From positions 1,240,001-1,304,000 of the forward strand of contig NZ_CP093342.1 of NCBI RefSeq assembly GCF_022637555.1: DNA of 64,000 bases, written 5' to 3'. Origin of the DNA: Microbacterium sp. H1-D42. Its GTDB lineage: Bacteria > Actinomycetota > Actinomycetes > Actinomycetales > Microbacteriaceae. Under the pieces are notes generated by a model. The model was given only the letters and a program-made list of their open reading frames with translations, searched no databases and was not told the DNA's origin. The position numbers and the translations under genes are program-made. Shown piece by piece: positions 1 through 64,000 of this stretch (the stretch's first letter is position 1; each line of letters opens with the position of its first letter).

Positions 1-525
1 GAATCCGGCGATGTACGCGGCGCGAGCGGCGGCCACGGCGGACTGCTCGGCGGCACGCCGTGAACCCATCTCGGCCAGCGGACGCTCACCGGCGGCGATG
101 CTCATCCTCGACGCGGCCGTGGCGACCGCCGAGTCATGGTTCAGCACGCTCAATGCGACCGTCTCGAGCACCACGGCATCCGCGAACGAGCCCTCCACCG
201 TGAGGATCGGCGACCCGGGGAAGTACAGCTCGCCCTCCCGGTAGCCGCGGATCGTTCCGGTGAAGCGGTAGTTCTCCAGGTACTTCAGCGCGGCAGCATC
301 CACCACTTCGTGATCACGCAGGTAGCGCAGCTCGTCCTCGCCGAAGCGGAACTCGCGCAGCAGCGACAGCAGACGCCCCGTGCCGGCGACGACGCCGAAC
401 CGGCGCCCGCCGGAGAGGCGCCGCGAGAACAACTCGAAGACGCTGGGCCGTGCGGCCGTGCCGTCTTGCAGTGACGCGGCCAGCATGGTCAGTTCGTAGC
501 GGTCGGTGAGGAACGCGGAGCTCAT
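1..525 (-). CDS. pncB: nicotinate phosphoribosyltransferase, N-terminal 175 residues (cut by window edge)
   Basis: This is the start of a PncB-type enzyme, which joins nicotinate to PRPP in the NAD salvage (Preiss-Handler) pathway in the cytoplasm. I translated the minus strand from the ATG at 525. The N-terminus MSSAFLTDRYELTM is the family hallmark, and FELFSRRLSGGRRFGVVAG and YFPGSPILTVEG also match the family. The reading frame stays open to base 1, so the C-terminal part lies outside the window. The start is supported by a TACACT box (532-537) six nt upstream, which would give a leaderless mRNA. The gene is divergent from nagZ. The N-terminal motifs make the identification firm. Confidence 0.88.
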   Translation of the reverse strand, partial: MSSAFLTDRYELTMLAASLQDGTAARPSVFELFSRRLSGGRRFGVVAGTGRLLSLLREFRFGEDELRYLRDHEVVDAAALKYLENYRFTGTIRGYREGELYFPGSPILTVEGSFADAVVLETVALSVLNHDSAVATAASRMSIAAGERPLAEMGSRRAAEQSAVAAARAAYIAGF

Positions 526-531
526 GCGCTC

Positions 532-537
532 AGTGTA
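532..537 (-). promoter_or_regulatory. -10 box TACACT of pncB (leaderless)
   Basis: TACACT on the minus strand ends 6 nt before the pncB ATG, the spacing seen for many genes in this window. No clear -35 box was seen. Confidence 0.55.
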
Positions 538-619
538 TCCAGGCGGCGAATCGGGAATACTGATCACCGGGCCGGAACATTCCGCCCGACTCGAACGACG
601 CGATGGTGGGGACCCGAGG

Positions 620-2134
620 ATGGCGCAGGCCGACGAACTGATTCGACTGGCGAACGGCGTGCTGTGGCCCGGATTCCTCGGGAACGACGTGCCCAGCTGG
701 CTGTCGGACGCGCTCGAGGACGGACTCGCCGGCGTCGTGTACTTCGCGCAGAACCTCGATGGCGACACCGCGGCCCTCAGCGCCGAGATCCACCGCCTCG
801 CCCCGCACGCGCTGATCGGCATCGACGAGGAGGGCGGCAGCGTCACCCGCCTCGAGACGGCCACCGGATCGACCGTGCCCGGTGCTGCCCAGCTCGGTGC
901 GCTTGACGACGTCGAGGCCACCAGGGCCACCGGCTACGAGATCGGCCGCCGCGTCGACCGCATCGGAGCCGACGTCGTGATCGGCCCGGTCGCCGACGTC
1001 AACACCGACCCCCGCAATCCCGTGATCGGGGCGCGCGCCTTCGGCTCCGACACTGCGCTCGTCTCACGGCACGTCGTCGCCGCCGTGCAGGGCATCCAAG
1101 CGGCCGGCGTCGCCGCCTGCGCGAAGCACTACCCCGGCCACGGCGACACCCACACCGACTCGCACCAGGACCTGCCCCGCCTCGAGCTCACCGAAGCCGA
1201 GATCGAGGGCGCCCACCTGCCGCCGTTCACCGCCGCAGTGCGGGCGGGCGTGCGCGCCATCATGACCGCCCACATCATCGCTCCGCATTGGGGTGACGCG
1301 CCGGCCACGCTTAACCCTGCGGTGCTCGGACGCCTGCGCGAGGACGGCTTCGACGGCGTCATCATCACGGATGCACTGGACATGTCGGCCATCCGCGAGC
1401 ACGTCGGCATCGGCGGAGGCGCCGTGCAGGCACTCGCAGCCGGCGCCGACCTGCTCTGCATCGGCAACCCCACCAACCCCGGCGCCGCGATGCTGCCCGA
1501 CCAGGACGAGCAGGACTACCTGGCGGCCCGCGACGCGATCGTCGCGGCGCTGCGCAGCGGTGAGCTCTCGCGGGAGCGCGTCGAGCAGGCAGCGGCACGA
1601 GTGGCAGCGATGTCGGATGCTGTTCGCTCGCGTCCCGCCGTGCCGGAGGTACCGTTCGACGCGGGTGCCATCGCCGACCGCGCAGTGCGCGTCGACGGCT
1701 CGTTCGCGGCATTCCGCGACGCGCCGACGACGGTGCTCGACCTGCGTCGCCCCTCGAGCCTCGCCGTCGACAGCGCCGCCGCGCACGTCGCGCTCGCACT
1801 CGCGGCGGGCGGCAAGATCGTGCGGCTCGATGCCGCGGCGGCTGCAGATGCCGAGATCGCCGACGCGGTGCGCGCGGCGACCGCGGGTGGGCCGGACGCG
1901 CAGCGCGTGATCCTCGTCGACCGGATCGATGCCGGCGCGCCGCAGAGGACGGTGCTCGAGCGCATCAGATCGATGCTTCCGGCAGACATCGCCGCGCAGG
2001 CCGTGGTCGTGAACGTGGGACTGCCCGCCGGCGTCGCCTCGTCAGATGCTGCTGGCCCTGCCATCACCTCGTCCGCCGCGAGTCTGCTTGCTGCTCGTGC
2101 GGCACGGCGCGCACTGCTGAACCCGAACCGCTGA
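620..2134 (+). CDS. nagZ: glycoside hydrolase family 3, beta-N-acetylhexosaminidase
   Basis: A 504-residue GH3 enzyme that would remove N-acetylglucosamine from peptidoglycan fragments during cell-wall recycling. The NagZ signature KHYPGHGDTHTDSH is present, and the catalytic aspartate is expected in the later ITDALDM motif. The N-terminal TIM barrel is followed by an extra C-terminal region of about 150 residues, as in Gram-positive members. No signal peptide is visible. The open frame extends upstream to 506, into the pncB start, but ATG 620 (MAQADELIRLANGVLWPGF) begins at the conserved part. The ribosome site is weak, so the start is only moderately sure. murQ follows after 31 nt, which supports a recycling role. 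Confidence 0.85.
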   Translation: MAQADELIRLANGVLWPGFLGNDVPSWLSDALEDGLAGVVYFAQNLDGDTAALSAEIHRLAPHALIGIDEEGGSVTRLETATGSTVPGAAQLGALDDVEATRATGYEIGRRVDRIGADVVIGPVADVNTDPRNPVIGARAFGSDTALVSRHVVAAVQGIQAAGVAACAKHYPGHGDTHTDSHQDLPRLELTEAEIEGAHLPPFTAAVRAGVRAIMTAHIIAPHWGDAPATLNPAVLGRLREDGFDGVIITDALDMSAIREHVGIGGGAVQALAAGADLLCIGNPTNPGAAMLPDQDEQDYLAARDAIVAALRSGELSRERVEQAAARVAAMSDAVRSRPAVPEVPFDAGAIADRAVRVDGSFAAFRDAPTTVLDLRRPSSLAVDSAAAHVALALAAGGKIVRLDAAAAADAEIADAVRAATAGGPDAQRVILVDRIDAGAPQRTVLERIRSMLPADIAAQAVVVNVGLPAGVASSDAAGPAITSSAASLLAARAARRALLNPNR

Positions 2135-2165
2135 CACCGACGTCCGAACAGGAAGAAGAGCCGAA

Positions 2166-3101
2166 ATGACCGACCGTGAAGAGCTGCGCTCCACCCTGGA
2201 GACCTTGGCCACCGAGGGCGTCGATCCCGCATTCGCCGAACTCGATCTGCTGAGTACAGCAGACCAGGTGGCGCTGATGGCCGCCCAGGGCGTTGTCGCT
2301 GCCCAGGCGGTCGCTGCCGAAGAGGCGAGCATCGCGCGAGCCGTGGACGGCATCGTCGAACGGCTGCACAGTGGCGGGCGCCTGGTCTACATCGGTGCGG
2401 GCACGGCCGGGCGCATGGGAGTGCTGGATGCCAGCGAGATCCCACCGACGTTCGGCACCGACCCGTCGCTGGTCACCGGCCTCATCGCCGGCGGCGAGTA
2501 CGCCCTGCGGAATGCCATCGAGAACGCCGAGGACGATTTCGACGCGGGGGAGCAGGCCGGCCGCGCGCTCGGCCCTGATGACGCGATCGTCGGCATCTCG
2601 GCATCAGGGCGCACTCCGTACGTCACCGGCGCACTGCGGGCCGCCCGTGAGCGCGGCGCGTTCACGGTGAGCCTGGCGTGCAACCGCGACGCCGAGATCT
2701 CGGTCGGCGTCGACGTCGCCATCGAGGTGGTCGTGGGGCCAGAGGTCGTCGCAGGATCCACCCGGCTGAAGGCCGGCACGGCGCAGAAGCTCGTGCTGAA
2801 CACCCTCTCGACTCTGGCGATGGTGCGGTCCGGCAAGGTGTACGGCAACCTCATGGTCGACGTGCAGTCCACCAACGAGAAGCTGCGCGTGCGCGCCGAG
2901 CGCACCGTCGTGCACGCCACCTCGTGCACCGTCGAACAGGCGGCGGCGGCCCTGGCCGCGGCGGGCGGCTCGGTGAAGCTCGCGATCGCCATCGTCGAGA
3001 CCGGGGCGGATGCTGTGACCGCGCGCGCGGCGCTGGATGCGGCGGGCGGCAATCTGCGGCAGGCGCTCGCGGCAGCCCGAGCAGGCGGGCTCACGGAGTA
3101 G
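2166..3101 (+). CDS. murQ: N-acetylmuramic acid 6-phosphate etherase
   Basis: MurQ splits the lactyl ether of MurNAc-6-phosphate, giving GlcNAc-6-phosphate and D-lactate, a step of peptidoglycan recycling in the cytoplasm. The 311-residue length is normal. The SIS domain is recognised by YIGAGTAGRMGVLDASE near residue 77 and by ISASGRTPYV. The region around AGSTRLKAGTAQKLVLN with the following NLMVDVQSTNEKL is typical of MurQ rather than of other sugar isomerases. The ATG is preceded by an AG-rich ribosome site. It lies downstream of nagZ in the same direction and is probably co-transcribed. No murK or anmK was seen in the window. Confidence 0.93.
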   Translation: MTDREELRSTLETLATEGVDPAFAELDLLSTADQVALMAAQGVVAAQAVAAEEASIARAVDGIVERLHSGGRLVYIGAGTAGRMGVLDASEIPPTFGTDPSLVTGLIAGGEYALRNAIENAEDDFDAGEQAGRALGPDDAIVGISASGRTPYVTGALRAARERGAFTVSLACNRDAEISVGVDVAIEVVVGPEVVAGSTRLKAGTAQKLVLNTLSTLAMVRSGKVYGNLMVDVQSTNEKLRVRAERTVVHATSCTVEQAAAALAAAGGSVKLAIAIVETGADAVTARAALDAAGGNLRQALAAARAGGLTE

Positions 3102-3117
3102 GCCCGGCAATACTGGG

Positions 3118-3123
3118 TAGGCT
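3118..3123 (+). promoter_or_regulatory. -10 box TAGGCT of murI (leaderless)
   Basis: TAGGCT ends 8 nt before the chosen murI ATG at 3132 and lies in the gap after murQ, so murI has its own promoter. Confidence 0.55.
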
Positions 3124-3131
3124 TGATGATC

Positions 3132-3968
3132 ATGAACGACGCGCCCATCGGGATCTTCGACTCGGGAGTCGGCGGGCTGACGGTCGCCAGAGCGATCCGC
3201 GCTCAGCTGCCGCAGGAATCGCTCGTCTACATCGGCGACACCGCTCACTCGCCCTACGGGCCCAAGCCCATCGCCGATGTGCGCCGGTACAGCCTCGAGG
3301 TTCTCGACACTCTTGTCGACCAGGGCGTGAAGATGCTCGTGATCGCCTGCAACACAGCATCCGCCGCCGTGCTCCGCGACGCACGGGAGCGCTACGACGT
3401 TCCCGTCGTGGAAGTCATCGGGCCCGCCGTGCGCCGCGCCGTCTCGACCACGCGCAACGGACGCGTCGGAGTGATCGGCACGGTCGGCACGATCGGCTCA
3501 CGCGCCTACCAGGACATGCTCGAGGTCAACGAGCGGCTGCAGGTCTTCACCGCCGCGTGCCCTCGGTTCGTCGAGTTCGTCGAAGCAGGCATCACCGGCA
3601 CACCAGAAGTGCTCGCGATCGCCGAGGACTACCTCGCACCTCTCCGGCAGGCCGATGTCGACACGCTCGTGCTCGGATGCACGCACTACCCGTTCCTTCG
3701 GGGCGCGATCAGCTACGTGATGGGCGACGGCGTCGCGCTGGTCTCCAGTGACGACGAGACAGCCGCCGATGTCTACCGCCAGCTCGTGCGCGGCGATCTG
3801 CTCGCCCCGCCGGGCGCCATCGCGACCTACAAGTACGAGGCCACCGGCGCCTCGGCCGATGATTTCACCGCACTGGCGAACCGGCTGATGGGCCGCGAGG
3901 TGCGCGACGTGCAGCTCGTGCAGACCGGTGTCATCGATCTGCCCGACCTTTCACACGCCCCGTCTTGA
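3132..3968 (+). CDS. murI: glutamate racemase
   Basis: MurI converts L- to D-glutamate for peptidoglycan synthesis. The 278-residue protein starts [13 protein letters not shown], a family hallmark, and has both catalytic cysteines: Cys73 in ACNTAS and Cys183 in GCTHYPF. In-frame starts also exist at 3123 (TTG) and 3126 (ATG). I chose ATG 3132 because the TAGGCT box at 3118-3123 places transcription start close to it and because the conserved N-terminus follows at once. rph starts 20 nt after the stop, so murI, rph and the ITPase gene probably form one unit, an order common in actinobacteria. Confidence 0.93.
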
Positions 3969-3987
3969 CCCCCTTCGAGAGGACACC

Positions 3988-4740
3988 ATGACCGACATCG
4001 TCCGCGCCGACGGCCGCAGCACCGATCAGCTTCGCGAGATCAACATCGAACGCGGCTGGTCCGCACACGCCGAGGGCTCGGCGCTGATCAGCTTCGGCGG
4101 CACCAAGGTGCTGTGCACCGCGTCGTTCACCAACGGCGTGCCGCGCTGGCTGACCGGCAAGGGCAAGGGGTGGGTCACCGCCGAATACGCGATGCTGCCC
4201 CGCGCCACGAACTCGCGCAACGACCGCGAGAGCGTCAAGGGCAGGATCGGCGGACGCACGCACGAGATCTCGCGCCTGATCGGACGCGCGCTGCGCGCCG
4301 TCGTCGACACCAAGGCACTGGGTGAGAACACCATCGTCATCGACTGCGACGTGCTGCAGGCAGACGGCGGCACGCGGACCGCGGCGATCACCGGCGCGTA
4401 CGTCGCCCTCGCCGACGCGATCGAATGGGGTCGCGAGAAGAAGTTCATCGGCAAGAACGCCACCCCGCTGCTCGACACCGTCGCCGCCGTCTCGGTCGGC
4501 ATCATCGACGGCGAGCCCATGCTCGATCTCGCATACGTCGAGGACGTGCGCGCCGAGACCGACATGAACATCGTCGTCACCGGCCGCGGACTCTTCGTCG
4601 AGGTGCAGGGCACTGCCGAGGGCGCCCCCTTCGACAAGCGCGAGCTGGACGCCCTGACGGAACTGGGACTGAGCGGCTGCGCGACGCTGAAGGACCACCA
4701 GCTCGCCGCTCTTGCCGCAGATTCCGAGCCGCAGGGATGA
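3988..4740 (+). CDS. rph: ribonuclease PH
   Basis: RNase PH is a phosphate-dependent 3'-5' exoribonuclease that trims tRNA 3' ends. The protein has 250 residues. The N-terminal [28 protein letters not shown], and the [24 protein letters not shown] stretch that carries the phosphate-binding arginines are all present. ATG 3988 follows GAGAGGAC, a good ribosome site; the open frame reaches further upstream into murI, but that part is not conserved in type. The stop codon overlaps the ITPase start as ATGA, so translation is probably coupled. Confidence 0.95.
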
Positions 4741-5330
4741 AAGTCGTCCTCGCGACCCACAACCCGCACAAGGTCGTCGAGTTCCAGCAGATCGTCGCGG
4801 CGACCCGTCCCGATCTCGAAGTCGTCGGATACGACGGCCCCGAACCGGTCGAAGACGGCGTGACTTTCGCCGAGAACGCCCTGATCAAGGCGCGGGCCGC
4901 GGCTGCGCACACCGGTCTGCCCGCAGTGGCGGACGACTCCGGCATCTGCGTCGACGTGCTCGGCGGCTCGCCAGGGGTCTTCTCGGCGTACTGGGCCGGG
5001 CAGCGCAAGGATGCTGTCGCCAACCTCGAGCTGCTGCTCGATCAGCTGCACGACATCGCCGACCCGCACCGCGCGGCGCAGTTCCACTCCACGATCGCTC
5101 TGGTCACCGCAGACGGCGCCGAGCACGTGGTGCAGGGCATCTGGCCAGGGCGCCTGGCACGCGAGGCGTCGGGGGAGGGCGGCTTCGGCTACGACCCGAT
5201 CTTCATCCCGGATGGCCAGGATCCAGCATCCGAGCGCACTGTCGGCGGTTTCTCGGCGGCGGAAAAGCAGTCCCAGTCGCACCGTGCGCGGGCGTTCACG
5301 GCGCTGGTGCCGCTGCTGGAGACGCTCTAG
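4737..5330 (+). CDS. rdgB: RdgB/HAM1 family non-canonical purine NTP pyrophosphatase
   Basis: A 197-residue house-cleaning enzyme that hydrolyses dITP, ITP and XTP to the monophosphates, keeping deaminated purines out of DNA and RNA. Family motifs are the N-terminal [35 protein letters not shown], the GGFGYDPIF loop and a C-terminal SHRARA. The ATG overlaps the rph stop (ATGA). The rph-rdgB pair is widespread. The gene ends 15 nt before the convergent DedA gene, with no strong terminator hairpin between them. Confidence 0.94.
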
Positions 5331-5345
5331 CCCTGCAGGCGCGTC

Positions 5346-6050
5346 CTAGCCCTGCGGATCCACGGAGTCGCCGCCCGCTGCGGCCGCTGCCTGCCTCTGG
5401 CGGCGCAGCCGCAGCAGGCGGGCGATGACGAACCACAGGATCAGCAGCGCGATGACGGCGAGCACGGCCTTGGACAGCACGCCGCTCCACTGCTCGAGCA
5501 CGGGGGCGATCGCCGGGCCGAAGGCGTAGCCGAGTCCGATCCAGATGCCGTTCCAGATGCCGGATCCGAGCAGCGTGTAGCCGGTGAACTTCCAAAGCGG
5601 CATGCGCTCGATGCCTGCCGGGATCGAGATGAACGAGCGCACCAGCGGCACGCAGCGTCCCACGAGCACCGCGACGCCGCCCCAGCGCTGGAAGAACGTC
5701 TCTGCCTTGTCGAAGTCCTCGGTCTCCATCAGCGGGATGGCGCCGACCAGCCGACGCGTGCGGTCGCGGCCGAGTGCCGCACCCAGGGCGTACCAGATCC
5801 AGGCGCCGATCAGCGCGCCGGCGGTCGCGGCGAACCACGCCCACCAGAAGTTCATCCGGCCCTCGTACGCGAGGAATCCGGCACCGGGCAGGATCGCCTC
5901 GGACGGGATCGGCGGGATGAAGGTCTCGAGCAGCACGGCGACGCCGACGCCGATCTCACCGAGCGTCTGCATGAGCGAGAGCACCCAGCCGATGAAGCCC
6001 TCGTACTGCGCCGTGTCGGCGCTGGTCATCGCGAGCGCACTCGGGATCAT
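5346..6050 (-). CDS. DedA family membrane protein (first of two)
   Basis: A 234-residue integral membrane protein of the DedA / SNARE-associated (VTT) family, thought to move undecaprenyl phosphate or other lipids across the membrane. Visible features are the reentrant-type segment with FIPPIPSEAILPGAGFLAYEG, the GRCVPLVRSFISIPAG motif with conserved arginines, and several hydrophobic segments ending in a basic tail. The start at 6050 has AGGAGG about 10 nt upstream; an in-frame ATG at 6029 is an alternative. It is distinct in sequence from the second DedA protein at 11363-12082. The substrate cannot be read from the sequence. Confidence 0.88.
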   Translation of the reverse strand: MIPSALAMTSADTAQYEGFIGWVLSLMQTLGEIGVGVAVLLETFIPPIPSEAILPGAGFLAYEGRMNFWWAWFAATAGALIGAWIWYALGAALGRDRTRRLVGAIPLMETEDFDKAETFFQRWGGVAVLVGRCVPLVRSFISIPAGIERMPLWKFTGYTLLGSGIWNGIWIGLGYAFGPAIAPVLEQWSGVLSKAVLAVIALLILWFVIARLLRLRRQRQAAAAAGGDSVDPQG

Positions 6051-6178
6051 CTGCGTCGTTCCTCCTGAATCGCGACGCAGGTGCGCGTCCCCTCAATCGT
6101 GCCATGCCGGCAAGGGCATGACCTGAGGATGCCCCGGACGCGCAAGCCAGGAGGAGGGGGGGGAAGCCGGTCGGATGC

Positions 6179-6200
6179 TGATGAGAATCGTTACCGTTCC
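6179..6200 (+). promoter_or_regulatory. possible metal-regulator (Zur/Fur-like) site upstream of the CDF exporter
   Basis: The AT-richer stretch TGAGAATCGTTAC in a very G+C-rich gap loosely resembles Zur/Fur-family boxes (half-site GAAT...). It lies about 55 nt before the start of a zinc-type CDF exporter. The symmetry is imperfect, so this is only a candidate. Confidence 0.25.
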
Positions 6201-6240
6201 CGACAGGCGCGAACCGGGCATCCGACGCTCTGTTCCGGCC

Positions 6241-6246
6241 TAGCCT
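6241..6246 (+). promoter_or_regulatory. -10 box TAGCCT of the CDF gene (leaderless)
   Basis: TAGCCT ends 6 nt before ATG 6253. There is no room for a ribosome site, which fits a leaderless transcript. Confidence 0.6.
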
Positions 6247-6252
6247 GGAAGC

Positions 6253-7173
6253 ATGCACGATCACGCTCCTGCCCCTGGCGGCATCCGCGGCGCCGGAAAC
6301 CGGCGCCTGCTGGCGATCTCGCTCGGCATCACCGTCACGAGCATGATCGTCCAGGTGATCGGCGCCATCCTGTCGGGATCGCTCGCGCTGCTCGCTGACG
6401 CCGCGCACATGTTCACCGACTCGTCGGCGCTCGTCATCGCCCTGATCGCCAGCGCCGTCGCCGCACGGCCCGCCGATGACCGACGCACCTTCGGCTATCA
6501 GCGCGCCGAGGTGTTCGGCGCGCTGATCAACGCCATCATCCTGGTCGTGCTGATGGTGGTCGTCGCGGTGCAGGGCATCCAGCGCCTGATCACACCGGGA
6601 GAGGTCGAGGTCCAAGGCCCCCTCATGCTGGTCGTCGCGGTGATCGGCATGGTCGCCAACGGCGTCTCGATGTGGCTGCTGAGTGCCGCGCAGAAGACCA
6701 GCATCAACGTGCGCGGTGCCTACCTCGAGGTGATGGGCGACCTGATCGGGTCCGTGCTGGTGATCGTCGCGGCGATCGTGATCGTGGCGACGGGGTGGAT
6801 GCCGGCGGATGCCATCGCCTCGCTGCTGATCGCGGTGATGATCCTGCCTCGGGCCATCTCGCTGCTGCGCGAAGTGTTCTCGGTGCTTGCCGAATCGGCG
6901 CCCAAGGGCATGGCGGTCAGCGACATCCGCACCCACCTGAAGATGTATGAAGGCGTCGTCGACGTGCATGACGTGCACGTGTGGCAGCTCACGCGCGGCG
7001 CCCCGGTCTTCACCGCGCACGTGGCCGTCGACCCGACGGTGTTCGCGCAGGGGCGATCGACCGAGCTGCTGCAGGAGCTGCAGTCGTGCCTGGCCGACCA
7101 CTTCGACGTGGAGCACTCCACGTTCCAGCTCGAGCCCGCGGGGCAGGACGAGTGCGAGGACACCCACGCCTGA
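6253..7173 (+). CDS. cation diffusion facilitator (CDF), probable zinc exporter
   Basis: A 306-residue CDF-family H+/metal antiporter of the ZitB/CzcD type. The first metal-site helix reads LLADAAHMFTDSSALV (His and Asp ligands) and the second EVMGDLIGSVLV. Six hydrophobic segments are followed by a cytoplasmic domain containing VHDVHVWQLTRG and ending in an acidic tail (DECEDTHA). The N-terminal tail MHDHAP is histidine-bearing. Zinc is the usual substrate for this subgroup; cobalt or cadmium are possible. The gene is monocistronic or shares readthrough with the next gene, which has its own -10 box. A possible zinc-regulator site lies upstream. Confidence 0.88.
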   Translation: MHDHAPAPGGIRGAGNRRLLAISLGITVTSMIVQVIGAILSGSLALLADAAHMFTDSSALVIALIASAVAARPADDRRTFGYQRAEVFGALINAIILVVLMVVVAVQGIQRLITPGEVEVQGPLMLVVAVIGMVANGVSMWLLSAAQKTSINVRGAYLEVMGDLIGSVLVIVAAIVIVATGWMPADAIASLLIAVMILPRAISLLREVFSVLAESAPKGMAVSDIRTHLKMYEGVVDVHDVHVWQLTRGAPVFTAHVAVDPTVFAQGRSTELLQELQSCLADHFDVEHSTFQLEPAGQDECEDTHA

Positions 7174-7178
7174 CGCCG

Positions 7179-7184
7179 TAGGCT
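7179..7184 (+). promoter_or_regulatory. -10 box TAGGCT of the gene at 7191 (leaderless)
   Basis: TAGGCT ends 6 nt before ATG 7191. The intervening CGGAGG could also act as a ribosome site but is too close to the ATG for that. Confidence 0.55.
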
Positions 7185-7190
7185 CGGAGG

Positions 7191-7940
7191 ATGGCTGAAA
7201 ACGCGCGACGGCTCGATCTGCGGCCGCTGCGATCAGACGCCGGCGTGCTGCTGCTGGTGCTGCTGCTGCTCGTGGATGTCATGGTGCTCGTCCTGCACCT
7301 GACGTACACGCTCTTCGGGGTGCCAGGCGGCATGCACTTCGATCTCGGCGTCGACCGCTCGTACGGCGAGTTCCTGCTCTACATCAAGTTCGGCTGGGTC
7401 GCCGTGCTCGGATTCGTGCTGGCTCGTCGACGCGGGGCGGCGATCTTCGCCGTGATCGGCGTCGTGAGCCTGGTGGTGCTGCTGGAAGATGCGCTCATCC
7501 TGCACGAGCGCATCGGGTGGGCGCTCAATCCCGTCATCCTGGACGCCGTTCCCGGGCTCGCCGGTCTCGGCATCCTGTCGGTGCAGATCGGCGAACTCGC
7601 CTGGCTGGGCGCGCTGGCCGCCGGCATCGGCATCGCGTTCCTGCTCGCGTTCCGCCGCACGCAGCCGGATGACCGTCGCGACGCGCTCAGCATCGCGGTG
7701 TTCTTCGTGCTGCTCGGGTTCTTCGCCGTCGGCGTCGACACCGTGCACAGCTTGTTCTCGCTGGGCTCGGCAGGCGACATCGTCTTCACCCTGCTCGAGG
7801 ACGGCGGTGAGATCCTCGCGCTCACGCCCGCCGTGGCACTCATCTTCGCGCTCGTGCTCTCCGCCGCAGAAGAGGATCAGACGTCGATCACGACATCCTC
7901 GACGGACTTGTCCGAGCGCAGACCGCGCCAGCGGGCGTGA
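7191..7940 (+). CDS. membrane protein of unknown function
   Basis: I do not recognise this 249-residue protein. It has about six hydrophobic segments: near residues 15-36, 62-80, 83-102, 127-155 (two short ones), 168-190 and 205-225. A short conserved-looking VVLLEDALILHERIGWALNP lies between them. The C-terminal 20 residues (EEDQTSITTSSTDLSERRPRQ...) are polar. They are encoded in 64 bases that also encode the end of ligD on the other strand. The gene follows the CDF exporter by 17 nt but has its own -10 box. No enzymatic motif was seen. Confidence 0.7.
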   Translation: MAENARRLDLRPLRSDAGVLLLVLLLLVDVMVLVLHLTYTLFGVPGGMHFDLGVDRSYGEFLLYIKFGWVAVLGFVLARRRGAAIFAVIGVVSLVVLLEDALILHERIGWALNPVILDAVPGLAGLGILSVQIGELAWLGALAAGIGIAFLLAFRRTQPDDRRDALSIAVFFVLLGFFAVGVDTVHSLFSLGSAGDIVFTLLEDGGEILALTPAVALIFALVLSAAEEDQTSITTSSTDLSERRPRQRA

Positions 7941-10411
7941 CGCAGGATCCCGCCAGGCGACCAGTTCGCGAACTCGACCTCGCCGACGACCTCGGCACGC
8001 ACCCAGAGTGCGTCGCTGCTGTCGGCGGCCGGAACACCGTGCAGCGGCGGGGCGTCCACCCGCAGCGGCTGCAGCAGTCGATCGAGGTCGCGCAGCATCC
8101 GATCGGTGAAGCCGGTGCCGACCCGCCCCACGTACCGCAGCGCGCCGTCGTCGCCCGGCACGGCGAGCAGCAGTGAGCCGATGACGCCGGTGCGGTTGCC
8201 CTGCCCTGGCCGGATGCCGACGATCACCACCTCCTGCATGCGAGTGTTCTTCAGCTTCAGCCACGACCCCGAGCGGATGCCGGGCTGGTAGGCAGAGGCC
8301 GGATCCTTCGCGACGACGCCCTCCAGGCCGTATTCGCGGCTCAGCGCGAGCGCCGTATCGAGGTCGTCGAAGACCGGTGGCACCTGCACGGGTGCATCGA
8401 GATCGGATGCCAGCTGCTCGAGCAGCTCGCGGCGCTGACGCAGTGGGAGGCCGGTGAGGTCGTGCCCGTCCAGGCGCAGCAGATCGAACAGCAGGAACAC
8501 GATGGGCGTCCGCACCACCTCTCGTTCGATCTCGCGCGCCTTGGTGAGGTGCATACGATCCTGCAGACGGCTGAAGCTCGGACGGCCCTGCGCGTCGAAG
8601 GCGACGATCTCGCCGTCGACGACGGCATCGGATGCCGGGAACCCCGGCTTCCCGTCGGCGGTGAGCTCCGGGTAGCGGGCGGTGATGTCGGTGCCGCTGC
8701 GTGCGCGGAGGGTGAAGCGGCCACCGCCACGTGCCGGCCGCCCATTGCCCACCTGCCCAGTGCCGACCTGCCCATCGCCGAACTGCCACGTGCCGATCGC
8801 GCGGATGCCGTCCCACTTGATCTCGGCCCACGCGGGCGTGCTGAGCGCCCTGGCGAGACCCGGTGTGCCGGGGGAGGAGAGCATCGGGGCGATCACGGCT
8901 GCGGGTGTCATTGCGCCGCTCGGCGGTGAGGTCGCCTCCGGCCCGGTGCGCGCGGCCCGGGTGGGCGAGGGGCGTGTGGGCGCGGCCTGGGCGGGCGCAG
9001 GACGAGCATCCTTCATCCGGTGCAGCAGCCACTGCGACTTCTCGCCGTCGCCCTCGGTGCGGATCAGCGCCAGTCGCGTCGAACCGAGGCGCCCACCGGG
9101 CTGCCCCGTGAAGGTGCCTATGACCTCGTCGTCGCGCCACTTCGACAGTTCCACGGTGCCGGTGTCCCACACAGTCATGGAGCCGGCGCCGTACTCGCCA
9201 CGGGGGATCTCGCCCTCGAAGGTGAGGTATTCCAGCGGGTGCGGTTCGGTCATCACGGCCAGATGGTTGCCGGTGGTCTGCTCTGGGATGCCCTTCGGCA
9301 CCGCCCAGCTGATCAGCACGCCATCGCGTTCGATGCGCAGGTCGTAGTGCAGGCGGCCGGCGTGGTGCTCCTGCACGACGAAGCGGGTGACACCCGGCGT
9401 CGATGCGGATGCCGTCTGCGGCATGGGCTCCGGCGTCTTGGCGGCGTCGCGCTTGGCCAGGTACGACGACAGCGCAGCGGCCGGCGCCGGTGACGCCAGC
9501 GGCGCGAGGGGGTCGATCCCGGCATCCACCCTCTCGAGCACTTCGTGGAACTCGAGCTGGCGCAGCTGCGGGTCGGCGAGTTCCTCCCACGTGCGCGGAG
9601 CCGCCACCCACGGCCGCGCGCGGCCCCGCAGCGAGTAGGGCGCGATCGTCGTCTTCGAAGCGCTGTTCTGACTCCAGTCGATGAACACCTTGCCGCCGCG
9701 AGCGGACTTCGCCATCACGTGGGTGGCGAGATCGGGATGGTCGGCCTCGATGAGTCTGGCGAGCTCTTTCGCCACCGCCGACACGTCGTCGCTGGACTGC
9801 AGGCCGGTGCCGTCCTCGGCGGTGGGGAGCCGGGCATACAGGTGGATGCCCTTGCTGCCGCTCGTCACCGGCAGCAGCTCCAGTCCCATGCCAGAGAGGA
9901 TGCCACGCGCGATGCGCGCCACCTCCGCACACTGCGCGAGATCGACGCCGGGACCTGGGTCGAGGTCGAGCACGAGCCGATCCGGCCGGCCCCGCCCGCC
10001 GGAGTGCGTGAACCGCCACTGCGGCACGTGCAGTTCCAGGGCGGCGACCTGGGCGAACCAGGCGAGAGTGGCGACATCGTCGGCGAGCGGGTACTCCTTT
10101 GGTCCGTCGGAGTGCTCGATCGGCATCCGCCGCACCCACTCCGGGGCGCCGGGTTCGAGCTGCTTCGCGAAGAAGCTCGGCTGCGGGGCATCCGCCGTTC
10201 CCACGCCCTCCACCCAGCGCTTGCGCGTCACCGGCCGCCCACGCAGATGCGGCAGCATGACGGGGGCGATCTGCGAGGCGTAGGCGATGAGCTCGCCCTT
10301 GGTCGTGCCCGTCTCCGGGTAGACGACTTTGTCGAGGTTGGTGACCCGAAGGCGACGGCCATCGACGAGCACTGTCTGCCCGCTCTGCCCTGCCTCGCCT
10401 GGAGACGCCAT
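7877..10411 (-). CDS. ligD: multifunctional ATP-dependent DNA ligase LigD (polymerase-phosphoesterase-ligase)
   Basis: LigD seals double-strand breaks in bacterial non-homologous end joining together with Ku. The 844-residue protein has a primase-like polymerase domain (about 15-300, with the LDLDPG metal site at 148-153), a 3'-phosphoesterase domain (about 342-470, with VQEHHAGRLHYDLRIE) and an ATP-dependent ligase domain (about 505-844, catalytic Lys532 in EIKWDGIR and the DGE motif near 599). This POL-PE-LIG order is that of mycobacterial LigD. A Pro/Ala linker (471-498) separates the last two domains. Oddly, three pentapeptide repeats sit right after motif I. TACCCT six nt before the ATG suggests a leaderless mRNA. 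ku is divergent. Confidence 0.96.
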   Translation of the reverse strand: MASPGEAGQSGQTVLVDGRRLRVTNLDKVVYPETGTTKGELIAYASQIAPVMLPHLRGRPVTRKRWVEGVGTADAPQPSFFAKQLEPGAPEWVRRMPIEHSDGPKEYPLADDVATLAWFAQVAALELHVPQWRFTHSGGRGRPDRLVLDLDPGPGVDLAQCAEVARIARGILSGMGLELLPVTSGSKGIHLYARLPTAEDGTGLQSSDDVSAVAKELARLIEADHPDLATHVMAKSARGGKVFIDWSQNSASKTTIAPYSLRGRARPWVAAPRTWEELADPQLRQLEFHEVLERVDAGIDPLAPLASPAPAAALSSYLAKRDAAKTPEPMPQTASASTPGVTRFVVQEHHAGRLHYDLRIERDGVLISWAVPKGIPEQTTGNHLAVMTEPHPLEYLTFEGEIPRGEYGAGSMTVWDTGTVELSKWRDDEVIGTFTGQPGGRLGSTRLALIRTEGDGEKSQWLLHRMKDARPAPAQAAPTRPSPTRAARTGPEATSPPSGAMTPAAVIAPMLSSPGTPGLARALSTPAWAEIKWDGIRAIGTWQFGDGQVGTGQVGNGRPARGGGRFTLRARSGTDITARYPELTADGKPGFPASDAVVDGEIVAFDAQGRPSFSRLQDRMHLTKAREIEREVVRTPIVFLLFDLLRLDGHDLTGLPLRQRRELLEQLASDLDAPVQVPPVFDDLDTALALSREYGLEGVVAKDPASAYQPGIRSGSWLKLKNTRMQEVVIVGIRPGQGNRTGVIGSLLLAVPGDDGALRYVGRVGTGFTDRMLRDLDRLLQPLRVDAPPLHGVPAADSSDALWVRAEVVGEVEFANWSPGGILRHARWRGLRSDKSVEDVVIDV
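8741..8785 (-). repeat. three-copy 15-bp minisatellite inside ligD
   Basis: Three adjacent 15-nt units (8741-8755, 8756-8770, 8771-8785) differ at only a few bases. Read on the minus strand they encode QFGDG, QVGTG and QVGNG, an in-frame pentapeptide repeat between ligase motif I and the next conserved block. Confidence 0.85.
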
Positions 10412-10417
10412 GACGTC

Positions 10418-10423
10418 AGGGTA
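10418..10423 (-). promoter_or_regulatory. -10 box TACCCT of ligD (leaderless)
   Basis: TACCCT on the minus strand ends 6 nt before the ligD ATG at 10411. Confidence 0.55.
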
Positions 10424-10489
10424 ACCGGCATGCAGACGCGCGGGCGCGAGGCTCTATGCCCGATGCCGCATCTGGTGTTCACTGGTGGC

Positions 10490-11320
10490 ATGAGAAGCAT
10501 CTGGAAGGGCGCCTTGACCTTCGGGCTCGTGAACGTGCCTGTGAAGGTGTACTCGGCGATCGAGGACCACGACGTGCCGCTGCATCAGGTGCACGATGAG
10601 GACGGCGGGCGCATCCGCTACCAGCGCACGTGCGAGGTGTGCGGCGAGACGGTCGCGTACGCGAACATCGATCGCGCATACGTGGATGACGGGCAGACGA
10701 TCGTGCTCACCAAGGAGGACATCGCGGCCCTCCCGGCGGAGAAGAGTCGCGAGATCGACGTCGTCGAGTTCGTGCCGAGCGATCAGGTCGATCTGCTCAC
10801 GCTCGACCGGCCGTACTATCTGGAGCCGGATTCGAAGTCGCCGAAGGCGTACGTGCTGCTGCGCAAGACGCTCGAGAGCACCGACCGCACCGCGATCGTG
10901 CGATTCACGCTGCGGCAGAAGACTCGGCTCGCGGCTCTGCGGGTGCGCGGCGACGTGCTCGTACTGCAGACGCTGCTGTGGGCGGACGAGGTGCGCGAGG
11001 CAGCCTTCCCGGCGCTGGACGAGGACGTCACGATCAGCGACAAGGAGATGGCGCTGTCGGCTGCCCTGGTGGAGAGCTACTCCAGCGACTTCGAGCCGGA
11101 ATCATTCGTCGACGAGTACCAGAAGGAGCTGCGCACGCTCATCGACGCCAAGATCGAGGCCGGTGAGGGCTTCGACGTGTCGGAGACCTTCGCGGACGAG
11201 GGCGCCGAGAGCAAGGGCGGCGAGGTGATCGACCTCATGGAGGCGCTGCGCGCCAGCGTCGAGCGCACGAAGTCGCAGCGCAAGGAAGAAGAGGCCGCAC
11301 GCAAGAAGGACGCCGGATAA
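10490..11320 (+). CDS. ku: non-homologous end-joining protein Ku
   Basis: Bacterial Ku forms a homodimeric ring that binds DNA ends and recruits LigD. The 276-residue length is typical. The N-terminus MRSIWKGALTFGLVNVPVKVYSA, then RIRYQRTCEVCGE, and LVLQTLLWADEVR are family hallmarks. The C-terminus is basic and lysine-rich (KSQRKEEEAARKKDAG), as in Ku proteins that bind LigD and DNA. The open frame runs far upstream antisense to ligD, but ATG 10490 begins the conserved part. A degenerate -10 (TTCACT, 10478-10483) lies six nt before it. The gene is divergent from ligD across a 78-bp gap. Confidence 0.96.
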   Translation: MRSIWKGALTFGLVNVPVKVYSAIEDHDVPLHQVHDEDGGRIRYQRTCEVCGETVAYANIDRAYVDDGQTIVLTKEDIAALPAEKSREIDVVEFVPSDQVDLLTLDRPYYLEPDSKSPKAYVLLRKTLESTDRTAIVRFTLRQKTRLAALRVRGDVLVLQTLLWADEVREAAFPALDEDVTISDKEMALSAALVESYSSDFEPESFVDEYQKELRTLIDAKIEAGEGFDVSETFADEGAESKGGEVIDLMEALRASVERTKSQRKEEEAARKKDAG

Positions 11321-11362
11321 CCAGCATCCGCCCTCGGACTCAGCGCGCGACGGCGAATCGGC

Positions 11363-12082
11363 TCAGGAAGCCGACTCCGTAGCGGTCGGGGAGGTGGGGC
11401 ACGGGCTCTCGGGCGCCGGCGCTGCCGCGGCGGCCGCAGCTTCCTTCTTCACCTTGCGCCGCTCGGCGAAGTAGTGCCAGGCCGTCACGATCAGCGTGCC
11501 GGCGACCGCTGCCAGCAGGATGAGGTCGATGTACTCGACCACGAAATCGGACACCCAGGGGATGTACGCGATCAGGTAGCCGAACATCGTGAGGCCGAAG
11601 CCCCACAGCAGCGCGCCGAGGAGGTTGTACAGCGAGTAGCGCTTCCAGGGCATGTGTCCGACGCCGGCCGCAACAGGGGCGAAGGTGCGCACGATCGGCA
11701 CGAAGCGGGCGACGATGATCGTGATGCCGCCGAAGCGCTCGAAGAACGCGTTCGTGCGCTCGACGTTCTTGCGGCTGAACAGGCCGGATTCCTTGCGCTC
11801 GAACACCGCTGGTCCGCCCTTGTGGCCGATCAGATAGCCGACCTCGCCGCCGACGAACGCCGCCAGTGCGATCAGCAGCGACACCGCCCAGATGTTCAGG
11901 TGGAAGATGTCGTTGGTGTGCGTCAGCAGCCCTGAGATGATCAGCAGGGTGTCGCCGGGCAGCAGGAAGCCGATGAGCAGGCCCGTCTCGGCGAACACGA
12001 TGAAGCACACCACGAGCAGTGCCCAGGGGCCCGCGGCGTCAATGATGACGGCCGGGTCGAGCCAATCCGGCAGGATGCTCAT
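11363..12082 (-). CDS. DedA family membrane protein (second of two)
   Basis: A 239-residue DedA/SNARE-associated family protein. It carries FAETGLLIGFLLPGDTLLIISG, the GEVGYLIGHKGG segment, ARFVPIVRTFAPVAAGVGHM with conserved arginines, and hydrophobic helices to the C-terminus. The tail is rich in Lys then Ala/Pro. I prefer ATG 12082 (MSILPDWLDPAVI); an in-frame GTG at 12130 would add 16 residues. The gene is convergent with ku. A role in lipid-carrier (undecaprenyl-phosphate) translocation is known for some relatives but is not shown by the sequence itself. Confidence 0.87.
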   Translation of the reverse strand: MSILPDWLDPAVIIDAAGPWALLVVCFIVFAETGLLIGFLLPGDTLLIISGLLTHTNDIFHLNIWAVSLLIALAAFVGGEVGYLIGHKGGPAVFERKESGLFSRKNVERTNAFFERFGGITIIVARFVPIVRTFAPVAAGVGHMPWKRYSLYNLLGALLWGFGLTMFGYLIAYIPWVSDFVVEYIDLILLAAVAGTLIVTAWHYFAERRKVKKEAAAAAAAPAPESPCPTSPTATESAS

Positions 12083-12199
12083 CGGTGCCTGAAGAATGGA
12101 GTGGAGCAAAGGAGGAATCCCGTCGTTCACTGTCGGCGGTATGTGCTTGTGGGTCTGTCCGGACTCGTCACAGCCCGGTGGGCCTCACTGGGCCACCCG

Positions 12200-12281
12200 T
12201 GCGGAAGGTGGGACTCGAACCCACACACACGAAGGCACAGGAACCTAAATCCTGCGTGTCTACCAATTCCACCACTCCCGC
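12200..12281 (-). tRNA. tRNA-Leu (anticodon UAG)
   Basis: Read on the minus strand, the 5' arm GCGGGAG pairs with CTTCCGC at the 3' end. A D arm with GGTAGAC and a T loop GGTTCGAGTCC follow. The anticodon stem CAGGA/TCCTG encloses the loop TTTAGGT, giving UAG. A long variable arm fits the leucine class. The discriminator is A and CCA is not encoded. A TAGACT -10 box lies at 12291-12296 on the same strand. Confidence 0.95.
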
Positions 12282-12406
12282 GCGTGAACAAGTCTACTGT
12301 TCGCGAACCTTTCGATTTCCGTTGATCTGCTGTCAATCGACGAGGCGGAATGCCTGGCTGTGGATAACTTCTGCGACGGAATTCCTGATTCTGTCAGGAT
12401 GCCCGG

Positions 12407-13549
12407 GTGAGTCATCCGTCTCTTGTCGTCGCCGAGAGGGTGCGGCGCCGTCTGCGCCTGGAGCACACCGATCCGTCGTCGCAGCCCGAGAAGGCGCGGC
12501 GTATCGCGCAGACCGAGGTCAGGCGTCACAACGACCAGGCACTGCAGCGCGGCGAGGTCATGGTCGACGACGAGGCGGCGCTGGTGCGCGACGTGCTGGC
12601 ATCCGTCTCGGGGTTCGGCGTGCTGCAGCCGCTTCTCGACGACGACACGATCGAGGAGATCTGGCTGAACGGCCCCGACCGCGTGTTCGTGGCGCGCGGC
12701 GGCACGACGGAGCGCATCGATCTGGCGCTGACCGACGCCACCGTGCGCGACCTTGTGGAGCGGATGCTGCAGTCCACCGGACGGCGGGTCGACATCAGCC
12801 AGCCGTTCGTCGACGCCTCGCTGCCGGACGGATCGCGTCTGCACGTCGCCATCGCCGATGTCGTGCGCGGATCGTGGGCCGTGAACATCCGCAAGTTCCT
12901 GCCTCAGCACCGCACCCTCGACTCGCTCGTAGAGCAAGGGGCGATGCCGGAGCGGATCGCCGAGATGCTGCACCGTGCCGTGCTCGACGGGCGCAGCATC
13001 ATCATCTCGGGGGCAACGCACGCGGGCAAGACGACGCTGCTCGGAGCGCTGCTGGGCTCGGTCGCCGCGCAGCAGCGCATCATCACCGTCGAGGAGACGT
13101 TCGAGCTCGCGGTGGATGGGCCGGACGTGGTGGCGCTGCAGGGCAGGCAGGCGAGCCTGGAGGGCGCCGGCGAGATCACGCTGCGGCGCCTGGTGAAGGA
13201 GGCGCTGCGGATGCGCCCCGACCGGATCGTCGTCGGCGAGGTGCGCGACGCCGAGGCGCTCGATCTGGTGCTCGCGTTGAACACGGGAGTGCCAGGGGCC
13301 GGCACCGTGCACGCGAACTCGGCCGCAGAGGCACTGGAGAAGCTCGCGCTGCTGCCGTTGCTGGCCGGGCGCAACATCGACCGCGGCTTCATCGCCCCGG
13401 CACTGGCATCCTCCATCTCCTACGTCGTGCACTGCCGTCGCGAGGCGGACGGCGCGCGGCGGGTGACCGAGATCATCGCGCCGACCGGCGAGGTGGCAGA
13501 CGGTCGGATACTCAGTCGGTCGATGTACCGGCTGGAGGAGAGCGCATGA
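12407..13549 (+). CDS. cpaF: Tad/Flp pilus secretion ATPase, CpaF/TadA family
   Basis: A 380-residue type II/IV secretion ATPase that powers assembly of Flp-type pili at the inner face of the membrane. The nucleotide-binding motif ISGATHAGKTTLLGA (Walker A, near residues 198-212), VEETFELAV, the RPDRIVVGEVRDAEALD Walker B region and AGTVHANSA are all present. The start is a GTG at 12407, with a degenerate -10 (CAGGAT) six nt upstream. It heads the tad cluster and overlaps tadB as ATGA. An Ssd/CpaE-like partner, often found just upstream in actinobacteria, is absent here; tRNA-Leu lies there instead. Confidence 0.92.
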   Translation: MSHPSLVVAERVRRRLRLEHTDPSSQPEKARRIAQTEVRRHNDQALQRGEVMVDDEAALVRDVLASVSGFGVLQPLLDDDTIEEIWLNGPDRVFVARGGTTERIDLALTDATVRDLVERMLQSTGRRVDISQPFVDASLPDGSRLHVAIADVVRGSWAVNIRKFLPQHRTLDSLVEQGAMPERIAEMLHRAVLDGRSIIISGATHAGKTTLLGALLGSVAAQQRIITVEETFELAVDGPDVVALQGRQASLEGAGEITLRRLVKEALRMRPDRIVVGEVRDAEALDLVLALNTGVPGAGTVHANSAAEALEKLALLPLLAGRNIDRGFIAPALASSISYVVHCRREADGARRVTEIIAPTGEVADGRILSRSMYRLEESA

Positions 13550-14403
13550 CCCTGCTCATCGGCGCGCTGCTCGGTGCGGGGCTGCTGCTGTGCGCGTCGC
13601 CGTGGCTGTGGCCGGCGCGTGCCAGGGTCGCGAAGCCCGTGCGCCACGGTCGGCTGCGCCGCCTGCTCGACGAGTCCGGACACGCGCGCACCTCCACGCG
13701 CACCCTGGTGATGGTGATGATCGCGGTCGCCGCTGTCGCTGCGTCACTGGCGTGGCTGATCACCACGTTGCCGGTGCTCGCCCTGCTCGCCGCGCTCGCC
13801 GCAGCCTCGGCACCCATCTTCTATCTGCGAGGACGCCGCCTGAGGCTGCGCAAGGCACGTCGTCAGATGTGGCCTGATGTGTGCGACCTGCTGGTCGCGG
13901 CGATCCGCGTCGGTCTGTCTCTGCCGGATGCGGTAGCGAGCCTTGCGGAGTCAGCGCCGCCGGCCGTGCGTCCCGCGTTCGCGGTGTTCGCCCGGGATCT
14001 GCGGGCAACCGGCCGCTTCGAGACGAGCCTCGATCGCCTGAAAGAGACCCTGGCTGACCCGATCGCCGATCGCATCATCGAGACGGTGCGCATGGCGCGC
14101 CAGGTGGGCGGAACGGAGCTGACCGGAGTGCTGCGGGCGCTCTCAGCCTCGGTGCGCGCTGACGCGGCGCTGCGCGGCGAGGTCGAGGCGAGGCAGTCCT
14201 GGATCCGCGGCGCCGCGGTGCTCGGCTCCGTCGCACCCTGGGTGATCCTCGCACTTCTCGCCATGCGCCCGGAGGGACGCGAGGCGTATGCGACTCCGAC
14301 AGGCGTGCTGGTGATCGTGATCGGCGCGGCGGTCTCGGTGCTCGCGTACCGGATCATGCTGCGCATCGGCAGGCTTCCTGAACCCGAGCGGTGGTTCGGA
14401 TGA
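13546..14403 (+). CDS. tadB: Tad pilus inner-membrane platform protein, TadB-like
   Basis: A 285-residue type II secretion F-domain protein. Two hydrophobic stretches occupy the first third (about residues 3-20 and 50-88). The GspF-type domain follows, with DVCDLLVAAIRVGLSLPDAV and MARQVGGTELTGVLRALS. Two more membrane segments lie at the C-terminus (about 222-242 and 250-270). With TadC it forms the platform on which the CpaF ATPase acts. The start ATG overlaps the cpaF stop and its own stop overlaps tadC (ATGA each), so the three are translationally coupled. Confidence 0.85.
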   Translation: MTLLIGALLGAGLLLCASPWLWPARARVAKPVRHGRLRRLLDESGHARTSTRTLVMVMIAVAAVAASLAWLITTLPVLALLAALAAASAPIFYLRGRRLRLRKARRQMWPDVCDLLVAAIRVGLSLPDAVASLAESAPPAVRPAFAVFARDLRATGRFETSLDRLKETLADPIADRIIETVRMARQVGGTELTGVLRALSASVRADAALRGEVEARQSWIRGAAVLGSVAPWVILALLAMRPEGREAYATPTGVLVIVIGAAVSVLAYRIMLRIGRLPEPERWFG

Positions 14404-15338
14404 CGGGGATCACCGAGATCGCATTGGCCGTCCTGCTCGGAGGCGCATTCGCGCTCGGGCTGCTCGGCATCCTGTCCGCAGTGCCGCGCTGGGGTGCGCC
14501 GTCGCTGGAGAGGCGCATCGCGCCGTACGTGCGAGACGTCGTGCCGGACGAGCTGCTGCCGGCGGGCATCCTCCCCTCGGTCGGTGCCATGCCCGTGCGC
14601 AGCAGGCGGATGTGGGTGGGAGCGAAGGCGTGGTTCGAGCGGATGCTGGGCGGCGGCGATGCCCTGCGACTGCGCCTCGCGCAGGCGGGCAGCGCGCAGA
14701 CCCCCGCGGCGTTCCGGGGGCGACAACTGGCGTGGGGGATCGCCGGGCTGGTCGGTGGCGCGCTGGTGGTCGTCGTGATCGCCGTCGCCGGCCGCATGAC
14801 CCCGCCCGCCGTGCTGCTGCCAGTGCTCACCGCGGCCGGTGCCGCCGTCGGATACGACATGCAGCTCACCGCGAGAGCGAAGGCGCGCCGAGCTCGCCTC
14901 GCCGACGAGCTGCCGACCACGCTGGAGTTCCTGGCGCTGTGCCTGTCGGCGGGGGAGTCGCTGCTGGATGCCCTGCGCCGGGTGTCGGAGATCGGCACCG
15001 GCGAACTGACCGCAGAGCTGAAGCAGACCGTACTCGCCGTACACACCGGATCGCCGCTGGCCGACGCGCTCGCCGAGACGGCGACGCGTCTTCAGCTTCC
15101 GGGGCTGACGCGCGCCGTCGACCAGATCGTCGCGGCGCTCGAGCACGGCGCACCGCTGGCGGCCGTGCTGCATTCCCAGGCGTCGGATGCCAGGGAAGAA
15201 GCCAAACGCGTGCTCATCGAACAGGCCGGTCAGAAGGAGATTCTCATGCTTCTTCCGCTGGTCTTTCTCATTTTGTCCTTGTCAGTACTCTTCGCCATCT
15301 ACCCCGGACTCTTCATCCTGCGGCTCGGTCTCGGCTGA
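14400..15338 (+). CDS. tadC: Tad pilus inner-membrane platform protein, TadC-like
   Basis: A 312-residue F-domain protein paired with TadB. It begins with a membrane helix (residues 4-24). A second pair lies near 110-155, then the GspF-type domain with DELPTTLEFLALCLSAGESLLDALRRV, and a C-terminal helix (LMLLPLVFLILSLSVLFAIYP). The ATG at 14400 overlaps the tadB stop; a GTG at 14391 is in frame but less likely. It lies between the platform partner and the small pilin gene, as in other actinobacterial tad clusters. Confidence 0.85.
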   Translation: MTGITEIALAVLLGGAFALGLLGILSAVPRWGAPSLERRIAPYVRDVVPDELLPAGILPSVGAMPVRSRRMWVGAKAWFERMLGGGDALRLRLAQAGSAQTPAAFRGRQLAWGIAGLVGGALVVVVIAVAGRMTPPAVLLPVLTAAGAAVGYDMQLTARAKARRARLADELPTTLEFLALCLSAGESLLDALRRVSEIGTGELTAELKQTVLAVHTGSPLADALAETATRLQLPGLTRAVDQIVAALEHGAPLAAVLHSQASDAREEAKRVLIEQAGQKEILMLLPLVFLILSLSVLFAIYPGLFILRLGLG

Positions 15339-15372
15339 GCGCGCACGTGCCGTACATCGAAAAGGAGCAGAC

Positions 15373-15558
15373 ATGTCGACGATCAGGAAGTGGCTCACCG
15401 CCGGACGGGAACTGGCCGAGGACGAGCGGGGCGATGTTCCCGGATGGGTCTTGGTGACGCTGATGACAGCCGCGCTCGTCGTCGTGATCTGGGCTGTCGC
15501 GGGCCCGGCCCTGGTCGATCTGTTCGAGCAGGCGATGTCGCGAGTATCCGGCATGTGA
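15373..15558 (+). CDS. small Flp-like pilin (DUF4244-like)
   Basis: A 61-residue protein with a short charged N-terminus, the cut-site-like DERG, and one hydrophobic helix (VLVTLMTAALVVVIWAVAG), which is the layout of a type IVb pilin. Position and size match the DUF4244 pilin candidates of mycobacterial tad loci. Unusually, the residue five positions after the presumed cleavage glycine is Trp (DVPGW), not the Glu found in most pilins. A strong AAAGGAG ribosome site precedes the ATG, fitting a highly made subunit. No prepilin peptidase gene is present in the window. Confidence 0.65.
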   Translation: MSTIRKWLTAGRELAEDERGDVPGWVLVTLMTAALVVVIWAVAGPALVDLFEQAMSRVSGM

Positions 15559-15562
15559 CCCG

Positions 15563-15970
15563 ATGCCAGTGCGCGTCCGGTCAGCACTCGCCGATGAGCG
15601 AGGTTCCAGCCCCGTCGAGTTCGTGCTCGTCGGAGCGCTGCTGACTGCGCTCACGCTGGCTGTGCTGCAGGTCGCGTTCGCGGTCTACGTGCGCAACGTC
15701 GTGCACGATGCGGCTGTGGAGGGCGCCCACTACGCGGCTCTGGCCGACACGACGCCCGACGAGGGCGCTGCGCGGACGCAGGCGGTGATCAGTCGCGCCG
15801 TCGGGCCGTCCTATGCCGAGGACGTCGCGATCGGCGAGGACGGCAGTCTCGGGCATCCGAGCGTCGTGGTGCGCGTGCGCACGACGCTGCCGGTGCTCGG
15901 CCTGATCGGCATCCCGTATGGATTGGAGGTGGAGGCGCGTGCGCCGGTGGAGTCGTTCGGTGAGGAGTGA
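15563..15970 (+). CDS. tadE: TadE-like pseudopilin
   Basis: A 135-residue TadE-family minor pilin. The prepilin-like junction DERG is followed by SSPVEFVLVGALLTALTLAVLQ, which keeps Glu at position +5. The remaining 90 residues form a small extracellular domain (VVHDAAVEGAHYAALAD...). It starts 4 nt after the stop of the Flp-like gene. TadE proteins are needed for Flp pilus assembly and may sit at the pilus base or tip. Confidence 0.8.
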   Translation: MPVRVRSALADERGSSPVEFVLVGALLTALTLAVLQVAFAVYVRNVVHDAAVEGAHYAALADTTPDEGAARTQAVISRAVGPSYAEDVAIGEDGSLGHPSVVVRVRTTLPVLGLIGIPYGLEVEARAPVESFGEE

Positions 15971-16406
15971 GCTGTCAGACGAGACGGGCTCGGCGGCACT
16001 CGAGTTCATCGTCGCCGGGGTGCTGCTGCTGGTCCCCCTCGTCTACCTCGTGCTCACGCTTGGTGCGGTGCAGGAGCAGACTCTCGGCGCCGAGGCCGCT
16101 GCGCGCCACACCGCGCGGGTGATCGGGCAGGCACCGGATGCTGACAGCGCCAGCGCCTCGGGAGACGCGGTGCTCGCCAGCGTGATCCGCGAGTACGGCA
16201 TGGACGCGGATGCCGTCGAGGTCGGCATCACCTGCCGCCCCGCCGGCGCGCACTGTCCTGAGGCGGGCGCCACCGTGGTCGTCACCGTGCGCACCAGCGT
16301 CTCACTGCCGTTCATGCCGCCGTTGTTCGGGCTCGATCAGGTCGCCGCGATCCCCGTCGAAGCCCAATCCGCGCAGAAGGTGTCTCGCCTGTGGGGAAGC
16401 GGATGA
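15939..16406 (+). CDS. second TadE-like pseudopilin
   Basis: A 155-residue TadE-like protein overlapping the previous gene by 32 nt. It has DETG followed by SAALEFIVAGVLLLVPLVYLVL (Glu at +5) and a C-terminal domain with two cysteines (TCRPAGAHC) that could form a disulfide outside the cell. I chose GTG 15939 because GGAGG lies just upstream; ATG 15918 is also in frame and would add seven residues. The family assignment rests on the pilin-like N-terminus and on position. Confidence 0.72.
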   Translation: MRRWSRSVRSELSDETGSAALEFIVAGVLLLVPLVYLVLTLGAVQEQTLGAEAAARHTARVIGQAPDADSASASGDAVLASVIREYGMDADAVEVGITCRPAGAHCPEAGATVVVTVRTSVSLPFMPPLFGLDQVAAIPVEAQSAQKVSRLWGSG

Positions 16407-16849
16407 GCCGCCCGACAGGTCTCAGAGCGCGGGTGCGCGCGCTCGCCGCGGACGACGACGGCAGCATCCTGCCGCTGATCCTCGGATACATGCTGCTGGC
16501 GATAGCGGTCGTGTTCACGTGCGTCTGCGCCACCGACCTGTACATCGCGCAGAAGCGCCTCGACTCGCTGGCCGATGCCGCAGCTCTCGCTGGATCCGAC
16601 GGGTTCGTGCTCGAGGTCGACCGCGAGGATGTGCGGGCTGAGCTGACCGACGAGGGCGTGCGGGATCAGGCGGATGCTGTGGTGTCGGCGCTCGCGCAGG
16701 GCGCGCGACTGGTGTCAGCGGGCACGCCGGACGGCGTATCCGCCAGGGTCACGGTCGCCGCAGCCTGGCATCCGCCGTTCCTGACCCCGTTCGTGCCCGA
16801 CGGGGTCCCTCTCGAGGCAACAGCGACCAGCCGCACGGCGCTGCGGTGA
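16403..16849 (+). CDS. TadG-like / Rv3654c-type pilus-cluster protein
   Basis: A 148-residue protein with one N-terminal membrane helix after DDDG (SILPLILGYMLLAIAVVFTCV). The typical actinobacterial tad-cluster sequence DLYIAQKRLDSLADAAALAGSDG follows. It matches the short secretion-neighbourhood TadE-like family known from mycobacteria, and not full-length TadG with a von Willebrand domain. The ATG overlaps the previous stop (ATGA); a GTG at 16391 is the alternative start. It ends the operon, 2 nt before the convergent MFS gene. Confidence 0.75.
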   Translation: MSRPTGLRARVRALAADDDGSILPLILGYMLLAIAVVFTCVCATDLYIAQKRLDSLADAAALAGSDGFVLEVDREDVRAELTDEGVRDQADAVVSALAQGARLVSAGTPDGVSARVTVAAAWHPPFLTPFVPDGVPLEATATSRTALR

Positions 16850-16851
16850 GC

Positions 16852-18117
16852 TCAACCGGGGCGCTTCGGCAGGAAGCGCGGCGTCCAGCGGACGAAACCA
16901 GCCGCTCCCAGCAGCGCGACGACGCCCATCACTCCTGTGGCCAGCGGCAGCGACACGGCAGCGGTGACACCGGCCACGATCAGCGGTGCGGCGGCGCCGC
17001 CGGCATCCGTCAGCGTCCGCCACGAACCGAGGAATGCCGCCGGCTCGCGCTCGGGGGCGAGATCTGCGCCGAATGTCAGCAGGATGCCGCTGGAGAGTCC
17101 GTTCGCGACACCGAGCACCGCGGCCATCAGCGCGAACCACATCGCCGCCTGATCGAGTTCGTGCGTGAAGGAGAGCGCGATGAAGCCCGCACCCATCATC
17201 AGCATCGACGGCATCGCCGCCCAGATGCGGCCGAAGCGGTCCATCACCTGGCCGCTCGCGTAGAACAGCGCGAAGTCGATCGCACCGGTCACACCGACGA
17301 CCAGGGCGATCGTGGTGGCATCCAGCCCCAGCGACACGCCCCACAGTGGCAGGATCACCTGGCGGGCCGACCGCACCGCCGACAGCGCCGACGCCGAGAT
17401 GCCCAGCCGCATCAACACGGCCCGGTACGCCCACATCGTGCGGAACACGCCGCGCTGATCGAGCGTGGGGATCGATCCGGTGACCACCTCGCCGGAGTCC
17501 TCGGCCACCGCCGCGCCGGTCGGCTTCAGCAGGACAGGGTTGCTCTTCTCGGGGTCAGGGCCGAACAGCACCATGGGCACGATCACGGCGGCACATGCGA
17601 GCAGCACCCAGATGCTCGACATCTCGGTGCCGGTCAGTTGGATGAGACCCGCCGCCAGGAACGGCCCCACGAACACGCCGAAGCGGAAGCTGCCGCCCAG
17701 CAGCGACAGCGCCCTGGCGCGAAAGCGCGGGGGCACGCGGGTCGTCATGAACGCGTGCCTGGCCAGGCCGAAGGCGGCGGCGCAGAAACCGAGCAGGAAC
17801 ACCGCCACGGCGAACAGCGCCAGGGTCGGGGCCAGCAGCATCCCGACGCCGGCGACCAGCGAGGCGGTGCCGGCGGCCACCATCGTGAAGCGCTCACCGA
17901 TCTTCGCGACCAGGGCGCCCGCAGGGATGTTGCCGAAGAGCTGACCGATGACGAGAGCGGATGTCACGAGGGCCGCCATCGAGACATCGGCGCCGAGATT
18001 GGTCGCGATCACCGGGATCAGCGGGATCACCGCGCCCTCACCGAGCGCGAAAAGCACGGTCGGCGCATAGACCATCGGCCCGAACCGCTTCAGTACACTC
18101 GCCGCGCTGTCGCTCAC
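16852..18117 (-). CDS. MFS transporter
   Basis: A 421-residue major facilitator superfamily protein with about 12 hydrophobic segments and a central cytoplasmic loop (near residues 190-225, DPEKSNPVLLKPTG...). Loop motifs of the family include AKIGERFTMV after helix 2 and ARHAFMTTRVPPRFRARALS after helix 4. Drug or metabolite efflux is the usual guess, but no substrate can be read. The GTG start at 18117 follows a TAGCGT box by 6 nt. The gene is divergent from prfB and convergent with the tad operon. Confidence 0.82.
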   Translation of the reverse strand: MSDSAASVLKRFGPMVYAPTVLFALGEGAVIPLIPVIATNLGADVSMAALVTSALVIGQLFGNIPAGALVAKIGERFTMVAAGTASLVAGVGMLLAPTLALFAVAVFLLGFCAAAFGLARHAFMTTRVPPRFRARALSLLGGSFRFGVFVGPFLAAGLIQLTGTEMSSIWVLLACAAVIVPMVLFGPDPEKSNPVLLKPTGAAVAEDSGEVVTGSIPTLDQRGVFRTMWAYRAVLMRLGISASALSAVRSARQVILPLWGVSLGLDATTIALVVGVTGAIDFALFYASGQVMDRFGRIWAAMPSMLMMGAGFIALSFTHELDQAAMWFALMAAVLGVANGLSSGILLTFGADLAPEREPAAFLGSWRTLTDAGGAAAPLIVAGVTAAVSLPLATGVMGVVALLGAAGFVRWTPRFLPKRPG

Positions 18118-18123
18118 ACGTTC

Positions 18124-18129
18124 ACGCTA
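18124..18129 (-). promoter_or_regulatory. -10 box TAGCGT of the MFS gene (leaderless)
   Basis: TAGCGT on the minus strand ends 6 nt before the GTG start at 18117. It lies only 15 bp from the divergent prfB -10 box. Confidence 0.5.
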
Positions 18130-18144
18130 GCGCGCCCCGCGCGA

Positions 18145-18150
18145 TAGGCT
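18145..18150 (+). promoter_or_regulatory. -10 box TAGGCT of prfB (leaderless)
   Basis: TAGGCT ends 8 nt before the prfB ATG at 18159. Confidence 0.55.
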
Positions 18151-18158
18151 GAACCGAC

Positions 18159-19268
18159 ATGTTCGAACTCGATCTCTCCGCCGATATCCAGGCCCTGCGA
18201 CAGACCTTCAGCGACATCCGCGAGGTCGTCGATGTCACCGCCCTGCGCGAAGACATCGTGCGACTCAGTGAAGAGGCCGGGGCCCCTGATCTGTGGGACG
18301 ACCCCGAGCAGGCGCAGAAGGTGACCAGCGCGCTCAGCCACAAGCAGGCCGACCTGAAGCGCGTCACCGAGCTCGAGCAGCGCCTCGACGACCTCGACGT
18401 GCTCGTCGAGCTCGCCAATGAGATGCAGGATGAGGACTCCGCAGACGAGGCCCGCCGCGAGCTCGCCGCCCTCACCGGCACGATCAACCAGCTCGAGGTC
18501 CAGACGCTGATGGACGGCGAGTACGACGAGCGCAACGCCATCATCACCATCCGCTCCGGTGCCGGCGGCGACGACGCCACCGACTTCGCCGAGATGCTGA
18601 TGCGCATGTACCTGCGCTGGGCCGAGAAGCACGGCTACCCGGTGAAGGTGATGGACACCTCCTATGCCGAGGGCGCCGGCATCAAGTCCGCCACCTTCGA
18701 GGTCACGGCGCCGTACGCGTTCGGCACCCTGTCGGTCGAGGCCGGCACGCACCGCCTCGCGCGCATCAGCCCCTTCGGGTCGGCGGACAAGCGGCAGACC
18801 TCGTTCGCCGCGGTCGAGGTCATTCCTCTCATGGAGGAGGCCACCGAGGTCGAGATCCCAGAGAACGACATCCGCGTCGATGTGTTCCGCTCGTCGGGCC
18901 CGGGTGGCCAGTCGGTGAACACCACCGACTCCGCTGTGCGCCTGACGCACCTTCCGACCGGCATCGTCGTCTCGATGCAGAACGAGAAGTCGCAGATCCA
19001 GAACCGTGCCGCCGCCATGCGCGTGCTGCAGACCCGACTTCTGCTGCTTCAGAAGGAAGAGGAAGCGGCGAAGAAGAAGGAGCTCGCAGGCAACATCACC
19101 GCGAGCTGGGGCGACCAGATGCGCTCGTACTTCCTCTACGGGCAGCAGCTGGTCAAGGACCTGCGCACCGGCCACGAGTCCGGCAACCCCGCCAACGTGT
19201 TCGATGGCGACCTCGATGACTTCATCTCGGCGGGCATCCGTTGGCGCAAGCGCAAGGAAGAGGACTGA
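18159..19268 (+). CDS. prfB: peptide chain release factor 2
   Basis: RF2 ends translation at UGA and UAA. The 369-residue protein has the SPF tripeptide of the stop-codon recognition domain (204-206, [15 protein letters not shown]) and the catalytic GGQ (249-251, [10 protein letters not shown]). The reading frame is continuous from the ATG. There is no in-frame UGA and +1 slip near codon 26 as in E. coli, so autoregulation by frameshifting is absent. The gene is followed by a strong bidirectional terminator at 19290-19326. Confidence 0.97.
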
Positions 19269-19289
19269 GCCTCACCCGCCTTGAAACAG

Positions 19290-19326
19290 ACTGAGGGCCC
19301 GGAAGCGAAGCTTCCGGGCCCTCAGT
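19290..19326. terminator. bidirectional hairpin between prfB and the DUF2510 gene
   Basis: A perfect 17-bp inverted repeat (arms 19290-19306 and 19310-19326, loop GAA) separates two convergent genes. No long T tract is present, as is common in high-GC genomes. Confidence 0.85.
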
Positions 19327-19340
19327 GCATCATGGTGTCA

Positions 19341-20318
19341 TCACGGGGTTGCGCAGGTGGTCGCACCTTCGATGAGCTTCTCCGAGAATGCCGACAGGGC
19401 GTCTGCGTCGGTCAGCGCTTCGTCGCCGGCCGCGATCACGCTCAGCGTGTCGTCGGAGATGTCGGAGTCGACGAAGTACTGCGCGTAGCAGGTCAGCTGG
19501 TCGTCCGTCAGAGTGCCGTCCTGGCCGGTCACGCTCATGATCTCGTCGAGGCCCACGAGGACCTCATCGGCCGTCGGGCGGCCCTCGCCGGAGGGCGCCG
19601 CTGAGTCATCCGGGGTGGCGCCCTCGGAGCTCTCCGTTGACGGTGCGCTGGAGGGCAGCTCGCTGACGGCGGAGCCCACGGCGAACAGCACCGCGACGGT
19701 GAAGATGATCGTGCCGACGATGCCGCCGATGATCGAGAGGATCAGGCCGGTGATCGAGGGCCACTTCTTCGTGTTCTTCTGGAAGATCGCGATGAGCGAG
19801 ACGACGAACGCCGCGAACAGCACGACGGCGCCGAAGATGAACGTGACCGGAATGCACGCGAGGATCGTTCCGAGGATCGCCAGACCGAAGCCGACGAAGC
19901 CGAGCACCGGCGTCTTCTTCGGGCCGGTGGGCGCCGGCTCAAGGTACGGCGTGCCGTACGGCGCCTCTCCGACAGCGGGCGCACCCGGGGCCTGGTAGGC
20001 ACCCGGATAGGCGGCCGTCGCGTTCAGATCGGCGTATCCAGGGGCGGCCGGCGGCGCGTAGCCGGGCGCGGTGTAGTCCGACGGCGGGTACGCCGGAGTC
20101 GGGTTCTCGTCCGCTGTCGGTGCGTCGGCCTGTGCGGGCGCGGCCTGGATGTCCTCACGGAGCACGGTCGCATCCGGGTCGAAGGCGCCGGCGTCAGCAT
20201 CCGGCGTCGTGGGCTGCTGCTGTCCCGACTCGGGGGCGAAGTGCTCGGTCCACTGCTCGCCGTCCCACCAGCGCTGACGTCCGGATCCGTCGTCGTACCA
20301 TCCTGCAGGCGTGCTCAT
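19341..20318 (-). CDS. DUF2510-domain membrane protein with DUF4190-like region
   Basis: A 325-residue protein. It starts with a DUF2510 motif (GWYDDGSGRQRWWDGEQWTEH, residues 6-26), followed by a long Pro/Ala/Tyr-rich linker, which would be cytoplasmic. Two hydrophobic segments follow (near 150-180 and 190-225). A Ser/Thr/Glu-rich stretch and a C-terminal domain with two cysteines (TCYAQ and TTCATP) would lie outside the cell. ATG 20318 has GAGGAGG upstream; the longer frame to 20444 is not needed. The function is unknown. It lies between prfB and ftsE, which are often direct neighbours in actinobacteria. Confidence 0.78.
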   Translation of the reverse strand: MSTPAGWYDDGSGRQRWWDGEQWTEHFAPESGQQQPTTPDADAGAFDPDATVLREDIQAAPAQADAPTADENPTPAYPPSDYTAPGYAPPAAPGYADLNATAAYPGAYQAPGAPAVGEAPYGTPYLEPAPTGPKKTPVLGFVGFGLAILGTILACIPVTFIFGAVVLFAAFVVSLIAIFQKNTKKWPSITGLILSIIGGIVGTIIFTVAVLFAVGSAVSELPSSAPSTESSEGATPDDSAAPSGEGRPTADEVLVGLDEIMSVTGQDGTLTDDQLTCYAQYFVDSDISDDTLSVIAAGDEALTDADALSAFSEKLIEGATTCATP

Positions 20319-20482
20319 GGCGCCCTCCTCAAGTCTGTTGCTCCGCGGCCGGGGCCGCGAATTCCCCTCATGGCGTCGATATGCGCCCCTACGTGTATAC
20401 CAGTCATGGTGCTCTGGCGTGGGGGAAGCACTGACGGATGCCACGGGGGAGTGTCGCTCGGCTGCGATTCGCTCCGCGCGCC

Positions 20483-20488
20483 TAGGCT
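20483..20488 (+). promoter_or_regulatory. -10 box TAGGCT of ftsE
   Basis: TAGGCT ends 9 nt before ATG 20498 and only 3 nt before ATG 20492. This spacing argues for the second ATG as the real start of a leaderless or nearly leaderless mRNA. Confidence 0.55.
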
Positions 20489-20497
20489 CGAATGGCC

Positions 20498-21577
20498 ATG
20501 ATCCGGTTCGAAAACGTCACCAAACGCTATCGAGGCACCAAACGCCCCGCGCTGTCCGATGTCGACTTCAACGTCGATTCGGGGGAGTTCGTGTTCCTCG
20601 TCGGGGCCTCCGGCTCCGGCAAGTCCACCTGCCTGCGACTGATCCTCCGCGAAGATGTGCCGACCACCGGCCGCGTCGCCGTGCTCGGTCGAGACCTGCG
20701 CTCGCTCGCCAATCGCAAAGTGCCGTACTTCCGGCGTCAGATCGGGTCGGTGTTCCAGGACTTCCGGCTGCTGCCGTCGAAGACGGTCGCCCAGAACGTG
20801 GCCTTTTCGCTGCAGGTGATCGGCTCGTCGCGCGGGTTCATCCAGCAGGCTGTGCCCGAGGCACTCGCGCTGGTGGGTCTCGACGGCAAGGCGAAGCGGA
20901 TGCCCCACGAGCTCTCCGGCGGTGAGCAGCAGCGCGTCGCGATCGCGCGCGCGATCGTGAACCGCCCCAAGGTGCTGCTGGCCGATGAGCCCACCGGAAA
21001 CCTCGATCCTGCGACCTCGGTCGGCATCATGCAGCTGCTGACCCGCATCAACGCCAGTGGCACGACCATCGTGATGGCCACCCATGAGGCAGGATTCGTC
21101 GATCAGATGCAGCGCCGCGTGATCGAACTGCAGAACGGTGAGATGGTGCGAGACGAGGCGGGCGGCGGATACGGCGACACGTCCAGCATCCCCCGGCTCC
21201 TGCCCGAGGCAGTGCCGGGCGCGGCAGCCGCGGCAGCCCTGACGGCCGTGCAGGAGGTGCAGCGCGAGAGCCTGACCGGCGCCTCGCCCACCGCGTCCGC
21301 TCCCGCAGCATCCGCTCCGGCACCGGCCCCGGCCGAGAAGACCGCACCACCCGCGGACGCCGCCCCGGCGACCGAGGTCCGTCCACCAGACCCACCCGAG
21401 TCGTCTGAGATCCCCGCACCGGCCGACGTTCCGACGCCGCCCGAGGAGCGACCCTCCACCCTCGGCCCGCGCACGAACCCGATCATCATCCCCGAGGTCG
21501 ACGTCGCCGAGCTCGGCATGGCCGACCGCCTCGGCCTCTCGGATGATGACGATGAGGAAGTGGGGCCGACATCATGA
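20498..21577 (+). CDS. ftsE: cell-division ABC-type ATPase FtsE with long C-terminal tail
   Basis: FtsE with FtsX forms an ABC-like complex at the division septum that controls peptidoglycan hydrolases. The protein is 359 residues, against about 220-230 for most FtsE. The ATPase core has Walker [10 protein letters not shown], the FtsE-type [12 protein letters not shown]-loop, the signature [14 protein letters not shown] and Walker [13 protein letters not shown]. After about residue 225 comes a 130-residue Pro/Ala/Glu-rich, probably disordered tail ending in an acidic DDDDEE stretch. I chose ATG 20498 ([11 protein letters not shown]), the usual FtsE N-terminus. The stop overlaps ftsX. Confidence 0.94.
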
Positions 21578-22488
21578 GATTCGGACTCATCGTCGGCGAG
21601 GCCCTCGCGGGGCTGCGTCGCAACATCTCCATGGTCATCTCCGTGGTGCTCGTCACCTTCGTCTCGCTGACCTTCGTGGGCGCAGCGATCCTGATGCAGA
21701 CCCAGATCAGCACCATGCGCGCGTACTGGGGCGAGCAGGCCGAGGTCACCGTCTACATGTGCTCGCCGCTGTCTACTTCGGCGAACTGCGTGGACGGCGC
21801 GGCCACCGAGGATCAGGTGGAGAAGATCAAGAACGACCTGGCCGGCGACGCACTGTCGCCACTGATCAGCAAGGTGGCGTTCGAGAACAAGGAAGCCACC
21901 TTCAAGCTCTGGATCGAGCGCTTCGGCGAAGAGCAGGCGAACGCGTTCGGCGTCGAGAACATGGGCGAGGTCTTCCGTGTCACGCTGAAGAACCCGCAGC
22001 AGTCCGAGGTCATCAGCGAGGCGTTCTCGGGTGTCGCCGGCGTCGACGAGGTGCAGGATCAGCGCAAGCTGCTCGATCCGCTCTTCTCTGCCCTGACGGT
22101 TGCGACCTACATCGCGGTCGGCGTCGCGGCGCTCATGCTCATCGCTGCGGTGCTGCTGATCGGCACCACGATCCGCCTGTCGGCGTACGCACGCCGCAAG
22201 GAGATCGCGATCATGCGCCTGGTCGGCGCCTCGAACCGCTCGATTCAGATGCCGTTCGTTCTCGAGGGTGTGTTCGCGGCGTTCCTCGGGTCGGTCTTCG
22301 CCAGCGCGGCCGTGCTCGTCGGCGTGCATTTCGGGGTGGAGGGATATCTCGCCGAGCGAGTGCCGTTCATGCGCCCGCTGGTCGGGATGTCGGATGCTGT
22401 CTTCGTGGTCCCCGTGCTGATCGGCATCGGCGTCGTGCTCGCCGCCCTGTCTGCTGGGTTCGCGATCCGCCGCTGGCTGCGTACGTAG
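21574..22488 (+). CDS. ftsX: cell-division permease-like protein FtsX
   Basis: A 304-residue FtsX. It has a short cytoplasmic N-terminus and a first membrane helix (about residues 18-42). An extracellular domain (about 45-170) follows, holding two cysteines (MCSP and NCVD). Three further helices complete a permease-like FtsX domain with [20 protein letters not shown] on the cytoplasmic side. The extracellular domain is the part that contacts cell-wall hydrolases in other Gram-positives. The ATG overlaps the ftsE stop (ATGA). Confidence 0.95.
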
Positions 22489-22505
22489 TCGCCGACGGGA
22501 ACCTG

Positions 22506-22511
22506 TAGAGT
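22506..22511 (+). promoter_or_regulatory. -10 box TAGAGT of smpB
   Basis: TAGAGT lies 29 nt before the smpB ATG. The mRNA therefore has a short leader with a ribosome site, unlike most neighbours. Confidence 0.45.
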
Positions 22512-22540
22512 TATGGGCTGTCTGTCGTCAGGAGAAGAAC

Positions 22541-23017
22541 ATGCCCAGGGAACGCGGTGAGAAGGTCGTCGCGACCAACCGTCGCGCGCGTCACGACTAC
22601 AACCTCGAGAAGTCCTATGAGGCGGGCCTGGTGCTCACCGGCACCGAGGTCAAGTCGCTGCGCCAGGGTCGCGCGAACCTGAGCGACGGCTATGCCTTCA
22701 TCAAGGGCGGAGAGGCGTTCCTCGACGCCGTGCACATCCCGGAGTACTCGCAGGGGCACTGGACGAACCACTCCGCCAAGCGGATCCGCAAGCTGCTGCT
22801 GCACCGCGAGGAGATCCTCAAGCTCGAGCACGCCGTCTCGGCTGGCGGCTACACGCTGGTCCCGCTGAAGCTGTACTTCTCGGACGGTCGGGCGAAGGTC
22901 GAGATCGCGCTGGCCAAGGGCAAGCGCGAGTTCGACAAGCGCCAGACGCTGCGCGAGCGGCAGGACAAGCGCGAAGCCGATCGCGCGATGCGCACCCGCA
23001 ACCGGATGGGCGAGTAG
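22541..23017 (+). CDS. smpB: SsrA-binding protein
   Basis: SmpB binds tmRNA and brings it to stalled ribosomes for trans-translation. The 158-residue protein has the family motifs NRRARHDYNLEKSYEAGLVL, GTEVKSLRQGRANL and the basic C-terminal tail with KRQTLRERQDKREADRAM. AGGAGAAGAAC precedes the ATG, a good ribosome site. The partner RNA gene ssrA was not found next to it. The ftsE-ftsX-smpB order is conserved among actinobacteria. Confidence 0.96.
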   Translation: MPRERGEKVVATNRRARHDYNLEKSYEAGLVLTGTEVKSLRQGRANLSDGYAFIKGGEAFLDAVHIPEYSQGHWTNHSAKRIRKLLLHREEILKLEHAVSAGGYTLVPLKLYFSDGRAKVEIALAKGKREFDKRQTLRERQDKREADRAMRTRNRMGE

Positions 23018-23028
23018 CCGGCAGTAAC

Positions 23029-24561
23029 TCAGCCGTCGCGCAGTTCCCGCTTGAGGATCTTGCCGCTCTGATTGCGCGGCAGCGCGTCGATGAACCGCAC
23101 CGCCTTCGGCACCTTGAACGACGCGAGCCGGCCGCTCACGTGCACGAGCAGTTCGCCTTCTGTGACGGACTCATCCGGCTTGAGCACGACGCACGCCACA
23201 ATCGCCTCGATCCACCGGTCATCTGGCACGCCGATCACGGCGGCCTCAGCGACTGCGGGGTGCGTGTAGATCGCATCCTCCACCTCGCGGGACGCCACCA
23301 TGATGCCGCCCGTGTTGATCGCGTCCTTGATGCGGTCGACGACAGTCAGGTAGCCCTCTGCATCGCGGATGACGAGATCGCCCGAGTGGAACCATCCGTC
23401 GCGGAACGCCTCGGCGGTCTCCTCGGGCTTGTTCCAGTACCCCTGGGCCAATTGCGGCGAGCGGTACAGCACCTCGCCGGGCTCGCCGTCGGGCACATCG
23501 TGTCCGTGCTCATCGACCACGCGGGTCTCCACGAACAGGATCGGGCGCCCAGCCGAAGCGGGTCGATCCTCGTGATCCTCCGGACGCAGCACCGTGGCCA
23601 GCGGACCGATCTCGGACTGGCCGAAGCAGTTGTAGAAGCCGAGGGCCGGGTAGCGCTCGCGCAACCGATTCAACACGGTCACCGGCATGATCGACGCGCC
23701 GTACTGCGCCTTCACGAGCGATGACAGATCTGCGGCGTCCAGATCAGGGTGACTCGCGAGCGGCACCCACACGGTCGGCGCCAGGAACAGCGACCCGATC
23801 CGCTCCTCGGTGACGGTGCGCAGGATCCGCGCGATGTCGGGAGCGGGAAGGAGGCGGATGGTCGCGCCGATCGCGAGATAGGGGAGCATGAAGACGTGCA
23901 TCGCCGCCGAGTGGTACAGCGGCATGCAGATCAGCGGCGCGTCGGCGAGCTTCTGGTCCAACGCCACGATCACCGCCGCGTACTCCGCCACGAGGGCCGC
24001 GTGCGTGAGCATGGCGCCCTTCGGCTGAGAGGTCGTCCCCGAGGTGTACAGCAGCTGCACCAGGGCGTCGCCGTCCACGTCCGCCGGCAGCTCCACCACG
24101 TCGCCGACGCTGCTGCGGGCCAGGAAGGCGTCGTCCTCGTCGCGCAGCGCCATGACGGTCTCCACGTGCGTGTCGGCGCGCACCGCGTCGAAGTGCGCGC
24201 GCAGCTGCGGATCGACCAGGGCAGCTGTGGCTCCGGACTGCTCGATGAGATACGCGAGTTCCGCGCCGTGCAGCGCATAGTTCACCGGCACGTGCACGAG
24301 CCCTGCGCGGGCGATCGCGAGGAAAGCGATGACGTACGCATCGGAGTTCGTGCCGTAGGTGACCACACGTCCACCGGCCGCGATTCCCCACCCTCGCAGC
24401 TCGGCGGCTCCCCGGGTGACGGCATCGTCGAGGTCCCGATACGTCCACTCCCGCTCCTCGAAGCGCAAGGCGATCGCGGCCGGTGTTCGCGCGGCGCTGC
24501 GCCGGAGCATCCCGTCCACTGTGTTGGTTCGCCAGGGCTGCGGAGTGGACATCGTCGTCAT
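23029..24561 (-). CDS. long/medium-chain acyl-CoA synthetase (AMP-forming) family
   Basis: A 510-residue member of the ANL adenylating superfamily, which activates a carboxylic acid as acyl-AMP and transfers it to CoA. The P-loop-like motif YTSGTTSQPKGAMLTH, the A5 motif YNCFGQSE, the hinge motif HSGDLVIRDAEGYLTVVDRIKD and the C-terminal lysine region PRNQSGKILKREL are all present. The acid used cannot be deduced. ATG 24561 follows a TAGCGT box by 7 nt; in-frame ATGs at 24567 and 24552 are alternatives. It is convergent with smpB and downstream of the S9 peptidase gene on the same strand. Confidence 0.88.
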   Translation of the reverse strand: MTTMSTPQPWRTNTVDGMLRRSAARTPAAIALRFEEREWTYRDLDDAVTRGAAELRGWGIAAGGRVVTYGTNSDAYVIAFLAIARAGLVHVPVNYALHGAELAYLIEQSGATAALVDPQLRAHFDAVRADTHVETVMALRDEDDAFLARSSVGDVVELPADVDGDALVQLLYTSGTTSQPKGAMLTHAALVAEYAAVIVALDQKLADAPLICMPLYHSAAMHVFMLPYLAIGATIRLLPAPDIARILRTVTEERIGSLFLAPTVWVPLASHPDLDAADLSSLVKAQYGASIMPVTVLNRLRERYPALGFYNCFGQSEIGPLATVLRPEDHEDRPASAGRPILFVETRVVDEHGHDVPDGEPGEVLYRSPQLAQGYWNKPEETAEAFRDGWFHSGDLVIRDAEGYLTVVDRIKDAINTGGIMVASREVEDAIYTHPAVAEAAVIGVPDDRWIEAIVACVVLKPDESVTEGELLVHVSGRLASFKVPKAVRFIDALPRNQSGKILKRELRDG

Positions 24562-24568
24562 GACCATC

Positions 24569-24574
24569 ACGCTA
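24569..24574 (-). promoter_or_regulatory. -10 box TAGCGT of the acyl-CoA synthetase gene
   Basis: TAGCGT on the minus strand ends 7 nt before ATG 24561. Confidence 0.45.
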
Positions 24575-24605
24575 GTCGTCCAGGGCCCTGCCCGCACGCG
24601 GGCGA

Positions 24606-26474
24606 CTACAGCTGCGGTTCGAAGCCGAAGACCCGACCGAGGAATCGCAGCTCGGTCTCCAGCGACGCGATGATCGTCTCCGCCGCGCGGAAGCCGTGTC
24701 CCTCTCCCTCGAACAGCACGTACTCGTGCGGCACACCTCGAGCGGCCAGAGCATCCCGGATCACCTCGGACTGCGCCGGCGGCACGACGCGGTCCTCGCT
24801 GCCCTGTTCCAGCAGCACCGGCACATCGATCCGATCGACGTGTGTCAGAGGGGAGCGCTCGATGTAGACCGCCTCCGCCTCGGGGAGGGGCCCTACGAGT
24901 CCGTTGAGGTAGTGGGCCTCGAAATCGTGCGTGTCGGCAGCCAGCATCCGAAGATCGGCGACGCCGTACCGCGAGATGCCAGCGCCGAACGTGCCGCCGC
25001 GGACGAGCGCGCACAGCACCGTCCATCCGCCCGCCGACCCGCCGCGGATCGCGATCCGCGCGGGGTCGGCGAGACCGGCATCCGCCATGCCCCTGGCGGC
25101 GGCGATGACGTCGTCGACGTCGACGACGCCCCACGCGCCGTCCAGCCGCTCGCGGTACGCGCGACCGTAGCCGGTCGAGCCGCCGTAGTTCACGTCGAGC
25201 ACGCCGATGCCGCGGCTGGTCCAGTACGCGTAGGCGGTGGATGCTGCGCCCGAGACGTGCGAGGTCGGTCCACCGTGCACCATGACGATGTACGGCGGCA
25301 GCGCGCCCTCGGGGCCTGTCGCGTCGGGGGTCGTCGGCGGGTAGTCGAAAGCGTGCACCGGACCGTGCGGCCCGTCGAAGGTGACCGGTCGTGCGCGCGG
25401 CACCCACGCGGCCTTGGCCTCGTCGCCGCCGGTCACCGTGGTGACAGCGCCGTGGTCGACGTCGATGCACCACAGACCCGACCCCACCGTCGCACCGGCG
25501 CCCGAGATCAGCACGCGCGATCCGTGGGCATCGTCGATGCTGGTGCCGGCCGTGATCGGCAGCGTCAGCAGCTCGACCTGGCCCTCCGCGCCGATGAGGA
25601 CGATCTCGTCGTCGCCGTTCGTGCGCACTGCGACGATGCGTCCGTCATGCAGCGGCTGGTACCAGCGATTGCCGAGCACCCACAGCCCGCCTCCCGTGTC
25701 GGCGTCCGCAGGTGCCACCGGCTGCGGGGAAAGCGGGTTTCGCCCGTCTGCGACGCGCACACGGTGCAGGTTCCACCGTCCGGACGGGTCGTCGAGGTAC
25801 AGCAGCTCGTCTTCGCCGGCCCATTCCGGCTGCAGTGCAGCGTGCGTCGAGATCGACGCGATCTCATCGCCGTCCACGGGGGCGATGTGCAGCAGGGCCT
25901 GCTCCCATGGCATCTTGATGCCGCTCCACTGCACCCACGCGATGCGCGTGCCATCGGGGGAGAGGGCGGGGTGCGCGACGAAGCCGCTCGTCGAGATGAA
26001 GACCCGGACGGCGCTGTCGTCGTCGGCGGCGGCAGAGCCGTCGAGAGGGATCTCCACGATCGCCCTCAGATGCTGCGCGGGGCGCAGATCCTCGCGCACC
26101 GCCAGCAGCCGCCCGTGCTGCAGGCGCAGCCCACCGAACGCCGCACCCTGGGCGGTCAGCGGATCGGGAGCGCCGCCACGGGGCATCCGATACACGCGCT
26201 GGTCGTCCTTGTCGACGAAGAACAGCGTGCCGTCGGCATCTGCTGTCCACGATCCGCCGCCGTACTCATGCACGCGCGAGCGTGCGTTCCACGGCGCCGG
26301 CAGGATGACTTCGCCCGTCGAGCTGCGCACAGCGATGCGGCCGCCCTCGGATGGCACTGACTCGCCCCACCAGATCTCGTCGCCGACGAAGAGCGCGCCT
26401 TCGATGCGCGGCGAGGCCTGCGCGATCTGCGCGGCGGTGAACGGAGAGGACCACGAGCCGAACGATGACGTCAT
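24606..26474 (-). CDS. S9 family (prolyl oligopeptidase-type) peptidase
   Basis: A 622-residue serine peptidase resembling dipeptidyl aminopeptidase/acylaminoacyl peptidases. The N-terminal two thirds are a beta-propeller with repeated W-D-type blades (for example SPDGTRIAWVQWSG). The C-terminal alpha/beta hydrolase domain has the nucleophile serine in IRGGSAGGWTV, the aspartate in LEQGSEDRVVPPAQ and the histidine in EGEGHGFR. No signal peptide is visible, so it should be cytoplasmic and act on peptides. The ATG at 26474 follows a TAGGCT box by 7 nt. Confidence 0.9.
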   Translation of the reverse strand: MTSSFGSWSSPFTAAQIAQASPRIEGALFVGDEIWWGESVPSEGGRIAVRSSTGEVILPAPWNARSRVHEYGGGSWTADADGTLFFVDKDDQRVYRMPRGGAPDPLTAQGAAFGGLRLQHGRLLAVREDLRPAQHLRAIVEIPLDGSAAADDDSAVRVFISTSGFVAHPALSPDGTRIAWVQWSGIKMPWEQALLHIAPVDGDEIASISTHAALQPEWAGEDELLYLDDPSGRWNLHRVRVADGRNPLSPQPVAPADADTGGGLWVLGNRWYQPLHDGRIVAVRTNGDDEIVLIGAEGQVELLTLPITAGTSIDDAHGSRVLISGAGATVGSGLWCIDVDHGAVTTVTGGDEAKAAWVPRARPVTFDGPHGPVHAFDYPPTTPDATGPEGALPPYIVMVHGGPTSHVSGAASTAYAYWTSRGIGVLDVNYGGSTGYGRAYRERLDGAWGVVDVDDVIAAARGMADAGLADPARIAIRGGSAGGWTVLCALVRGGTFGAGISRYGVADLRMLAADTHDFEAHYLNGLVGPLPEAEAVYIERSPLTHVDRIDVPVLLEQGSEDRVVPPAQSEVIRDALAARGVPHEYVLFEGEGHGFRAAETIIASLETELRFLGRVFGFEPQL

Positions 26475-26481
26475 GGCATCG

Positions 26482-26487
26482 AGCCTA
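26482..26487 (-). promoter_or_regulatory. -10 box TAGGCT of the S9 peptidase gene (leaderless)
   Basis: TAGGCT on the minus strand ends 7 nt before the ATG at 26474. Confidence 0.55.
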
Positions 26488-26546
26488 GCCAGCCGCGCCC
26501 TGTCACACGGCGTCACACAGTATGCGTCGCTGTGCTCGGCTCACCT

Positions 26547-26563
26547 AGCGTTCTGTAAACGCT
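26547..26563 (+). promoter_or_regulatory. inverted repeat upstream of metF, possible operator
   Basis: AGCGTT and AACGCT are exact inverted arms around a 5-nt spacer. They overlap a TAGCGT sequence that could be a -10 box for metF. A repressor site is plausible; the regulator is not known. Confidence 0.4.
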
Positions 26564-26604
26564 CTCCGACCGATCGGGGGCACCGACACCGTGAGGAGAA
26601 TGCC

Positions 26605-27564
26605 ATGAGTCGCGTCCCGTTCTCCTTCGAGCTCTACCCGCCGCGCACCGATGCGAGTGCCAAGGCGCTGCACGAGACGATCGATCAGCTGGCTGCTGCC
26701 GGCCCCGACTTCCTCTCGGTCACCTACGGTGCCGGAGGCTCGACCGGCGGTCGCTCGCTCGATGTGCTGCGCTACATCCGCGCTCACACCGACACTGAGC
26801 CGCTCGCGCATCTCACCTGTGTGGGCAACACCTACGCGGGTGCCGCGCGGCTGATCCGCGAGTTCCTGGATGCCGGGGTGCGCAGCTTCCTCGCTCTGCG
26901 GGGCGACCCGCCCGCCGGCCACCAGGACGGCGAGCCGTTCCTCGGCGACCTGGAGAGCTCAGCGCAGCTCGTGCAGCTCATCGACCGGGTGCAGGCGGAA
27001 CGCGCCCCATATGAGGAGTCCCCCGTTCCCGGCAACCCCGGAGCCATTCGGGTCGCACCGCGCTGCAAGGTCGACATCGCCGTCGCAGCGTTTCCCAACG
27101 GGCATCCGCGCTCCGCCTACAGCAGCCAGCACGTCGACGCGCTCCTTGCCAAGCAGGCCGCCGGCGCCACGCTCGCGATCACGCAGCTGTTCTTCCACCC
27201 CGACCACTACCTGGCGTTCGTCGAGCGCGCCCGCCGCGCCGGCGTCACGATCCCGATCCTTCCCGGCATCATGCCGATCACCTCGCCCACCCGCCTCACC
27301 CGTGTGCTCGAGCTCACCGGCGAGGAGCTGCCGAGCGAGCTCGCGATCGCGCTCGAGATCGAGCCGACCGCCGAGGGGCGCCGTCAGATCGGCATCCGCT
27401 GGGCATCCGATCTCGTCCGCGCCGTCGTCGACGGCGGTGCGCCCGGCGTGCACCTCTACGCCTTCAACCAGCACGAGACCGTGCTGGACGTCCTCCGCTC
27501 GTCGGGTGTGATCCCCGAGGATCAGCGCTCCGCAACCCCACAGCTCTCCGCAACAACGAAGTAA
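26605..27564 (+). CDS. metF: 5,10-methylenetetrahydrofolate reductase
   Basis: MetF is an FAD enzyme that makes 5-methyltetrahydrofolate, the methyl donor for methionine synthesis. The 319-residue TIM-barrel protein has FSFELYPPRT near the N-terminus, FLSVTYGAGGSTGGRS, HLTCVGNT and FLALRGDPP, and later ITQLFFHPDHYL. GAGGAG precedes ATG 26605. metE starts 8 nt after the stop, so the two consecutive steps of methionine synthesis are made from one transcript. Confidence 0.95.
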   Translation: MSRVPFSFELYPPRTDASAKALHETIDQLAAAGPDFLSVTYGAGGSTGGRSLDVLRYIRAHTDTEPLAHLTCVGNTYAGAARLIREFLDAGVRSFLALRGDPPAGHQDGEPFLGDLESSAQLVQLIDRVQAERAPYEESPVPGNPGAIRVAPRCKVDIAVAAFPNGHPRSAYSSQHVDALLAKQAAGATLAITQLFFHPDHYLAFVERARRAGVTIPILPGIMPITSPTRLTRVLELTGEELPSELAIALEIEPTAEGRRQIGIRWASDLVRAVVDGGAPGVHLYAFNQHETVLDVLRSSGVIPEDQRSATPQLSATTK

Positions 27565-27572
27565 GGAATCTC

Positions 27573-29885
27573 ATGACCGCTTTCCCCGCCGGGACGATCC
27601 TCGGCTACCCGCGCATCGGACGTCGTCGCGAGCTGAAGAAGGCCGTCGAGTCCTTCTGGGCCGGTCGCATCGATCAGGCAGAGCTGGAGAGCACCGCCGC
27701 TGCGCTGCGCGCGGCGACCCGAGTGCGCCTGGCGTCGCTGGGTCTCGGCAGCGAGGACTCCGCCATCCCGGAGTCGTTCTCGTTCTACGACCAGGTGCTC
27801 GACGCTGCTGTGACCGTCGGCGCGATCCCGGCACGCTTCGAGGACCTGCGCGAGGCCGACGGCACGATCGGGCTGCCGGCGTACTTCACGATCGCCCGCG
27901 GAGAGGGCGACCGTGCAGCATCCGAGATGACGAAGTGGTTCGACTCGAACTACCACTACCTCGTGCCAGAGATCGGACCCGAGACGAATTTCTCGCTGTC
28001 GAACGACAGCATCGTGCGCCAGGTGCGCGAGGCGGCAGCCGGCGGCTTCCGCACCCGCCCCGTCATCGTCGGGCCCGTCACGCTGCTCGCGCTGGCGAAG
28101 GCGTCGGATGCTGCGCCAGAGGGCTACGACCCGCTCACGCGTCTGGATGATGTGCTGCCGGTGTACGTCGAGCTGCTGTCGCAGCTGAAGGCAGCCGGTG
28201 CCGAGTGGGTGCAGCTGGATGAGCCGGCACTGGTCAGCGAGTCGCTGCCGGTCGACACCGCGACGCTGGCGGGTGCTGCGGCCCGCGCTCTCGCCGTGCT
28301 CGGCGGCGCCTCGGAGCGCCCGTCGATCCTGGTGGCCGCACCCTACGCCGCTCTCGGCGACACGCTCGCCGTTCTGGCCGCAGCTCCCATCGAGGCGATC
28401 GCGATCGACCTGGTGCGCGGCGATGTTCCTGCCGCGCTTCCGGCGCTGGGCGACAAGGTGCTCGTCGGCGGTGTGATCGACGGTCACAACATCTGGCGCG
28501 GCGACCTTGACGGCGCTTTCGACAAGCTCGAGGCGCTGCGGGCTCTTGGAGCCACCTCGGTGGCGGCGTCGACCTCGACCTCGCTGCTGCACGTGCCGCA
28601 CGATGTCGCCGAGGAGACGCTGCTCGATCCTCGTCTCGTGTCGTGGCTGGCGTTCGCCGACCAGAAGGTCGGCCAGGTCGTGACGCTCGCAGCGGGACTC
28701 GCGCAGGGGCGGGATGCCATCGCTGCCGAGCTCGCCGAGGCATCCGCTGCGCTGACGGATCGTCAGGACGCCCCCGGCGTCCGTGACGGCGCCGTGCGCG
28801 GTCGCGAGGTGGCGGACGCCGACTTCTCGCGCGTCGCGTACGAGGAGCGCGAGAGCGCACAGCAGGCGCTGGACCTGCCCGCGCTGCCGCTCACGACCAT
28901 CGGGTCGTTCCCGCAGACCGGCGACATCCGCCGCGCCCGCGCTCAGTTCCTGCGTGGCGAGCTGCCAGCCGAGGACTACGACGTGTTCCTCAAGCGCGAG
29001 ATCGATCAGGTCGTCGCGCTGCAGGAGGACCTCGGCCTCGACGTGCTGGTGCATGGCGAGCCGGAGCGCAACGACATGGTGCAGTACTTCGCCGAGAACC
29101 TCGACGGGTTCGCCGTCACGCAGCACGGCTGGGTGCAGTCCTACGGCTCGCGCGCCACTCGGCCCTCGATCCTGTGGGGCGATGTGTCGCGTCCGGCGCC
29201 CATCACGATCTCCTGGGCTGGCTATTCGCAGTCGCTGAGCGTCAAGCACGTCAAGGGCATGCTGACCGGCCCCGTGACGATCCTGGCCTGGTCGTTCGTG
29301 CGTGACGACCAGCCCCTCGGCGAGACCGCGAACCAGGTCGCCCTGGCACTGCGCGATGAGATCGCCGACCTCGAGCAGGCCGGCATCGCCATCATCCAGG
29401 TCGACGAGCCGGCGCTGCGCGAGCTGCTGCCGCTGAAGACGGCCGACCAGGCCGCCTACCTGGACTGGTCGGTGGGATCGTTCCGCCTCGCCACCGGCGG
29501 CGCGGCGGCTGCCACGCAGATCCACACGCACCTCTGCTATTCGGAGTTCGGCGTCGTGATCGACGCGATTCGCGCGCTGGACGCCGACGTCACCTCGATC
29601 GAGGCGGCCCGCAGCCGCATGGCCGTCGTCGGCGACATCGCGGAGTACGGCTTCGACCACGGCATCGGCCCCGGCGTGTACGACATCCACTCGCCCCGTG
29701 TGCCGAGCATCGACGAGATCGAGGTGCTGCTGCGCCGTGCCGTCGACGCCCTGCCGATGCGCCAGCTGTGGGTCAACCCGGACTGCGGTCTGAAGACCCG
29801 CGGCTATGACGAGACCGTCGCCTCGCTGCGCAACATCGTCGAGGCCACCCGTCGCGTGCGCGAGGACGTGGCTGTCGCCGTCTGA
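27573..29885 (+). CDS. metE: cobalamin-independent methionine synthase
   Basis: MetE transfers the methyl group of 5-methyltetrahydropteroyl-glutamate to homocysteine without B12. The 770-residue length is normal for the duplicated TIM-barrel enzyme. The N-terminal half begins GTILGYPRIGRRRELKKAVE. The catalytic half has LPLTTIGSFPQTGDIRRAR, HGEPERNDMVQYFAE, and the zinc ligands in IHTHLCYSEF and NPDCGLKTRG. It is co-transcribed with metF and ends at a strong hairpin terminator. No B12 riboswitch was seen upstream. Confidence 0.97.
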   Translation: MTAFPAGTILGYPRIGRRRELKKAVESFWAGRIDQAELESTAAALRAATRVRLASLGLGSEDSAIPESFSFYDQVLDAAVTVGAIPARFEDLREADGTIGLPAYFTIARGEGDRAASEMTKWFDSNYHYLVPEIGPETNFSLSNDSIVRQVREAAAGGFRTRPVIVGPVTLLALAKASDAAPEGYDPLTRLDDVLPVYVELLSQLKAAGAEWVQLDEPALVSESLPVDTATLAGAAARALAVLGGASERPSILVAAPYAALGDTLAVLAAAPIEAIAIDLVRGDVPAALPALGDKVLVGGVIDGHNIWRGDLDGAFDKLEALRALGATSVAASTSTSLLHVPHDVAEETLLDPRLVSWLAFADQKVGQVVTLAAGLAQGRDAIAAELAEASAALTDRQDAPGVRDGAVRGREVADADFSRVAYEERESAQQALDLPALPLTTIGSFPQTGDIRRARAQFLRGELPAEDYDVFLKREIDQVVALQEDLGLDVLVHGEPERNDMVQYFAENLDGFAVTQHGWVQSYGSRATRPSILWGDVSRPAPITISWAGYSQSLSVKHVKGMLTGPVTILAWSFVRDDQPLGETANQVALALRDEIADLEQAGIAIIQVDEPALRELLPLKTADQAAYLDWSVGSFRLATGGAAAATQIHTHLCYSEFGVVIDAIRALDADVTSIEAARSRMAVVGDIAEYGFDHGIGPGVYDIHSPRVPSIDEIEVLLRRAVDALPMRQLWVNPDCGLKTRGYDETVASLRNIVEATRRVREDVAVAV

Positions 29886-29900
29886 CTCACGAGTCGATGA

Positions 29901-29938
29901 GAAATGCCCCCGCCGGTTCAGACCGGCGGGGGCATTTC
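29901..29938. terminator. bidirectional terminator between metE and lexA
   Basis: A perfect 17-bp inverted repeat (arms 29901-29917 and 29922-29938, loop TCAG) with a G+C-rich core and AT-rich base lies between two convergent genes. Confidence 0.9.
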
Positions 29939-29954
29939 CGCGTTCTGGCTGTTG

Positions 29955-30641
29955 TCAGACGGCGCGCAGCACCGCGACGACCTTGCCGAGCACGACGGCG
30001 TCATCGCCGAGGATCGGCTCGAAAGCCGAGTTGCGTGGGAGCAGCCAGGTGTGGCCGTCGCGCCGGCGGAACGTCTTCACCGTGGCCTCGCCGTCGATCA
30101 TCGCTGCGACGATCTCACCGTTCTCGGCGTTGTTCTGCGTGCGCACGACGACCCAGTCGCCGTCGCAGATGGCCGCGTCGATCATCGACTCGCCGCTGAC
30201 CTTCAGCATGAAGAGGTCGCCCTTGCCGACCAGCTGACGCGGCAGCGGGAAGATCTCCTCCACCTGCTGGTCGGCGGTGATCGGCACGCCTGCGGCGATC
30301 TGCCCCACGAGTGGCACGAGTGCGGCGTCGCCAACGGACGGCGCCGTGTCTGCCGGATTCTCGGTGCCTGAGCCGGGCAGGTCGATCAGCACTTCCATCG
30401 CCCTGGTCTTGCCAGGGTCCCGGCGCAGGTAGCCGCTGAGCTCGAGCTGGCCGAGCTGATGCGTGACGCTGGACAGCGACTTCAAGCCGACGGCATCGCC
30501 GATCTCGCGCATGCTCGGCGGGTAGCCGTGCCGAGCGATCGACGTCTGAATCACCTCGAGGATGGCCATCTGCTTCGCGCTCAGGCTCTTGCGTCGACGT
30601 GTACGCGGAGCCTCGGATGCGGGGGCGGTGTTGTCGCTCAT
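29955..30641 (-). CDS. lexA: LexA, SOS-response repressor and self-cleaving protease
   Basis: LexA represses SOS genes and cleaves itself when RecA filaments form on damaged DNA. The 228-residue protein has a winged helix-turn-helix (about 18-85, [20 protein letters not shown]), the cleavage site Ala117-Gly118 in IAAGVP, the catalytic Ser152 in VSGESMID and Lys189 in ATVKTF. AAGGAG precedes the ATG at 30641, so this mRNA has a leader. The divergent LysM gene and several LexA-box-like sequences in the gap (30734-30851) suggest that LexA controls itself and its neighbour. Confidence 0.97.
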
Positions 30642-30961
30642 CGGTGCTCCTTCATACCTTCCTGCCCGGTGCGGATCCGCGTGGTCGCGGGCATCCGGTT
30701 CGAATGTCGGTGGCCCATGATGGGCTGTCCATATCGAAACCGTATCCGAGATACAGGTGAAAACGGAAGATCTGTTCGAGCGTGTCGAAGAATCAGGTGA
30801 TCCGGTTTCGAAGAATTCTTGACAGATGTTCGAGTTCGAAGATACATTCGGTACGTAGCTTCGCATCCGGCCTCCCCGGCCGGATGCCGGATGCGAAAGC
30901 TATGACACTTCGGCCCAGAACACCGCCAGTGCAGAACAGCGGCAGAGCAGAGGAGCATCAC
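30642..30961. promoter_or_regulatory. 320-bp divergent SOS control region between lexA and the LysM gene
   Basis: The gap holds no gene. Degenerate matches to the actinobacterial LexA box (TCGAAC-N4-GTTCGA) lie at 30734-30749, 30764-30779, 30818-30833 and 30836-30851, each with 8-9 of 12 positions matching. A good promoter toward the LysM gene, TTGACA at 30819-30824 and ATACAT at 30842-30847 (17-nt spacer), overlaps the last two, so LexA binding there would block it. A hairpin at 30858-30900 would lie in the LysM-gene leader. Confidence 0.6.
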
Positions 30962-31360
30962 ATGAGCACGATCGGAATCTCGGCACCCATGACCACGCAG
31001 GTCGCGGTGTACCCGATCCGGCCTGTGAACGTGCCGGCTGTGAAGGCGACCCGCCTGCGGCTGACCACGCGTGGACGTCGCGTCCTCCTCGCGATCGCCG
31101 CGCTCCCGATCGTGATCGGCATCGCCGTCTCGGTGATCGCCGGTGGGTCCGCCCTCGCCTCCGGTGCGCAGGCGGCACCGGTCTCGTTCGAGACGGTGAC
31201 CGTGCTGCCAGGCGACACGCTCTGGTCGATCGCCGCCGAGGTCGCACCTGAAGCGGACCCGCGTGTCGTCATCGAAGACGTCAAGCGCCTGAACAACCTC
31301 AGCTCCGGACTGATTCAGGTCGGCTCCGATATCGCGATCCCGGTCGCGTACGCCAACTGA
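30962..31360 (+). CDS. LysM-domain membrane-anchored protein, probable SOS cell-division inhibitor
   Basis: A 132-residue protein. Its cytoplasmic N-terminus of about 38 residues is basic near the membrane. One membrane helix (about 40-62) follows, then an outward LysM domain (about 77-128, TVLPGDTLWSIAAEVAPEADP...IQVGSDIAIP) that would bind peptidoglycan. Position next to lexA and layout match YneA of Bacillus and Rv2719c of M. tuberculosis, which delay division during SOS. AGAGGAGC precedes the ATG. The sequence identity to those proteins cannot be measured here, so the role is inferred from architecture and context. Confidence 0.82.
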   Translation: MSTIGISAPMTTQVAVYPIRPVNVPAVKATRLRLTTRGRRVLLAIAALPIVIGIAVSVIAGGSALASGAQAAPVSFETVTVLPGDTLWSIAAEVAPEADPRVVIEDVKRLNNLSSGLIQVGSDIAIPVAYAN

Positions 31361-31399
31361 CCCGACCGTCACGAAGCCGCCGAAGGCGGGTGCTCGCCC

Positions 31400-31405
31400 T
31401 ACGAT
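31400..31405 (+). promoter_or_regulatory. -10 box TACGAT of hisC (leaderless)
   Basis: TACGAT ends 7 nt before GTG 31413. It favours the GTG over the in-frame ATG at 31404, which overlaps the box. Confidence 0.5.
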
Positions 31406-31412
31406 GGGAAGG

Positions 31413-32495
31413 GTGACCTCCCTCGATGAGCTGCCCCTCCGCGATGATCTTCGCGGGCTCACTCCCTACGGCGCTCCGCAGGCCCCTCTGCCCGTCGCGC
31501 TGAACGTGAACGAGAACACTCATCCGGTTCCGGATGAGGTCGCCAGCGACATCCTCGACGACATCGCTCTCGCTCTGCGCGACGTCAACCGATACCCGGA
31601 CCGCGAGTTCACGACGCTTCGCGAGGGATTCGCCGACTACCTCGGTCATGGCCTCACCGCCGAGCAGATCTGGGCCGGCAACGGCTCCAACGAGGTGCTG
31701 CAGCACATCATGCAGGCGTTCGCGGGTCCTGGGCGCACGGTGTTCGGATTCGCGCCGACGTACTCGATGTACCCGCTTATCGCCCAGGGCACCGGTGCAC
31801 GCTGGGTCGCCGGCACGCGGGATGACGACTACACGCTCACCCCGCAGGATGCCGCCGCTCAGGTCGCCGCCGCCGACCCTGACGTCGTGCTGCTGTGCGC
31901 GCCCAACAATCCGACGGGCACGCCGCTCGGGCTCGACGTGATCGCCGCGGTGTACGAAGCAGCACGCGGTGTGGTGATCGTCGACGAGGCGTACTTCGAG
32001 TTCGCTCCACGCGACGCCGTCTCGGCGGTCACGGTGCTGCACGGCCGCCCGCGACTGGCGATCTCGCGCACCATGAGCAAGGCCTTCGCCTTCGCGGGTG
32101 CCAGGGTGGGATACCTCGCGGCCGACCCGGCATTCATCGACGCGCTGCGCCTCGTGCGCCTGCCCTACCACCTCAGCGCCCTGACCCAGGCGGCCGCCGT
32201 CGCGGCACTGCGCAACGCCGAGACCATGCTGCGCATGGTCGACGAGATCGTCGAGCAGCGCGATCGCATCTCCGCGACGCTGGAAGCGCTCGGCTACCTG
32301 CCGCACGAATCGTGGTCGAACTTCGTGCTGTTCGGCGGCGTCGATGACCCGCAGGCACTCTGGCGAGCCCTGTACGAGCGCGGAGTCCTCATCCGCGATG
32401 TCGGCATCCCCGGTCACCTCCGCGTCTCGGCGGGCACTGAGGCCGAGACCACTGCCTTTCTGGAAGCACTCGCGTCGATAGGATCACCCTCATGA
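31413..32495 (+). CDS. hisC: histidinol-phosphate aminotransferase
   Basis: HisC makes L-histidinol phosphate from imidazole-acetol phosphate and glutamate. The 360-residue fold-type I PLP enzyme has [14 protein letters not shown] near the N-terminus, [37 protein letters not shown], the PLP lysine in [12 protein letters not shown], and LRVSAGT near the end. GTG 31413 is preferred as start because of the -10 box. The gene overlaps hisB as ATGA. HisG and HisD, the usual first genes, are not upstream here; hisC starts the cluster. Confidence 0.94.
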
Positions 32496-33127
32496 GCGAC
32501 CTCCGCCCCGTCAAGGGCAACGCACAGCACTCTCGGACTGCAAAGCGCACGCGCAGCACGTCGGAATCGACGGTCGAGGTCGAGGTGAACCTCGACGGCA
32601 CCGGCCGCAGCGACATCGACACCTCCGTGCCGTTCTTCGACCACATGCTCACGGCCTTCGCGAAGCACTCGCTCACCGACCTCACCGTTCGCGCGAACGG
32701 TGACACCCAGATCGACGCGCACCACACCGTCGAGGACATCTCGATCGTGCTCGGACAGGCGATCCGTGAGGCTTTGGGCGACAAGGCCGGCATCTCCCGC
32801 TACGGCGATGCGCTCGTGCCGTTGGACGAAGCACTCGCGCAGGCGGTCGTCGACATCTCGGGGCGTCCGTTCCTGGTGCACGACGGCGAGCCTGCCGGTT
32901 TCGAATTCCACCTCATCGGCGGGCACTTCACCGGCTCGCTGGTGCGTCACGTCTTCGAGGCGATCACGTTCAACGCTGGGCTCACCGTGCACGTCCGGGT
33001 TCTCGGGGGTCGCGATCCGCACCACATCGCCGAGGCCGAGTTCAAGGCGTTCGCGCGTGCGTTCCGTCAGGCCAAGGCTGCCGACCCCCTGGTCGAGGGC
33101 ATCCCGTCCACGAAGGGCGCGCTGTGA
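32492..33127 (+). CDS. hisB: imidazoleglycerol-phosphate dehydratase
   Basis: HisB removes water from imidazole glycerol phosphate, step six of histidine synthesis. The 211-residue monofunctional form lacks the phosphatase domain found in enterobacteria. The metal-binding motifs are [31 protein letters not shown] and the later [14 protein letters not shown]. The ATG overlaps the hisC stop and the stop overlaps the hisH GTG (GTGA), giving tight coupling. Confidence 0.96.
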
Positions 33128-33756
33128 GCACTGCGCACGTCGCGGTCTTCGACTACGAGTCGGGCAACGTCCACTCCGCCGTCAAGGCGCTGGTCGCGGC
33201 CGGAGCCGACGTGGAGCTGACCCGTGATCGCGACCGGGCACTCGCCGCCGACGGTCTCGTGGTGCCGGGCGTCGGCGCATTCGCGGCCGTCCATGAGGCG
33301 TTGCGCGCCCATGGTGGCGATGAGATCATCGACCGGCGACTGGCCGGCGGGCGTCCCGTGCTGGGCATCTGCGTCGGCATGCAGGTGATGTTCGAGCGCG
33401 GCTTGGAGCGAGGGCAGAACACCGAGGGACTGGGGGAGTGGCCGGGCACGGTCACCGAGCTCGAAGCCCCGGTGCTGCCGCACATGGGCTGGAACACGGT
33501 CGAGCCTGGCGAAGGATCTGTGCTGTTCCGCGGCCTCGAGCACGAGCGCTTCTACTTCGTGCACTCGTTCGCCGCGAAGGAATGGGAGCTGGACGTGATC
33601 CCGCCGTTCCCGAAGCCTGCGGTCACGTACGCCACACACGGCGAGAGGTTCATCGCCGCCGTCGAGAACGGTCCGCTCTCCGCCACCCAGTTCCACCCCG
33701 AGAAGTCCGGCGATGCTGGCATCCGACTGCTGCGCAACTGGGTCGAATCCCTCTGA
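33124..33756 (+). CDS. hisH: imidazole glycerol phosphate synthase, glutaminase subunit
   Basis: HisH releases ammonia from glutamine for HisF. The 210-residue class I amidotransferase starts [18 protein letters not shown], has the nucleophilic cysteine in [11 protein letters not shown], and the catalytic His-Glu in [13 protein letters not shown]. The GTG start overlaps the hisB stop. hisF is not in this cluster; a 112-nt gap separates it from hisA. Confidence 0.96.
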
Positions 33757-33868
33757 CGCTGCAACAGGGTTTGAGGACTGCGCCGCCGCCGACTACTCTC
33801 AACTCTCGTGCCACTGTGGCCGCTCTCGTGCCCATCCGGGCCCACATACCCCCTTCTCCAAGGACGTC

Positions 33869-34615
33869 ATGAACGATTTCGCACAGTCACCTTCTCTGAT
33901 CCTGCTGCCTGCCGTGGACGTCGCGGGCGGAAAGGCGGTGCGACTCACCCAGGGCGAGGCGGGCACCGAGACCAACTACGGCGACCCTGTTGACGCGGCG
34001 GGTGAGTTCGTCGACGCCGGAGCGCAGTGGATCCACCTCGTCGATCTCGATGCGGCGTTCGGTCGCGGCAGCAATTCGGCGATCCTGCGCAAGGTCATCA
34101 AGCAGTACCGCGGAGTGAACGTCGAGGTCTCCGGTGGCATCCGCGACGACGCCAGCCTCGAGGCGGCCCTCGAGTCGGGCGCATCCCGCATCAACCTCGG
34201 CACCGCGGCCCTCGAGAACCCCGAGTGGGCGGCGGATGTGATCAGCCGCTACGGCGAGGCGATCGCCGTCGGACTCGATGTGCGCGGCACGACCCTCGCG
34301 GCTCGTGGCTGGACCGAAGAGGGCGGCGACATCTGGGAGGTGCTGGAGCGCCTCGAAGAGGCCGGCTGCAGCCGCTACGTCGTCACTGACGTCACCAAGG
34401 ACGGCACGCTGCGCGGCCCGAACCTCGACCTGCTGCGCGAGATCACCTCGCGCACGCCCAAGCCTGTGATCGCCTCCGGCGGCGTGGCCACGCTGGACGA
34501 CATCGCGGCGCTGCGCGAGCTGGTGCCGCTCGGCGTCGAGGGTGCCATCGTCGGCAAGGCGCTCTACGCCGGACAGTTCACGCTGGCCGAGGCACTGGAC
34601 GTTGCAGGGGACTGA
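33869..34615 (+). CDS. hisA: HisA / PriA phosphoribosyl isomerase
   Basis: A 248-residue (beta-alpha)8-barrel isomerase. It starts [17 protein letters not shown] and has the two phosphate-binding repeats near VSGGIRDD and ASGGV. The loop [21 protein letters not shown] is the form usual for actinobacterial PriA, which serves both histidine (HisA) and tryptophan (TrpF) synthesis. CAAGGAC precedes ATG 33869. The upstream gap contains TACTCT (33793-33798), a possible -10. Dual function is inferred, not shown. Confidence 0.92.
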
Positions 34616-35405
34616 GGACATCAGCGCGCACGACGACGCCCACCACGCCAACACGGGCGACTCAGCCGGCGTCCCATGGGAGGGGCGCAGCTTCGAGCCG
34701 AACGCGAACGCTTCGGATGACGGCTCGGCCGACCCTGCCCTGCTGGCGGCGCTGCTGCGCTTCCGCGCCGGCGACGGGTCTCAGGCCGAGGTCGTCGAGG
34801 CGTTCCGCAGTGCCCGCGTACTGGTGCCGCTGGTCGCCGAGAAGGGCGATGAGGGCATCGGCCCCACCGGCTTGAAGGTCGACAAGACGCAGGAGCTGTC
34901 GATCGTCACGGTCGCAGCCCCGGACGGACGGCGAGTGCAGCCGGTGTTCTCGTCGGTCGACACGATGCGGCGATGGGATCCGCTGGCGCGCCCGATCCCG
35001 GTCGAAGCCGTGCGCGTGGCGCTGTCGGCGTCGAGCGAGGAGACCGACCTGATCGTGCTGGATCCGGCATCCGACACCGAGTTCGTGCTGCGTCGCCCTG
35101 CGGTGTGGGCGATCGCACAGGACCAGGCTTGGGAGCCGAGCTTCCTCTCGCCCGAGGTCTTCGCGGCGCTGCGCGAGAGCATCGCGCACGAGCTGGCCGT
35201 GATCGACGTGGTGGTCGCGGCGGGGGATTCGGATGCCCGCATGCGCGGTCCCGAGCTGATCGTCACTCTGGAGCTCATCGACGGCCTCGAGCGCGCGACG
35301 CTGGATGCTGTGCTCGCGCGCCTCGCGCAGCGCTGGTCGGCTGATGATCGCATGGCCGTGCTCGTGGACTCGCTGACCGTGAAGCTCACCCGCTCCGAGG
35401 GCTGA
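34602..35405 (+). CDS. SseB-family protein
   Basis: A 267-residue protein. Its first 60 residues are polar and probably disordered. The rest ([30 protein letters not shown]... [25 protein letters not shown]) is the SseB N-terminal domain that commonly follows hisA/priA in actinobacteria. The biochemical role is unknown. No ATG or GTG is placed sensibly; TTG 34602, overlapping the end of hisA by 14 nt, is the best start and fits translational coupling. The start is uncertain; the family call is fairly safe. Confidence 0.75.
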
Positions 35406-35438
35406 TCGCCCCGCACTTCACGCACGTCACGGGCCAGA

Positions 35439-35444
35439 TAGGGT
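35439..35444 (+). promoter_or_regulatory. -10 box TAGGGT of the lipoprotein gene (leaderless)
   Basis: TAGGGT ends 6 nt before ATG 35451. Confidence 0.5.
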
Positions 35445-35450
35445 CGGGGC

Positions 35451-35867
35451 ATGCGCAGATTCGTCGCGGTGCTCGGACTCGCTGCTGCGGGGATGCTGGT
35501 GACGTCGTGCGGTGCGGATCCGATGATCGATGGCGACGTGTGCCCGGCGATCGGCTACATCACCGTCCTCGAGGTGGACGCCGGAGCGATTCCGGCTGCT
35601 GCCTGGGTGCAGCTCTGCGACGGGGCGGTCTGCTCGCCGGATCCCGGCAAGGCGACGGGGACCGCCGAGCAGATCGGGGCCGTCGAACGGAACGGCGTCT
35701 GGACGTTCTCATTCCACGGACGTGCACCGGTCGAGACCGCGAACATCCGCGTCACGGACGATAGGGGTGCGCTCCTCGACGAATCGGAGCACGACATCGA
35801 CTGGATCCACTCCACGGCCCGCTGCGGCGGCCCGTCGACCGCGGATCCCGTGGTGCTGACCCCCTAG
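35451..35867 (+). CDS. small lipoprotein of unknown function
   Basis: A 138-residue exported protein. The N-terminus MRRFVAVLGLAAAGMLVTSC is a lipoprotein signal peptide with the acylated cysteine at position 20. The mature part has four further cysteines (DVCPAIGY, LCDGAVC and ARCGG), which could form two disulfides, and reads like a small beta-rich domain. No family was recognised. The stop codon TAG is also the first three bases of the -10 box of the next gene. Confidence 0.75.
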   Translation: MRRFVAVLGLAAAGMLVTSCGADPMIDGDVCPAIGYITVLEVDAGAIPAAAWVQLCDGAVCSPDPGKATGTAEQIGAVERNGVWTFSFHGRAPVETANIRVTDDRGALLDESEHDIDWIHSTARCGGPSTADPVVLTP

Positions 35868-35870
35868 GCT
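35865..35870 (+). promoter_or_regulatory. -10 box TAGGCT of the DUF3626 gene (leaderless)
   Basis: TAGGCT ends 6 nt before ATG 35877 and its TAG is the stop codon of the preceding lipoprotein gene. Confidence 0.5.
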
Positions 35871-35876
35871 CGAGGG

Positions 35877-36629
35877 ATGCTGCCGTCGGTCGCGCTCCAC
35901 TTCCATCCGGATTGGCCCTTCCAGGATCGGACGGTCATCGAGGCGATGGCGGATGCCGGCCGATATCGCTCGCAGTTCGAGACAGGCACCTCGAACGGGG
36001 GCCTGACCGCGCAGGCGGGCGGCGATCGCTGGCAGTGGGAGAGTCGTCTTTTCGGTGGGCGGTACGACGGCGGCCCGAAAGCGGAGCGACCGCTGTACGG
36101 GGCGCTCCGGCTGGATGACCCGTACGGTCCTGCGACGCGGTTCGGGTCAGCGCATCTGCGGCTTCGTCCCGAAGTCACCGCTCGCACGACGTTCTGCTAT
36201 CCGGACTCGGTGTTCGAGCCGGACGGTGTCGTCGAGATCGTCGGCGCGGACGCGCTCGTGGAGCGGATGCTGGCTGACCGATTCGATCTGCTGGACCGCT
36301 ACGTCGAGGCGCACGTGCACGGAGGCATCCGCTTCGCGGAGGATATCGACGCCATCGTGCTTGACCCGTGCTTCGCAGGCACGTCCATCGAGCGAGCAGC
36401 TGCACGGCTGGGCTGCGCAGTCGAGTTCCACCCCGGGTTCCGGGTCGTCACGGAGCTGCTGGATGACGACTATCGGGGTGTCGCGCCTGCCGAGCTGGCG
36501 CGATCATTGGCATCCGATCTCGCGCCCGACGTGATCGGCGAGGCCGCGCGCTCAGCACGGCACGATCCTCAGACTCTCAAACGGGTCTGGCACCTGCTGG
36601 CGCGCTTCGGCCGCGTGATCGACGCCTAG
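35877..36629 (+). CDS. DUF3626 family protein
   Basis: A 250-residue protein that I place in DUF3626 from VALHFHPDWP near the start and the block RPLYGALRLDDPYGPATRFGSAHLRLRPEV followed by RTTFCYPDS. Histidines and acidic residues in these blocks look like a metal or active site, but the activity is unknown. No membrane segment or signal peptide is present. It is convergent with the DUF1844 gene, and the two stop codons share the bases CTAG (36626-36629). Confidence 0.78.
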   Translation: MLPSVALHFHPDWPFQDRTVIEAMADAGRYRSQFETGTSNGGLTAQAGGDRWQWESRLFGGRYDGGPKAERPLYGALRLDDPYGPATRFGSAHLRLRPEVTARTTFCYPDSVFEPDGVVEIVGADALVERMLADRFDLLDRYVEAHVHGGIRFAEDIDAIVLDPCFAGTSIERAAARLGCAVEFHPGFRVVTELLDDDYRGVAPAELARSLASDLAPDVIGEAARSARHDPQTLKRVWHLLARFGRVIDA

Positions 36630-37018
36630 TTGACCGGGCCGGTCCACTTCTCGCCTGGGCCCTTGCCGATCGGGTCGGGGATGGGGGAGGCCTCGCGGAA
36701 CGCGAGCTGCAGCGAACGCAGTCCGTCGCGCAGCGGGCTGGCGTGCGCGCTGCTGACCTCAGGGGCTCCGGCCGTGATGAGACCCGCCAGGGCGTTGATC
36801 AGCTTGCGCGCCTCGTCGAGGTCGAGCTGGTTCTCGGGGTCGTCGGCGAGTCCGAGCTTGACGGCGGCCGCGCTCATCAGATGAACGGCGGTCGTGGTGA
36901 TCACTTCGACGGCCGGCACATCGGCGATGTCGCGTGTCGCCGCGGTCGCGGCCTCTTCCTGCCGCGCCCAGTTCTCGTGGCGGTCGTCATGGCGGTGGTC
37001 GTCGGCAGGAATCGTCAC
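36626..37018 (-). CDS. DUF1844 family protein
   Basis: A 130-residue cytoplasmic protein with EVITTTAVHLMSAAAVKLGL and LDLDEARKLINALAGLI, the DUF1844 core, and polar, charged ends. The family is widely found next to infC in actinobacteria. Its role is unknown. The longer open frame reaches into the infC leader; GTG 37018 is the last in-frame start before the conserved part and lies just upstream of the divergent infC promoter. I regard the start as probable, not certain. Confidence 0.8.
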   Translation of the reverse strand: MTIPADDHRHDDRHENWARQEEAATAATRDIADVPAVEVITTTAVHLMSAAAVKLGLADDPENQLDLDEARKLINALAGLITAGAPEVSSAHASPLRDGLRSLQLAFREASPIPDPIGKGPGEKWTGPVN

Positions 37019-37035
37019 TTCGGCATGCTTTCTGT

Positions 37036-37260
37036 TAGACTTCTGCGGGCTCCGGAGTGTCATGCTCCGGAACGAAAGAGGATTCAATCCCACCCGCGCT
37101 TGCCGTTCAAGGCTACCGGGTTCTGCGCCCCGCCGGCTTCCGGTGGAATGGGTGCAACAAGCCGGTGCTTCCAATGCGTCGGCGGGTGGGGAGAACTCCG
37201 ACTTCGCTCGGGATGCCGACAGCATTCCGATGGCCGAAATCCACGTCTAAGGAGCTCCGC
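37036..37260 (+). promoter_or_regulatory. infC promoter and structured leader of about 210 nt
   Basis: TAGACT (37036-37041) is the likely -10 box. The leader holds nested complementary segments (for example CGCCCCGCCGGC against the later GTCGGCGGGTGGGG, and CCGGCTT against AAGCCGG). A six-codon ORF (MAEIHV, 37231-37251) ends inside the infC ribosome site AAGGAG. Leader control of the infC-rpmI-rplT operon is known in other bacteria; here it is inferred. Confidence 0.5.
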
Positions 37261-37881
<621 letters not shown>

Positions 37882-37953
37882 CGGCCCCCAGTCTCCCGCT
37901 CCCGAGCGGGTACCCACCGTCGCCCGCCAGGGCGCCACACGAAGGAAGAGAAG

Positions 37954-38151
37954 ATGCCGAAGCAGAAGACCCACTCGGGTGCGAAGAAGCGCTTCAAGAT
38001 CACCGGCAGCGGAAAGCTGAAGAAGCAGCAGGCCGGTATGCGCCACAACCTCGAGCACAAGTCGAGCCGTCGCACGCGCCGCCTGAACCAGGACCAGGTC
38101 CTCTCGAAGGCCGACACCAAGGTCGCCAACAAGCTTCTCGGCCGCGGCTGA
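37954..38151 (+). CDS. rpmI: 50S ribosomal protein bL35
   Basis: A 65-residue basic protein with the family N-terminus [25 protein letters not shown] and the motif SSRRTRRL. It is part of the large ribosomal subunit. AGGAAGAG precedes the ATG. The gene lies 72 nt after infC and 33 nt before rplT, the standard operon order. Confidence 0.97.
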
Positions 38152-38184
38152 GCCCGACGCAAGCACGAATAGGAATACACGAAA

Positions 38185-38571
38185 ATGGCTAGAGTCAAGC
38201 GCGCGGTAAACGCGCACAAGAAGCGTCGCGTCATCCTGGAACGCGCCTCGGGTTACCGTGGCCAGCGTTCGCGCCTGTACCGCAAGGCGAAGGAGCAGGT
38301 CACCCACTCGCTCGTCTACGCGTACCGTGACCGTCGCAAGCGCAAGGGCGACTTCCGTCGTCTGTGGATCCAGCGCATCAACGCCGCTGCCCGCCAGAAC
38401 GGCATCACGTACAACCGCTTCATGCAGGGCCTCGGCCTCGCCGGCGTGCAGGTCGACCGCCGCATGCTCGCCGAGCTCGCCGTGACCGACGCCGGTGCGT
38501 TCGCGTCGCTGGTCGAGACCGCGAAGAAGGCTCTTCCCTCGGACGTCAACGCTCCGAAGGCCGCTGCCTGA
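38185..38571 (+). CDS. rplT: 50S ribosomal protein bL20
   Basis: A 128-residue basic protein of the large subunit that binds 23S rRNA early in assembly. It begins [15 protein letters not shown] and contains [36 protein letters not shown] and YNRFMQGL. It ends the infC-rpmI-rplT operon and is followed by a clear terminator. In many bacteria L20 represses its own operon through the leader. Confidence 0.97.
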
Positions 38572-38588
38572 TCTTCTGCTGATCACAG

Positions 38589-38620
38589 ACGGGCGTCTCC
38601 CTCCGGGGAGGCGCCCGTTT
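38589..38620 (+). terminator. terminator of the infC-rpmI-rplT operon
   Basis: A 13-bp stem with one G-U pair (arm starting ACGGGCG at 38589, returning GCGCCCGT to 38618) and a TCCG loop, followed by TT, lies 18 nt after rplT. Confidence 0.88.
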
Positions 38621-38650
38621 CGCGTTCCGGAAGCACGCGGGTGACGCCGA

Positions 38651-38656
38651 TAGACT
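38651..38656 (+). promoter_or_regulatory. -10 box TAGACT of the methyltransferase gene (leaderless)
   Basis: TAGACT ends 6 nt before the GTG start at 38663. Confidence 0.55.
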
Positions 38657-38662
38657 GACCTC

Positions 38663-39469
38663 GTGCTGGAGAATCCTCGCTCGCCCCGTGTCCGTGCCGT
38701 CGCCAAGCTGTCCAAGCGCAGCGCGAGGGTCGAGACCGGTCTGTTCCTGCTCGAAGGTCCCCAGGCGGTCCGTGAGGCGCTGCGGTATCTGCCGGAGGCC
38801 ATCGAAGAGCTGTACGCGACCCCCACGACGTGGGAGCGCTACGCCGACATCCGTGATTTCGCCGCCTCCGTCGACCTCGAGGTCGAGTTCGTGACGGAGG
38901 ACGTGCTCGCCGCGATGGCCGACACTGTCACCCCGCAGGGACTGATCGCCGTCGCCAGGCAGACGCCGACCGCGGTGAAGGACATCTTCGCGGCATCCCC
39001 CCGCCTCATCGCGATCTGCGAAGAGGTGCGCGACCCAGGCAACCTCGGCACGATCATCCGCGCCGCGGATGCGTCGGGGGCGGATGCTGTCGTGCTGACC
39101 GGCCGCACGGTCGATCCTTACAACCCCAAGGTGGTGCGCTCCACGACCGGATCGCTGTTCCACCTGCCGATCTCGGTCGGCGGCGACCTCGACGACGTCA
39201 TCACCCGTGCGCACGCGGCCGGACTCCAGGTGGTCGCCGCCGATGTGAAGGGTGACGACCTGCTGGCGGCGCGCGCAGAAGGTGCGCTCGCCCGCCCCAC
39301 CGCTTGGCTGTTCGGAAACGAGGCCAGGGGTCTCGAGCCCGAAGCGCTCGAGCTTGCCGACCGCGCGCTCAGGCTGCCGATCTTCGGGCGCGCAGAGTCG
39401 CTGAACCTCGCGACGGCCGCGAGCGTGTGCCTGTACGAGAGCGCATTCGCGCAGCGCGCCGACGCCTGA
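38663..39469 (+). CDS. TrmH/SpoU family RNA 2'-O-ribose methyltransferase
   Basis: A 268-residue SPOUT-fold methyltransferase. An N-terminal substrate-binding domain (about 1-95, with [11 protein letters not shown]) precedes the catalytic domain. The catalytic domain carries motif 1 ([26 protein letters not shown]), motif 2 (FGNEARGL) and motif 3 ([13 protein letters not shown]), which form the knot that binds S-adenosylmethionine. The target is probably 23S rRNA or tRNA but cannot be named. The gene often sits between rplT and pheS in actinobacteria; here the ABC operon intervenes. GTG start with a leaderless promoter. Confidence 0.9.
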
Positions 39470-39549
39470 GCCTGTGCCGTCGTCGGTCCGGCACGGTCAC
39501 GAATCGGTAAAGTCCCCGGCGCGCCCGCATGCCTGACGCCTGTCGGCTC

Positions 39550-39555
39550 TACAGT
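39550..39555 (+). promoter_or_regulatory. -10 box TACAGT of the glu-type ABC operon (leaderless)
   Basis: TACAGT ends 7 nt before ATG 39563 and should start the transcript of the four-gene import operon. Confidence 0.5.
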
Positions 39556-39562
39556 TGACGAC

Positions 39563-40312
39563 ATGGCAGAGAGCACTGACGCCCTCGTGGTGGTCGACAA
39601 CGTCCAGAAGCACTACGGAGATTTCCAGGCGCTGAAAGACATCAACCTCACCGTCAAGAAGGGTGAGGTCGTCGTCGTCATCGGGCCCTCCGGTTCCGGA
39701 AAGTCCACGCTCTGCCGCACGATCAATCGACTCGAGACGATCACGAGCGGCGAGATCCGCATCGACGGCAAGACACTGCCCGCTGAGGGCAAGGGGCTGG
39801 CCAACCTCCGTGCCGAGGTCGGCATGGTCTTCCAGTCCTTCAACCTCTTCGCCCATCTGACGATCCTTGAGAACGTCACTCTCGGCCCGATCAAGGTGCG
39901 TGGGCTGAAGAAGGCGGATGCTGAGAAGGAGGCCATGGCGCTCCTGGAGCGCGTGGGAGTCGCTCAGCAGGCATCCAAGCTCCCCGCTCAGCTCTCGGGC
40001 GGACAGCAGCAGCGCGTCGCCATCGCGCGTGCCCTCGCCATGCGCCCGAAGGTGATGCTCTTCGACGAGCCGACCAGCGCCCTTGACCCCGAGATGATCA
40101 ACGAGGTCCTCGATGTGATGGTCGGTCTCGCGAAAGAGGGCATGACGATGATCGTCGTCACGCACGAGATGGGCTTCGCACGCAAGGCAGCGAACCGCGT
40201 GGTCTTCATGGCCGACGGCCAGATCGTCGAAGAGGCGACCCCAGAGGAGTTCTTCACCAATCCGAAGAGCAACCGCGCCAAGGACTTCCTCTCGAAGCTC
40301 CTCACCCACTGA
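39563..40312 (+). CDS. gluA: polar amino-acid ABC importer, ATPase subunit (GluA-like)
   Basis: A 249-residue ATPase of the PAAT importer family. Walker A is [10 protein letters not shown], the Q-loop is [17 protein letters not shown], the signature [17 protein letters not shown] and Walker [16 protein letters not shown]. Gene order (ATPase, binding protein, two permeases) is the same as the Corynebacterium gluABCD glutamate system. Glutamate is the likely substrate, with other acidic or polar amino acids possible. It is the first gene of the operon. Confidence 0.9.
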
Positions 40313-40346
40313 TTTTCCCTTCCCACATCCCCAAAAGGAGACGAAC

Positions 40347-41258
40347 ATGCGACGTACACGCACACTGGCAGGCCTCGGCATCGCAACCGTGGCGCTGCTC
40401 GCACTGACCGCCTGCAACAGCGGCACCCCCTCCGACCCCGGCGGCGACGCCGGCGGTGATGACTCGAGCGGCTCGTCGACTCCGTGGACGGTCGCCAAGG
40501 ACGTCAAGCTCGACGGCAGCCCCACGTTCGATGCCATGAAGGAGCGCGACGGCGTGGTCATCGGCGTCAAGGAGGACCAGCCTGGTCTCGGCTACCTCGA
40601 CGTGACCACCGGTGAGCGCACTGGCTTCGACGTCGACATCGCCCGCTGGATCGCCGCATCGCTCGGTTTCGACGAGAAGCAGATCGAGTTCAAGCCGATC
40701 GCGTCGGCGAACCGCGAGCAGTCGATCGTGAACGGTGACATCGACTACTACGTCGGCACCTACTCGATCAATGACAAGCGCAAGGAGCAGATCGACTTCG
40801 CTGGTCCCTACTTCATCACCGGTCAGGGTCTTCTGGTCGCGAAGGACGCGCCTGAGGCCGACAAGCTCGAGGACTTCAACGGCAAGACCGTCTGCTCGGC
40901 CACCGGCTCCACGCCGATCCAGAACATCAAGGCGAACTTCCCCGAGATCAAGACGCAGGAGTACGACCTGTACTCGGCCTGTGTCGAGGACCTGATCAGC
41001 GGCAAGGTCGACGCGGTCACCACCGACCAGGCGATCCTGATCGGCTACGCGGCCCAGTACCCTGACGACGTCAAGGTGACCGGCGGTCTGTTCACCGAAG
41101 AGCGCTACGGCGTCGGCCTGCCCAAGGGCGATGACGCGCTGCGCGCCCACATCAACACCCTGTTCACCGACGGCGGCGACATCTGGCAGCAGATCTTCGA
41201 CAACAACCTCGGCGACTCGGGGATCAAGGTCGAGCAGCCCGCGGTCGACGCGTACTGA
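40347..41258 (+). CDS. gluB: amino-acid ABC importer, substrate-binding lipoprotein (GluB-like)
   Basis: A 303-residue extracellular binding protein anchored by lipid. The signal peptide ends in LLALTAC with Cys23, followed by a Gly/Ser/Asp linker. The SBP_bac_3 fold shows GYLDVTTGERTGFDVDIARWIA, the ligand-contact region with NREQSIVNGDIDYYVGTYSINDKRK and DFAGPYFITGQGLLV. Two cysteines (TVCSATGS and SACVEDL) may form a disulfide. AAAAGGAG precedes the ATG. Being separated from gluA by only 34 nt, it is in the same operon. Confidence 0.9.
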   Translation: MRRTRTLAGLGIATVALLALTACNSGTPSDPGGDAGGDDSSGSSTPWTVAKDVKLDGSPTFDAMKERDGVVIGVKEDQPGLGYLDVTTGERTGFDVDIARWIAASLGFDEKQIEFKPIASANREQSIVNGDIDYYVGTYSINDKRKEQIDFAGPYFITGQGLLVAKDAPEADKLEDFNGKTVCSATGSTPIQNIKANFPEIKTQEYDLYSACVEDLISGKVDAVTTDQAILIGYAAQYPDDVKVTGGLFTEERYGVGLPKGDDALRAHINTLFTDGGDIWQQIFDNNLGDSGIKVEQPAVDAY

Positions 41259-41326
41259 GTGACATGTGCGGGGGTGGGCGTCCGGCCTGCCCCCGCACCC
41301 ATCATCCGACGGAGGAATGAGACGAC

Positions 41327-41983
41327 GTGGACGTCATCTTCGGCAACCTCGACCTGTGGAGCGAGGCGCTCACCAACACGCTGATGGTCTTCGTGTTCGG
41401 CGGCATCATCGCACTGGTGCTCGGCATCATCGTCGGCGCCATGCGCGTCTCGCCGGTGCCCATCGCCCGTGCGGTCGGCACCGTCTACGTCAACCTCGTG
41501 CGCAACACCCCGCTCACGCTGGTCTTCTTCTTCTTCGTCTTCGGCTACCCCCAACTCGGGCTGCCGGACATGTCGAACACCGTCCTCGGCATCCTCGCGA
41601 TCGGCATCTACACCGCGACCTACGTCGCTGAGGTGCTGCGGGCCGGCATCAACACCGTGCCAGTCGGCCAGGCCGAGGCCGCCCGCGCGATCGGCCTGCC
41701 GTTCGGGCAGGTCATGACGCTGATCATCATGCCGCAGGCGTTCCGATCCGTCGTGCCTCCGATGATGAGCGTGTTCATCGCGCTGCTGAAGAACACGACG
41801 GTCGCCGCAGGCTTCGCGATCTCCGAGCTCGCGGCACTGCGCGCAACGATCAACGATGCCCCTGGCCGCCCAGGCAACCCGATGGAGGTCCTGCTCTGGG
41901 TCGCGGTCGTCTTCGTCGCCCTGGTGCTGCTGATGAGCTGGGGCCAGCGAACGCTCGAGAACAAGTGGAGGATCGCGCGATGA
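41327..41983 (+). CDS. gluC: amino-acid ABC importer, permease (GluC-like)
   Basis: A 218-residue inner-membrane permease with about five helices and the HisM-type coupling loop (EVLRAGINTVPVGQAEAARAIGLPFGQ) that contacts the ATPase. The start is GTG 41327 behind GGAGGAATGAGAC. Its stop overlaps the ATG of gluD. Together with gluD it forms the heterodimeric channel. Confidence 0.9.
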   Translation: MDVIFGNLDLWSEALTNTLMVFVFGGIIALVLGIIVGAMRVSPVPIARAVGTVYVNLVRNTPLTLVFFFFVFGYPQLGLPDMSNTVLGILAIGIYTATYVAEVLRAGINTVPVGQAEAARAIGLPFGQVMTLIIMPQAFRSVVPPMMSVFIALLKNTTVAAGFAISELAALRATINDAPGRPGNPMEVLLWVAVVFVALVLLMSWGQRTLENKWRIAR

Positions 41984-42900
41984 CTTCCGTCCTGTACGAC
42001 GTCCCAGGGCCCCGCGCGATCGCGCGCAACCGGATCCTCGCCGTGATCACCGTGGTGCTGGTCGTCGCCGTGATCGGCTTCATGGTCTACCGGCTGTGGG
42101 AGTCCGGCCAGTTCGAGGCCTCGAAGTGGCGCGTGTTCACCTTCACTGCCGTGTGGATGGGCATTCTCAAGGCACTGGGCAACACACTGGCCGCCTTCGC
42201 GCTGGCCGCCGTTCTCAGCATCGTGCTCGGTCTCGTGCTGGCCGTCGGTCGGCTCTCCGACCACGCCTGGGTGCGCATCCCCGTCACCTGGATCACCGAG
42301 TTGCTGCGCGCGATCCCCGTGCTCGTGCTGATGATGCTGCTGTACTACGGCCTGCCGGTCGTCGGGGTCAGGATGGATCCCTACTGGGCAGTCGTGCTCG
42401 CACTGATGGCGTACAACGGCTCTGTGCTCGCCGAGGTCTTCCGTGCCGGCATCGAGGCGCTGCCGAGCGGCCAGAAGGAGGCCGGCTACGCGATCGGTCT
42501 GCGCAAGAACGGCGTCATGCGCCTCATCCTCTTCCCGCAGGCGGTCCGCGCGATGCTGCCCGTCATCGTCGCCCAACTCGTGGTGACCATGAAGGACACC
42601 GCACTCGGCTTCATCATCACCTACCCAGAGCTGCTGTACTACGCCAAGCTGCTCAGCTCGCAGCAGGGCCGGCCGATCCTGCAGTCCGCTTTCGTCATCG
42701 GCGGCATCTACATCGTGATGTGTCTGATCCTGTCGGGCATCGCGAAGTGGATCGAGGTCAAGACCCGCCACTCCGCGAAGCTGACGGCCTACACGGCGGC
42801 CGGCGGCGAGGCAGATCCGAGGATCCACGAGGGCTCCACGGTCACCGAGGTGATCGCGGCGCAGAAGTCGCTAGGCAAGTTCGATTCCCAGGGGATGTGA
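41980..42900 (+). CDS. gluD: amino-acid ABC importer, permease (GluD-like)
   Basis: A 306-residue permease, longer than GluC because of an N-terminal cytoplasmic/helix segment and a C-terminal tail of about 50 residues (SAKLTAYTAAGGEADPRIHE...). The coupling loop reads EVFRAGIEALPSGQKEAGYAIGL. ATG 41980 overlaps the gluC stop (ATGA); a GTG at 41965 is also in frame. A perfect hairpin follows the stop at 42907-42926. Confidence 0.9.
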   Translation: MTSVLYDVPGPRAIARNRILAVITVVLVVAVIGFMVYRLWESGQFEASKWRVFTFTAVWMGILKALGNTLAAFALAAVLSIVLGLVLAVGRLSDHAWVRIPVTWITELLRAIPVLVLMMLLYYGLPVVGVRMDPYWAVVLALMAYNGSVLAEVFRAGIEALPSGQKEAGYAIGLRKNGVMRLILFPQAVRAMLPVIVAQLVVTMKDTALGFIITYPELLYYAKLLSSQQGRPILQSAFVIGGIYIVMCLILSGIAKWIEVKTRHSAKLTAYTAAGGEADPRIHEGSTVTEVIAAQKSLGKFDSQGM

Positions 42901-42906
42901 TCAGGC

Positions 42907-42926
42907 GGGGCGGGTCATCCCGCCCC
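42907..42926 (+). terminator. hairpin after the glu-type operon
   Basis: GGGGCGGG and CCCGCCCC are perfect 8-bp arms around TCAT. There is no T tract, and the hairpin ends 2 nt before the pheS -10 box, so it may end the ABC transcript. Confidence 0.6.
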
Positions 42927-42928
42927 GG

Positions 42929-42934
42929 TAGACT
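42929..42934 (+). promoter_or_regulatory. -10 box TAGACT of pheS (leaderless)
   Basis: TAGACT ends 8 nt before the GTG start of pheS. The short space leaves no room for a T-box or attenuator. Confidence 0.55.
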
Positions 42935-42942
42935 CTCATCTC

Positions 42943-43983
42943 GTGTCTGACGTTCCCGAAATCACTCCAGAAGCGGTCGAGGCCGCAGTCGTCGCGGCGC
43001 TGGCCGCGATCACTGCATCGGCCGACACCGCGCAGCTGAAGGCCGCCCGCGCCGAGCACGTGGCAGAGGGCTCGCCCCTCGCCGTGCTGAACGCGTCGAT
43101 GCGCCAGGTCGCCCCCGAGCACAAGGCCGCGTTCGGCAAGCTCATCGGGCAGGGGAGAGGCCGCGTGACGCAGGCACTCGCCGCCAAGGAGGCCGAGCTC
43201 GCCGAAGCCGAGACCGCAGCGCGACTCGAGGCGGAGCGGGTCGACATCACGGCGCTCGCATCGCGCTCGCGCGTCGGCGCCAGGCATCCGCTCCCGCTCC
43301 TGCAGGAGCAGATCAGCGACATCTTCGTCGGCATGGGCTGGGAGATCGCAGAGGGACCGGAGCTCGAGCACGAGTGGTTCAACTTCGATGCCCTGAACTT
43401 CGACGAGGACCACCCGGCGCGTCAGGAGCAAGACACCTTCTACGTCGACCCCACCTCGCGCCACCTCGTGATGCGCACGCACACCAGCCCCGTGCAGGTG
43501 CGCTCGATGCTCGACCGTGAGGTGCCGATCTACGTGCTGTGTCCCGGCCGGGTCTACCGCACCGACGAGTTCGATGCGACGCACCTGCCGGTGTTCACCC
43601 AGGTCGAGGGCCTGGTCGTCGACAAGGGCATCACGATGGCCCACCTGAAGGGAACGCTCGACCACCTCGCGCGCCAGCTCTTCGGCTCCGAGGCCAAGAC
43701 GCGCCTGCGGACCAACTACTTCCCGTTCACCGAGCCCTCCGCGGAGTTCGATCTGTGGCATCCGACCTTCAAGGGCGGCGCGCAGTGGATCGAATGGGGC
43801 GGCTGCGGCATGGTCAATCCCAACGTGCTTCGGGCGGCGGGCATCGACCCCGAGGTGTACAGCGGGTTCGCCTTCGGCATCGGCGTCGAGCGCGCCCTGA
43901 TGTTCCGCAGCGATGTGAAGGACATGCGCGACATGGCCGAGGGTGATGTGCGCTTCAGCGAGCAGTTCGGGATGGTGGTGTGA
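42943..43983 (+). CDS. pheS: phenylalanyl-tRNA synthetase alpha subunit
   Basis: The catalytic subunit of the heterotetrameric class II enzyme. The 346-residue protein has an N-terminal coiled-coil region (about 1-95) that binds tRNA. It then shows motif 1 around HPLPLLQEQISDIFVGMGWE, motif 2 with YRTDEFDATHLPVFTQVEGLV, and motif 3 with FGIGVERALM near the end. The GTG start is supported by the -10 spacing. The stop TGA shares its A with the pheT ATG (TGATG). Confidence 0.96.
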   Translation: MSDVPEITPEAVEAAVVAALAAITASADTAQLKAARAEHVAEGSPLAVLNASMRQVAPEHKAAFGKLIGQGRGRVTQALAAKEAELAEAETAARLEAERVDITALASRSRVGARHPLPLLQEQISDIFVGMGWEIAEGPELEHEWFNFDALNFDEDHPARQEQDTFYVDPTSRHLVMRTHTSPVQVRSMLDREVPIYVLCPGRVYRTDEFDATHLPVFTQVEGLVVDKGITMAHLKGTLDHLARQLFGSEAKTRLRTNYFPFTEPSAEFDLWHPTFKGGAQWIEWGGCGMVNPNVLRAAGIDPEVYSGFAFGIGVERALMFRSDVKDMRDMAEGDVRFSEQFGMVV

Positions 43984-46496
43984 TGCGCGTTCCGCTTTCG
44001 TGGCTGCGTGAATACGTCGAGGTGGCCGCAGACGCCACTCCGGAGGACGTTCTCGCGTCGTTCGTGTCGGTCGGCTTCGAAGAGGAGGACATCCACCGCT
44101 TCGAGATCACTGGCCCGGTCGTGGTCGGTCAGGTGCTCTCCATCGAGCCCGAGCCGCAGAAGAACGGCAAGACGATCAACTGGTGCCAGGTCGATGTCGG
44201 CGCAGCGAACGGCGGCGTGCGAGGCATCGTCTGCGGTGCGCACAACTTCGTCGTCGGCGACAAGGTCGTGGTCTCCCTGCCGGGGGCTGTGCTGCCCGGC
44301 CCGTTCCCGATCGCGGCACGCAAGACGTACGGTCACGTCTCGGACGGCATGATCGCCTCGGCCCGCGAGCTCGGCCTCGGCGACGAGCATGACGGAATCA
44401 TCGTGCTCTCGACGCTGGGTCTTGACCCTGAGGTCGGATCGGATGCCATCGAGCTGCTGCACCTGGACGACATCGCCGTCGAGGTGAACGTCACCCCTGA
44501 TCGCGGCTACGCGTTCTCGCTGCGCGGGCTCGCGCGCGAGTACTCGCACGCCACGGGTGCGGCCTTCCGCGACCCCGCCGAGCGCGATTTCGCCGAGCTT
44601 CAGCCGGGTTCCGGCTTCTCGATCAGCGTCGATGACCGCAGCCCGATCCGCGGCAACATCGGTGCGCGCGAGTTCGTCGCCCGCGTGGTCCGCGGCGTCG
44701 ACCCGTCCCGCCAGACTCCGCCGTGGATGATCGCGCGGCTGGCACTCGCCGGGATGCGCTCGCTCGGCGTTCTCATCGACATCACCAACTACGTCATGCT
44801 TGAGCTCGGCAACCCCGTGCACGGCTACGATCTCGACAAGCTCAACGGCGGCATCGTCGTGCGGCGCGCGAACGAAGGCGAGCGGATGACGACGCTCGAT
44901 GGTCAGGATCGAGCCCTGCACACCGATGACCTGCTCATCACCGACGGCTCGGGTGCGATCGGACTGGCCGGCGTCATGGGCGGCGGCACCACCGAGATGA
45001 GCGACACGACCCGCAATGTGCTGGTCGAGGCGGCCAGCTTCGACCCGATCACGATCGCGCGCTCCGCACGTCGGCACAAGCTGCCGAGCGAAGCGTCCAA
45101 GCGCTTCGAGCGCGGCACCGACCCGCTGATCCCCTTCGTCGCGGCACGCCGCGTGGCCGACCTGATGGTAGAGCTCGCCGGTGGCACGCTGACCGATGAG
45201 GGCGGCGCGCTGTACGCCGACGTCGAGATCGCCGGCATCGACCTGCCGCGTGGCTTCACGCAGGGCGTCATCGGCGTGGACTACACCGACGACGAGGTCG
45301 TCGGTGCGCTGCAGACGATCGGTGCCGAAGTCGACGCCGCTGCTGATGGCGACGGTGGCTGGCTCGTCATCCCGCCGAGCTGGCGCCCCGACCTCACCGA
45401 CAAGTGGACTCTTGTCGAAGAGGTGGCTCGCATCCACGGACTCGACCGCATCCCGTCGGTGCTGCCGACTCCGCCGTCCGGCCGTGGATACACGGCGCTG
45501 CAGCAGGGGCGCAAGCGCGTGGCGGATGCCCTCGCAGCTTCCGGCCTCGTCGAGACGCCGTCCTTCCCGTTCACATCCGAGGAGCTCAACGACCTGCACG
45601 GCTCCGCGTCGGGTGAGCACCTGCCCAGCATCCGCCTGGCGAACGCGCTTGACGGACAGGCGCCGTTCCTGCGCCGCTCGCTGCTGCCCGCCCTGGTGCA
45701 GACCGCGCACCGCAACATCTCCCGCGGTCTGGTCGACCTCGGCGTCTTCGAGATCGGCTCGGTCTTCACCCCAGAGCCCGGCGTCGAGTACGGCACCGAC
45801 TTCATCCCGCCCCTAGGGCAGCGCCCGAGCGACGAGACGCTTGCCGAACTGAACGCGGCGATCCCGCCGCAGCCGCGTCACGTGGCCGTGCTGCTCGCCG
45901 GCAACATCACGCCGCGCCAGCCGGGTCGCTCCGCGGAGCACGTCGACCTGTCGGACGCTCTGGATGCGGTTCGAGTGATCGGCGTCGCCGCCGGCGCCGC
46001 GATCGACGTGACGCAGACGCAGCGTGCGGCCCTGCACCCGGGACGCGCCGGTTCGCTGAGCGTGCGCGGTGAGCAGATCGGATTCGTCGGCGAACTGCAC
46101 CCGCAGGTCTCGGCAGACGCCGACCTTCTTGGCCGCGTGATCGTCGTCGAGCTCGACCTCGACCGCCTGCTGACGCTGGCGGGGGAGCGTGTCGTCGCCG
46201 AATCGCTGTCGACGTTCCCTGCGGCCACGCAGGACGTCTCGCTCGTCGTCGGCGTCGAGGTCCCGGCATCCGAGGTCCGCGCCGCTCTGATCGAGGGTGC
46301 AGGAGACCTGCTCGAATCGGCTCGACTCGTCGACGACTACCGCGGCGAAGGTCTGGACGAGGGCAAGAAGAGCCTCAGCTACGCGCTGCGATTCCGGGCA
46401 TCCGATCGCACCCTCACGGCCGCAGAGGCGACCGAGGCGAAGCTCGCCGGTGTCGCCGTCGCGACCGAGCGCTTCGGCGCCGGCATCCGCGACTGA
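43983..46496 (+). CDS. pheT: phenylalanyl-tRNA synthetase beta subunit
   Basis: The 837-residue partner of PheS. It begins MRVPLSWLREYVEV. An EMAP-type tRNA-binding domain (about 40-150, VVVGQVLSIEPEPQKNGK), the B3/B4 editing domain, the B5 domain (IDLPRGFTQGVIGVDYTDDEVVGALQTIG) and a C-terminal anticodon-binding FDX-ACB domain (STFPAATQDVSLVV... SLSYALRFRASDRTLTAAEA) are recognisable in order. The start overlaps the pheS stop, keeping subunit ratios equal. Confidence 0.96.
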   Translation: MRVPLSWLREYVEVAADATPEDVLASFVSVGFEEEDIHRFEITGPVVVGQVLSIEPEPQKNGKTINWCQVDVGAANGGVRGIVCGAHNFVVGDKVVVSLPGAVLPGPFPIAARKTYGHVSDGMIASARELGLGDEHDGIIVLSTLGLDPEVGSDAIELLHLDDIAVEVNVTPDRGYAFSLRGLAREYSHATGAAFRDPAERDFAELQPGSGFSISVDDRSPIRGNIGAREFVARVVRGVDPSRQTPPWMIARLALAGMRSLGVLIDITNYVMLELGNPVHGYDLDKLNGGIVVRRANEGERMTTLDGQDRALHTDDLLITDGSGAIGLAGVMGGGTTEMSDTTRNVLVEAASFDPITIARSARRHKLPSEASKRFERGTDPLIPFVAARRVADLMVELAGGTLTDEGGALYADVEIAGIDLPRGFTQGVIGVDYTDDEVVGALQTIGAEVDAAADGDGGWLVIPPSWRPDLTDKWTLVEEVARIHGLDRIPSVLPTPPSGRGYTALQQGRKRVADALAASGLVETPSFPFTSEELNDLHGSASGEHLPSIRLANALDGQAPFLRRSLLPALVQTAHRNISRGLVDLGVFEIGSVFTPEPGVEYGTDFIPPLGQRPSDETLAELNAAIPPQPRHVAVLLAGNITPRQPGRSAEHVDLSDALDAVRVIGVAAGAAIDVTQTQRAALHPGRAGSLSVRGEQIGFVGELHPQVSADADLLGRVIVVELDLDRLLTLAGERVVAESLSTFPAATQDVSLVVGVEVPASEVRAALIEGAGDLLESARLVDDYRGEGLDEGKKSLSYALRFRASDRTLTAAEATEAKLAGVAVATERFGAGIRD

Positions 46497-46509
46497 GCGC
46501 ACGCCGGGT

Positions 46510-46541
46510 CATGGGAACGGGCCACTAGGCTCGTTCCCATG
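46510..46541 (+). promoter_or_regulatory. 10-bp inverted repeat flanking the -10 box and start codon of the PNPOx gene
   Basis: CATGGGAACG (46510-46519) and CGTTCCCATG (46532-46541) are exact inverted arms. The 12-nt spacer contains TAGGCT (46526-46531), the -10 box, and the right arm ends in the ATG (46539-46541). It could be an operator or an mRNA/DNA structure blocking initiation. Confidence 0.6.
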
Positions 46542-47123
46542 ACCGACGGCGCCTGGTTGCGTTCCCTGCCGAGTCTGGCCGGCGTCGCGCCGGCATTCGA
46601 TCCGGTTGGCCTCCCGGCCGATCCCGTCGCGCTGTTCGACGCGTGGCTCGCGGATGCTGTCGCGCTCGGCGTCCCCGAACCGCACGCCATGACCTTGGCG
46701 ACGGTCGATGCGGACGGGGTTCCGGATGCCCGCACGCTGATCCTCAAGGGCGTCAGCGAACGGGGCTGGGCGTTCGCGGGCCATCGCACTTCTGCCAAAG
46801 GGCGACAGCTCGCGGCGAACCCCGCCGCCGCGCTGAGCTTCTGGTGGCAGCCGATCGTGCGCGCCGTCCGGGTGCGCGGGCGTGTCGAGCCGGCATCCGA
46901 CGCCGAGAGCGCGGCCGATCTCGCGGCGCGCTCCGCCGCGGCCCGCTCGGGGATCGAGCCTGGGGAGTGGATGCTGTGGCGTGTCGTCCCGGAGCGGGTG
47001 GAGTTCTGGCAGGGCAGGCCGGACCGTGACCACGTGCGGGTCGTGTACCGCCGTGACGTGGACGGCTGGAACCATGACGTGCTGCGGGCGGAGTCCGCGG
47101 CCGAGGAGGAGGCACGACGATGA
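46539..47123 (+). CDS. pdxH: pyridoxamine 5'-phosphate oxidase family protein (PdxH-like)
   Basis: A 194-residue FMN-binding split-barrel protein. EPHAMTLATVDADGVPDARTLILKGV, FAGHRTSAKGRQLAANPAAALSFWW, VRVRGRVE and WQGRPDRDHVRVVYRR follow the PdxH pattern, in which pyridoxine/pyridoxamine phosphate is oxidised to PLP. It is a little shorter than E. coli PdxH (218 residues) and lacks part of its N-terminal arm. It is translated together with the cupin gene (ATGA overlap). PdxH is likely, but a related flavin enzyme is possible. Confidence 0.75.
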   Translation: MTDGAWLRSLPSLAGVAPAFDPVGLPADPVALFDAWLADAVALGVPEPHAMTLATVDADGVPDARTLILKGVSERGWAFAGHRTSAKGRQLAANPAAALSFWWQPIVRAVRVRGRVEPASDAESAADLAARSAAARSGIEPGEWMLWRVVPERVEFWQGRPDRDHVRVVYRRDVDGWNHDVLRAESAAEEEARR

Positions 47124-47548
47124 GCGACTACCAGGTGACCCGGATCGGCGCGCCGGAGCAGTGGCGCGACTTCCACGGCGGTTTCGATGAGACCCGCGCG
47201 CGCGACGGTCGGCGCGTCATCGACCACGAGCTGACCATGCAGTACATCGGGATGACGGCGAACGCGCTGGTGCCAGGCGAGGAGGCCGGGTACTGGCACG
47301 TGCACGAGAAGATCGAGGAGATGTACGTCTTCCTCGCCGGTCGTGGCCAGATGGGCCTGGATGACGACGTCGTGGATGTCGAGGCCGGCACCGTCGTGCG
47401 CGTCGGGCAAGGCGTCTGGCGCACCTGGCGTGCGGCACCGGACAGCCAAAGCGAGCTGCGCTGGCTGTGCATCCGCGCCGGCGGTGAGCAACTGCCGCAC
47501 ATGCCGGACGACAGCAGGCGCGGCCCCGATCGCCCGATGCCCTGGTGA
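47120..47548 (+). CDS. cupin-domain protein
   Basis: A 142-residue single-domain cupin. The first metal motif is visible as GYWHVHEKIEEMYVFLAGRGQMGLDD (His, His and Glu ligands). The second motif is weak (GQGVWRTWRAAP) because the usual histidine is missing. Substrate and reaction cannot be stated. It overlaps the PNPOx gene by 4 nt and is very likely made with it. The C-terminus is polar. Confidence 0.78.
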   Translation: MSDYQVTRIGAPEQWRDFHGGFDETRARDGRRVIDHELTMQYIGMTANALVPGEEAGYWHVHEKIEEMYVFLAGRGQMGLDDDVVDVEAGTVVRVGQGVWRTWRAAPDSQSELRWLCIRAGGEQLPHMPDDSRRGPDRPMPW

Positions 47549-47617
47549 GACGCCGCGGCGCTCCGCCGTCAGCGGAATCGCTTGCGCGCCGCGCCGGATG
47601 CCGATGGCATTGATCTC

Positions 47618-48574
47618 ATGACTCAGGTGCTCGTGCTCGGCGGAACAGGGTGGCTCTCGGGACGGATCGCGCGGCGCTGGCGCGATGCCGGCGCCCAGGT
47701 CACATGCCTGGCGCGGGGAGAGCGACCGTCCCCGAACGGCACGCTGCTGCTGCGCGGCGATCGCGATGACACGCAGGTCTTCGATGACCTGCGCCTCAGG
47801 CAGTGGGATGAGGTCGTCGACGTCTCATCACGGGCTGACCATGTGCAGGCCGCGGTCGCCGCCCTCGGGCCGGTCGCCGGCCGCTGGACGTACATCTCGT
47901 CGCTGTCGGTGTACTCCGACGACGTCACGGTCGGCGGTGACGAGTCCGCACCGCGTCATGCGCCGGCGCAGCCGGGCGATGAGTACGAGTACGGCGCGCA
48001 GAAGGTCGCTGCCGAAGACGCCGTGCAGACACTCGGCGACCGCGCGGCGATCATCCGGCCAGGGCTGATCGTCGGTGCGGGCGACGGCAGTGACCGATTC
48101 GGCTACTGGGCGGCGGCGTTCGCGCGCGCAGGGGATGGGCCAGTGCTGCTGCCGCCGACGGAGGGCGCGTCCACGCAGGTGATCGACGTCGAGGACGTCG
48201 CGGACTTCGCGCTGATCGCACCTGCCGGCCGCGCCGTGAACGCCATCGGCGACCAGCATCCGCTCGGCGAGGTGCTGCAGGCCATCCGCACTGCCGCCGG
48301 GCACACCGGCGAGGTCGTCACCGTCAGCGCCGAGCGGCTGCTCGAGCAGGACGTCAACCACTGGATGGGGGAGCGGTCTCTGCCGCTCTGGCTGCCAGAC
48401 GACATGCCCGGCTTCATGACCCACAGCAACGCCGCGTACCGCGCAGCGGGCGGAGAGCTGCGCCCGCTCGAGGACACGATCGCCGACGTGCTCGCCGACG
48501 AGCGGGAGCGCGGCGTCGATCGCGAGCGTCGGTCGGGACTGAGCCGCGCAGAGGAACTCGCGCTGCTGGGCTGA
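47618..48574 (+). CDS. NAD(P)-dependent epimerase/dehydratase (extended SDR)
   Basis: A 318-residue Rossmann-fold protein. The nucleotide-binding motif VLVLGGTGWLSGRIARRW is at the N-terminus, and YISSLSVYSDD with a later YEYGAQKVAAED gives the Ser-Tyr-Lys region of extended SDRs (the Tyr-x3-Lys spacing is YGAQK). The second half (SAERLLEQDVNHWMGERSLPLWLP) is the substrate-binding part. The sugar or nucleotide substrate is unknown. ATG 47618 is preferred; the frame extends to 47582. Its closest neighbours offer no pathway clue. Confidence 0.8.
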   Translation: MTQVLVLGGTGWLSGRIARRWRDAGAQVTCLARGERPSPNGTLLLRGDRDDTQVFDDLRLRQWDEVVDVSSRADHVQAAVAALGPVAGRWTYISSLSVYSDDVTVGGDESAPRHAPAQPGDEYEYGAQKVAAEDAVQTLGDRAAIIRPGLIVGAGDGSDRFGYWAAAFARAGDGPVLLPPTEGASTQVIDVEDVADFALIAPAGRAVNAIGDQHPLGEVLQAIRTAAGHTGEVVTVSAERLLEQDVNHWMGERSLPLWLPDDMPGFMTHSNAAYRAAGGELRPLEDTIADVLADERERGVDRERRSGLSRAEELALLG

Positions 48575-48609
48575 CCATCCTCGATTTGCGGATGCCGGCG
48601 GCGAGCCGA

Positions 48610-48615
48610 TAACCT
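48610..48615 (+). promoter_or_regulatory. -10 box TAACCT of the Arg-rich leader ORF (leaderless)
   Basis: TAACCT ends 6 nt before ATG 48622, the same geometry as for the leaderless protein genes around it. Confidence 0.6.
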
Positions 48616-48621
48616 CGCGGC

Positions 48622-48705
48622 ATGCCTTCGGCCCAGCACCTGCTCTCGACGCGCGCTCCGCGTGTCGCTGTGCTGCGCCGACGCCGCGCCGGCCGCCGAC
48701 TCTAG
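48622..48705 (+). CDS. arginine-rich leader peptide upstream of argC (27 residues)
   Basis: A short ORF that starts MPSAQHLL and ends LRRRRAGRRL. Eight of 27 codons are arginine, six of them in the last nine codons. It has its own leaderless promoter and lies 103 nt before argC. The segment after its stop can form one of two exclusive hairpins (see the next entry). I infer a leader peptide that senses arginyl-tRNA supply for the arg operon. No similarity to a named family was used; CGC/CGA codon choice and position are the evidence. Confidence 0.6.
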   Translation: MPSAQHLLSTRAPRVAVLRRRRAGRRL

Positions 48706-48801
48706 GCGACCCCGCGCAGCCTGTGCCGTCGTGGCATGAGGTCGGATGCCGGGTCGCCGCCCCGGCCAGGCCCGTCATCGGGCGCACACCGACCGTTAAG
48801 G
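48705..48801 (+). promoter_or_regulatory. possible attenuator and second promoter before argC
   Basis: GGCGACCC (48705-48712, overlapping the leader stop) can pair with GGGTCGCC (48751-48758). Alternatively GCCGGG (48748-48753) pairs with CCCGGC (48761-48766). The two structures share bases and exclude each other. A third small hairpin uses GCCCG and CGGGC near 48769-48782. TAAGGT (48796-48801) is a -10 box 6 nt before the argC ATG. Confidence 0.5.
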
Positions 48802-48807
48802 TAGAAG

Positions 48808-49861
48808 CATGACGTATACCGTCGCCGTCTCCGGCGCATCCGGCTATGCGGGGGGCGAGATCCTGCGGCTCCTCGCAGCCCATCCGGACATCGACATCCG
48901 CACAGTGACCGCGCACTCGACCGCCGGCCAGCTGCTCGCAGAGCACCAGCCGCACCTGCGCTCGCTTGCACACCTCGAACTGCAGCCCACCACTCCCGAG
49001 ATCCTCGCGGGGCACGACATCGTCTTCCTCGCACTGCCGCACGGCCAATCGGGGAAGTACACCGATGCGCTCGGCGACACCCCGCTCGTCATCGACGCGG
49101 GTGCGGATCACCGCCTCACCTCACAGGACGCCTGGGATGCCTTCTACGGCGGCCACTTCCACGAGCCATGGGCGTACGGCGTCCCGGAGCTGCTCGTGAA
49201 CGGCGGCAAGCAGCGCGACAGCCTGCGCGGCGCGACCCGCATCGCGGCCCCTGGATGCAACGCGTCGACGGTCAGCCTGAGCCTGGCCCCCGGCGTCGCG
49301 GCCGGAGTCATCGACCCGTCCGACATCGTCACGATGCTGGCCGTCGGGCCCTCCGGCGCGGGCAAGAGCCTCAAGCCGCACCTGCTCGGCAGCGAACTCC
49401 TCGGCACCGCCAATCCGTATGCGGTCGGCGGCACGCACCGGCACATCCCTGAGATCCGGCAGGCGCTCGCCGCGGCCGGCGGAGTGCCGGCCGATGGCAT
49501 CCGCATCTCCTTCACTCCAGTGCTCGTGCCGATGGCGCGGGGCATCCTCGCCACCTCCACCGCACCGATCGCGGAGGGCATCACCGACGCCCAGATCCGT
49601 GATGCCTGGCAGAGCGCCTACGGCGACGAGAAGTTCGTGCAGCTGCTGCCCGAGGGGTCGTACCCCCGCACCGCAGACGTGCTCGGCGCCAACACCGCAC
49701 TGCTGGGCCTCGCGATCGATCGCGAGGCGAACCGCGTCACGGTCGTCACGGCGGTCGACAACCTCGTCAAGGGCACTGCCGGTGCCGCCATCCAGTCCAT
49801 GAACCTCGCGCTCGGCCTTCCAGAGGACCGCGCACTCACTGTGAACGGAGTAGCGCCGTGA
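48808..49861 (+). CDS. argC: N-acetyl-gamma-glutamyl-phosphate reductase
   Basis: ArgC reduces N-acetylglutamyl phosphate to the semialdehyde with NADPH. The roughly 350-residue protein has the Rossmann motif [18 protein letters not shown], the GADHRL region, the catalytic cysteine in AAPGCNAST, and the later HRHIPEI motif with an essential histidine. The ATG lies 6 nt after the TAAGGT box. It opens an operon of six overlapping arg genes (GTGA junction with argJ). Confidence 0.95.
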
Positions 49862-51015
49862 GCGTCACCGCACCCCAGGGCTTCGAGGCGGCAGGCGTCG
49901 CTGCGGGGCTGAAGTCCACCGGCAAGCCCGATGTCGCCGTCGTCGTCAACCGCGGCCCCCGCAAGGTCGGTGCGGCCGTCTTCACCACGAACCGCGCCAA
50001 GGCGAATCCGATCCTGTGGTCGGAGAAGGTGATCGCTGATCGCGTCGTCGAGGCGATCGTGCTGAACTCCGGCGGTGCGAACTGCTTCACCGGCTCGTTC
50101 GGGTTCCAGACCAGCCACCTCACCGCCGAGAAGGCGGCCGAACTGCTGCAGGTCAGTGCCGGCGACGTGCTCGTCTGCTCCACCGGCCTGATCGGCACCG
50201 GCGACGAGGTGTTCCGCGGCAAGGTGCTCGACGGCGTCGAGCGCGGCATCGCAGCGCTCAGCGCCGAAGGCGGGCAGTCAGCAGCCGAGGCGATCATGAC
50301 GACAGACACCGTCGCGAAGACGGCCACGGTCGCGCGAGACGGATGGACGATCGGCGGCATGGCCAAGGGCGCAGGCATGCTCGCGCCAGGCCTGGCGACG
50401 ATGCTCGTCGTGCTCACCACCGATGCGGATCTCGACGCGGCGGAAGCGGATGCTGTGCTGCGCCGCGCCACCGGCGTCACCTTCGACCGGCTCGACTCCG
50501 ACGGATGCATGTCGACGAACGATCAGGTCACACTGCTCGCGAACGGTGCCAGTGGCATCCGTCCCGACCTGGACGACTTCGCCGCCGCTCTCACCGCGCT
50601 CAGCCGCGAGCTCGCCGAGAAGCTGCAGCAGGACGCCGAGGGCGCAAGCCACGACATCACCATCGAGGTGAAGAACGCCGCGACCGAGATCGATGCGGTC
50701 GAGGTGGGACGCTCTGTCGCGCGGAACAACCTGTTCAAGGCCGCCATCTTCGGCAACGACCCGAACTGGGGCCGCGTGCTCGCGGCGATCGGCACCACCA
50801 CGGCCGAGTTCGACCCCTACGACGTCGACGTGTCGATGAACGGCGTGCGCGTGTGCAGCGCCGGCGGCCCAGACCGTCCCCGCGAAGAAGTCGACCTCAC
50901 CCCGCGCGCGACGCACCTCGAGATCGACCTGAAGTCCGGCGACGCGACCGCCACGATCCTCACCAACGACCTGACCCACGACTACGTGCACGAGAACAGC
51001 GCCTACGCCTCATGA
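49858..51015 (+). CDS. argJ: bifunctional ornithine acetyltransferase / N-acetylglutamate synthase
   Basis: ArgJ moves the acetyl group from N-acetylornithine to glutamate, so the pathway is cyclic. The 385-residue precursor cleaves itself between Ala180 and Thr181 ([15 protein letters not shown]); the new N-terminal Thr is the nucleophile. [13 protein letters not shown] and [15 protein letters not shown] also match the family. The GTG start overlaps the argC stop. Whether it also uses acetyl-CoA (bifunctional form) cannot be decided from the sequence. Confidence 0.95.
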
Positions 51016-51926
51016 CAGACCTTCAGGACACCGCCCCAGAGGAAGCCGCCGACAAGGCAGCCACCCTCATCGAATCGCTGCCTTGGCTGAAGAGGTTCCG
51101 CGACCAGATCGTCGTCGTCAAGTACGGCGGCAACGCGATGGTGAGCGACGAGCTACAGGAGGCCTTCGCACAGGACATCGCCTACCTGCGCTACGTCGGC
51201 GTGCAGCCAGTGGTCGTGCACGGCGGCGGCCCGCAGATCTCCAACATGCTCGACCGCCTCGCGATCCCCAGTGAGTTCAAGGGCGGTTATCGGGTCACCA
51301 ACACCGAGGCGATCAGCGTCGTGCGCATGGTGCTCACCGGGCAGGTCAACCCGACCCTGGTGGCGAAGATCAACTCGCACGGTCCGATCGCGACCGGCCT
51401 GAGCGGCGAGGACGCCGGCCTGTTCGGCGGCCGCCGTCGCGGCGTGGTCATCGACGGCGAAGAGGTCGATCTCGGCCGGGTGGGCGACGTCGTACAGGTC
51501 GATCCGACCCCGGTGGTCGATCACCTGGCAGCAGGACGCATCCCCGTGGTCTCGTCGATCGCGCCCGACCTGGATCATCCAGGTCAGTCGCTGAACGTCA
51601 ACGCGGATGCCGCCGCGGCAGCATTGGCGATCGCACTCGGCGCCCGCAAGCTGGTCATCCTCACCGATGTCGCCGGCCTCTATGCGGACTGGCCGAACCG
51701 CGACTCACTGGTCTCGCACATCACGTCGACGGATCTCACGCAGATGCTGCCGAAGCTGGAATCGGGCATGATCCCGAAGATGCGCGCGTGCCTCGACGCC
51801 GTCGAGGGCGGAGTGGATGCTGCCGCCATCATCGACGGGCGAGTGCCGCACTCGGTGCTCGTCGAACTGTTCACCAGCAAGGGAATCGGCACGGAAGTCG
51901 TCGCCGGAGGGGCGGTCACCGCATGA
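51012..51926 (+). CDS. argB: acetylglutamate kinase
   Basis: ArgB phosphorylates N-acetylglutamate and is the usual feedback point for arginine. The 304-residue amino-acid-kinase-fold protein has [44 protein letters not shown] and [16 protein letters not shown]. The N-terminal extension of about 30 residues (ESLPWLKRF) is the kind found in arginine-sensitive hexameric enzymes. It overlaps argJ and argD by ATGA. Confidence 0.96.
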
Positions 51927-53142
51927 CGAACTGGAATGACGACGCCTCGCGCGACCTGATGAGCCTCGGCGGGCGGCTCGCGCTGCTCACGCACGGTGAG
52001 GGCTCGTGGGTCTGGGATGCCGATGAGAACCGCTACCTGGACTTCCTCGGCGGCATCGCCGTGAACTGTCTCGGGCATGCGCACCCCGTGTTCGTCGAGG
52101 CCGTCTCGACGCAGGCAGCCACCCTCTCGCACGTGTCGAACTACTTCGCCACCCCCGCGCAGCTCGAGATCGCCGCGCGGCTGAAGCGCCTGGCCGGCAC
52201 CGGTGAGAAGGGCCGCGTGTTCCTCGCGAACTCGGGCACCGAGGCGAACGAGATGGCGATCAAGCTCGCCCGTCTGCACGGCGCCCGGTTCGCCGAGGCG
52301 GATGGGGCCGGCCGCACCCGCATCCTCGTCGTGGAAGGCGCCTTCCACGGCCGCACCATGGGCGCGCTGTCGCTCACGCCGAAGGCGGCTTATCGCGACC
52401 CGTTCCTGCCGGCCGTGCCGGATGTCGTCACCGTCGAGCGCTCACTCGAGAGCCTCGAGGCCGCCTTCGCCGAGGGTGGCATCGCCGCGATGATCGTCGA
52501 GCCGATCCAGGGTGAGGCCGGTGTCGTCGAGCTGCCAGAAGGCTTCCTCGCACGAGCGCGGGCACTGACGACCGAGAACGACGCGCTGCTCATCCTCGAC
52601 GAGGTGCAGACCGGCTCAGGGCGCACCGGCGAGTGGTTCGCGTTCCAGCGCGAGGGCGTGATCCCTGATGCCGTCACGCTCGCCAAGAGCATCGGCGCCG
52701 GCTTCCCGCTCGGAGCCCTGATCACCTTCGCCGGTGCGAGTGACCTGTTCTACCCCGGCACGCACAACTCGACGTTCGGAGGCAACCCACTGGCCAGTGC
52801 GGTGGCCAACGCCGTCCTCGGCTTCATCGAGGACGAGCACGTGCTCGACAACGTCAATGCCCGCGGCGCCGAGCTGCGCGCCGGCGTCGAGGGCCTGCCA
52901 CTGGTCACCGGCACAACCGGGGCGGGTCTGCTCATCGGCATCCGACTGTCTGCGCCCGTCGCCGCCGAGGTGAGGGCGGCCGCCCACGAACGCGGCCTCA
53001 TCATCAACGCGCCCACCACCGATGTCATCCGCATCGCCCCCGCCTACACGATCGGCGACGCCGAGGTGGCGGAGTTCCTCACCCTGTTCGGCGCGGCGCT
53101 TGCCGACGTCGCCGCATCCGCTTCCACTCAGGAGAACCACGC

Positions 53143-53146
<4 letters not shown>
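51923..53146 (+). CDS. argD: acetylornithine aminotransferase
   Basis: A 407-residue class III PLP aminotransferase that makes N-acetylornithine from the semialdehyde and glutamate. Motifs are [69 protein letters not shown], the PLP lysine in [14 protein letters not shown] and [12 protein letters not shown]. It overlaps argB and argF by ATGA. Confidence 0.95.
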
Positions 53147-55502
<2,356 letters not shown>

Positions 55503-55515
55503 GCCCACGCAGACT

Positions 55516-55568
55516 CCTCGAATATTCGAGGTTTATAACCATATAACGCATATTTTGTGAGTATGCGT
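55516..55568 (+). promoter_or_regulatory. cluster of AT-rich palindromes upstream of the SatD gene
   Basis: Three inverted repeats follow each other: a perfect 16-bp palindrome CCTCGAATATTCGAGG (55516-55531), TTATA-N4-TATAA (55533-55546) and ACGCATA-N9-TATGCGT (55546-55568). The last covers the -35 position of the promoter whose -10 (TATGGT) is at 55571-55576. They look like operator sites; the first could also act as the argH terminator. Confidence 0.6.
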
Positions 55569-55570
55569 GC

Positions 55571-55576
55571 TATGGT
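55571..55576 (+). promoter_or_regulatory. -10 box TATGGT of the SatD gene (leaderless)
   Basis: TATGGT ends 6 nt before ATG 55583. Confidence 0.55.
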
Positions 55577-55582
55577 CACCCC

Positions 55583-56227
55583 ATGGTCATTGCAGTGATC
55601 GCCGACATCATCGGCTCCCGCAGGCTGGATGATCGGGCAGCCGCGCAGCGGGTGTTCGACGAGACGATCGCGCGCACAGAACGCGCGCACCCGTTCGCCG
55701 AGCAGCCGCTGCGGCCGACAGTGGGCGATGAGCAGCAGGGCGTCTACCGCACGCTCGATGATGCGCTCGTCGCTCTGCTGCTGCTGCAACTCGCCCTGCC
55801 GGACGGGATCGAGTTTCGGTTCGGGCTGGGCATCGGCGGCATCCGCGCCATCGAGTCCGAGCATCGCCAGCTCTCCGACGGGCCGGGGTGGTGGGCCGCG
55901 CGCGACGCGATCGAGCAGGTGCACGCCCGGCAGCAGCGCGCCGTGCCGACGGCGCGCACCTGGATTGTCGGTGCTCCCGAGCAGACTGAGGTCATGGACA
56001 CCGTGATCCGGGCATCCAATGCCTATCTGCTCGCGCGCGACGAGATCATCGTGCGCATGACCGAACGCGAGCGGCGCCTCGCGTTCGGGCGCATCGACGG
56101 CATCTCGCAGGCGGCCCTCGCGAAGCAGGAGGGCATCACCCAGCCATCGGTGTCGAAGGCGCTGCGCACGTCCGGTGCCGCGGCCCTCATCGAGGGACTG
56201 GCGCTGCTGCGAGGGGTGGGCGCATGA
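55583..56227 (+). CDS. SatD-family protein with C-terminal helix-turn-helix
   Basis: A 214-residue SatD-family protein; the exact activity is not known. The N-terminal domain (about 1-130) runs VIAVIADIIGSR (Asp8), a helix, PTVGDEQQGVY (Asp49-Glu50), a helix, then FRFGLGIGGI. This order resembles the palm of nucleotide cyclases and GGDEF enzymes, with possible metal-binding acids at 8 and 49-50. The C-terminus (about 165-200, ISQAALAKQEGITQPSVSKALR) is a typical DNA-binding helix-turn-helix. The gene overlaps its membrane partner (ATGA) and is preceded by palindromes, so self-regulation is plausible. Confidence 0.78.
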   Translation: MVIAVIADIIGSRRLDDRAAAQRVFDETIARTERAHPFAEQPLRPTVGDEQQGVYRTLDDALVALLLLQLALPDGIEFRFGLGIGGIRAIESEHRQLSDGPGWWAARDAIEQVHARQQRAVPTARTWIVGAPEQTEVMDTVIRASNAYLLARDEIIVRMTERERRLAFGRIDGISQAALAKQEGITQPSVSKALRTSGAAALIEGLALLRGVGA

Positions 56228-56976
56228 TCCTCACGGCCTTCACACTCATCGGGATCGGCGCCGGTGACCTGCTGCGCCGCTTCGTCCAGCGCCGGGCCGC
56301 CCGCCTCGCGCTACTGGCACTGCTGGCCGTGGCCATCGTCGCAATCGGGGTGCTCAGCGACTCGGTGGGTCCAGCGCTGATCGCCATCGTGCTCGCCGCC
56401 GGGTGGATGTGGACCATGCCGCTGGATGCCACCGGCAGGGCGTCCTTCTGGCCCGCGGTGCTGCTCGCCGCCGTCGTCGCCGCGACGACCGCCCTGATGC
56501 CGGCCAGGACCGACCCCGGCCTGATCGGCGATTTCTGGAACCTGCCGGCGCCTGGTGGGCAGCAGGTCGCCTTCGACGTGGCGATGCTCGCCTTGGGGAC
56601 GATGCTGTTCGTCGCCGAATCCGCGAACCTCGTCGTGCGGGCAGCGCTTGATCGCGAGGGCGCCTGGCGCCCAGCCGATCAAGGGGGAGCGCTGCGCGGC
56701 GGGCAGCTGCGTCAGCCGCAGCAGAGTGCCAACGGGTTCAAGGGCGGGCGACTCATCGGCCCGCTGGAGCGGATGCTGGTGGTGGCGCTCACCCTGGCAT
56801 CCGCTTACTCGCTGCTGGCAGCGATGCTCGCGGCGAAGGGCATCGTGCGCTTCCCGGAAATATCCAAGGATGGCGAGACCGGGGCGCGAGCGGAGTACTT
56901 CCTCGTCGGCAGTCTGGTCAGCTGGGTCACCGCCCTCGCCTCCGCGCTGCTGCTGTGGTGGGCTGCTCGGGTCTGA
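56224..56976 (+). CDS. membrane protein partnered with SatD
   Basis: A 250-residue protein with about six hydrophobic segments: near residues 1-16, 27-47, 49-63, 76-92, 114-135, 183-206 and 226-249, some short. A cytoplasmic loop of about 50 residues (REGAWRPADQGGALRGGQLRQ...GPLERML) lies before the last pair. The block KGIVRFPEISKDGETGARAEYFLVGSLVSW near the end looks conserved in type. I do not know its function. The 4-nt overlap with the SatD gene means the two are made together. Confidence 0.75.
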   Translation: MILTAFTLIGIGAGDLLRRFVQRRAARLALLALLAVAIVAIGVLSDSVGPALIAIVLAAGWMWTMPLDATGRASFWPAVLLAAVVAATTALMPARTDPGLIGDFWNLPAPGGQQVAFDVAMLALGTMLFVAESANLVVRAALDREGAWRPADQGGALRGGQLRQPQQSANGFKGGRLIGPLERMLVVALTLASAYSLLAAMLAAKGIVRFPEISKDGETGARAEYFLVGSLVSWVTALASALLLWWAARV

Positions 56977-56984
56977 GGCGCTGA

Positions 56985-56990
56985 TAGCCT
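56985..56990 (+). promoter_or_regulatory. -10 box TAGCCT of tyrS (leaderless)
   Basis: TAGCCT ends 7 nt before GTG 56998. It favours this GTG over the in-frame GTG at 56992. Confidence 0.55.
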
Positions 56991-56997
56991 GGTGCGC

Positions 56998-58299
56998 GTG
57001 TCTGAAACCGCTCTGACGACTGCGCCCGTGGCGCTCGACCCGACGTTCGAGAACGTGTGGGACGAGCTGGTCTGGCGTGGCCTCGTCCACGTGTCCACCG
57101 ATCAGGAGGCGCTGCGCGCCCTTCTCGCCGGGGATCCGATCACGTATTACTGCGGCTTCGACCCGACCGCTCCCAGCCTGCACCTCGGCAACCTGGTGCA
57201 GCTGCTGACTCTGCGTCGCATCCAGCTCGCCGGTCACAAGCCGCTGGGCCTCGTCGGCGGCTCGACCGGACTCATCGGCGACCCCCGACCGACCGCCGAG
57301 CGCACGCTGAACACTCCGGAGACCGTTGCGGAGTGGGTGGGTCGCCTGCGTGCCCAGGTCGAGCGATTCCTCAGCTTCGACGGTGACAACGCCGCGCGCA
57401 TCGTCAACAACCTCGACTGGACGGCTCCGATGAGCGCCATCGAGTTCCTGCGCGAGATCGGCAAGCACTACCGCGTCGGCACGATGCTGAAGAAGGATGC
57501 TGTCGCCGCCCGGCTGAACTCGGATGCCGGCATCAGCTACACCGAGTTCAGTTACCAGATCCTGCAGGGGATGGACTACCTCGAGCTGTTCCGCCAGTAC
57601 GACTGCGTGCTGCAGACCGGTGGAAGCGACCAGTGGGGCAACCTCACCAGCGGCACCGACCTGATCCACCGCGTCGAAGGGGCCTCCGCGCACGCGATCG
57701 GCACTCCGCTGATCACGAACAGCGACGGGACCAAGTTCGGCAAGAGCGAGGGCAACGCGATCTGGCTCGATGCCGACATGTGCAGTCCGTACCGCATGTA
57801 CCAGTTCTGGCTCAGCACGACGGACGGTGATGTGATCGACCGGCTCAAGGTCTTCACGTTCCTCAGCCGCGCCGAGATCGAAGAGTACGCGGCGCTGGTC
57901 GAGGCGGAGCCGTTCCGTCGCGCCGCGCAGAAGCGGCTCGCGCTCGAGGTCGTCGCCACCGTGCACGGGGCGGATGCCACGGCGGCCGTCATCGCAGCAT
58001 CCGACGCTCTGTTCGGGCAGGGCGACCTGTCCTCACTCGATGCGACCACGCTGCGCACCGCACTCGACGAGCTGCCGAACGCGACTGTGCAGCCGGGGAC
58101 GCCTGTCGTCGACGCACTCGTCGCCACGGGACTCGTCTCGAGTGCCTCCGAGGCGCGACGTGCGATCTCGCAGGGCGGCGTCACGCTGGACGGCGAGCGG
58201 GTGGCCGATGACAGCGCGACGGTGCAGGGCTCGCTGCCCGGCGGCGTCTCCGTGCTGCGCCGCGGCAAGAAGACGCTCGCAGGCGTGTTCATCGGCTGA
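56998..58299 (+). CDS. tyrS: tyrosyl-tRNA synthetase
   Basis: A 433-residue class I synthetase. YYCGFDPTAPSLHLGN carries the HIGH-type motif (His62 to Asn65). TGGSDQWGNLTSG is the tyrosine-specific region, and KFGKS (246-250) replaces KMSKS. The C-terminal 70 residues are an S4-like RNA-binding domain (SEARRAISQGGVTLDGERVAD). No T-box leader is possible because the promoter is leaderless. Confidence 0.96.
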   Translation: MSETALTTAPVALDPTFENVWDELVWRGLVHVSTDQEALRALLAGDPITYYCGFDPTAPSLHLGNLVQLLTLRRIQLAGHKPLGLVGGSTGLIGDPRPTAERTLNTPETVAEWVGRLRAQVERFLSFDGDNAARIVNNLDWTAPMSAIEFLREIGKHYRVGTMLKKDAVAARLNSDAGISYTEFSYQILQGMDYLELFRQYDCVLQTGGSDQWGNLTSGTDLIHRVEGASAHAIGTPLITNSDGTKFGKSEGNAIWLDADMCSPYRMYQFWLSTTDGDVIDRLKVFTFLSRAEIEEYAALVEAEPFRRAAQKRLALEVVATVHGADATAAVIAASDALFGQGDLSSLDATTLRTALDELPNATVQPGTPVVDALVATGLVSSASEARRAISQGGVTLDGERVADDSATVQGSLPGGVSVLRRGKKTLAGVFIG

Positions 58300-58305
58300 G
58301 CCGTC

Positions 58306-59127
58306 GTGCCCTTCACTCCGAGCCACGCCGTCATCGCGCTGCCCTTCGTGCGCACGCCGCTGGTGCCGGCGGCGATCGCGATCGGTGCGATGACGCCGGA
58401 CCTGCCACTGTTCCTTCGGGGTGCGGGGCTGCCATACGGTTTCACCCACTCACCGGCCAATATCGTCTGGACGACGCTGGTCGCGTTCGTGCTGTTCCTG
58501 ATCTGGCGGGTGGTGCTGCGTCCTGGGCTCGTCGCGCTGGCGCCGGAATTCGTGGCGTCGCGACTACCCGAACAGTGGCGGACAACAGGCAAGGCAGCGG
58601 TGTCGGATGCCATCGGTTCGCGCGACCGGCCGAGCTATCCGCTGCTGCTGGCGCTCTCGCTGATGATCGGCGTGCTGTCGCACATCGTCTGGGACATGTT
58701 CACGCATGAGGGGCGCTGGGGAGTCGTGTCGCTCCCGGTGCTCGACGAGATGTGGGGTCCGCTGCTCGGGTACAAGTGGCTGCAGTACGGCTCGAGCGTG
58801 GTGGGGATGCTGATCCTCGGCGTCTACGCGCTGCTGTGGCTGCGGCGCCGTCCCGTGCAGCCGCGTTCACGGCTTCTGCCCGCGTGGGTGGGGTGGGTCT
58901 GGCTGGCCACCCTTCCGGTGGTGCTGATCACGGCCTGGATGATCGGCCTCGCCGCATACGGTCCGATCACGCCGGGATTCACTCTGCAGCATCTCGCATA
59001 TCGCACCCTGCCGCTGGCATCCGGGCTGTGGGGTGCGCTCACGGTGCTGCTCTGCGTGGTCATCGTGCTGCTGCCGCGGCGGACTTCTGCCGTCGAAGTG
59101 GAAGACTCCCGCTCCTACGCGCGTTGA
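58306..59127 (+). CDS. DUF4184 family membrane protein
   Basis: A 273-residue protein starting MPFTPSHAVIALPFVRTPLVPAAIAIGAMTPDLPLF, the DUF4184 hallmark, with a later SHIVWDMFTHEGRWG. These His/Asp motifs resemble those of membrane-bound metal-dependent hydrolases, but no activity is established. About six membrane segments are visible. The start is a GTG 6 nt after the tyrS stop, so the gene is probably read through from tyrS. It is convergent with the CoA-transferase gene. Confidence 0.8.
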   Translation: MPFTPSHAVIALPFVRTPLVPAAIAIGAMTPDLPLFLRGAGLPYGFTHSPANIVWTTLVAFVLFLIWRVVLRPGLVALAPEFVASRLPEQWRTTGKAAVSDAIGSRDRPSYPLLLALSLMIGVLSHIVWDMFTHEGRWGVVSLPVLDEMWGPLLGYKWLQYGSSVVGMLILGVYALLWLRRRPVQPRSRLLPAWVGWVWLATLPVVLITAWMIGLAAYGPITPGFTLQHLAYRTLPLASGLWGALTVLLCVVIVLLPRRTSAVEVEDSRSYAR

Positions 59128-59151
59128 ATCGCGGCTTCCATCCCCTGCGGG

Positions 59152-60396
59152 TCACCAGACGGGCAGGTCAGAGCCCCAGACCCGTGGCGGCTCGAAGTGC
59201 GTGGGGCCGCCGGGCCAGCTCACCGCGGGGGCGACAGTCGTGATCGTCTGACCGCCGACCTCGAACGATTGCGTCGCGGGGTCGGACGGCGGATCGCCGA
59301 CCTCCCGCTGTTCGCTCGCGCGGGGCATCCCGAGCAGTTCTGCGGCGATCCGCCGCAGCGAGGTGCGCACGACCCACGTTCCTCCGTCGCCCTCTCGACG
59401 CCGCAGGGCGTCGACGATGCCGGCCGCGAGCAGGTACCCGGCCGAATGATCAAGGCCCTGCGCGGGTAGGGCACCCGGGGTCTCGCCGCCGTCTGGCGAC
59501 TCGAGCCAGGCGATGCCCGACTCCGCCTGCACCAGGCTGTCGAATCCTCGGGGTGAGTGCCCGCCTGGCCAGGCGGACAGCTGTGCGATGACCAGGTGCG
59601 GATGCCGCGCGGCGAGCTGCCCCGGGGACAGGCCGAGCCGACTCAGGCCGTCCGCGCGATACCCGAGCACGACGACATCGGCCCCGGCGAGAAGTCCCTC
59701 GAAACGTTCCGGCTCGGACGCGATGTCGAGCAGCGCCGTGCGCTTGCCATGACCGGTGTCGAAGTGCTGCCAGGCGAACTCGGGGCGCTGCGGCGGGTCG
59801 ATCCGCAGCACGTCCGCTCCGGCGAAGGCGAGAGTGCGTGTGGCGACGGGCCCCGCGATCACCCTGGTGAGGTCGAGAACGCGCACGCCTTCGAGTGGGC
59901 GAGCGGCCGTCCCGTGGGGGAGAGCGCGAGGCGCCGCGTCGCCGGCGCGCTCGACCTCGACGATCGGATGCTGGCGCAGCGCTTCGTCGTATGCGGGATC
60001 CTGCTGCCGCACCGGCACGCAGAGCCCACCGGCCCTGGAGATCGAGCTGACCGCATCGCTCACGGTCATCGTGTTGAGACGTGCCAGGACGTCCGCCGAT
60101 GTGCTGCCGTCTGGCAGCTCGAGGCCGAGGTGCAGGGCGGCGGCATGATGCGGGTAGTTGCCGTGCGTGCGCACCCAGCCGTCAGAGGTCTGCCAGAACC
60201 CGGAGAGCGGCGCCCACACCTCGGGCGCCTCGCCGTCGATGAGCAGGTGCCGGTCGCTGCGATAGGCGGCAGCGATGCGGAGGGGATCGGGGGCTGAGCC
60301 GCCGCTGCCGGCGATGGCTCTGCCTGCGGCGACCACGCTGTCCAAGGCGAGGGGGCCGACCGGCAGGTGCGACGGGAGGGGGACGGGCATGATCAT
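59152..60396 (-). CDS. CoA-transferase family III (CaiB/BaiF-like) protein
   Basis: A 414-residue protein. The central part has the family III pattern LEGVRVLDLTRVIAGPVATRTLAFAGADVLRIDPP, HGKRTALLDI and GADVVVLGYRADGLSRLGL. In active enzymes an aspartate in the segment near GFDSLVQAESG forms the acyl-enzyme; here QAESG occupies that position, so activity is uncertain. The N-terminal 160 residues are a second, degenerate copy of the domain. The start ATG 60396 overlaps the stop of the HEAT-repeat gene (ATGA). Confidence 0.8.
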   Translation of the reverse strand: MIMPVPLPSHLPVGPLALDSVVAAGRAIAGSGGSAPDPLRIAAAYRSDRHLLIDGEAPEVWAPLSGFWQTSDGWVRTHGNYPHHAAALHLGLELPDGSTSADVLARLNTMTVSDAVSSISRAGGLCVPVRQQDPAYDEALRQHPIVEVERAGDAAPRALPHGTAARPLEGVRVLDLTRVIAGPVATRTLAFAGADVLRIDPPQRPEFAWQHFDTGHGKRTALLDIASEPERFEGLLAGADVVVLGYRADGLSRLGLSPGQLAARHPHLVIAQLSAWPGGHSPRGFDSLVQAESGIAWLESPDGGETPGALPAQGLDHSAGYLLAAGIVDALRRREGDGGTWVVRTSLRRIAAELLGMPRASEQREVGDPPSDPATQSFEVGGQTITTVAPAVSWPGGPTHFEPPRVWGSDLPVW

Positions 60397-60809
60397 GAGG
60401 ATCCCACTCTGCCGAGCGCACGCCATGCCTGCGCACGCACGCGCTCGACCGGATCATCCACCAGGCCGTCGACCACGCCGTCCGGATCGTCGAGTCGATG
60501 CGCGGCGATCACCTTCAGCGCCATCTCGCGCACACGCCACTCCTCGTCGCCCGTGGCTCCGAGCACGACCTGCGGGCGAGCCGGCCCGAGGTGCAGCAGC
60601 GCGCGGGCTCCCCACACCCGCACCCAGTACGACGGCCAACCGGGTGTGCCGCGCAACCACGCGATGTCCGGATAGCGCCGATCCATGTCACCAGCCCTGC
60701 CGGCGAGCAGTTCCTCCGCCCACTCGACGACGGCATCGCGACCGAAGACCTCGGCTGCGTGCGTCGCGCTGTCGCGTGGTGAAAGACGACGATCGGGGAG
60801 GGGGTACAT
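60393..60809 (-). CDS. HEAT-repeat-like protein
   Basis: A 138-residue cytoplasmic protein whose second half has alpha-solenoid repeats (WVRVWGARALLHLG, EEWRVREMALKVIAAHRL, DPVERVRAQAWRALGRVG), as in HEAT or PBS-lyase repeat proteins. Such proteins usually bind other proteins; the partner is unknown. The ATG lies 7 nt after TACGAT on the minus strand. It is co-transcribed with the CoA-transferase gene and is the last protein gene before the rRNA operon. Confidence 0.75.
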   Translation of the reverse strand: MYPLPDRRLSPRDSATHAAEVFGRDAVVEWAEELLAGRAGDMDRRYPDIAWLRGTPGWPSYWVRVWGARALLHLGPARPQVVLGATGDEEWRVREMALKVIAAHRLDDPDGVVDGLVDDPVERVRAQAWRALGRVGSS

Positions 60810-60816
60810 GGTCGCG

Positions 60817-60822
60817 ATCGTA
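60817..60822 (-). promoter_or_regulatory. -10 box TACGAT of the HEAT-repeat gene (leaderless)
   Basis: TACGAT on the minus strand ends 7 nt before the ATG at 60809. Confidence 0.5.
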
Positions 60823-61367
60823 CGCTTCCGGCGCCTCCCGCGCAGGAAACCGTGCCTGACCAGCGCAGAAGGCCCACAGAGAGCCTTACGACACGCCCGG
60901 GATGACGGGGTGATTTGCCGGATCCCCGGGATCCGCGTAACTTGTTACTTGTTCGCCCCACAGGGTAGAGCGGAAGGCCGGAAGGCCTGGCTCCCCTCAA
61001 GCGGTGAACAACTCCTCTTCTTCTTCCACCGGCGGCAACGTTGGTGTAGGGTAGAGGTTCCGGCTCCGGCCTGGCTGGTCAACAGCCCCCGGAACGTCCG
61101 GTATGATTGTGAAGTTGCCCTGCGCTTCTTGCCTTTGTTGGTGGGTGTGCGGGTGCGTCCGATCCTTGAGAACTCAACAGCGTGCACTTGTCAAATGCCA
61201 AATAACCTCGACTCCAACTTTTGTTGGGGTGAGATTCCTTTGGATCAAAGTCCAGGCCTTTTTGGTCTGGCGTATGGATGATGTCAGCAATGATTGAACC
61301 ATTTTGGTCATGATTGAACTCGCTGCCTTCTCGCCTTTTTCCGGTGGGTTGGTATGCATTCGTTTTT
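60823..61367 (+). promoter_or_regulatory. rRNA operon upstream region and precursor leader
   Basis: No protein gene is supported in this stretch of about 545 nt. The best promoter is TCAACA (61079-61084), a 17-nt spacer and TATGAT (61102-61107). A second TAGGGT at 61047-61052 may belong to another promoter. The leader contains CTTGAGAACTCAACAGCG (61165-61182), a conserved actinobacterial rRNA leader element that recurs before the 23S gene. Base composition falls sharply to AT-richer toward the 16S gene, as usual for precursor rRNA. Confidence 0.6.

Positions 61368-64000
<2,633 letters not shown>

Follow-up and report, generated by a model that had tools for sequence, protein, structure and literature searches.

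A candidate arginine-codon switch with a predicted leaderless upstream ORF before the argCJBDFH operon of Microbacteriaceae

Leader-peptide attenuation, leaderless upstream ORFs (uORFs) as cysteine attenuators, and the sensing of arginine by Arg codons are already known. In mycobacteria, short leaderless ORFs with poly-cysteine precede an operon (Canestrari 2020, via PMC9031893; earlier candidates in PMC4633059). The argC leader studied here is similar to these in that a uORF with clustered codons for the amino acid of the pathway, predicted to be leaderless, precedes an actinobacterial operon, but the amino acid is arginine, the family and the operon are different, and two exclusive stems were traced here by comparison. 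Classical trp attenuators are present in Corynebacterium and Streptomyces (PMC1262725). They also carry the regulatory codons in a leader ORF and have an antiterminator and a terminator that share an arm, whereas the argC leader has neither a poly-U terminator nor a supported 1:2 hairpin, and its start is probably leaderless. The same survey of Actinobacteria from 2005, which included Leifsonia, gives no conserved RNA structure before arginine operons (PMC1262725).

Arg codons are used in three other settings. In Salmonella, pausing at consecutive Arg codons in orf34 of speF switches the RNA structure (PMC6386406). Such a change of the RNA fold by pausing in a uORF would be the shared feature, but orf34 controls polyamine synthesis via Rho and RNase G, and no arginine operon is concerned (PMC6386406). 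The rbfL leader peptide of S. aureus also senses arginine by Arg codons; there, in contrast, a biofilm regulator is repressed on starvation through a block of its ribosome site, so that the sign is opposite (PMC13009471). The carAB operon of Pseudomonas aeruginosa has a leader peptide with possible attenuation in arginine/pyrimidine metabolism, but the attenuation is tied to pyrimidines, and the gene and the phylum are different (PMC4997734). A leaderless Arg-codon switch before argC has not been described previously among the literature matches listed, none of which (titles and abstract starts of open-licence papers) describes an Arg-codon switch at argC.

The window analysed here is a stretch of 64 kb, positions 1240001-1304000 of a 3.66 Mb genome, and the nearest relatives of its argC are those of Microbacterium. 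The argC leader is probably (about 0.8) a leader-peptide attenuator for argCJBDFH, in which the position of a ribosome on Arg codons would act in place of ArgR. The leader gave no match at the gathering score to any Rfam family, those of T-boxes, riboswitches, and amino-acid leaders included. Neither argR nor argG lies between the genes of the operon. The argG gene of the same genome (L268) is unlinked to the operon and leaderless (TAGACT, 7 nt, ATG), and no Arg uORF precedes it; argG was dropped as a second target of the switch for these reasons.

The leader ORF and its conservation

The leader ORF, its promoter elements, and the operon are located as follows.

48586 to 48591, + strand: TTGCGG, -35-like element of the uORF promoter, 18 nt upstream of the -10 box
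48610 to 48615, + strand: -10 box TAACCT, ending 6 nt upstream of the uORF ATG
48622 to 48705, + strand: Arg-rich leader ORF, MPSAQHLLSTRAPRVAVLRRRRAGRRL followed by the stop codon; 27 codons, eight of them Arg, six of these in the last nine
48648 to 48666, + strand: hairpin within the ORF, 5' of the Arg run, of the GACGCTCG/CGAGCGTC type
48676 to 48687, + strand: four consecutive Arg codons, CGC CGA CGC CGC
48694 to 48699, + strand: second Arg pair, CGC CGA, with a CGCC that might base-pair to GGCG in arm 2
48798 to 48801, + strand: AAGG, Shine-Dalgarno of argC as best read, within TAAGGT (48797-48802)
48809 to 49861, + strand: argC (TIGR01850, score above the cut-off)
49858 to 55502, + strand: argJ-argB-argD-argF-argH, on the same strand as argC and tightly packed

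The size of the ORF, its Arg counts, and a -10 box for a leaderless uORF had been given in a first-pass annotation of this DNA, and all of them were recovered on recounting. A consensus promoter scan called no promoter at the TTGCGG element. When leaderless ORFs were sought on both strands of the window (TANNNT, 5-8 nt, ATG or GTG, 15-50 codons), three ORFs passed. The leader ORF is the most Arg-dense of the three, with 6 Arg in 12 residues; one other reaches 5.

The first-pass annotation had named conservation of the Arg-rich ORF in relatives as a check of its reading. Such an ORF, Arg-rich and by its -10 spacing leaderless, was indeed seen ahead of argC in all but one (79) of 80 close relatives, the best 80 of 504 genomes encoding an argC relative. 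In the sole locus without it (L019), only the final ~40 bases before argC resemble the other leaders by eye. The 79 loci with the uORF and the window form the Microbacterium-type set of 80 leaders, from which L019 is left out, and which includes a few loci with another or no genus name (L046, Frigoribacterium; L058, actinomycete). Their uORFs have 23-43 codons and 5-9 Arg codons.

The family, taken from the named relatives to be Microbacteriaceae, was represented by the argC upstream regions of 96 further genomes, in which a uORF was accepted if it had 8-60 codons, five or more of them Arg, and a TANNNT box 5-9 nt ahead of its start. Six matches were removed since they lie in the 3' end of what we take to be a pheT-like gene, judged by likeness to the window ORF 43980-46496. 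Of these, L147, L173, L192, L196, and L200 were taken out ahead of the family count and L176 afterwards. The uORF was found in 49 of the 96 genomes, corresponding to 40 of 76 genera, and was absent from the other 36 genera; none of the 20 genera with at least two fetched genomes was mixed. Under a density rule that asked for 5 Arg within 12 residues, 45 of the 96 upstream regions passed, as against 3 of 960 Markov-shuffled ones and none of 60 taken from members of the order that lie outside the family (76 had been located there, of which 60 were fetched). The genome counts are not independent, so that Fisher values are a guide only. Covariance-model matches at E up to 1 (238 of 299 genomes) were kept out of the counting, as many of them are weak and may have arisen by chance.

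The TANNNT box lies 6 nt (75 leaders) or 7 nt (five leaders) before the start in the Microbacterium-type set, and 6, 7, or 9 nt before it in 40, eight, and one of the 49 family leaders; the spacing is thus 6-7 nt in 128 of 129 leaders, in all of which the box itself was required by the search rule. TTTG is present at the -35 position in 71 of 80 Microbacterium-type leaders, but in only 7 of 49 family-wide leaders. The hairpin within the ORF (mean z of -1.34 in the 80 Microbacterium-type leaders versus -0.22 in 46 family leaders) is likewise a Microbacterium-type trait and not a family-wide one. Insertions within the uORF are in frame, for example in L018, L032, and L036. Those of L018 and L036, 30 bases long, are closely alike (GGTTCCTGAGCGAGCGCAGCGA...), perhaps as copies of a dispersed repeat.

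Codons for the end product are clustered near the end of the uORF. RRR occurs in 74 of the 80 uORFs of the Microbacterium type and in 32 of the 49 from the family, and RR in all 49 of the latter. Of the 881 Arg codons that the uORFs contain, 253 are CGA, compared with 12 of 204 in seven window stretches, which makes this codon about five times commoner. Many bacteria translate CGA slowly, but RNA motifs like CGCCGA may account for part of this enrichment.

Two exclusive stems and the reading frame

Downstream of the Arg codons, the following elements can be paired in two ways.

48705 to 48714, + strand: arm 2, overlapping the last base of the uORF stop codon
48751 to 48758, + strand: arm 3, which pairs with arm 2 to form stem A (proposed starvation state)
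48740 to 48794, + strand: hairpin B (proposed replete state), from RNAfold and the swap test
48740 to 48745 and 48789 to 48794, + strand: outer part of hairpin B, GGTCGG/CCGACC
48748 to 48753 and 48761 to 48766, + strand: core of hairpin B, GCCGGG/CCCGGC
48770 to 48783, + strand: small hairpin GCCCG/CGGGC inside B

GGCGACCC (48705-48712) is fully complementary to GGGTCGCC (48751-48758). As the first-pass annotation had pointed out, this pairing shares bases with GCCGGG/CCCGGC: bases 48751-48753 belong to both, and stem A and hairpin B are mutually exclusive. RNAfold gave stem A when both arms were present (z of -3.00 for 48700-48760 and -1.15 for 48694-48823); once arm 2 was omitted, it gave hairpin B (z of -1.74 for 48738-48797 and -0.38 for 48718-48823). 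Hairpin B is barely above shuffles in stability, with a mean z of -0.37. The sequence and the presence of the small hairpin vary among relatives by eye, and this hairpin was dropped as a terminator near argC.

Stem A was followed in alignment A2, which contains 78 leaders (47 from other genera and 31 of the Microbacterium type) and not L143, whose uORF is 324 nt upstream. Of the 80 Microbacterium-type leaders, 18 were left out of the Microbacterium-type alignment A1 and 50 out of A2, the window being counted in both. The nine pairs of stem A are formed in 89.7% of the cells of A2. Double changes are found in 32 cells, against 10.8 ± 2.6 after shuffling, and none of 500 shuffles reached this number; five pairs carry double changes, a weaker test since 44 of 500 shuffles matched it. 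When the arms were slid against each other, the true register was the best in cells paired, in double-change cells, and in covariation score. Compensatory arms are GGCGTC/GACGCC (L183), GGCGGG/CCCGCC (L052, L072, and L077), and GGCGGC/GCCGCC (L159). Pairs 5, 7, and 9 are not formed in 16, 25, and 21 of the 78 leaders, respectively, and among close relatives alone the arms are nearly invariant. The compensatory changes for which the first-pass annotation had proposed to look are thus seen in stem A.

RNAalifold on A2 gave the four basal pairs of stem A, without a covariation term, and on A1 it gave the 1:2 hairpin and the small hairpin of B instead. This difference is as expected if two states compete. 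The 1:2 hairpin, in which CGCC pairs with GGCG of arm 2, is paired in 84.3% of cells. Covariation was sought for it in the alignments and not found, and it was dropped as a conserved part for this reason.

Since the arms of hairpin B vary between lineages, the duplex energies of own and swapped arms were compared. The own arms of stem A gave -15.2 kcal/mol versus -13.65 ± 0.24 kcal/mol for swapped arms, and those of hairpin B gave -14.4 versus -12.65 ± 0.31 kcal/mol; in the pooled set none of 300 swaps was as good for either stem. Within the 31 Microbacterium-type leaders, swaps as good numbered none of 2000 for both A and B; within the 47 other-genus leaders they numbered 10 for A and none for B, and with one leader for each other genus (39 leaders) they numbered 1 for A and 8 for B, again of 2000. 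The effect per leader is small, above all in the 47 other-genus leaders (mean z of -0.23 for A and -0.19 for B), and amounts to a mean z of -1.24 for A and -0.91 for B in the 31 Microbacterium-type leaders. In both stems, the arms of one leader thus suit each other better than arms exchanged between leaders, with one leader per genus as well.

The distance from the ATG to arm 2 takes 14 lengths in 77 leaders (L161, with a misaligned arm 2, being left out), and all 77 are in one single phase, although selection of ORFs by Arg content favours one frame. As 79 of 80 close relatives pass the Arg rule, this bias has little room there. In contrast, the distance between arms 2 and 3 takes 25 lengths with phases 33/23/21, and that from arm 3 to argC takes 23 lengths with phases 28/27/22. 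The two other frames are free of stop codons up to arm 2 in 51 and 71 of the 77 leaders; they are often open too, so that openness alone is no proof of translation. The single phase suggests that the short ORF upstream of the operon is translated.

Such strict phase conservation might also be shown by a conserved small Arg-rich protein that acts in trans, the GC-rich structure being incidental. However, the uORF peptides diverge strongly across genera, and the trait common to them by eye is Arg towards the C-terminus; the stop codon often falls on arm 2, and stem A covaries. A protein of this kind is hardly credible here. SpeFL is an arrest peptide whose sensing takes place in the exit tunnel. 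A nascent leader peptide that senses free arginine or ornithine in this way would fit the clustering of Arg residues towards the C-terminus, but it is very unlikely, given that the peptides of different genera share little beyond Arg by eye and that several of them extend past arm 2, those of L052 and L121 among them.

The attenuator reading is preferred. In this mechanism, transcription would start at the uORF ATG and a ribosome would load at once on the leaderless message, as the spacing of the -10 box suggests. When arginyl-tRNA is scarce, the ribosome would halt in the Arg codons near the end of the ORF. Arm 2 would then be left free to pair with arm 3 in stem A, so that hairpin B is broken. 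With ample arginine, the ribosome would move on to the stop codon and cover arm 2; arm 3 would then fold into hairpin B, just 5' of the argC Shine-Dalgarno, and expression of the operon would fall. Where the ORF runs through arm 2, as in L052 and L121, the ribosome would have to pass over this arm. What we infer in this scheme is that the ribosome stalls, in which direction the operon responds, and how the output is brought about; B is put as the off state by attenuation logic, in which starvation favours A and plenty favours B. The geometry, with Arg codons upstream, the stop codon on arm 2, and arm 3 common to A and B, matches textbook attenuation.

A folding model that hides the RNA beneath the ribosome is in line with these steps. 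When the ribosome was placed on the final Arg codon sparing arm 2, stem A was predicted at more than 0.5 in 62 of 78 leaders, and 16 of 78 did not favour A. With the ribosome at the stop codon, stem A was gone and B had a median of 10.6 pairs, compared with 0.05 in the stalled state. Hiding arm 2 leads to some downstream pairing in much GC-rich RNA, which makes the swap test the real support. Taken from comparison and modelling, there appear to be two mutually exclusive stems downstream of the ORF, one of which would be freed by a stalled ribosome.

The start of argC and the output step

The first-pass annotation had placed a separate -10 box of argC in TAAGGT, so that the hairpins would act only on transcripts from upstream. 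TAAGGT is found in 79 of the 80 Microbacterium-type leaders. The 3' end of the 16S rRNA in the window, CACCTCCTTTCT, carries CCTCC. In the family, an AAGG/GAGG-type motif is kept in 48 of 49 leaders with the uORF, 13 of which lack TANNNT, and 36 of the 49 have TANNNT 5-8 nt before argC. TAAGGT was accordingly rejected as a -10 box of argC, and it is best read as a Shine-Dalgarno sequence; in the leaders with the uORF that do have TANNNT, the element might double as a -10 box. Of 47 leaders without the uORF, 34 have TANNNT, 25 of them without an AAGG/GAGG-type motif. The natural reading of these sequences is that argC is leadered and translated from a Shine-Dalgarno sequence where the uORF is present, and often leaderless where it is not. 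Transcription of argC chiefly from its own leaderless promoter at TAAGGT, with the upstream leader being minor, might be supposed from the 36 leaders with TANNNT and from the leaderless argC of many relatives without the uORF. It is, however, unlikely in view of the Shine-Dalgarno-type motif in nearly all leaders with the uORF, including the 13 without TANNNT.

As side observations, argC often lies right behind the pheT-like end in family genomes without the uORF (within L115-L207), and its start there, TAGATT, 6 nt, and ATG, is that of a leaderless argC. In L147, L160, and L192 (genera g5, g33, and g29), arms like GGCGAC and GTCGCC are seen by eye in the pheT-like 3' end together with the short stretch between it and argC. 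The end of the uORF of L191 (RLGATPLR) resembles the pheT-like end (FGATLRD). The switch may have come from the pheT-like 3' end, as far as these resemblances go.

No intrinsic terminator was found at 48500-48900 of the window leader, and TTTT is absent from the last 45 nt before argC in the 49 family and the 80 Microbacterium-type leaders. The lack of a U-tract terminator means that the output would be either premature termination or blocked ribosome loading on argC. Plain sequestration of the Shine-Dalgarno by B is unsupported, its predicted accessibility being unchanged between the two states (0.50 versus 0.49). The 3' end of B lies within 6 nt of the Shine-Dalgarno in 46 of 76 leaders; after shuffling of the 3' sides this holds for 343 of 750 (p 0.02). 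This closeness is weak as proof of translational control, and it is favoured by the cut of the folded stretch.

In a variant of the mechanism, the sensor is the same and hairpin B is solely a transcription terminator, unaided or with Rho, so that translation of argC is unaffected. This is a serious contender, held at somewhat under even odds, which overlap with those of the best explanation. It would agree with one leader ahead of six genes, with the terminators of actinobacterial trp attenuators and the proposal of Rho for actinobacterial cys leaders (PMC1262725) and with the finding that intrinsic terminators are fewest in Actinobacteria (PMC2965389). On the other side, there is no U-tract in the leaders searched, and the inter-arm region, with C at 0.37 versus G at 0.33, shows no clear bias for Rho loading. 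Blocked ribosome loading with polarity is weighted slightly above pure termination.

The attenuator reading of the first-pass annotation is thus kept in part: the conserved ORF, the covariation of stem A, and the partner specificity of A and B speak for it, and the separate -10 box of argC does not stand. Comparison shows the ORF, its frame, stem A, and the partner specificity, along with the absence of ArgR.

Arginine control in a family without detected ArgR

ArgR is the usual regulator of arginine synthesis, and the first-pass annotation had expected it here as well. Contrary to this, a search of the genome for both ArgR domains found neither, and PF02863 was found in none of 299 family genomes (78 genera). 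The controls of this search, Corynebacterium glutamicum among them, gave matches. In an order-wide sample, PF02863 was present in 179 of 198 genomes: none of 15 family members and 179 of 183 others. Three of the four genomes outside the family without it are of 0.8-1.1 Mb. All 60 order controls that lack the uORF come from genomes with a PF02863 match. The family genera without the uORF are also without ArgR, so the switch would not be the sole answer of the family.

The most far-reaching proposal is that Microbacteriaceae lost ArgR as a family and that, in many of its genera, a leaderless Arg switch with no need of an intrinsic terminator, in which hairpin B blocks ribosome loading on argC, shuts off six genes. 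It is tentative and stands short of an even chance. If it is true, a ribosome sensor took over arginine control from a DNA-binding protein in one lineage, and argC shifted from leaderless to Shine-Dalgarno translation together with the switch.

A whole family is without detected ArgR, and many of its genera have a traceable arginine-codon switch. The 40 genera with the element and the 36 without it form a natural set for seeing how a repressor gets replaced. The same genera lend themselves to asking how attenuation can do without U-tract terminators and in what way leaderless translation could serve as a nutrient sensor.
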